IMG/VR virus record: IMGVR_UViG_3300029309_000231 | Span: 1 to 22,526 of that record | DNA length: 22,526 nucleotides | Direction: 5' to 3' (one strand) | From: a virus | Shown: one piece after another, positions 1 to 22,526 of the stretch | Layout of the letters: each line of letters opens with the position of its first letter | Numbering within the stretch: position 1 is the first letter of the stretch | Translations under genes and position numbers: made by a program | Notes under the pieces: generated by a model | Told to the model about the DNA's origin: nothing | The model's database searches: none | What the model saw: the letters and a program-made list of their open reading frames with translations, nothing else

Positions 1-240
1 GGTAAGTTCGTTTTTGAGAACAATGAGATTAATGGCTATCCAGTTATTGTTTCAAATCAACTTGTAAACAACGATGCACTATTTGGTGACTTTAGCCAGT
101 TCTGTATTGGTATGTGGAGTGGTTTAGATCTTACAGTAGATACAATCACAAAAGCGGGTAGCGGTACAGTTAAGATTGTTGCGTTGCAGGATGTAGATTT
201 TGCTATCAAGCAACCAACTGCTTTCTGCTTCGGCACATAA
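1..240 (+). CDS. Major capsid protein, HK97 fold, C-terminal 79 residues (5' truncated)
   Basis: The window opens in frame 1 inside this gene and reads 79 codons to TAA at 238-240. The fragment carries the usual tail end of HK97-family major capsid proteins: a loaded-residue stretch ending in LFGDFSQF, then the IGMWSGLDLTVD segment (compare the family pattern GDWS..vIGeWgGLdL.vD), then a beta strand VKIVALQDVDFAIKQPTAF that closes the A-domain/P-domain core. The protein forms the icosahedral shell. Its position just before head-tail joining genes is the standard siphovirus order. The start and the first three quarters lie outside the window, so nothing can be said about a protease or scaffold domain. 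The identification rests on motif resemblance, not an alignment. Confidence 0.85.
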   Translation, partial: GKFVFENNEINGYPVIVSNQLVNNDALFGDFSQFCIGMWSGLDLTVDTITKAGSGTVKIVALQDVDFAIKQPTAFCFGT

Positions 241-241
241 T

Positions 242-445
242 ATGAAAGTTGAATTAATAAGATCAACAATGATTGCTGGCACTCCAACGAGTGTCGGCAC
301 TTCTATTGAGGTAGATAATAATGTTGGTCGTATGCTAATTCTTAGTGGTAAGGCTATCGAATATGTTGAAAAGCCAAAACCAAAAGTAAAGAAAAAACCT
401 AGCCCTAAAAAAGAGGAAACCCAAAGTGGCAATCAATCAACTTAA
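242..445 (+). CDS. Small basic protein after the capsid gene, unknown function
   Basis: A 67-residue protein starting at ATG 242, two bases after the capsid stop. An upstream ATG at 200 lies inside the capsid gene and is not needed. The first 45 residues form a compact module (MKVELIRST...GTSIEVDNNVGRMLILSGKAIEY) with the look of the small SH3-like proteins often found right after capsid genes in siphophages, in which a short strand is followed by 'xxVgrxLixxGKAxex'. The rest is a lysine/proline tail (KPKPKVKKKPSPKK) that is probably disordered. The gene overlaps the next one by 20 bases, so the two are likely translated together. A role in the head is likely from position only; no catalytic motif is visible. 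Confidence 0.7.
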   Translation: MKVELIRSTMIAGTPTSVGTSIEVDNNVGRMLILSGKAIEYVEKPKPKVKKKPSPKKEETQSGNQST

Positions 446-809
446 CTTAGAAAAACTAGATATTACAGCAGCAGTAGCTTCTGCTTCTGTAACTGCTACA
501 GCTACATCAAGTGCTATTGATTTAAAAGAATTTGATGGAGATGTATTGCTAGTCTTAAACTGTGCAGCAGGTACAGGCTCATCACCAACTTTAGACATTA
601 AAGTTCAAGACTCAGATGAATCAAGTGGTACTTATGGAGACTTGTCTGGTGCAACTTTTACACAAGTTACAACATCAGCTTCAGTTCAAACACTTGAAGT
701 AAACAAAGATGAGTGTAAGAGATTCATAAAAATTGTACAAACAGTTGGTGGCTCATCACCTGTTTTTGTCTATGGAGTCTCACTTGTTGGTGCTAAAAAA
801 TACGGTTAA
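426..809 (+). CDS. Putative head decoration or minor structural protein
   Basis: A 127-residue protein with a GTG start at 426 inside the end of the preceding gene. It is rich in Ala, Ser, Thr and Val and alternates in a beta-strand pattern throughout: an N-terminal ITAAVASASVTATATS strand, then FDGDVLLVLNCAAG, then a SGTYGDLSGATFTQVT segment and a final KRFIKIVQTVGG...VYGVSLVGAKK strand pair. Small all-beta proteins of this kind between capsid and joining genes are often decoration or structural proteins in siphophages. It ends directly before a hairpin terminator, so it closes the head transcription unit. The function is inferred from position and composition; I do not recognise a named family. 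Confidence 0.65.
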   Translation: MAINQLNLEKLDITAAVASASVTATATSSAIDLKEFDGDVLLVLNCAAGTGSSPTLDIKVQDSDESSGTYGDLSGATFTQVTTSASVQTLEVNKDECKRFIKIVQTVGGSSPVFVYGVSLVGAKKYG

Positions 810-815
810 AAATAT

Positions 816-836
816 AGCCCCATAATGGGGCTTTTT
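816..836 (+). terminator. Rho-independent terminator between head and tail genes
   Basis: AGCCCC at 816-821 pairs with GGGGCT at 827-832 across a five-base loop (ATAAT), and a run of T with one C follows. This is a compact GC stem in very AT-rich surroundings, seven bases after the stop at 809. It would end or attenuate the capsid transcript before the tail genes. The loop and right arm contain an ATG (825) in frame with the next gene. Confidence 0.8.
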
Positions 837-839
837 CTT

Positions 840-1118
840 ATGACTTTTACTGAAGATTTAGATACATTCTTTAATGATTTTAAAGTAACTGTGTCTTATA
901 AAAATGTAAATTATACAGGAATCTTAGATCAACCTGATGAGATAGTAGCTGACGATAGAATTTTAACAACTGATTATGAGTTACAAGTAAAAACAGATGA
1001 ATTAGGATCAGTTGTATTTAATGATGAAATAACAGTAGATTCTGAAAAATATAAAGTTAGATCAGTAAGAAAAATAGATGACGGTAAGCTTTCTATTATT
1101 TCATTAATTAAGGTATAA
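840..1118 (+). CDS. Head-tail joining protein, lambda FII-like
   Basis: A 92-residue protein. I place the start at ATG 840 because the in-frame ATG at 825 lies inside the terminator hairpin and would add MGLFL ahead of the natural MTFTEDLD start. The layout matches small head-tail joining/stopper proteins: a short N-terminal helix (DLDTFFNDF), a strand with a GILDQPDE turn (compare GxFDxPxE in lambda FII), then a DELGSVVFNDEITVDSEKYKVRSVRKIDDG block, which resembles the family's 'L..GD.v.i.g..Y.V..v..DG'. It would sit at the capsid vertex between connector and tail terminator. The next gene starts one base after its stop. Sequence similarity in this family is weak, so the call depends on pattern plus position. 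Confidence 0.7.
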   Translation: MTFTEDLDTFFNDFKVTVSYKNVNYTGILDQPDEIVADDRILTTDYELQVKTDELGSVVFNDEITVDSEKYKVRSVRKIDDGKLSIISLIKV

Positions 1119-1119
1119 A

Positions 1120-1548
1120 ATGACCAGTAAAAGAGAACAAATATTAGCAAAAATAACATCTGATTTAGCGGGTACAACTGATGTAGGGACTCGTATATTC
1201 AGATCAAGAGCAGCAGCAATCAGCAGAAATGAGAGTCCAAGTTTAGTTATAGAATTTGTTACAGATCAACCAACAATAAATAGTGCAACTTATTTAAAAC
1301 TTGATTGGACTCTAAGAGTAAGAATAGTTGTAATAGTAAGATCTGAAACTCCTGATACAACAGCAGATCCAATAATAAAAAGTCTTCATACTAAAATAGT
1401 TACCGATCCCACTCTCGGAGGTATTGCTATTGATGTAAGACCATCAACAGTTACTTTTGATATTATTGAAGCTGATCAAACGGCAGGAGTTACTTTTTGT
1501 GAATATGAAATAGATTACAGATCAGACTATAACGATTTAGCAACATGA
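1120..1548 (+). CDS. Tail terminator protein (gpU-like)
   Basis: A 142-residue protein beginning one base after the joining gene (TAA-A-ATG). It opens with an amphipathic helix (KREQILAKITSDLAG), then beta strands including SLVIEFVTDQPT, the long strand LDWTLRVRIVVIVRS and the C-terminal GVTFCEYEIDYRSDY. One helix followed by a mixed sheet whose last strand pairs carry 'f.i.Y..' is the usual shape of phage tail terminators, which cap the tube and join it to the head. Its place between the FII-like and tail tube genes fits that job. Alternative: another minor tail-completion protein. Confidence 0.7.
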   Translation: MTSKREQILAKITSDLAGTTDVGTRIFRSRAAAISRNESPSLVIEFVTDQPTINSATYLKLDWTLRVRIVVIVRSETPDTTADPIIKSLHTKIVTDPTLGGIAIDVRPSTVTFDIIEADQTAGVTFCEYEIDYRSDYNDLAT

Positions 1549-1590
1549 TCTATACTTCAAGCATGACCCTAACAACCCTTATTGTCTATT

Positions 1591-1743
1591 ATGAAGTATG
1601 AAAATCCAACTGAGGGCGGTACTTACATACTTGACCCTAAAACTGGCAAAAAAAAGCTAGTACAACAAACAAAACAAGCAGAACCCCCTATCGAGGAAAC
1701 TAAAGATGGCACTACTAACGAGAAAGAGAGTAATTCTGATTGA
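1591..1743 (+). CDS. Small hydrophilic 50-residue protein before the tail tube gene
   Basis: An ATG at 1591 opens a 50-codon frame that ends at TGA 1741-1743, overlapping the start of the tail tube gene by 38 bases. The product begins MKYENPTEGGTYILDPKTGK, then runs into Lys, Gln, Glu and Thr and looks disordered after residue 25. The ORF is short, but it fills the only sizeable gap in the left operon (1549-1705). Its composition (balanced charges, normal codon use) is like a gene rather than random AT-rich sequence. The GAGGAAAC ribosome-binding site of the tail tube gene lies inside it. No function is recognised; tiny proteins of this style precede the tube gene in other siphophages, as I recall. 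Confidence 0.5.
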   Translation: MKYENPTEGGTYILDPKTGKKKLVQQTKQAEPPIEETKDGTTNEKESNSD

Positions 1744-2635
1744 AGCGGAATCAAGCTATGGAACTGATCCCACTCCTGGGGCAAGTGACGTTGTTCTTGT
1801 AAGAGATTTAAGTATTACACCTCAATCAAGCGATGTTGTGAGCAGGGAGGTTGTAAGACCTTTCTTAGGAGCTTTTCAACAGCTTTTAGCGAATACTTCT
1901 GTTGAGGTAACTTTTTCTGTAGAACTTGCGGGTTCTGGGACAAAAGGAACTGCCCCCAGGTACGGTTCAGCCCTCAAAGCTTGTGGCTTATCGGAAACTA
2001 TAGCAAGTGGTACTAGCGTTACATACGCTCCAGTTTCTACAGGTTTTAGCTCAGTTACTATTCACTATAATACCGATGGTGTCAGGCACAAAATTACAGG
2101 AGCTAGAGGTTCTGTTGCATTAAACGCTACTGTTGGCGAAATTCCAACTTTAGAATTTACTATGCAAGGAATATACAACGCTCCAGATGATTCAGCTTTA
2201 CCAACAGTTACTTATGGGAATCAAGCAACACCTTTAATTTTTAAAGATGGCAATACAAGTTCTTTTCAACTTTTGTCTCATGCAGGAGCTTTACAATCAA
2301 TTTCATTAGATCTTGGTAATGAAATGGTATATAGAGAACTTGTTGGTGGAACTAAAGAAGTTTTAATAACTAATAGAAATATTACTGGCTCAGTTTCTAT
2401 AGAAGCAGTTGCTTTAGCTACTAAAGACTTTTTTGCGGCTGCGATAGCAGAGACAACAGGTAATCTAACTTTCTTACATGGCACAACAGATGGAAATAAA
2501 ATTACAGTTTCATCAACTAAAGCAGATATAGGTGACGTTGCTTATGGAGAACAGGATGGAATACAAATGTTAGAGATTCCATATACTCTTGTTCCGTCAA
2601 CAGCAAACGATGAAATTTCAATCGTCTATGCTTAG
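1706..2635 (+). CDS. Major tail tube protein
   Basis: A 309-residue protein with a good ribosome-binding site (GAGGAAAC, seven bases before ATG). The N terminus MALLTRKRVILIEAESSYGTDP matches the common opening of siphovirus tube proteins ('l.tRkrv.la..E.tyGtdp.p'). It is followed by repeated beta strands, a GSVALNATVGEIPTLEFTMQG segment typical of the tube fold (strand, glycine turn, 'P.left..G.y'), and a second tube-like half ending in strand LEIPYTLVP. Hundreds of copies stack as hexameric rings around the tape measure. The length is generous for a single tube domain and suits a two-part protein (tube plus C-terminal decoration half). Position between terminator and G/GT genes supports the call. 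Confidence 0.85.
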   Translation: MALLTRKRVILIEAESSYGTDPTPGASDVVLVRDLSITPQSSDVVSREVVRPFLGAFQQLLANTSVEVTFSVELAGSGTKGTAPRYGSALKACGLSETIASGTSVTYAPVSTGFSSVTIHYNTDGVRHKITGARGSVALNATVGEIPTLEFTMQGIYNAPDDSALPTVTYGNQATPLIFKDGNTSSFQLLSHAGALQSISLDLGNEMVYRELVGGTKEVLITNRNITGSVSIEAVALATKDFFAAAIAETTGNLTFLHGTTDGNKITVSSTKADIGDVAYGEQDGIQMLEIPYTLVPSTANDEISIVYA

Positions 2636-2690
2636 ATACTGACTAAGTATTGACTACTGAGTTAGAGTAAAGAAGAACATATTTTAATTT

Positions 2691-3023
2691 ATGCCTTTTG
2701 TAAGAAAAAAAACTAAGGTTTACTCTTGGCCTGTAAAAGTAAAAACACCATCTACAACTAAAGTAGGCGAGTTTGAAACTACAAAATTTACAGGCAAGTT
2801 TAATCGTTTATCAAGGTCTGAACTTAATAACTTTGAAGAAGCAACTGAGTATGATGCTTTGCAAAAAGTTTTAGTAGGTTGGGAAGATGTCAATGAAGAA
2901 GATGGGACACCTATTCAATTCTCTCAAGCAGTATTAAAAGAATTTGCTGAAGATACAGATTTTGTAGCGGGTGTATTAGAAGCATTTAAAGATTTTTATA
3001 GTAATGCACAAGCAAAAAACTAA
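2691..3023 (+). CDS. Tail assembly chaperone G-like (short product)
   Basis: A 110-residue acidic-and-aromatic protein: an N-terminal basic strand region (RKKTKVYSWPVKVKTP), a FETTKFTGKFNRLSRSE core, then helices ending in LEAFKDFYSNAQ. In lambda, gpG and its frameshifted form gpGT bind the tape measure and recruit tube subunits, then leave the virion. The location directly between tube and tape measure genes, the size, and the slippery site in its last codons identify it. It is the unshifted product; the stop TAA at 3021-3023 comes directly after the slippery heptamer. Confidence 0.85.
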   Translation: MPFVRKKTKVYSWPVKVKTPSTTKVGEFETTKFTGKFNRLSRSELNNFEEATEYDALQKVLVGWEDVNEEDGTPIQFSQAVLKEFAEDTDFVAGVLEAFKDFYSNAQAKN

Positions 3024-3361
3024 CTGATGCTGCTTTATATTGGGCTTCGGGTAGCAAAAAAGTTATAGATGAAACCGCTAAAGATGCAGAAGTTTTTGGT
3101 ATTCAGATAGAGAGGCCACCAGAAGAAAAAGAAGAGTTTGAAGTTTTTGAAGAAAACTGGGAAATAGTTATGATGTTTTTAAGAATGACAACACAATGGG
3201 ATTGTTCATTTGGAGGTATGATAGGTTTAAAATACGAAGTCTTACTGCTTGCTGGTGGACTATTTGACCTATACAATATAAACAACCGACAAGAAATGTT
3301 TGAGGGCTTACAACTTATGGAATCTGTGGCTCTTGTTGAAATTAATAAGGATAAAAAATAA
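2691..3361 (+). CDS. Tail assembly chaperone GT-like, made by -1 frameshift (DUF1799-like T part)
   Basis: Shifting back one base at 3014-3020 joins the 110 G codons to a frame that reads on from CTA at 3020 for 113 more residues to TAA 3359-3361, giving about 223 residues. The T part starts LTDAALYWASG and contains ENWEIVMMFLRMTTQWD followed by GGMIGLKYEVLL. This matches my memory of the DUF1799 family found behind G genes ('w..NW..v..F..~.TQWr.g..G..GLdy.al'). An ATG at 3170 exists inside the T frame, but it would cut off the first half of this conserved block, so an independent T gene is unlikely. The stop shares a base with the tape measure ATG (3361). Confidence 0.8.
3014..3020 (+). promoter_or_regulatory. 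Programmed -1 ribosomal frameshift site, A AAA AAC
   Basis: In the G frame the codons are GCA AAA AAC TAA, so the heptamer A-AAA-AAC sits exactly in the X-XXY-YYZ register that promotes -1 slippage, and the 0-frame stop follows at once. The -1 frame is open to 3361 and encodes a T-like segment. A possible short stem (GCTGC 3029-3033 with GTAGC 3051-3055, one G-T pair) begins eight bases after the heptamer, a suitable distance for a stimulator, but it is weak. Confidence 0.85.
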
Positions 3362-5505
3362 TGGCAAAAGCAGTTGAAAAAATAACCTTATTGTTACAAG
3401 TAGAGGGTTTTAGCCAAATAAAAAATCTTGGAAAAGATTTTGAAAAGCTTAACTCAACTGTAGAAGTAGTTGATCAAAATTTAGATGAGTTTGTACAAGG
3501 TTTAAGAGAAATAAGAAAAGAAACTTCACTTAGTAAAAATGCTTTTAAAGGTCAACTTGATACTTTAAACCGAGTTAGAGATAGTGTTGGGATTGGTACT
3601 AGAGCGTATGACATTTTAGGAAAAGAGATAGATCAAGTAAGAGCAAGTATGGATGCTCTAACTGCTTCGGCAAAAAAACAGACTGTTTTTGGACAAATCG
3701 GAAAAGGTTTTAAAGCGGGAGGAAGTGCAGCTTTAACTGGTGCTGTTGGTAGATTTCTTCCACCGTCAGCACAGATCGGAGGTTTAGCAGGTTTTGCAAA
3801 AGGAGGAGGAGTAAAAGGTGCAATAGCGGGTGGTGCAATTGGTCTTGGAGTTGATGCTATAGCAGGGGGAGTGCAGTTTGCTAGACAAGCTGCGATACAA
3901 GCATCACAAGTACAAAAATTAGAAATAGCATTAAGAGGTGCAGTCAAAACAGAAGCAGATTTTCAAAAAGGTTTAAAAATAATTGCTGACACATCTAAAA
4001 GATTGAATGTACCTATAGCTGCATCAACTAAGCAATTTACAACTTTAGCTGCTTCTGTTGTAGGTGCGGGTGGATCTATTGAGGATGCTCAAGTTGTATT
4101 TGAGGGTGTTTCTAATTCAATCAAGGCAACAGGTGGTAATGCTGAAGATGTGCAATCTGCTATAAGAGCGATGAGCCAGATATTTGGTAAAGGTAAGGTA
4201 TCGGCGGAAGAATTACAAGGCCAACTCGGTGAACGCTTGGCAGGTGCAGTTGTAAAATTTGCAGAAGCAAATGGTAGTAGTTTGCAGAAGTTACAGAAAG
4301 ACTTGAGAGATGGAACTGTAGGTTTAGATCAAGTTATTAGATTTGCACAAAAATTAAATGTTGATTTTGCAGAAACAGCAGAAAGAGTTGCAAACTCATC
4401 AGCAGATGCGGGTCAAAGATTACAAACACAAATAAATAATTTATCAATAGCAATAGGTAAAGATTTAATCCCCATTGGTGCTGCTTTGCAAAAACAATTT
4501 TCTGAAATTTTTAAAGGTTTTCAAGATAATCAAGGTGCTGTTGATTTTTTAACTGAAAGTATAAAAGCTTTTGGTGGATTTCTAATATCAACAATAGCTC
4601 TTACAAGGACTTTAGTAAGAACTTTAGTAGATTTAAGTAAAATTTTATTTGAAATTATTGTCAAAGGAGATTTTGCAGCAGCAGGACGAGTTATTAGCAA
4701 AGGCTTTGAAGATTTTGCTATAAACTTTCAAAAAGATATACAACTATTTAAAGATGTTCGTGATGGTGTACAACCTCCTGAGGCTGGAGGTAGTGGATCT
4801 AACACAACAACAGAAGGCTTGCCAAAATTAACTGAAGATCAATCTAAAAAAGCACAAGATATTTTAGATAAATATGCAGACTCAGTTAGAGATGTAAACT
4901 CTCAAATAGCAAATTCTTTTGTAAATACATTTAAAAAGTTAGAAGATAGTCTTGTTGAGTTCGTTCAAACAGGAACTTTAAATTTTAGAAAATTAGCACA
5001 ATCAATAATCAATGATATTACTAGAATATTTATCAGATCACAAATAATAGCTCCATTGACAGGAGGACTTGGAAATATATTTGGAGGAGGTAAACAAAAA
5101 ATTGTAAAAGAAACTTTAATTAGTCCTGGCGTTTTAGGTGCTTTAGAAATTGAAGCGGGAAGGAATCGAAATGCTTTAGGAAATGTTATTGCAAACAACA
5201 AAATTGTACCCTATGCCAAAGGGGGACTAATTTCTCGTCCAACTATGTTCCCTCTAGCTGATGGAGCAGCATTAGCAGGGGAAGCTGGTGTCGAAGCTAT
5301 CATGCCTTTGCGTAGAGGTAGAAATGGAAGACTTGGTGTAGAAGCATCAGGAGGGATGTCTAATAATATTGTTGTAAATGTAGATGCTTCTGGTTCTTCT
5401 GTAGATGGTGATGAGGAATCAGGAAAAGCTTTGGGTCAGGCTATTGCTGCTGCTGTACAATCACAATTAATAGAAGAAAAAAGACCAGGAGGTTTACTCT
5501 CATAA
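3361..5505 (+). CDS. Tape measure protein
   Basis: A 714-residue protein that sets tail length and is later ejected to help DNA cross the envelope. Residues 1-105 are helical and coiled-coil-like. Residues about 115-175 are Gly/Ala-rich and hydrophobic. Residues about 185-345 match the classic tape measure N-terminal domain (ALRGAVKTEADFQ, TLAASVVGAGGSIEDA, GKVSAEELQGQLGERLAGAV). A hydrophobic stretch lies near 395-425 (GFLISTIALTRTLV...LFEIIV). Around 505-575 comes the lambda-type C-terminal domain (NSFVNTFKKLEDSLVEFVQTG), and from 618 the hallmark ending YAKGGLISRPT...GEAGVEAIMPLRR. At roughly 0.15 nm per residue the tail would be near 107 nm. The ATG overlaps the GT stop by one base. No lysozyme or peptidase domain is visible. 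Confidence 0.93.
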   Translation: MAKAVEKITLLLQVEGFSQIKNLGKDFEKLNSTVEVVDQNLDEFVQGLREIRKETSLSKNAFKGQLDTLNRVRDSVGIGTRAYDILGKEIDQVRASMDALTASAKKQTVFGQIGKGFKAGGSAALTGAVGRFLPPSAQIGGLAGFAKGGGVKGAIAGGAIGLGVDAIAGGVQFARQAAIQASQVQKLEIALRGAVKTEADFQKGLKIIADTSKRLNVPIAASTKQFTTLAASVVGAGGSIEDAQVVFEGVSNSIKATGGNAEDVQSAIRAMSQIFGKGKVSAEELQGQLGERLAGAVVKFAEANGSSLQKLQKDLRDGTVGLDQVIRFAQKLNVDFAETAERVANSSADAGQRLQTQINNLSIAIGKDLIPIGAALQKQFSEIFKGFQDNQGAVDFLTESIKAFGGFLISTIALTRTLVRTLVDLSKILFEIIVKGDFAAAGRVISKGFEDFAINFQKDIQLFKDVRDGVQPPEAGGSGSNTTTEGLPKLTEDQSKKAQDILDKYADSVRDVNSQIANSFVNTFKKLEDSLVEFVQTGTLNFRKLAQSIINDITRIFIRSQIIAPLTGGLGNIFGGGKQKIVKETLISPGVLGALEIEAGRNRNALGNVIANNKIVPYAKGGLISRPTMFPLADGAALAGEAGVEAIMPLRRGRNGRLGVEASGGMSNNIVVNVDASGSSVDGDEESGKALGQAIAAAVQSQLIEEKRPGGLLS

Positions 5506-5859
5506 ATGGCTGCATTTCCTACAACTCCTCAACCTAGTTTCCCTGTTAGAAAAAAATCTAGTCCAAAAATTAGAACTGTTAAATTTCAAGATGGGTATGA
5601 ACATCGCATATTCTTTGGCTTGCCAGAAAATCAAAATCCAAAAGAATTTTCTTTAATTTGGAAAAACATTACGGAGTCAGAAATTGACTCACTTGAGGCA
5701 TTTCTTGATGCTAGAGCTTTAGATGGTGCAAGTTTTACATATACAGCACCTAATGAATCAAGTTCTATGAATTTTAAATGTCCTAATTGGAATAAAAGTA
5801 TGAATTTCCCTGGAAGAGCTACATTAACAGCTACTTTTATTGAAGTATTTGAACCATGA
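5506..5859 (+). CDS. Minor tail protein M-like
   Basis: A 117-residue protein directly abutting the tape measure stop. It has the clear signature of the lambda gpM family: a proline-rich opening (FPTTPQPSFPVRKKSSPKI), then the VKFQDGYEHRIFFGL strand (family 'f.dGY.qr...G.n...'), then a helix SEIDSLEAFLDAR...GASFTYTAP, and a final strand RATLTATFIEVFEP. This is a beta-sandwich adaptor at the tail tip that joins the tube to the L/I/J complex. It overlaps the next gene by the four bases ATGA. Confidence 0.88.
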   Translation: MAAFPTTPQPSFPVRKKSSPKIRTVKFQDGYEHRIFFGLPENQNPKEFSLIWKNITESEIDSLEAFLDARALDGASFTYTAPNESSSMNFKCPNWNKSMNFPGRATLTATFIEVFEP

Positions 5860-6461
5860 CCATTAATCACGATCCAGTTTTTAGTGAAATACAAAAAATA
5901 AATCCATCAGCAATAATTGAGTTATTTACAATCGAGCTTGTTGTTGGACAGCATATTGCAACAGGTAATCCACAAAATTTACCAACAAAATATTATTTTC
6001 ATTCTGGATCTAATCTTAATGCTAATGGTGTAATTGTTTGGGCAACTGAGCTTTATCAAAGATTTCCAATTCAAGCAACAGGTTTTAAATATCAAAGAGG
6101 AAAAATTCCTAGACCTAGAGTTCAAATTAGTAACGCATTTGGAAATATGTCTGCAATTTTAGATTCTGTTAATAGTGTTACTCCTGGAAATGATTTAACA
6201 AATGCTACTTTTACAAGAATTAAAACAATGGCAAGATTTTTAGATGCTGTTAATTTTCCAAGTAATTCAAATCCTTATGGAACACCAGACCCTACAGCAG
6301 AATTTAAAAGACAAGTATATACAGTTGATAGAAAATCTATTGAGAACAGAGATATTGTTGAATTTGAATTAACTGGTTCAATAGACATGGCGGGAGTTAA
6401 AGCTCCTAGCAGACAATGCACAAGAGCATTATTTCCTTCTATAGGAACATTTAATCAATGA
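5856..6461 (+). CDS. Minor tail protein L-like, lacking the cysteine-rich C terminus
   Basis: A 201-residue homologue of lambda gpL by order (M-L-K) and by sequence: SEIQKINPSAIIELFTIEL, the YYFHSGSNLNANGVIVWATELYQ segment, PRPRVQISNAFGNMSAIL and the DRKSIENRDIVEFELTGSIDM region are the family core. gpL forms the ring at the tail tip that links tube and J. Lambda gpL has a C-terminal domain in which four cysteines hold an iron-sulfur cluster; here the protein stops soon after the first expected cysteine (SRQC near residue 188) and has only that one cysteine. The stop at 6459-6461 overlaps the K start (ATGA), and the K protein starts at its normal N terminus, so no lost segment hides downstream. 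Confidence 0.85.
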   Translation: MTINHDPVFSEIQKINPSAIIELFTIELVVGQHIATGNPQNLPTKYYFHSGSNLNANGVIVWATELYQRFPIQATGFKYQRGKIPRPRVQISNAFGNMSAILDSVNSVTPGNDLTNATFTRIKTMARFLDAVNFPSNSNPYGTPDPTAEFKRQVYTVDRKSIENRDIVEFELTGSIDMAGVKAPSRQCTRALFPSIGTFNQ

Positions 6462-7165
6462 ATTGGAAAAAAGACGCATTGTTTCATGCAAAAGAAGAAT
6501 ATCCAAAAGAATCTGTTGGTTTACTTTTAAATATAAAAGGTAAACAGAAATATTATCCTTGTAAAAATTTATCAATTACAGCTAATTATCAATTTATTTT
6601 AAACCCAGAAGATTATGTAAAAGCAGATAAGCTTGGTGACATAATAGCTATTGTTCATTCTCATCCCAATACTCCTCCAAAAGCAAGTGAGGCTGATTTA
6701 GTTAGTTGTGAAGATAGTAATTTGCCTTGGTATATTGTTAATCCAATAACAGAAGAATGGGCAGAATGTTTACCAAAGGCTTATGTTCCTAATTTATTAG
6801 GAAGATCTTGGGTTTGGGGTGTTACTGATTGTTGGTCTTTAGTGAGAGATTGGTATAGACAAAATAAAAACATACATTTAATAGATTATGAAAGATCTAT
6901 GACTCCAGAAGAATTTTTAAAAAATCCATTGTTTGAACAATATGCTCTAGATACTGGTTTTATAGAACTTCCGCCTTATGAACAAGCAAAAGAAGGAGAT
7001 GTTTTATTAATGTCTATAATGCACCCAACTTTAAATCATGTAGCAATTTTTCTTGGAGATATGGTTTTGCATCATTTAGCCGATAGACTATCTTGTAGAG
7101 AACCCTATTCTGAGTGGTTACAAAAATGTACAGCTAAGAGGTATCGTTATGCTCAGAACAGTTAA
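6458..7165 (+). CDS. Tail assembly protein K-like: JAMM peptidase plus NlpC/P60 hydrolase
   Basis: A 235-residue two-domain enzyme. Residues 1-105 are a JAB/MPN+ metalloprotease-like domain with its metal and catalytic set intact: Glu18 in PKESVGLLL and the H67-x-H69-P...S77-x-x-D80 motif (HSHPNTPPKASEAD). Residues 113-232 are an NlpC/P60 domain with nucleophile Cys125 (GVTDCWSLVRDWY), His194 (LNHVAIFLGD) and a polar residue in the following HHL (205-206). In lambda, K is needed for tail-tip assembly; in many phages the NlpC/P60 domain cuts peptidoglycan cross-links during entry. Both active sites look functional. It overlaps L by four bases and I by 17. Confidence 0.92.
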   Translation: MNWKKDALFHAKEEYPKESVGLLLNIKGKQKYYPCKNLSITANYQFILNPEDYVKADKLGDIIAIVHSHPNTPPKASEADLVSCEDSNLPWYIVNPITEEWAECLPKAYVPNLLGRSWVWGVTDCWSLVRDWYRQNKNIHLIDYERSMTPEEFLKNPLFEQYALDTGFIELPPYEQAKEGDVLLMSIMHPTLNHVAIFLGDMVLHHLADRLSCREPYSEWLQKCTAKRYRYAQNS

Positions 7166-7772
7166 GCTTCATGGAGAACTTGCTGAGTTTGTTGGTCATA
7201 AAGAACTTAAAGCAGTTATAAATAATACTGCTGATGCAATAAAATTTTTAGTTTCTAATTTTCCAAAATTAGAATCTTATATGGCTCATAAATATTATCA
7301 AATAATAGTTGATGATTATGATATAGGTGAGGATGATATTCACAATCCAATAGGTCGAGCAGATATTAATATTATTCCTATAATTACTGGAGAAGGCGGT
7401 GGTCGTACAGGAAATCGAATTTTGTTAGGTGCTGCTTTAATTGGTGCTTCTTTTCTTTTTCCAGGTGCTGGAATGTTTGGTCATACCAGTTTATTTCAAG
7501 CAGAAGCAGGGAAAGGTTTATTAACTGGTCTTGGTACTGTAATTAGTGGTATTGGTGCAAATTTAGTTCTTTCAGGTGTAAATGAAATGTTATTCCCTCT
7601 TCCAAAACCTGAAGAGCATTCTAATGATCAAGACCCAAGGATATCCTTTAGTTTTTCTGGAATACAAAATACTAGCCGAGCAGGAACTAGCCATCCCATA
7701 GTTTATGGTGAAGTGATAGTTGGATCTGTTGTTATTTCAGCCAATGTTGACACAAATCAGGTGGTAGCATGA
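7149..7772 (+). CDS. Tail assembly protein I-like
   Basis: A 207-residue homologue of lambda gpI. The N-terminal 85 residues form a ubiquitin-like beta-grasp (LRTVKLHGELAEFVGHKEL, then a helix with IKFLVSNFPKLE, then strands ending INIIPIITGEGGG). A Gly/Ala-rich hydrophobic middle follows (LLGAALIGASFLFPGAGMFG and LLTGLGTVISGIGANLVLSG, about 92-145), which could behave as a membrane-active or oligomerising segment. The C-terminal ISFSFSGIQNTSRAGTSHPIVYGEV block is strongly conserved among I proteins. It helps assemble the tip with K, L and J and is not always in the finished virion. It is translationally coupled to K (17-base overlap) and J (ATGA overlap). Confidence 0.88.
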   Translation: MLRTVKLHGELAEFVGHKELKAVINNTADAIKFLVSNFPKLESYMAHKYYQIIVDDYDIGEDDIHNPIGRADINIIPIITGEGGGRTGNRILLGAALIGASFLFPGAGMFGHTSLFQAEAGKGLLTGLGTVISGIGANLVLSGVNEMLFPLPKPEEHSNDQDPRISFSFSGIQNTSRAGTSHPIVYGEVIVGSVVISANVDTNQVVA

Positions 7773-10700
7773 CAAATAATAAAAAGATTATTAGAGGATC
7801 AGGTGGGCCACCTCCTCCCCCACCTCCTCCTACACGTGCGCCAGACACCTTAAATAGTAGACAATTTGCATCTATTCAAGATTTGCTTTCAGAAGGTGAG
7901 ATTGAGGGTTTTGCTACTGCTTCTAAAGAGGGTCTAACTAAAGGAACAGTTGCATATACAAATGCAAGTCTTAAAGATGTTTTTTTAGACAACACACCTG
8001 TTTTAGCTAAAACTGCAAGTAATACAAATCCCCAAGAAGGAGATTTCAATTTTTCAAATGTACAATTAACCACAAGATTTGGTTCTTCAAATCAAGCTCA
8101 TGTTGCTGGTCAAGAACAATCTGTTCAATCTCTTGTAGGTTTTTCTTCTGCTCCATGTACTGTTGCAAATGGTGGTGTGTCAAGATCTTTACCAACAGGA
8201 AAAGATGCTGTAAAAATCACAGTTACATTTCCTCAATTACAAAAAACAACTGATAAAGGTGATTTATTAGGTTCTAGTGTTACTTTAAAAATTTCAAGAA
8301 AAGAAAATAGTGAAACAACATTTACTGAAAAAATAAGAGATACAATTACTGGACGAACTGGAGATTCTTATTCTAAAGAATATAGAGTTGAATTATCAAA
8401 TAATTATACCTCTGCTGAAATAAAAATTGAAAGAGTTACTGCTGATCAAGCAACAGGGTCTCGAACAATTGACGCTTTTAATGTTACTTTAATTCAACTT
8501 ATCATTGACGATAAGCAAACATATCCTGATAGTGCTTATACAAATCTAAGATTAGACTCAGAACAATTCAGCAATATTCCACAAAGATCATTTAGGATTC
8601 GTGGAGTAAAAGTTAAAATACCTGCAGAAAATAGCACTTTATCTACAACAGCTACTTATACTCAAGCAGCTTTAGTAGTTACTTTAAATAGTACAAATCA
8701 TAAATTAAAAACTGGCGATAAAATTATATTTACAAAAACATCAGGAGCAGGCGTTAATGGAACATTTCAAGTAGCAAGTGTTCCAAGTCTTAATAGTTTT
8801 ACTTTTATTTCAACAACATCTCAAACAGTATCTACATCAAACTGTACTTATAAGTTAAAACCTCATGTTGACTTACAAACAGGAAGAGTTAATTATCCAG
8901 AAGGTTTTATTTTTGATGGTACTATGACATCTGCTGAGTGGTGTTCATGTCCTTCTCTAATATTGTTAGACCTTTTAACAACAAAAAGGTATGGCTTTGG
9001 CGAACAAATAGCACCTGATCAAAGTACAGATGCAAAAAGATATGAAAATTTAGACTTATTTAGTTTTATCGCAGCTAGTAAATATTCAAATGAATTAGTA
9101 AATGACCCATTTGGGGGTAGAGAAGCAAGATTTAGTTGTAATGTAAATATTCAAGGATCAAGAGAAGCTTTTGATTTAATAAATGACTTAGCTGGAGTGA
9201 TGAGGTGTTTTCCTATATGGTCAGAAGGTTCAATAAATATAACTCAAGATAGACCTACAGATCCAAGTTATTTATTTAGTTTAGCGAATGTTACTGAGGG
9301 TGGTTTTACTTATGAGGGTAGTAGTTTAAAGCAAAGACATACCGTAATAAATGTTGCTTATTTTAATATGGATAGTAAAGAGATAGATTATGAGGTTGTA
9401 GAAGATACTGCTGCTATTGCTAAGCTAGGAATTTTGAAAAAAGATGTAAAAGCATTCGCTACAACTTCACGAGGCCAAGCTCAGAGACTTGGAAAAGCAA
9501 TACTTTTCAGCGAGCAACAGGAGTCTGAAGTCATTAGTTTTACTACATCAATAGAAGCTGGATGTATTGTCAGACCAGGTAATGTTATATCAGTTAATGA
9601 TCCTGTAAGACATGGGTTTAGAAGAAGTGGAAGAATAAAATCTGCAACAAGAGCAGAAATAACTGCAGACAGTACAAGTTCTTTAAGTAACTTTACAGGT
9701 TCAAATCAAAGAATAAGTGTAGTTCTACCAAATGGAAGTGTTGAAACAAGAGGAATTTTAGGAATTATCGGAAACGTAATAACTATGGATACATTTTTGT
9801 CTGCTGCTCCTAATCCAAATTCAATGTGGCTTGTTCAAAGTGATGCTGTGGGAGAGTCGGCTCAAACATTTAGAGTTATAAGTGTAGAAGAAAAAGATGG
9901 TATTAATTTTTCTATATCAGCATTAACTTTTATTAAAGAAAAATATGACAATATTGAAAATAATTTAACTTTACCACCAAGAAATGTATCTTTATTAAAT
10001 CAACCTGTTAGCCCACCATCAAATGTTCAGGCAACTGAAATAACGGTTGTAATAAATAATCTTGCAGTTCCAAAATTAATTATTTCTTGGGTTACTGTTA
10101 CAGGTGTCTCACAATATCTAGTTCAATATAGATTTAATAGTACTAACTGGGTAAATGAGATTGTTTTTAGACCTGATTTTGAAATATTTAATACTGAAGC
10201 TGGAACATATGAAATTAAAGTTTTTTCATTCAATGCCGCTTTAAAATTATCAGCAACATCTTCTAATGTAACATTTAATGCACTTGGTAAAACTGCACCT
10301 CCAAGTGATGTTCAAAATTTAACTATAGAACCAATAAATAATAAATTAATAAGACTTAGATGGGATCAATCAATTGATGCTGATGTAATTCATGGTGGAA
10401 AAGTTTTTGTAAGACATTCTAATAAAACAGATGGTTCTGGAACTTTTCAAAACTCTATTGATTTAATAGAAGCACTTGCAGGTAATACTACTGAATCAGT
10501 AGTTCCAAGTCTTGACGGAGAATACATTTTAAAATTTCGTGATGATCAAGGTAATTTTTGTTTGGGGGAAACTTCAGTAATTTTAGATCTTCCTGATTTA
10601 GTTGATAGTCAACAAATCTTATCTGATAGAGAAGATACAGATTCAACACCTTTTGGAGGAACAAAAACTAATTGTTCAGTAGTTTCTGGAGGATTACAGT

Positions 10701-11665
10701 TGACAGATCCTTCTGTAAATCCTAATGCAACCTATGATTTTGTATCTACTTTAGATCTTGGTGCTGTATTTTCTCTTGATTTAAAAAGAATTGTTCAAAG
10801 TATAGGTTTTGCTTTAGGTGGTCAAACAATTTCAGCAACTTACACTCAATCAGGCACAACAGTAACGATTACTAAAAACAATCATGGAAGATCTGTTGAG
10901 AATTATATAGATTTTAATGCAATTACTGGTAATTCAGTTAATGGAATCTTTGAAATTACAACCGTTACTACTAATACATTTACATTTACATCTAGCAGTT
11001 CACAAACTATTAGTTCTTCAAATTGCACTTTTGCATTTGTAAATACGATAGATGAATTAATACCTTCAGGAGAATTTTGGGATGATTATGCTCCTAATGG
11101 TAATTTTGATGGGCCTGCTGTTAATGATGTTAGTGCTGCTTTAAAAGTAAGAACTACACAAACAGATCCTTCAGCTTCTCCTTCATATAGTCAATTCAAC
11201 ACTTTTGCTAACGGAACATTTAAAGGTCGTGGTTTTCAATTTAGATTAGAATTAAAATCTGAAAATATTAGTCATAATATTTCAATTCAACAACTTGGTA
11301 TTCTTGCTTCTTTTGAATCAAGGACAGAAAGAAGTTATGTAAGTGGTACAGGAACATCAACAATACCTTTGTCTTCTGGTACAAATTCAAATGGTTTAGA
11401 TGTAACTTTTGGTAAACCATTTTTTGTCGGAACTTCTAATTTAGGAGGAGCAAATGCTTTTCCACCCTCAATAGGAGTAACAATTCAAAATGCTGCACTC
11501 GGAGAATATTTTGTTATTAAAACAGACTCTAATGGAAACTATACAAATGCAGCTGGCTCTAATATCAATGGTTTAGGATTTAATATTAAAATTTTAGATA
11601 GTTCTAATAATCCAGTAGATAAAAAATTTACTTTTCAAGCTGTTGGTTATGGTAAAGGGGTGTAG
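7769..11665 (+). CDS. Central tail tip attachment protein J-like
   Basis: A 1298-residue protein, close to lambda J in length. After a glycine/polyproline N terminus (GGPPPPPPPPTRAPDTL) come the family hallmarks: RQFASIQDLLSEGEIEGF, a VFLDNTPV segment, SFRIRGVKVKIP, LILLDLLTTKRYGFG (396-411), DLINDLAGVMRCFPIWSEG and the ISVEEKDGINFSISALTFIKEKYDNIE end of the tail-hub region. Two fibronectin-III-like domains follow at about 749-943 (PPSNVQ...; PPSDVQNL...). The C-terminal 350 residues are beta-rich and variable, and likely touch the receptor. Two related modules of about 68 residues are inserted at about 293-361 and 1021-1088. J forms the trimeric hub and tip that contacts the host and opens for DNA release. 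Confidence 0.93.
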   Translation: MTNNKKIIRGSGGPPPPPPPPTRAPDTLNSRQFASIQDLLSEGEIEGFATASKEGLTKGTVAYTNASLKDVFLDNTPVLAKTASNTNPQEGDFNFSNVQLTTRFGSSNQAHVAGQEQSVQSLVGFSSAPCTVANGGVSRSLPTGKDAVKITVTFPQLQKTTDKGDLLGSSVTLKISRKENSETTFTEKIRDTITGRTGDSYSKEYRVELSNNYTSAEIKIERVTADQATGSRTIDAFNVTLIQLIIDDKQTYPDSAYTNLRLDSEQFSNIPQRSFRIRGVKVKIPAENSTLSTTATYTQAALVVTLNSTNHKLKTGDKIIFTKTSGAGVNGTFQVASVPSLNSFTFISTTSQTVSTSNCTYKLKPHVDLQTGRVNYPEGFIFDGTMTSAEWCSCPSLILLDLLTTKRYGFGEQIAPDQSTDAKRYENLDLFSFIAASKYSNELVNDPFGGREARFSCNVNIQGSREAFDLINDLAGVMRCFPIWSEGSINITQDRPTDPSYLFSLANVTEGGFTYEGSSLKQRHTVINVAYFNMDSKEIDYEVVEDTAAIAKLGILKKDVKAFATTSRGQAQRLGKAILFSEQQESEVISFTTSIEAGCIVRPGNVISVNDPVRHGFRRSGRIKSATRAEITADSTSSLSNFTGSNQRISVVLPNGSVETRGILGIIGNVITMDTFLSAAPNPNSMWLVQSDAVGESAQTFRVISVEEKDGINFSISALTFIKEKYDNIENNLTLPPRNVSLLNQPVSPPSNVQATEITVVINNLAVPKLIISWVTVTGVSQYLVQYRFNSTNWVNEIVFRPDFEIFNTEAGTYEIKVFSFNAALKLSATSSNVTFNALGKTAPPSDVQNLTIEPINNKLIRLRWDQSIDADVIHGGKVFVRHSNKTDGSGTFQNSIDLIEALAGNTTESVVPSLDGEYILKFRDDQGNFCLGETSVILDLPDLVDSQQILSDREDTDSTPFGGTKTNCSVVSGGLQLTDPSVNPNATYDFVSTLDLGAVFSLDLKRIVQSIGFALGGQTISATYTQSGTTVTITKNNHGRSVENYIDFNAITGNSVNGIFEITTVTTNTFTFTSSSSQTISSSNCTFAFVNTIDELIPSGEFWDDYAPNGNFDGPAVNDVSAALKVRTTQTDPSASPSYSQFNTFANGTFKGRGFQFRLELKSENISHNISIQQLGILASFESRTERSYVSGTGTSTIPLSSGTNSNGLDVTFGKPFFVGTSNLGGANAFPPSIGVTIQNAALGEYFVIKTDSNGNYTNAAGSNINGLGFNIKILDSSNNPVDKKFTFQAVGYGKGV

Positions 11666-11687
11666 TATGGAGAAAAGTATTTAAGTA

Positions 11688-12824
11688 ATGTCTCAGGTCG
11701 GTAATAAAAATATAGATAATGCTTCTGGTCAAGTAGTCAGAATTGATATACAAAATACATTAAAAGCTGTAGCTTCAAATAATTTTGGTGCAAAAGCTAG
11801 TGCTGGAGAAATAGAACCTGCTGAATTTGTTGCTGATAACTCAACTACACCAAAAAAACTTCTTATAAGATCAACAAGTGGGGCTTCTGCTGCTGCTAGT
11901 GCAACTTTTTTTGAGGTTGGTAACTTAGATGAAGCAAACTTAGGTTTATTGCCAAAGGCAGGTGGCACTATGACAGGCCCACTTTTAGGTGATGATGGGT
12001 CGGCTGCTGCATCTCCAGCTTATGCTTTTGATGGAGATGCAGATACAGGAATGTTTCGTTCAGGTGCTAATACAATAGGATTTGCAACCGCAGGAAATAC
12101 AAGAGCCTTAATAAGTGATGCAGGCTTAGATATTACAAATGGATTACCTTTAAGATTACAAGATAATAGTGGATCTCCTTTTACTGCTTTAAAATCTGCT
12201 GCTTCTTTATCTAGTAATTTAACTTTCACATTACCTAGCACTATTGTTAATGGAGGGTTTTTACAAACAGATAATTCAGGTAATTTAAGTTTTTCTCTTG
12301 TAGCAGGTGTTCCAACTGGTTCTGTTTTTTGTATGGCGATAGCATCTGTCCCTTCAGGTTATTTAGAATGCAATGGAGCAGCAGTAAGCAGAACAACTTA
12401 TGCTGCATTATTTACCGTGATTGGGACTCAATATGGAACTGGTGATGGAGCTACTACATTTGGTCTACCTGATTTAAGAGGTGAATTTATAAGAGGTTTT
12501 GACAATAATAGAGGTGTGGATAGTGGTAGAAGTATAGGAAGTACACAAACTGCACAAAACCAAGCTCACGACCATGATGCTGATGCAACTGCTGTGTCAT
12601 CTGTTACTGATCCAGGCCACAAACATACTACTTTGGGTCATGGTACAGATGATGATGGAGGTGGAAGAGTTACTGGTAGTGGAGATGGAGGATCAAGTAA
12701 TAGTAGTATGAATAATAATTCTACAGGCATATCTGTTGCAACAAGCGTTTCTATTGATATTGACAATGAGGGTGGAGAATCAAGACCTCGTAACGTGGCT
12801 ATGATGTATATTATTAAAGTTTAA
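11688..12824 (+). CDS. Tail fibre with phage tail-collar domain and histidine-rich tip
   Basis: A 378-residue fibre. The N-terminal 90 residues are a simple linker. Residues 91-155 hold the common fibre segment AGGTMTGPLLG, then SPAYAFDGDADTGMFRSG and a GNTRALISDAGLDI turn. Residues about 207-271 are a tail-collar domain (GSVFCMAIASVPSGYLECNG, TTFGLPDLRGEFIRGFD). The tip region holds HDH (294-296) and HKH (311-313); HxH motifs in T4-type fibres bind metal along the trimer axis. The protein ends GGESRPRNVAMMYIIKV, the usual closing strand of collar-domain fibres. It should be a trimer attached to the tail tip and used for host recognition. It starts 22 bases after J. Confidence 0.88.
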   Translation: MSQVGNKNIDNASGQVVRIDIQNTLKAVASNNFGAKASAGEIEPAEFVADNSTTPKKLLIRSTSGASAAASATFFEVGNLDEANLGLLPKAGGTMTGPLLGDDGSAAASPAYAFDGDADTGMFRSGANTIGFATAGNTRALISDAGLDITNGLPLRLQDNSGSPFTALKSAASLSSNLTFTLPSTIVNGGFLQTDNSGNLSFSLVAGVPTGSVFCMAIASVPSGYLECNGAAVSRTTYAALFTVIGTQYGTGDGATTFGLPDLRGEFIRGFDNNRGVDSGRSIGSTQTAQNQAHDHDADATAVSSVTDPGHKHTTLGHGTDDDGGGRVTGSGDGGSSNSSMNNNSTGISVATSVSIDIDNEGGESRPRNVAMMYIIKV

Positions 12825-12826
12825 CT

Positions 12827-13168
12827 ATGGCTCAATCACCAATAAAAAGAGATTTTAAAATTAAAAGAAGGGCTGATTTTCCATTAAAATTAATTTTTAA
12901 AGATTCTAATAATACTAAAGTTAATCTTACAGGTTTTACTGTAGCTGCTGAGGTTTATGATGAGGGTAGAACAAAAAAATTTGCAGATTTTAGTGTTGTT
13001 TATACAGACAGAGCCAATGGTACAGTTGATTTAAAACTTGCAGATACAGATACAGTAAATTTTTATTTAGATAAGCTTAGTTATGATGTGAAACTAACAG
13101 ATCCTAGTGGGGTTCAAATGTATTATTTAGAAGGTACACTATTTATAAATGAAGGTTACACCGTATGA
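12827..13168 (+). CDS. Small beta-sandwich-like virion protein
   Basis: A 113-residue protein two bases after the fibre stop. It begins RDFKIKRRADFPLKLIFKD, then NLTGFTVAAEVYDEG, DFSVVYTDRANGTVDLKL and a last strand MYYLEGTLFINEGYTV. The pattern 'rGddf.l.l.~kds.g..idLTGyt..a.vr...' is shared with N-terminal baseplate/receptor-binding modules (BppU_N-like) and with many unnamed virion proteins. It probably acts as an adaptor between the fibres and the tail tip. It overlaps the next gene by ATGA (13165-13168). I do not recognise a specific named homologue. Confidence 0.65.
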   Translation: MAQSPIKRDFKIKRRADFPLKLIFKDSNNTKVNLTGFTVAAEVYDEGRTKKFADFSVVYTDRANGTVDLKLADTDTVNFYLDKLSYDVKLTDPSGVQMYYLEGTLFINEGYTV

Positions 13169-13365
13169 GTTCATCTAATCCTATTTCTATTGTTGAGGTA
13201 GTGGTAGCAGGTCCCCAAGGACCTACTGGATCTATCGCAGGTTTAACCTTTGATGTTTCAGGAAAAGTTGACAATTCGGTGCTGTACTATCACGCTGCAT
13301 CTGATACATTTAAAGCAGACAACACAACAACTAAATTAACACTTGTCGATGGAGGTAATTTCTGA
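13165..13365 (+). CDS. Mini structural protein with a collagen-like triplet stretch
   Basis: A 66-residue protein with ATGA overlap to the gene before and a one-base overlap (TGATGG) to the gene after. A hydrophobic strand (ISIVEVVVAG) is followed by a very short collagen-like GPQGPTG, then DVSGKVDNSVLYYHAASDTFKADN, which resembles the 'd.~vLvyda.t~~~k' segments of fibre shafts. Such mini proteins lie among fibre genes in marine phages, and collagen-like triplets are common in phage fibres. It could be a connector or a leftover N-terminal piece of a fibre. No function is known. Confidence 0.6.
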   Translation: MSSSNPISIVEVVVAGPQGPTGSIAGLTFDVSGKVDNSVLYYHAASDTFKADNTTTKLTLVDGGNF

Positions 13366-14903
13366 TGGCTAATACAATTAGAATAAAAAGATCTACTGGA
13401 TCATCAAACCCAACCTCTTTAGAAAATGCAGAGATAGCATTCAGAGAGGGCGATGAAGTATTAGTCATTGGTAAAGGGACAGGAGGATCGGGAGGATCTG
13501 CGACATCTATTGAGCCTATTGGAGGTAAGGGAGCATTTTTTGATAAGGCAACGGTACAAAATGCTAATAAAGTTTTAGCTGGTCCTGCATCAGGTAGTGA
13601 TGCTGCACCCGCATTTAGAGTTTTAACAGAGGCAGATATTCCTTCTTTAGCACATACAAAAATTTCAGATTTTGATACTGGTGTTCAAGCTAATAGATTA
13701 GATCAGATGGCAGCACCTACTGCTGCTGTTAGTGCTAACAGTCAAAAGATTACAAATTTAGCTACACCTACAAGTTCTGGTGATGCTGCAAGTAAACAAT
13801 ATGTTGACAATGTTAGTCAGGGATTAGATGTTAAAGATTCCGTGAAAGTAGCTTCTACCGCGAATGGAACATTATCTTCTGCTTTTGCTAATGGTCAGAC
13901 AGTAGATGGTATAACTTTGGCAACGAATGATCGAATATTACTTAAAGACCAGAGTACTCAGACCGAAAATGGTATATACACAGTCAATGCTTCTGGCGCT
14001 CCTACAAGGGCAGATGATTTCGCAAATGGAGCTACGGTAGCTGGTGCGTTTGCGTTCGTAGAACAGGGAACTGCTAATGCTGATTCAGGTTTTGTCGTAA
14101 CTTCAAACAAAGGATCAGATGTCGTAGGTACGAATAATATAGTTTTTGCACAGTTTTCTGGTAGTGGATCTGGAGTATCAGCAGGTGATGGATTAGATAA
14201 GTCTGGCTCAGTAATGAGTGTAGATTTAAAAGCCAATGGTGGACTTGTTATTGAGTCAACTGAAATAGCGATTGATCTTGCTGCAAGTTCTATTACAGGA
14301 ACATTAGGAATAGCAGATGGAGGAACAGGAGCTACATCTGCTTCTGCTGCTAGAACAGCTTTAGGTTTAGTTATTGGGACAAATGTTCAAGCTTTTGACG
14401 CACAATTAACTGATATAGCAGCTTTAAGTCCAACGGATAGTAATTTTATTGTTGGTAATGGTTCAAATTTTGTTCTTGAGTCTGGTTCTACTGCAAGAGC
14501 AAGTTTAGGACTTGCCATAGGGAGTCAGGTTCAAGCTTATGACGCTGATTTAGATAATTTATCAGGTTGTCAATCAGGCGGTTCTGCTGCTTTAGCTGCC
14601 TTAACTGAGGCTGAAATACAAATATTAGATGGAGCAACTGTTACAACTGCTGAACTGAATATACTTGATGGTGTAACTTCAACTGCAACTGAATTAAATA
14701 TTTTAGATGGAGTGACTTCTACAACTGCTGAATTAAATTTATTAGATGGAGCGACATCTGCAACATCAACCACTTTAGCAGCAGCAGATCGTATCATTGT
14801 TAATGACAATGGAACTATGAAACAAGTTGCTTTTACTGACTTAGTAACATTTCTTGAAAATGGTGCTGTTTCTGGTTTAGATATAGATGGCGGTAGCTAT
14901 TAA
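13365..14903 (+). CDS. Tail fibre with Mtd_N-like anchor and 13-residue repeats
   Basis: A 512-residue fibre. Residues about 4-40 (IRIKRSTGSSNPTSLENAEIAFREGDEVLVIG) match the N-terminal anchor of the Mtd_N type ('ikRgt...p.sL..GElay......iG'). Residues about 115-145 contain the phage-fibre stretch NSQKITNLATPTSSGDAASKQYVDN. Next comes GQTVDGITLATNDRILLKDQS...ENGIYTVNASG, a beta domain seen in many marine phage fibres. TARASLGLAIGSQVQAYDADLDNL follows the common fibre formula, and four 13-residue repeats around TTAELNILDGVTS lie at 14604-14759. The C-terminal ending GLDIDGGSY is short. It probably forms a long trimeric shaft. Which receptor it binds cannot be read from the sequence. Confidence 0.82.
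   Translation: MANTIRIKRSTGSSNPTSLENAEIAFREGDEVLVIGKGTGGSGGSATSIEPIGGKGAFFDKATVQNANKVLAGPASGSDAAPAFRVLTEADIPSLAHTKISDFDTGVQANRLDQMAAPTAAVSANSQKITNLATPTSSGDAASKQYVDNVSQGLDVKDSVKVASTANGTLSSAFANGQTVDGITLATNDRILLKDQSTQTENGIYTVNASGAPTRADDFANGATVAGAFAFVEQGTANADSGFVVTSNKGSDVVGTNNIVFAQFSGSGSGVSAGDGLDKSGSVMSVDLKANGGLVIESTEIAIDLAASSITGTLGIADGGTGATSASAARTALGLVIGTNVQAFDAQLTDIAALSPTDSNFIVGNGSNFVLESGSTARASLGLAIGSQVQAYDADLDNLSGCQSGGSAALAALTEAEIQILDGATVTTAELNILDGVTSTATELNILDGVTSTTAELNLLDGATSATSTTLAAADRIIVNDNGTMKQVAFTDLVTFLENGAVSGLDIDGGSY
14604..14759 (+). repeat. Four tandem 39-bp repeats in the fibre gene (13-residue LDG repeat)
   Basis: The four units begin at 14604, 14643, 14682 and 14721, each 39 bases long. 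They encode variants of T-T-A-E-L-N-I-L-D-G-V-T-S. The first unit is the most divergent (EIQILDGATV) and the later ones are closer. Units keep reading frame exactly, so this is a protein-level repeat, building a beta-helical or coiled shaft, not a CRISPR or an attachment site. Confidence 0.85.
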
Positions 14904-14930
14904 GCCATTAAACTATAGGAGCTTTTAAAA

Positions 14931-16571
14931 ATGGCTAATGTCATCAAAAATAAAAGAGGTACAACAAAACCTAGTGCATCTGATTTAGTTGTTGGAGAAA
15001 TAGCAGTTAAAACAGATGACGCAAAATTATATATTGAAAATGATTCTGGATATGTTTTTGAAGTAGGTGAAACACTTGGTACTTATAGTAGTACAACGAT
15101 TACATATACAGTTACAGTCGCAACAAAAACAGCAGCTCATAGATATTACGGAACTGGATCTACACAAGGATATTTAATAAATGGTATTTTTTCTCCATTT
15201 TTATCTTTAGTGCCAGGTAATACCTATAAATTTGATCAGTCAGATAGTAGTAATAGTGGACATCCTTTTCGTTTTTATCTTGAAGCTGATAAAACTACAG
15301 CTTATACAACAAATGTAACTACTAACGGAACAGCAGGTTCTAGTGGTGCTTATACGCAAATTGTCGTAACAGATTCAACACCAATTATCTTGCATTACCA
15401 ATGCTCTGCTCATGGTTATATGGGAAATAGTGTCGCATCTAATAGTAATGCAATATTAACAGCAACAACTCAATCTACAAGTGATAATTCTACAAAAATT
15501 GCTACAACAGCTTTTACTCAGTCCGCAATAGGTAACGCAACCATATCAGGTTCACAAATTTCAACAAATGCTATAACCACAGCCAAAATAGCTGACTCAA
15601 CTGGATCATCTGATGGGATAACAACAGCCAAAATAGCCGATGATGCAGTCACTTATGCCAAAATCCAGAATGTATCCGCTACTGACAGATTATTAGGTAG
15701 AGATTCATCTGGTGCAGGTGTTGTAGAAGAGATAGCTCCAAGTGCAGTAAGAACAATGCTTGGACTTGCTGCTTCTGCAACCACAGATACAACTAATGCA
15801 GCTAATATTTCATCTGGAACTATACCTACAGCTAGGTTAGGATCAGGAACAGCTAGTTCGTCTACATTTTTAAGAGGAGATTCAACATTTCAGACAATAA
15901 ATACTGACTTAGTAAATGACACATCGCCACAGCTAGGCGGTCTTTTAGACACAAATGGTTCAAATATTAAATTTGCTGATAGTTCTGGTGCAACAGTTAA
16001 TAGAGCAGTATTCGGAACTGGTGATGATTTACAAATTTATCATTCTGGGAATAATAATGTTATAGATTCAAACAATAGTTGGTTAAATATAACCTCAGAT
16101 GGAGGTGTAGCGATAAGGCATGAAGTTCAAGCTGATGGATCAGATGGCGAAAATATGGCGATGTTCCACCCTGATGGAGCAGTAGAGCTATATTACGACA
16201 ATTCTAAAAAGCTGGAAACAGTAACAGGGGGCGTTAATATTACAGGTGCTTTAGTAGCATCAGGTGATGTAACTGCATTTTCTGATTTAAGATTAAAAAC
16301 TGATATTCATACAATTAAAGATGCTTTAGATATTGTTAGCAATTTAAGAGGTGTTGCTTATAAATGGCTTAATAATGGCAAAAGTAGTATTGGTGTTATT
16401 GCACAAGAAGTTGAACAAGTTATACCTGAGATAGTAACAACTAATAAAGACTTGATATTTGATGGAGCTAAAGACGTTAAATCAATTGATTATGGAAAAA
16501 TTGTAAGTGTTCTTATAAATGCAGTAAATGAATTGAAAGCAGAATTAGATGAAATGAAAGGAGTTTTATAA
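14931..16571 (+). CDS. Tail fibre with cupredoxin-like domain and C-terminal S74 autochaperone
   Basis: A 546-residue fibre behind an AGGAG site. Residues 1-48 repeat the anchor type of the fibre before it (VIKNKRGTTKPSASDLVVGEIAVKTDDAKLYI). Residues about 58-170 resemble a cupredoxin: His111 in SGHPFRF, then Cys158, His161 and Met164 in CSAHGYMG. Residues 175-440 are typical shaft sequence (ITTAKIADDAVTYAKI; DDLQIYHSGNNNVI; GAVELYYDNSKKLET). From about 450 (FSDLRLKTDI...GVIAQEVEQVIPEI) it carries a peptidase_S74 intramolecular chaperone, which helps the trimer fold and then usually cuts itself off at the Ser-Asp step (S451-D452). The last residues are a coiled coil. The stop shares a base with the next ATG. 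Confidence 0.88.
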   Translation: MANVIKNKRGTTKPSASDLVVGEIAVKTDDAKLYIENDSGYVFEVGETLGTYSSTTITYTVTVATKTAAHRYYGTGSTQGYLINGIFSPFLSLVPGNTYKFDQSDSSNSGHPFRFYLEADKTTAYTTNVTTNGTAGSSGAYTQIVVTDSTPIILHYQCSAHGYMGNSVASNSNAILTATTQSTSDNSTKIATTAFTQSAIGNATISGSQISTNAITTAKIADSTGSSDGITTAKIADDAVTYAKIQNVSATDRLLGRDSSGAGVVEEIAPSAVRTMLGLAASATTDTTNAANISSGTIPTARLGSGTASSSTFLRGDSTFQTINTDLVNDTSPQLGGLLDTNGSNIKFADSSGATVNRAVFGTGDDLQIYHSGNNNVIDSNNSWLNITSDGGVAIRHEVQADGSDGENMAMFHPDGAVELYYDNSKKLETVTGGVNITGALVASGDVTAFSDLRLKTDIHTIKDALDIVSNLRGVAYKWLNNGKSSIGVIAQEVEQVIPEIVTTNKDLIFDGAKDVKSIDYGKIVSVLINAVNELKAELDEMKGVL

Positions 16572-17821
16572 TGCCTTGCCCTGCTAGTGGAACTATTAAG
16601 ATACAAGACATAGTAGATGAGTTTGGAGGTTCAGCACCACATTCATTATCAGAATATTATAGAAACGGTGGTGAAATACCAGGAAATAATACAAATGTTC
16701 CTGAGTCTGGACAAATATCATTAACTGATTTTTATAGTGCAGTTAATGAAATACAGCATACTCATAGTGATGGAGATACTCATGCTAATTATTCGACAAT
16801 TTTTGGCAGCAATTATGCTTCAGCAGTTCCGAAAAGAGTTATTGTCCCTAGTGGAGTAACAGTTGGAGGCACAACAACACACGCTATGCTTTTACCTTCT
16901 GGTATGGGCGGCACAATAGTTTTTGATATTACTGGAAATGTACATGGATATGCAGGTTCAGCTAATGGAGGTAATGGTGGAAATGCTATTCATTGTGTAC
17001 AAACAAGTAATGTAACGATAAATATAAATTCTGGAGGGGCTGTAAAAGCTGGAGGTGGAGGTGGTGGACAAGGTGGATCGGGAGGAACAGGAGGAGCTGG
17101 AGGAACAGGAGGAGCTGGAGGTAACAGTAGAAGTGCTTATAATTCTGCTATCGCAGGTTTAGGTAGATACAATAATTATTATGGTGTGCCTGGTACAGGA
17201 TGTTGTGAGTATGCAGACCTAAGTTATTTTCCTACAATTCCAGCTAGTTGTTGTACTTGTAGTAACTCGCCTGCTGCTTCTAATTTTGGATATATTGGTA
17301 ATACTTTTTGTGCGTTTCAAGGTAATAATACTTGCACTTATTTCGCACGTTGTTATTCTTACAACTATACAAATGGTGGAGCTGGAGGTTCAGGAGGTTC
17401 AGGAGGTTCAGGGGGTTCGGGTGGTTCGGGTGGAATAGGTCAAGGTTACAATCAATCTGCGGCTTCTGGGTCGGCAGGTTCTAGTGGATCGGCAGGTTCT
17501 TCTGGATCTTCTGGATCAAGTTCTTCAGCAGGTAATGGTGGTACAGGCGGTAGCGGAGGTCAAGGAGGGACTGGTGGAACTGGTGGAACTGGAGGGTCGT
17601 TTGGCTCATCAGGAAATCAAGGGGCTACAGGTAATCAGGGAGCTACAGGTAATACAGGGAGTAGTGGTAGTAATGGTAACTACCAAAATGGAGCAAGCGG
17701 TAACGCAGGGTCTTCTGGATCAGCAGGTTCATCTGGTGCAGCAGGTGGACAAGCAGGCTATTATATATTTAACAGATCATCAATCACTTTAAACAATTCA
17801 GGCACCGTAGCAGGTCAGTAA
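16571..17821 (+). CDS. Glycine-rich adhesin-like tail protein with an eight-cysteine insertion
   Basis: A 416-residue protein behind a strong AAAGGAG site. Residues 8-58 (IKIQDIVDEFGGSAPHSLSEYYRNGG...GQISLTDFY) form an N-terminal module common in marine phage tail proteins. A beta region follows, ending SNVTININSGGAVKAG. Residues 161-184 and 269-395 are almost pure Gly/Ser/Thr/Ala with GGT, GGS and GAT triplets, as in polyglycine-helix adhesins such as gp38 of T-even-like phages. Between them (185-268) is a loop with Cys211, 212, 227, 228, 230, 247, 255 and 261 plus many Tyr and Asn. It closes with AGYYIFNRSSITLNNSGTV. It is likely the tip that touches the receptor. The +1 frame is also open over 17484-17792, but only because of the repeats. 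Confidence 0.72.
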   Translation: MPCPASGTIKIQDIVDEFGGSAPHSLSEYYRNGGEIPGNNTNVPESGQISLTDFYSAVNEIQHTHSDGDTHANYSTIFGSNYASAVPKRVIVPSGVTVGGTTTHAMLLPSGMGGTIVFDITGNVHGYAGSANGGNGGNAIHCVQTSNVTININSGGAVKAGGGGGGQGGSGGTGGAGGTGGAGGNSRSAYNSAIAGLGRYNNYYGVPGTGCCEYADLSYFPTIPASCCTCSNSPAASNFGYIGNTFCAFQGNNTCTYFARCYSYNYTNGGAGGSGGSGGSGGSGGSGGIGQGYNQSAASGSAGSSGSAGSSGSSGSSSSAGNGGTGGSGGQGGTGGTGGTGGSFGSSGNQGATGNQGATGNTGSSGSNGNYQNGASGNAGSSGSAGSSGAAGGQAGYYIFNRSSITLNNSGTVAGQ

Positions 17822-17824
17822 TTT

Positions 17825-18250
17825 ATGGCAGAACCAAAAGCAACAATAAAAGAAATTACAGCAAATTCAATAGCAGTTGAATTTGAAGATGGGTCAGTAG
17901 CTTTAGTTCCTACTAATAAAAATCAAACAAAAGAAGATTTGATAGCTACAATTTTTCAATTTTATAATCCTATAAAAGCGTGGGATAAAGTTGAAGATAT
18001 ACCTCTTAGTGAGGGAGAGGAAATTCAACGAGCTGTTACAGAAACAGATAATACAGAGCTTGACTATAGGGCAGCAAGAAGAGCCTTATATCCTAGTTTT
18101 GGAGATCAATTTGATGCACAGTATTGGGCAGATCTTGGTGATGATACAGAGTTAAAAAATATTCGTGCAAAAATAAAATTAGTTAAAGATACAGTTACAA
18201 AAGATAAAACTTATAAACAAAGTGAAATAAATGAGCTTTTGAAACAATAA
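17825..18250 (+). CDS. XkdW-like or tail-fibre-assembly-like small protein
   Basis: A 141-residue protein beginning three bases after the adhesin stop. The first 70 residues (ATIKEITANSIAVEFEDGSVALVP, then a helical DLIATIFQFY) look like a small beta domain. The C-terminal half has YRAARRALYPSFGDQFDAQYWADLGD, a version of the 'YPsigDQLDalyh...gd' motif found in XkdW-type and other proteins encoded at the end of fibre operons, then a helix ending KLVKDTVTKDK. Such proteins may help fibre assembly or attach to the baseplate; no enzyme motif is visible. It is separated by only three bases from the ParB-like gene that follows. Confidence 0.6.
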   Translation: MAEPKATIKEITANSIAVEFEDGSVALVPTNKNQTKEDLIATIFQFYNPIKAWDKVEDIPLSEGEEIQRAVTETDNTELDYRAARRALYPSFGDQFDAQYWADLGDDTELKNIRAKIKLVKDTVTKDKTYKQSEINELLKQ

Positions 18251-18253
18251 TAA

Positions 18254-18655
18254 ATGGGTTTACCTCAATTTTTGTACAATCCATTTACTGATGAATCTCC
18301 TTTATATAGAACTTCAGAAGTATTTGAAAAAGTATCAGCAAATACTTTGCAATTAGTAATGTTCAAAGATATTCATTTTGGTACACAATATAAACAAGAA
18401 GAATTTGCACCTATTTCTAAAAATAGAATTTTAGGAGCAGATATTAGATACCCTCCTATAATTTATAAAGCAACAAAAGAAAAATATAAACCAAAATATT
18501 GTGTTTATGATGGAAGACATAGATTACATAGACTGCAACAAGAGGGTAAAACTTCAACTGTTTGTTTTATCTTAAAACCTACTATTTTTGAGAAAATAAG
18601 ATCAATTCCTAACCCTTATTATCAAGGTAATTTATGTATTGGTTGTGGTGAATGA
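18254..18655 (+). CDS. ParB/sulfiredoxin-fold protein
   Basis: A 133-residue protein. Residues 63-107 carry the ParB/Srx signature: DIRYPPIIYK strand, a lysine-rich turn, then CVYDGRHRLHRLQQEGKT (DGRHR at 86-90) and strand VCFIL. The fold serves as a DNA-binding CTPase, nuclease, phosphotransferase or sulfiredoxin-type enzyme. This copy has no helix-turn-helix DNA-binding domain and lacks the ParB-CTPase length, so partition is unlikely. It ends with CIGCGE, a CxxC that could bind a metal. Its stop overlaps the oxygenase start (ATGA at 18652-18655), so the two are probably made together. The substrate is unknown. Confidence 0.7.
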   Translation: MGLPQFLYNPFTDESPLYRTSEVFEKVSANTLQLVMFKDIHFGTQYKQEEFAPISKNRILGADIRYPPIIYKATKEKYKPKYCVYDGRHRLHRLQQEGKTSTVCFILKPTIFEKIRSIPNPYYQGNLCIGCGE

Positions 18656-19248
18656 AAAGTGTAAAAGTAATTGATGAATTTTTGCCAAGAGAAATTTTTA
18701 TACCTCATGCAAATGGTTTGATGCAACAATCTATTTATGCACCTATTAATTTTACTATTGATACAGAAAAAGAAAGAGATGGGTCAATAGTTAATTTTGG
18801 CGAATTATTATATCCAGAAGCTCCAAAATTTAATTTTCAATTCCAAGCTGTTTTATATAGGCATAGAAATGATAAAGCAGTAATATCTGATGTTTGGTTT
18901 GATTTAAAACTTTTTTTTGATGAATTAAAAAAGAAATTACAGATTAATCAACTTAAAGTTGCAAGAATAAATTGTAATACTGTTGCTGATAAACAATATG
19001 AGGGAGAATATCATACAGATTACGACATATCAATACAACAAGATATGCCATTTTTCTTTACTGCAATTTTATATTTTAACTCTAACAATGGTGGTACACG
19101 TTTTGAAAATGGTCAATTTGTACAAAGTAAAGCCAATAGATGTGTTATTTTTCCTACTGAAATGAAACATTGCACAGTATGGCAGACAGATGCCAAAATG
19201 AGATTTGTATTAAATCTAAATTATTTTGTTGATAATTTTGATGATTAA
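18652..19248 (+). CDS. 2-oxoglutarate/Fe(II)-dependent oxygenase
   Basis: A 198-residue protein of the prolyl-4-hydroxylase-like dioxygenase superfamily. Iron ligands are visible as His121-x-Asp123 in YHTDYD and His173 in MKHCTV; Arg184 in AKMRFVLNLNYF is placed to hold the 2-oxoglutarate tail carboxylate. The strand FTAILYFNSNNGGTRFENG and the FPTEMKHCTVWQTD turn are typical of the double-stranded beta-helix. The enzyme would hydroxylate an unknown substrate (protein side chain, DNA base, or metabolite) using iron, O2 and 2-oxoglutarate. Enzymes of this type are common in cyanophage genomes, though mostly unassigned. It overlaps the ParB-fold gene by four bases. Confidence 0.82.
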   Translation: MKSVKVIDEFLPREIFIPHANGLMQQSIYAPINFTIDTEKERDGSIVNFGELLYPEAPKFNFQFQAVLYRHRNDKAVISDVWFDLKLFFDELKKKLQINQLKVARINCNTVADKQYEGEYHTDYDISIQQDMPFFFTAILYFNSNNGGTRFENGQFVQSKANRCVIFPTEMKHCTVWQTDAKMRFVLNLNYFVDNFDD

Positions 19249-19267
19249 TTAAAATAAAAATAAAACT

Positions 19268-19492
19268 ATGATTAATTCACTTGATTTATTAATTAAACAA
19301 TACGAAAAGCAACTATTAGAAGTTCAAAAACAAAAAGAAGAAGCTAAACGAGCATATGATATTGCTTGTAAAAATGAAGACAGGTATCAAGGTGCAATTA
19401 TAGGAGTAAAAGATGCACAGGCACAATTATTATCTACAAAATCACAGGAAGAAGAATTAAAACCTTCTGATGCAAAGAAAGCAAAAAATTAA
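19268..19492 (+). CDS. Short coiled-coil protein, unknown function
   Basis: A 74-residue, highly charged protein, nearly all helical: MINSLDLLIKQYEKQLLEVQKQKEEAKRAYDIACKNEDRY has heptad spacing of Leu, Tyr and Val, then a QGAIIGVKDAQAQLL helix and a disordered Lys/Glu tail. It lies 19 bases after the oxygenase and has no recognisable ribosome-binding site in its A-rich leader. Small coiled-coil proteins of this kind occur near lysis or structural genes in phages. It has no signal peptide or membrane segment. The function is not recognised. Confidence 0.6.
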   Translation: MINSLDLLIKQYEKQLLEVQKQKEEAKRAYDIACKNEDRYQGAIIGVKDAQAQLLSTKSQEEELKPSDAKKAKN

Positions 19493-19587
19493 CGCTTAGA
19501 TTCCTGCATCTGCCTTGTCATTAAACTCATAGTGACGTAAAGAGGGCTGATTGCTACTATAAGAAGCAGAACCACTAAACTCATCAT
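19489..19587 (-). CDS. Candidate 32-residue single-span membrane protein on the minus strand
   Basis: In the gene-free stretch 19493-19618 the minus strand has an ATG at 19585-19587 and a stop at 19489-19491. The product starts MMSLVVLLLIVAISPLYVTM and ends TRQMQESKR: one clean hydrophobic segment and a short basic tail, as expected for a small inner-membrane protein. The frame converges on the coiled-coil gene (three-base overlap). There is no clear ribosome-binding site upstream of the ATG. It may be chance in AT-rich sequence, but the long hydrophobic run with a positively charged end is suggestive. Confidence 0.35.
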   Translation of the reverse strand: MMSLVVLLLIVAISPLYVTMSLMTRQMQESKR

Positions 19588-19618
19588 TGAGCAAGCTCGT
19601 ATTATCTGGTATTTTATC
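19493..19618. other. Gene-poor gap on the plus strand
   Basis: Between the coiled-coil gene and the small membrane gene lie 126 bases with no plus-strand gene. The only frame of interest is the minus-strand hydrophobic ORF listed separately. TATAAG at 19559-19564 could be a -10 box for the plus strand, but the GTGACG upstream sits about 20 bases away, more than the optimum, so I do not call a promoter. No tRNA, hairpin terminator or repeat is visible. Confidence 0.4.
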
Positions 19619-19849
19619 ATGTTTCAAAAGATAGCTAATGTTTTAAGTATTGTCTCTTTTGTTATGGTCACATCTATTTTAGGTGGTGGCTACTTCGGTT
19701 ATAAGTATGTAACATCTGAGCAATTTAAAGCAAAGATAATGAATCAAGTATTAGGTGAAGTAAAAGGTTTATTGCCTAATGTGATGGATAAAGCACTTCC
19801 AAAAACAACAGGGGAATCAATAGCTATACCTAAAAAACTTGGACTATAA
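19619..19849 (+). CDS. Small membrane protein, one N-terminal transmembrane segment
   Basis: A 76-residue protein: residues 1-30 (MFQKIANVLSIVSFVMVTSILGGGYFGYKYV) make one hydrophobic helix, followed by a TSEQFKAKIMNQVLGEVKGLLPNVM amphipathic helix and a short tail (SIAIPKKLGL). The pattern FQKIANVLSI-hydrophobic-GYKYVTSEQFK...KALPKTTG is one I recall as a frequent hypothetical protein in marine cyanophages, always near a proline-rich partner like the gene after it, but I cannot verify this here. The N-terminal helix suggests a membrane anchor with the rest on one face. It abuts the next gene. Confidence 0.68.
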   Translation: MFQKIANVLSIVSFVMVTSILGGGYFGYKYVTSEQFKAKIMNQVLGEVKGLLPNVMDKALPKTTGESIAIPKKLGL

Positions 19850-20470
19850 TTGGAAATACCAGAAATAATTATTCCAGAAGTAAGTATTCCAAATATTCAT
19901 ATTCCATATACTTTCTCACCTAGTTATGAACACTCAAATATTGAGGTAATAGGTTGTAAATATTATCACAGAGATACAAAAAATACAGGTAATAGAAACT
20001 TGCTTATAGATGATCCTAGAGGAGTTGTTTCAGATTGTCCTTTTCCTAGTTTTATTCCTCTTCAGTATGTCCCAGATCAGCTAATAATTGTTGAAGAAGT
20101 TGCACCAGTAAATAAAGAACCTGATAAATTACCAGAAGGAAAACCACCTAAAGCTGAAATACCAAAAGAAGAAAAAAAAGAAGATGATTATAAACCTTGT
20201 CCTGATAAGAATGATCGCAGAATTGGTGAATATACTTCAGAAGCTCGCATTGAGCGTATAAAATCATATAAAAGAGGTTCTGATGGCGAATGTATCACCG
20301 AATACGAATCAGTTACGTTTGTTGATTCCTTTCTTCCTTCTCCTAGTGCTGCTCTTAACGTGGCTACAATTAGCCTTATCGCTGCGACATCTCCTCTTAT
20401 ACTCAATGCTATAAAGCCATTGGTTAAAAATTTAGTAAAAAAATTAACTAAGCAAAAAGAAAAAAAGTAA
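19850..20470 (+). CDS. Proline-rich protein with C-terminal hydrophobic segment, TTG start
   Basis: A 206-residue protein beginning with TTG at 19850, immediately after the TAA of the small membrane gene, so translation is probably coupled. Residues 1-22 repeat isoleucine-proline-glutamate (EIPEIIIPEVSIPNIHIP), as in an extended proline-rich strand. Then GCKYYHRDTKNTGNRNLLIDDPRGVVSDCPFPSF forms a conserved core, and a Pro/Lys/Glu linker follows (about 95-120). A second domain contains CPDKNDRRIGEYTSEARIERIKSYKRG and ECITEYESVTF. Residues about 168-190 (LNVATISLIAATSPLILNAI) are hydrophobic, with a basic tail. It may be an envelope-spanning partner of the gene upstream. No named family is recognised. 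Confidence 0.65.
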   Translation: MEIPEIIIPEVSIPNIHIPYTFSPSYEHSNIEVIGCKYYHRDTKNTGNRNLLIDDPRGVVSDCPFPSFIPLQYVPDQLIIVEEVAPVNKEPDKLPEGKPPKAEIPKEEKKEDDYKPCPDKNDRRIGEYTSEARIERIKSYKRGSDGECITEYESVTFVDSFLPSPSAALNVATISLIAATSPLILNAIKPLVKNLVKKLTKQKEKK

Positions 20471-20479
20471 AATAATTTA

Positions 20480-20511
20480 GGGCAAGAAAAACATGGTTCG
20501 TTGACTTGCCC
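20480..20511. terminator. Hairpin between converging genes, probable bidirectional terminator
   Basis: GGGCAAG at 20480-20486 pairs perfectly with CTTGCCC at 20505-20511 across an 18-base loop. On the plus strand a T-rich run (ATTATTTTG) follows, and on the minus strand the equivalent run is the A-rich sequence before 20480. The hairpin fills the 42-base gap between the stop at 20470 (plus) and the stop at 20513 (minus), the expected place for a shared terminator. The loop is longer than usual, so strength is uncertain. Confidence 0.65.
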
Positions 20512-20512
20512 A

Positions 20513-21226
20513 TTATTTTGTCTTGATTTCGTGCGTATGTGGTATAACTTGATTTGGTGGTACTGTTACTTTTATCCCTTCACAAATCTCTGCATATTTT
20601 CCAGTAAAGGTTACTCCTAGTTTCGCTTGCTTTGCACAGACCTCTAAACGAAAGAGTGCCATCTCCAATGCCTGTTTCTGGTATAGCAATTCTTGGTTTT
20701 TAATATTTACTTCTGTAGCCTTAAGACATAAATCAGGTGCTTTACCTAAAGGAATACTGATCTGTGCTGAGATCCCATAGTTCAAGTTATAATTATCTTT
20801 TTCAAATCTTGGTGTCTCCTGTACATACTTAATCGCTCCAGTATCTTCATCGTAAATATTTTGTCTAGTTACAGTTTCTTTTGGTCTATTAAATGACCAC
20901 GCATCTGTCACATAAGGAGTAATCGTTAGACTTGGAGAAGAACAGACAATACCTTGTGACATCCTAAATTGTGGAGTGCTTTGCGGAGCAATCATAGTCG
21001 CATTATTATTTACTGTTCCTTGTGCATTAGAGCTAGGACTTGCAACCGTAGTATTAGCCAAAACCTTTGTAGGGCAAAGGATTAGAGCTATTGCCCAAAT
21101 GTAGTTTCTACGGTTGTTGTGGTGGTTGTATTTATAGTGCGATTTATTTGGGTAATGGTGTCGATGCCTGGTGTCATTACTGTCTCTACCAAACTGAATG
21201 GCTGAGACTCGTTTACGATCTTCCAT
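20513..21226 (-). CDS. Exported or membrane-anchored cysteine-containing protein, start uncertain
   Basis: The reading frame from ATG 21226 gives 237 residues. A signal-like hydrophobic run (RRNYIWAIALILCPTKVLA) occurs only at residues 39-57, after a His/Arg-rich stretch that overlaps the previous gene for 139 bases, so the true start may be later. No ATG, GTG or TTG exists in frame nearer the signal; only rare codons do, ATT at 21098-21100 or ATA at 21089-21091. After the signal the protein has a Ser/Thr/Asn-rich spacer, a beta segment (SLTITPYVTDAW; YGISAQISIPLG) and a helical C-terminal part with three cysteines (DLC, EVC, EIC), plus one earlier (GIVC). It resembles, from memory, exported hypothetical proteins of marine cyanophages. 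No function is known. Confidence 0.6.
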   Translation of the reverse strand: MEDRKRVSAIQFGRDSNDTRHRHHYPNKSHYKYNHHNNRRNYIWAIALILCPTKVLANTTVASPSSNAQGTVNNNATMIAPQSTPQFRMSQGIVCSSPSLTITPYVTDAWSFNRPKETVTRQNIYDEDTGAIKYVQETPRFEKDNYNLNYGISAQISIPLGKAPDLCLKATEVNIKNQELLYQKQALEMALFRLEVCAKQAKLGVTFTGKYAEICEGIKVTVPPNQVIPHTHEIKTK

Positions 21227-21525
21227 CTAGGCATACCCTCCAAGGTAGGACTTGTATAAGAAAAATTAATTCCATTTACTGTTTGTGTAGCTTCTGCTGT
21301 TGGTATTGCATTAATATATCCATTTACATCAGCACTTTCAATGTTAGTGCCACTAACACCAACTGAATACCCTGTCCTATACTGATAGCTCGTAATAGAT
21401 TCCGTTATGACTGATTGAGAAGTGCTGTTTGTCGAGGAACTACCTGTCCTGAAGGTTGGGACGACAGGATTTGCAAGGGTTTTGACAGGAAATAATATAA
21501 AAAATAGCAGCCAAAATTTAATCAA
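21088..21525 (-). CDS. Small exported protein with signal peptide, TTG start
   Basis: I choose TTG at 21523-21525 over the ATG at 21561. TTG overlaps the upstream stop in the sequence TTGA, and it puts the signal peptide MIKFWLLFFILFPVKTLA right at the N terminus, cleaved before NPVVP. The 145-residue protein is then about 127 mature residues rich in Ser, Thr, Asn and Tyr, with segments SYQYRTGYSVGVSGTNIESADVNG, FSYTSPTLEG and a threonine-rich end (INRTINTTTTTTVETTFG). It looks like a secreted or periplasmic beta-rich protein. Its signal end (FPVKTLAN) resembles that of the next gene (CPTKVLAN). Neighbours upstream and downstream overlap it, so the group is one operon. No function is recognised. 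Confidence 0.65.
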   Translation of the reverse strand: MIKFWLLFFILFPVKTLANPVVPTFRTGSSSTNSTSQSVITESITSYQYRTGYSVGVSGTNIESADVNGYINAIPTAEATQTVNGINFSYTSPTLEGMPRWKIVNESQPFSLVETVMTPGIDTITQINRTINTTTTTTVETTFGQ

Positions 21526-22040
21526 TCTATGGTTATTTGAACAGTAGTAGATCCAATGCAACTAGAACCTGATCCAAATGCACCGCTACAAGTATGGACT
21601 CCTGATGATAAAGAAGTCATTGCTCCGCTACCTAATGTTCCTCCAGAACCTATGGTTGTAGCTCCCGATAGATGAGGTAGTGCTGCTATTCCTGATGATG
21701 GTGTAACTGCTGATGGTGTTGCGTCACCCATAGTTACAGATTCAGTTAAAGAAAAAGCTGACCCTGCTGTTGCTACTGCCTTATCAGTTTGTATAAGAGC
21801 AGGTACACCTGCGGTTAAACTGCCTACATTCAATCCTCCGATGGCATTAGAGGTGGTTGATCCCCCAGATGTCACTGATGGAGTGATATTTGACCCGCTA
21901 AGACTGTACGTAGTTCCCAATTTCTGAGTCGTTACAAATGGCATATCTACTGAAATTTGGGCTGATGTCACGAATTTCTGCTGGATGTCGGCATAGCTAG
22001 GACTTGCAACTAATAGCAATAATGGAAGTAGTTTTTTCAT
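21522..22040 (-). CDS. Small exported protein, Gly/Ser/Thr-rich, signal peptide
   Basis: A 172-residue protein opening with a textbook signal peptide, MKKLLPLLLLVASPSYA, cleaved before DIQQK. The rest has a beta-repeat character: ISVDMPFVTTQKLGTTYSLSGSNITPSV, then Gly/Ser-rich turns, FSLTESVTMGDATPSAV, LPHLSGATTIGSGG, and a C-terminal CSGAFGSGSSCIGSTTVQITID with two cysteines that may form a disulfide. It looks like an outer-surface or periplasmic beta protein. I recall similar signal-peptide proteins with 'Y.vsGsNi' as hypothetical genes of marine cyanophages, unverified here. It overlaps the gene before it by the four bases ATGA and the gene after it by TTGA. Confidence 0.68.
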   Translation of the reverse strand: MKKLLPLLLLVASPSYADIQQKFVTSAQISVDMPFVTTQKLGTTYSLSGSNITPSVTSGGSTTSNAIGGLNVGSLTAGVPALIQTDKAVATAGSAFSLTESVTMGDATPSAVTPSSGIAALPHLSGATTIGSGGTLGSGAMTSLSSGVHTCSGAFGSGSSCIGSTTVQITID

Positions 22041-22456
22041 TTCTTAATCTCCTTAATTACTTCTGGTTTACTTGTAATTAGTTCTATTGGCTGTCTTATT
22101 ATTATAGTCTGTTGTCCACTAGCGTTTGTATTGTATGCTGCGGACGCTTCATCTTCTTTCTTTTTTTTCTTTGCTCCACTAGCAGCACCAACAGAAACAC
22201 CCCATCCCGCAAGGATATTGCCCAAGAGACCTGCAGCAAAAGTCGAATCCACACGCGGCTGGTCTGGAATATCAAGACCAAATAACTTATTAGGTAATTT
22301 TATATAGCCTAAAGATAAAACTATTAAACACCAAGCAAGTATAGCTCCTTGTGCTGTAGTGCTTACTAAAAACATAATTTTCTCCTGATAGTCAGGCTTG
22401 TCATCGTCTATTTGTTTATTCTTTTGTTGTGATTCTTTTTGAGTTTCTGTTGTCAT
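22037..22456 (-). CDS. Two-helix membrane protein, holin-like layout
   Basis: A 139-residue protein with a charged N terminus (MTTETQKESQQKNKQIDDDK), a first membrane helix at about 27-51 (IMFLVSTTAQGAILAWCLIVLSLGYI), a short loop (KLPNKLFGLDIPDQPRVD), a second hydrophobic segment at about 72-93 (FAAGLLGNILAGWGVSVGAASG), then a lysine-rich run (KKKKKED) and a polar tail. Two helices plus a basic tail is the layout of class II holins, but it fits other small membrane proteins too, and no endolysin lies next to it in this window. It is the first gene of the minus-strand operon and begins in a short divergent gap. Confidence 0.65.
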   Translation of the reverse strand: MTTETQKESQQKNKQIDDDKPDYQEKIMFLVSTTAQGAILAWCLIVLSLGYIKLPNKLFGLDIPDQPRVDSTFAAGLLGNILAGWGVSVGAASGAKKKKKEDEASAAYNTNASGQQTIIIRQPIELITSKPEVIKEIKK

Positions 22457-22499
22457 AGGCTTTTTCTGTCATAATAGACATATATAGAGGACTCGTAAA
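22457..22499. promoter_or_regulatory. Short divergent promoter region
   Basis: This 43-base gap separates the minus-strand operon from a plus-strand gene, so it must hold signals for both. CATAAT (22470-22475) on the plus strand and TATTAT (22471-22476 read on the minus strand) could serve as -10 boxes. No convincing -35 box is visible on either side. AGAGGA at 22486-22491, eight bases before the GTG at 22500, is a good ribosome-binding site. Confidence 0.35.
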
Positions 22500-22526
22500 G
22501 TGGTAGAGGTTATTGCAGCATTAGGT
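22500..22526 (+). CDS. Start of a plus-strand gene running out of the window
   Basis: GTG at 22500-22502, preceded by AGAGGA at eight bases, opens a frame that reads MVEVIAALG to the window edge with no stop. Nine residues do not allow identification. The beginning is hydrophobic, as in small membrane-anchored proteins found near lysis genes in phages, but that is only a hint. Confidence 0.4.

Follow-up and report, generated by a model that had tools for sequence, protein, structure and literature searches.

The tail-fibre protein encoded at 14931–16571 of the window (the whole 22,526-nucleotide stretch analysed, taken from a viral record of 29,948 bases) almost certainly houses a cupredoxin domain in which the type-1 ligand set is intact. 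The fold, the ligand set, its selective upkeep and the modular spread of the domain in virion proteins are established computationally. The explanation that fits best, and that we hold with somewhat better than even confidence, is a mobile type-1-copper module serving as a virion building block, in which a real cupredoxin domain has a metal-loaded site that mainly clamps the beta-sandwich. Taken part by part, the domain is probably metal-loaded in virions, copper would be the main metal at the site with fair likelihood, and a mainly structural role of the metal site is proposed tentatively, at a little short of an even chance. An earlier sequence-only reading of this DNA had pointed to the domain; its observation is confirmed, and its interpretation is supported in part.

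The fibre and its genomic setting

The open reading frame at 14931–16571 (plus strand, as are all features of the protein given below) encodes 546 amino acids with strong matches to PHROGs tail-fibre families, the best being phrog_30742 (7.8e-62, residues 49–234). The N-terminal segment (KRGTTKPSASDLVVGEIAVKT..., 14931–15065) is without a Pfam match, and this start recurs directly before the domain in several relatives among L001–L016; these first ~50 residues, common to the relatives, probably form the virion-attaching end. The cupredoxin domain follows them and thus does not lie at the fibre tip. Its core, delimited by AlphaFold2 and PDB fold matches, covers residues ~56–170 (to ~172; 15096–15440), close to the span of 15102–15440 (residues 58–170) proposed from the letters. 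The translation places the four ligand positions exactly where they had been noticed: His111 as the first copper ligand position (15261–15263), Cys158 as the thiolate ligand position (15402–15404), His161 as the second His (15411–15413) and Met164 as the axial position (15420–15422). A C-terminal Peptidase_S74 intramolecular chaperone (residues 451–502, 16281–16436; Pfam PF13884, 4.3e-16) identifies the protein as a phage tail fibre of the S74-chaperone type, which is presumably trimeric.

Upstream of the fibre lies a lambda-like tail module (tape measure, minor tail proteins and a J-like protein), and the phage is probably marine, as suggested by the isolate hosts among the matches listed, which are marine. 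Several neighbouring genes are recorded here as observations in their own right. The protein encoded at 6458–7165 resembles Lambda K in joining a JAB metalloprotease domain to an NlpC/P60 domain. The frame directly after the fibre (16571–17821), for which a Pfam match was not found, is very Gly-rich, with long GGxGG/GSSG repeats and a cysteine cluster (CCEY, CCTC). Beyond the tail module there are two 2OG-Fe(II) oxygenase-like genes (PF13640), one at 18652–19248 of the window and the other at L276:719–1300; the PF13640 score of the former is below the cut-off, and its PHROGs label 'DNA endonuclease V' looks wrong. At 20513–22456, four consecutive open reading frames run on the minus strand, opposite to the tail genes, some of them with signal-peptide-like starts and Ser/Thr/Gly-rich bodies.

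Fold and kinship to copper proteins

Residues 46–178 were modelled by AlphaFold2 from an alignment (A2) of 51 divergent copies from the window and fetched loci. The model is a beta-sandwich of nine strands (mean pLDDT 90.9, pTM 0.84), as predicted for a member of the cupredoxin superfamily with its Greek-key beta-sandwich of about eight strands. In the canonical cupredoxin layout, a His stands before a strand and the Cys-His-Met cluster lies in the loop before the last strand. The same strand order is seen in the model, where the first His precedes a strand and Cys, His and Met lie in the loop preceding the last strand (H66, C113, H116 and M119 in model numbering); the secondary structure of the model and profile alignments with PDB entries thus both put the ligands of a type-1 copper site at their canonical places. 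In a Foldseek search of the PDB, rusticyanin takes the top eight matches (best E 6.4e-4), followed by small laccases, multicopper oxidases and copper nitrite reductase (NirK), and a pseudoazurin with an engineered amicyanin ligand loop stands at rank 26. Interspersed are a few entries for other beta-sandwiches, namely SO1698 peptidase and coagulation factor V, the latter of which itself has ceruloplasmin-type domains. VIA-align gives Z 9.0 to the N-terminal domain of NirK and ~8 to small laccases; Z scores of 7–8 are weak taken alone, but every one of the 50 rows listed is a copper protein. Identities to the PDB structural matches are low (about 8–17%) and TM-scores modest. Structure prediction and comparison with solved structures, in which the best matches are copper proteins, thereby bear out, at the level of a model, the cupredoxin-like fold first suspected from the letters. 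T4 gp9 does not appear among the fold matches listed, but its absence rules nothing out. Small 'beta-sandwich proteins' of Pithovirus/Marseillevirus relatives (LCPAC302, LCMAC201/202) in BFVD match the same fold (A0A481Z6J5, A0A481YY19, A0A481YWX9), in one case over almost the whole 124 aa with TM 0.77.

The window domain alone has no Pfam match, and neither a single-sequence PDB search nor NCBIfam gave anything useful, so that its kinship to copper proteins is visible only through profiles and structure. A phage-only profile run against the PDB finds copper nitrite reductase first (2e-6; also 8e-6) and then pseudoazurin, copper oxidases, plastocyanins and amicyanins, with the C, H and M ligands aligned in the alignments shown. 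Divergent copies from phages P-HM1 and P-HM2 reach about 1e-3 against Pfam Copper-bind (PF00127), below the curated cut-off (19.9 bits for divergent relatives against a gathering cut-off of 21.2), and the P-HM2 copy reaches 6.6e-5 against NCBIfam amicyanin, again below the curated cut-off. The window domain itself matches neither the plastocyanin (TIGR02656) nor the amicyanin (TIGR02657) equivalog, and its best relative scores 23.2 bits against the latter, for which the cut-off is 110.2. Judged by these scores, the domain would at most work like plastocyanin or amicyanin and belongs to neither equivalog; it is a divergent cupredoxin with an amicyanin-type loop that falls short of the curated cut-off of each named family tested.

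Kinship to the superfamily is also indicated by a secreted Prochlorococcus cupredoxin (L264, L267–L273), which the phage profile matches in 8 of the 41 sampled genomes at about 1e-12 to 1e-10. It scores 58 bits with the second copy of P-HM2, matches the second copy of P-HM1 strongly as well, and in all eight cases carries H...C-x2-H-x4-M behind a signal-peptide-like start. On these matches it appears to be the bridge between the phage domain and known cupredoxins. Within the Prochlorococcus group, this small secreted protein is distinct from plastocyanin. A further open frame of this group (321 aa, L274, G039:C122:72554–72811) carries a cupredoxin-like stretch (SHPFYI...FCTSHASM) in its N-terminal part, with other sequence behind it.

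Upkeep and loss of the ligand set

Of 232 distinct domain sequences gathered, 222 have the four positions aligned, two run off the end of their contigs, and in the other eight the Cys-His-Met part is missing from that alignment. The H-C-H-M set is present in all 222 distinct alignable copies, and identity to the window copy among the collected sequences goes down to 23% (median 51%). In alignment A2, whose 51 copies are 19–75% identical to the window copy, the only invariant positions are H111, Y156, C158, H161 and M164; the chance that four preselected positions all belong to the five invariant ones out of 127 comes to about 5e-7, an estimate that ignores the general tendency of Cys and His to be conserved. 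Search bias was considered, as some probe peptides of the IMG/VR scans made with the window and L019 queries contained the ligand motif. The probes of the scan with the S-B68 copy were without the His or Cys ligands (one contained Met), and HCHM was nevertheless found in 72 of 72 distinct copies. Synonymous codons are mixed at the ligand sites, with CAT/CAC at 135/90 for H111, TGC/TGT at 113/111 for Cys and CAT/CAC at 123/101 for the second His.

The loop C-x2-H-x2-M of the window copy, shared by 202 of the 222 copies, is of the amicyanin type, the amicyanin ligands being Cys92, His95 and Met98 (PMC12723479). The sequence-only reading had instead compared the ligand loop with plastocyanin. The values that it gave, a 47-residue His-Cys spacing and a C-x2-H step, are correct; the equality with plastocyanin is incidental, since the H-C distance ranges from 41 to 63 among the relatives, and the match of spacings was rejected as meaningful. 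Likewise, the Met does lie two residues closer than in plastocyanin (C+6), which is no oddity but the normal amicyanin spacing (PMC12723479). In a sub-group of 20 copies (among L228–L258), the loop is two residues longer (C-x4-H-x2-M, as in CTVPSHASM and similar) with Cys, His and Met kept, a length nearer to that of azurin or rusticyanin. An intradomain disulfide was rejected as a role for the Cys, which is single per domain in 219 of the 222 copies and is the sole cysteine of the whole window fibre.

Five copies among the relatives (L249, L251, L253, L259 and L260) are ligand-free and provide a natural control. Four of them, aligned with ligand-bearing copies, match throughout the domain, and in each of them the four ligands have gone together; L166 has the same inserted hairpin yet retains the ligands. 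When one ligand-free copy was modelled (pLDDT 74.7), its fold matches included the cupredoxin AcoP (2e-5), laccases and rusticyanin. An HMM built from a ligand-free seed came to recruit the ligand-bearing family, which speaks for the kinship of both kinds, and no clean ligand-free set was obtained. The cupredoxin fold can therefore serve without metal, and the ligands, where kept, are kept as a full set. The existence of ligand-free copies that still match the fold is what might be expected if the domain were only a cupredoxin-like scaffold, either with inherited relic ligands or as a carbohydrate- or protein-binding beta-sandwich. This is the least probable of the readings considered, because conservation in the family is highest at the ligands, which are either all retained or all missing, and the synonymous sites at their codons are mixed. 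The presence of H-C-H-M in all alignable copies, the mixed codons and the whole-set loss argue that the intact ligands are selected; relic ligands on a scaffold, one of the options of the earlier reading, are contradicted for the window copy, since ligand-free copies still match cupredoxins.

Distribution of the domain and proposed role of its probable metal site

In IMG/VR, the window query has 494 confirmed stretches as relatives of the domain; the S-B68 copy yields at least 599 and the L019 copy 166. Up to 339 isolate records match a gp9-type query copy. Nearly all isolate phages that match are marine, with Synechococcus, Prochlorococcus, Pelagibacter and Methylophilales as hosts. By this count of matches, the domain is not rare and appears to be widespread in marine phages, contrary to the notion that it is unusual in the sense of rare. 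The domain is carried by tail fibres, by the gp9 baseplate wedge/tail-fibre connector, by baseplate wedge proteins and by further structural proteins of the virion, one of them a portal-neighbouring virion protein. In gp9 of S-SSM5, the domain is at the C-terminal end. A related C-terminal cupredoxin-type domain is found in gp9 of Synechococcus/Prochlorococcus phages (L277:2001–2360; H129–H143 and 324 further records). Since it occurs at many chain positions and behind different N-terminal segments, the domain behaves as a mobile module. Among the open-access papers listed, in one case the best 20 of 43, no report of a cupredoxin, blue-copper or copper-binding domain was found for phage, cyanophage, tail fibre or virion, and the phage domain is apparently undescribed.

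In the mechanism proposed, the N-terminal part of an S74-type tail fibre houses the cupredoxin domain with His111, Cys158, His161 and Met164; the predicted site would be filled in the virion, most likely by copper gained after lysis or at assembly; and the main job of the metal would be to lock the beta-sandwich into a hard-wearing block for fibres and baseplates. Stabilisation is favoured over receptor binding or electron carriage between host proteins, because the domain is found in unrelated structural proteins and hosts, in places that have no tie to contact with a receptor. The receptor-binding link suggested earlier is accordingly not supported, the domain being near the N terminus here and elsewhere in gp9 and other structural proteins. 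As it is found again in tail and baseplate proteins of hundreds of marine phages, metal, most likely copper, is probably present in the tails of many phages of the ocean. Ligand-free copies show that the fold stands without metal, so that stabilisation by metal is not strictly needed everywhere, and a type-1 site tuned for electron transfer is more than bare stabilisation would require, which counts against a structural role.

The main rival is a redox-active or sensory copper site that exchanges electrons or copper at the cell surface or with respiratory or periplasmic partners of the host, the exchange helping adsorption or triggering a change of the fibre. It would account for the upkeep of a complete redox-tuned site, axial Met included, for loop lengths that vary as among electron carriers, and for the kinship with a secreted Prochlorococcus cupredoxin with a signal-peptide-like start; but the domain lies mid-chain, N-terminally or in gp9 and not at fibre tips, and phages of unrelated hosts carry it, which makes this role rather unlikely. 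The earlier suggestion that the domain mimics a host electron carrier finds no positive support, as Pelagibacter and Methylophilales phages carry the domain besides cyanobacterial ones, although this Prochlorococcus protein is a real relative. The broader proposal that copper is a constituent of the particles of marine tailed phages as a group, with many type-1 centres per virion derived from host-type cupredoxins and a redox- or copper-dependent host contact, is also unlikely, if slightly less so.

Two other readings concern the metal itself. Cys-His-His-Met sites can also hold Zn or Ag, and copper loading is uncertain because the protein folds in the cytosol, where free copper is scarce. Cupredoxin sites expressed in the bacterial cytosol are often filled with zinc, and phage proteins fold there, so zinc, or some other soft metal, might fill the site in nature with a purely structural role; the invariant axial Met argues for the preference of a copper site rather than a zinc site, and this reading is judged quite improbable. 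Still more doubtful, and only slightly above the bare scaffold, is metal as cargo or bait, in which the virion scavenges scarce copper or a metal-uptake receptor of the host recognises the loaded fibre. Such a role would transfer to copper the 'Ferrojan Horse' idea, which was put forward for iron in tails. Gp9 and fibres would be expected to supply several copies per particle, and iron-binding tail fibres are discussed for marine phages (PMC11705849). No copper-receptor link is present in our data, however, and cupredoxins hold copper tightly and partly buried, which is unsuited to release or recognition.

If the structural block is indeed metal-loaded, a type-1-copper site in very abundant ocean viruses would tie phage particles to marine copper chemistry. 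Copper would join the small list of tail metals, and an explanation would be given for a module whose annotation is now limited to 'tail fiber', 'hypothetical' or 'virion structural protein'.

Among known systems, the iron sites of phage tail proteins use His-x-His. Iron-site fibres and spikes resemble the window fibre in having a metal site, here predicted, inside a tail structural protein, whereas the predicted site of the phage domain is of a Cys-containing copper type in a different fold (for iron-binding fibre domains, see PMC11705849). Cyanophage gp9 among the IMG/VR relatives carries, at its C terminus, a copy of the domain that has all four ligands, although gp9 is a core baseplate protein and the window protein a fibre. 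Rusticyanin, the N-terminal domain of copper nitrite reductase and small laccases are the best fold matches; rusticyanin is an acid-stable electron carrier and NirK and laccases are multi-copper enzymes, whereas the phage domain has no sign of a second copper centre. The secreted Prochlorococcus cupredoxin shares the order H...C-x2-H...M with the phage domain but is a stand-alone protein of ~140 aa with its own signal-peptide-like start and a C-x2-H-x4-M loop. Amicyanin, plastocyanin and pseudoazurin have in common with the phage domain the cupredoxin fold, the order His...Cys-x2-His...Met and Tyr-x-Cys before the loop, and the loop C-x2-H-x2-M is that of amicyanin; these proteins are free electron carriers in the periplasm or lumen, whereas the phage domain is a module within a large virion protein.

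Follow-up and report, generated by a model that had tools for sequence, protein, structure and literature searches.

An exchangeable, often cysteine-rich insert in a family of predicted gp38-like phage adhesins

The window analyzed in this study (the whole stretch of 22,526 nucleotides, which is part of a 29,948-base virus record) encodes a protein that is probably a gp38-type adhesin, in which loop B would have grown into a hypervariable and likely disulfide-bonded receptor-binding knob. Among the relatives of this protein the frame is conserved, the insert between two polyglycine blocks is exchanged as a whole, the predicted fold resembles that of gp38, and the cysteine counts of cysteine-bearing inserts are even in nearly all cases.

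Results

Layout of the adhesin and its genomic setting

The first-pass annotation, made from the sequence alone, had pointed to an eight-cysteine segment at 17123-17374, which could be confirmed: it comprises exactly residues 185-268 and lies between two polyglycine blocks (Table 1). The cysteines of this insert are located at positions 211, 212, 227, 228, 230, 247, 255, and 261 (a CC, a CCTC, and three singles), and its 84 residues also include 11 tyrosines and 11 asparagines. Eight of the ten cysteines of the 416-residue protein are thus found in the insert, with the 332 residues outside of it containing 99 glycines and only two cysteines (positions 3 and 142). At the background of 0.57% cysteine exhibited by other ORFs on related contigs, the binomial probability of at least eight cysteines in 84 residues is ~4e-8. 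Regular GGx runs of 24 residues each are present on either side of the insert (residues 160-183 and 267-290). The description of the flanks as nearly pure Gly/Ser/Thr/Ala applies to the C-terminal half and to the residues directly next to the insert, but not to residues 1-155, which make up an ordinary, well-conserved domain (in the model a three-helix-like N-terminus and a beta-helix).

Table 1. Positions of the adhesin, its parts and its two neighboring genes in the window.
Feature	Position	Strand	Evidence
Tail fibre with C-terminal peptidase-S74 (intramolecular chaperone) domain	14931..16571	+	PF13884, 59.4 bits, cut-off 22
gp38-like polyglycine adhesin, 416 aa (predicted fold)	16571..17821	+	AlphaFold model compared with gp38 structures; phrog_10745, E 1.1e-12
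Presumed N-terminal attachment domain, residues 1-60, three short segments	16571..16750	+	One conserved aromatic residue each: F18, Y30, F54
Beta-helix, residues 61-160	16751..17050	+	Block pLDDT 86-96; aligned with gp38
Glycine block 1 (GGGGGGQGGSGGTGGAGGTGGAGG), presumed polyglycine-II helix	17048..17122	+	Pattern match; six-Gly stretch invariant (alignments A1, A3)
Hypervariable cysteine-rich insert, residues 185-268, 8 Cys	17123..17374	+	Composition; alignments; slot corresponding to loop B of S16/PP01 gp38
Glycine block 2 (GGAGGSGGSGGSGGSGGSGGIG)	17375..17440	+	Pattern match; kept in relatives
Further Gly/Ser/Ala xxG runs, rest of the presumed polyglycine lattice	17441..17746	+	Pattern match
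Closing strands and C-terminus (AGYYIFNRSSITLNNSGTVAGQ)	17747..17821	+	pLDDT 86-93; conserved
Conserved 141-aa ORF behind the adhesin, no assigned role in the adhesin	17825..18250	+	phrog_9114

Genes of a lambda-like tail are present in the window, namely those for the tape measure, tail L, an NlpC/JAB protein, and gpJ. Among named phages the nearest gpJ proteins are those of the Prochlorococcus phages MED4-117 and P-HS2 (38%), and the seawater single-cell virus AG-345-A17 matches with 54% over 47% of the gpJ length. The S74 fibre gene and the adhesin gene overlap by one base of stop and start codon, the last base of the former being the first base of the latter, and this fibre is presumed to be the structure that the adhesin caps. 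An S74-like ORF was found upstream of the adhesin in 16 of the 55 relatives whose contigs extend 450 nt or more in that direction, namely in the 15 most window-like ones (the window included) and in L058 (relatives are given by locus number). According to the phage V22 paper (PMC7289586), the fibres of S16 employ a C-terminal intramolecular chaperone. An ORF similar to the one directly behind the adhesin was present in 22 of the 57 relatives for which 450 nt or more of downstream sequence were available; it could be a fibre chaperone like gp27 of V22, and the DUF4376 match that was sought in the ORF of the window was not seen.

Near the tail genes, 2OG-Fe(II) oxygenase-like ORFs were observed in the window (18652-19248) and in L016 (positions 319-900), with PF13640 scores of 22.9 bits, which is below the cut-off of 27, and 44.3 bits, respectively. 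Furthermore, a 133-aa ORF of the window (18254-18655) contains a DGRHRLHRL stretch with some likeness to ParB-like nuclease domains, which was not confirmed by Pfam.

Predicted fold and position of the insert

For the window protein, an alignment of 39 sequences gave an AlphaFold model with a mean pLDDT of 63. This model is confident in the beta-helix and the C-terminal strands, of low confidence in residues 1-60 and in the insert, and disordered at residues 196-243 with a pLDDT below 50. In the glycine part the pLDDT is mostly 32-59, compared with mostly >90 in the model of L033, a relative with a cysteine-free insert and a mean pLDDT of 82.7. The resemblance to gp38, which had been guessed from the sequence alone, was upheld by the comparison of these models with known structures (Z ~16 for the window protein and ~20 for L033). 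Using VIA-align, the window model matched gp38 of S16 (6f45_D; Z 16.4, rmsd 4.2, 194 residues aligned) and gp38 of PP01 (9v85_A; Z 16.2, rmsd 2.7, 178 aligned), after which the match dropped to Z 6.2. The best PDB matches in Foldseek were again gp38 of PP01 (E 5e-3, probability 1.00) and S16 (E 6e-3, probability 0.99). The L033 model aligned to 6f45_D with a Z of 19.8 (rmsd 2.3, 178 aligned, 28% identity), and seven strands are modeled in its insert (181-268), forming a beta-rich domain with glycine stretches at both ends. Structure prediction thereby recovered the gp38-like frame, but yielded no confident model for the insert of the window protein.

At the level of families, phrog_10745, the function of which is unannotated, matches the window protein (1.1e-12), gp135 of Sinorhizobium phage phiM9 (2e-118), and gp38 of S16 (8.8e-5). 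No Pfam family was found for the adhesin at E-values up to 10, and neither PF05268 (GP38) nor PF21721 (Gp38_N) matched the window protein, L033, L021, or L012. For PF05268, phiM9 gp135 fell short of the cut-off of 25 with 22.9 bits, and S16 gp38 reached 246 bits. As there was no PF05268 match above the cut-off, the protein is filed as gp38-like, outside of PF05268. Characteristic features of gp38 were found: a glycine-rich polyglycine-II lattice behind a beta-helix in the predicted fold, conserved glycine motifs with hypervariable segments between them, and an adhesin gene directly behind the distal fibre gene. By its predicted fold, the window protein is a gp38-like tail-fibre-tip adhesin. 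A sequence search of the PDB with the profiles A3 and A4 gave only matches to glycine linkers and other low-complexity sequence (a BamA-BamD fusion, SNF7, a parvovirus capsid, and others), all of which were rejected as due to composition.

According to PMC6851490, gp38 docks to its fibre via three tryptophans. The N-terminus of the window protein, which PF21721 does not match, has F18, Y30, and F54 in place of tryptophan; position 18 is aromatic in 59 of 59 sequences, Y30 is kept in 59 of 59, and F54 in 51 of 59. The likeness of these residues to the docking tryptophans is suggestive only.

The order of motifs in S16 gp38 is GGDCIH...RINNQGWICGGGGGGGG, FRVGHTEA, and GGGGG, and that in the window protein is GGNAIH...ININSGGAVKAGGGGGG, an extended glycine block, and then the insert. 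Reading of the sequences along with hhalign puts the insert slot behind GGGGGGGG of S16 gp38, with the hhalign score to S16 gp38 alone being weak (E 0.016-0.025, probability 2-3%). The slot comes after the longest glycine motif, which is the site of loop B in PP01 gp38. In PP01, as stated in PMC12892980, this loop comprises residues 161-170, with residues 158-170 being essential for adsorption to OmpC. The equation of the insert slot with loop B rests on the fold match and on this reading, the alignment score being weak. If it is correct, a loop of ~10 residues became a domain of ~80 residues.

Relatives and replacement of the insert

Relatives were collected by IMG/VR scans and a profile of the N-terminal domain, which gave 96 matches, 94 of them with a start codon and 77 of them unique proteins; together with the truncated relative L030 the set comprised 78. 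From these, 13 proteins (12 loci) sharing only the N-terminal domain, without a second glycine block, were removed by means of a hand-made list, and five others (L084, L018, and L070, at contig ends, as well as L091 and L096) on account of missing blocks. Both glycine blocks are kept in the remaining 60 relatives (window included), and 58 inserts were clustered after leaving out L005 and L045 with inserts of <15 aa. The collagen-like repeat proteins L034-L038 and L040 matched by their glycine repeats and were excluded. Two scans covering 84,980 genomes of bacteria and archaea yielded no relative. A tblastn search against named phages gave N-terminal matches only, in Xanthomonas phage X1 and in two records that both represent phiM9. 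The only relative with the whole architecture that was seen in a cultured phage is the hypothetical protein gp135 of phiM9. It belongs to the same family, has the same frame, and is encoded directly after the S74 fibre gp134; unlike that of the window, its insert contains no cysteine.

Among the relatives the N-terminal domain and the glycine frame are kept and the insert is exchanged whole, so that the comparison came out as the first-pass annotation had foreseen, with a conserved glycine frame and a highly variable loop. The median identity of the inserts was 0.23 in the 123 pairs with an identity of 0.8-0.9 in the N-terminal part and 0.29 in the 36 pairs with at least 90%, at a background of 0.19 (95th percentile 0.26) for shuffled inserts. 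In pairs with 85-96% N-terminal identity, insert identity was mostly at the background level. Cysteine-rich presumed knobs and cysteine-free predicted beta-domains swap in one slot between close relatives. At the DNA level, for which eight pairs were compared, the identity between L057 and L054 amounts to 96% in the upstream 400 nt, 88% in the N-terminal frame, and 83% in the C-terminal frame, but 53% in the insert, which in the same slot has 58 residues with six cysteines in L057 and 78 residues without any in L054. Such high identity of the frame alongside unlike inserts indicates replacement and not drift. The segment had also been called a variable loop. Variable it is, but with 50-100 residues it is a domain-sized insert and not an ordinary gp38 loop of 5-10 residues.

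Several peculiarities were observed among the inserts. In clade A (window, L004, L007, and L002) the last strand, beside the glycine block, reads Y-x-Y/F-x-Y. The cysteine-free inserts of clade C (alignment A4) have a W-G...V / Y-R-G pattern in common and are modeled as a beta-domain, and the inserts of L058, L071, and L083 look like this domain with cysteines added. One contig, L032, encodes two glycine-rich proteins sharing the N-terminal domain (L032:492-1445 and L032:6001-7182) with eight and ten cysteines, respectively, the glycine architecture of both being unlike that of the window adhesin.

Cysteine counts of the inserts

Grouping of the 58 inserts at 50% identity resulted in 45 clusters, of which 18 contain no cysteine, two contain one, five contain two, six contain four, ten contain six, and four contain eight. 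Among the 27 cysteine-bearing clusters, 25 are thus even and two odd (coin-toss p 2.8e-6). The two odd ones, L080 and L095, have a single cysteine each, so that every one of the 25 clusters with at least two cysteines is even, as are all 20 clusters with at least three. The 274 mechanically listed ORFs of at least 150 residues from the same contigs served as a control: with two to eight cysteines, 64 were even and 57 odd. In 80-residue windows of these ORFs the ratio was 84 even to 20 odd for at least two cysteines and 10 to 20 for at least three; as two cysteines are far commoner there than three, this control discriminates only from three cysteines upward. The frame N-terminal to the insert has mostly a single, often unpaired cysteine, hence the preference for even counts is not a general trait of the protein. 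With 18 of 45 clusters being cysteine-free, cysteines are also not necessary for the design of the adhesin.

The prediction of even counts was fixed before three further scans, which provided nine follow-up loci (L111 was counted as the same as L110). Both new cysteine-bearing inserts were even, that of L121 with six cysteines in the main slot and that of L109 with two in a later slot. L133 has the frame cysteine only. L113 has one cysteine in a glycine-rich stretch lacking a second block and an insert, and would be odd if counted as an insert.

The segment had been proposed to be either disulfide-stabilized or metal-binding, and of these two options the even counts favor the former. It appears rather improbable that the cysteines bind a metal in a zinc- or iron-type site which holds the knob or touches the receptor. 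Eight cysteines could form two sites of four, 11 out of 27 listed inserts having at least two cysteines contain CxxC pairs, and His-rich inserts do exist (five His each in L003, L008, L012, and L083). However, five clusters have just two cysteines, some of them without any His (L060 and L030), the insert of the window contains no His and a single CxxC, and clusters with two or six cysteines outnumber those with four or eight (15 versus 10), which is explained by disulfides but not by four-ligand sites. The arrangement of a zinc site, i.e., CxxC-like pairs supplying four or more Cys/His ligands, was not found, whereas the mark of a disulfide-bonded domain, even cysteine counts across unrelated insert versions, was. 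Since the counts are two, four, six, and eight, in some cases without His, disulfides within the insert fit better than four-ligand metal sites, and the sequences thereby point to such disulfides rather than to a metal.

Similarly improbable is the idea that variation of the insert stems from an escape from selection, i.e., that the insert is a tolerated, perhaps disordered decoration and that other tip loops or another fibre bind the receptor. The short main-slot loops of L005, L045, L109, and L116 show the insert to be dispensable in some phages, and the window model is disordered at the insert. Yet, selection for folded domains is evident from the even cysteine counts, from the W-G and Y-R-G pattern that recurs, and from the modeled beta-domain of cysteine-free inserts, and the slot corresponds to the loop that is essential in PP01 gp38. 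Relatives poor in the main insert also have a two-cysteine insert in a later slot (L005 and L109) or variable later loops (L116). In L005, L045, and L109 the two cysteines are located in the C-terminal half, as if another tip loop had been co-opted; the variable later loops of L116 contain no cysteine.

That the number of cysteines is incidental, with even counts merely reflecting common ancestry of a few inserts, seems very unlikely. Part of the cysteine pattern (CTG...CTNC-like) is indeed common to clades B and C, and the clusters are for this reason not all independent. Nevertheless, grouping at 30% identity still gave 18 even and two odd clusters (p ~2e-4), all four even counts from two to eight occur, the control ORFs were divided almost equally, and the two inserts found later were even as well. 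Least of all is a retroelement (DGR) expected to diversify the insert as in other phage receptor-binding proteins: a Tyr- and Asn-rich variable segment at the presumed receptor-binding tip would suit it, but a reverse transcriptase (PF00078) was found in none of the records (0/1 for the window, 0/50 for the relatives; records possibly being fragments), no repeat of the insert that could serve as a template was found in the 29,948-base record, where exact matches reached 14 nt at most, and the inserts are of unequal length and cannot be aligned.

Discussion

Taken as a gp38-type adhesin with a domain-sized loop B, the window protein would cap the tail fibre, onto which its N-terminal domain would dock, and its beta-helix would lead to a lattice of polyglycine-II helices. 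Behind the longest glycine block, the former loop would form a domain of ~80 residues carried on glycine stalks of ~24 residues per side. This insert, being the varying part, is most likely the receptor-binding surface, and exchange of the whole insert in an unchanged frame may direct the phage to a new target. In cysteine-bearing versions the fold would be held by one to four disulfides, which probably form only after the virion has left the reducing cytoplasm and reached an oxidizing medium.

The arrangement agrees in several points with characterized adhesins. Gp38 of S16 (PDB 6F45) and PP01 (PDB 9V85) likewise combine a beta-helix with a glycine lattice and hypervariable segments between glycine motifs, and in S16 gp38 is encoded directly behind gp37, as the adhesin is behind the S74 fibre. 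Differences concern the neighborhood, which in the window is lambda-like (gpJ, tail L) and not T-even as for gp38, and the loop itself, the short loop B described for PP01 being replaced by an 84-residue cysteine-rich domain on glycine stalks. What sets these adhesins apart from gp38 is an insert that has the size of a domain, can be swapped, is carried on long glycine stalks, and is often rich in cysteine; no printed account of a cysteine-rich or domain-sized insert in a gp38-like adhesin was found in the open-licence literature. Gp24 of cyanophage Pam3 also has a stem of glycine motifs and a hypervariable distal tip, but is trimeric and contains a TNF-like domain instead of the beta-helix (PMC9608196). 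The main text of that paper describes no cysteine-rich insert and does not use the words "cysteine" or "disulfide".

A further parallel can be drawn to the ultralong CDR H3 of bovine antibodies, for which a long stalk and a hypervariable cysteine-rich knob with cysteines varying in number and position are described, along with a preference of bovine heavy-chain V regions for even cysteine totals (PMC5994613, PMC7366855). The bovine loop has a beta-ribbon stalk, comprises 40-70 residues, and is diversified somatically, whereas the phage insert has glycine stalks, mostly comprises 50-100 residues, and was diversified over phage evolution. The last strand of clade A inserts resembles the YxYxY of the bovine stalks. 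This likeness is an analogy and not kinship. Whether the tip slot functions as a counterpart of the cow loop, accepting interchangeable domains that include knobs whose disulfide number and pattern provide binding diversity, is in our estimate an even call.

With loop B as the exchangeable receptor-binding domain, the segment in which a large group of uncultured phages probably encodes its host specificity is readable from metagenomes, and exchange of this segment may explain host switching of such phages. A change of receptor becomes testable in pairs of relatives with a constant frame and a different insert. The cysteine-bearing versions suggest that virion proteins assembled in the reducing cytoplasm can use disulfides outside of the cell, and they provide a family of naturally occurring binding domains that are mounted on stalks and probably disulfide-bonded.
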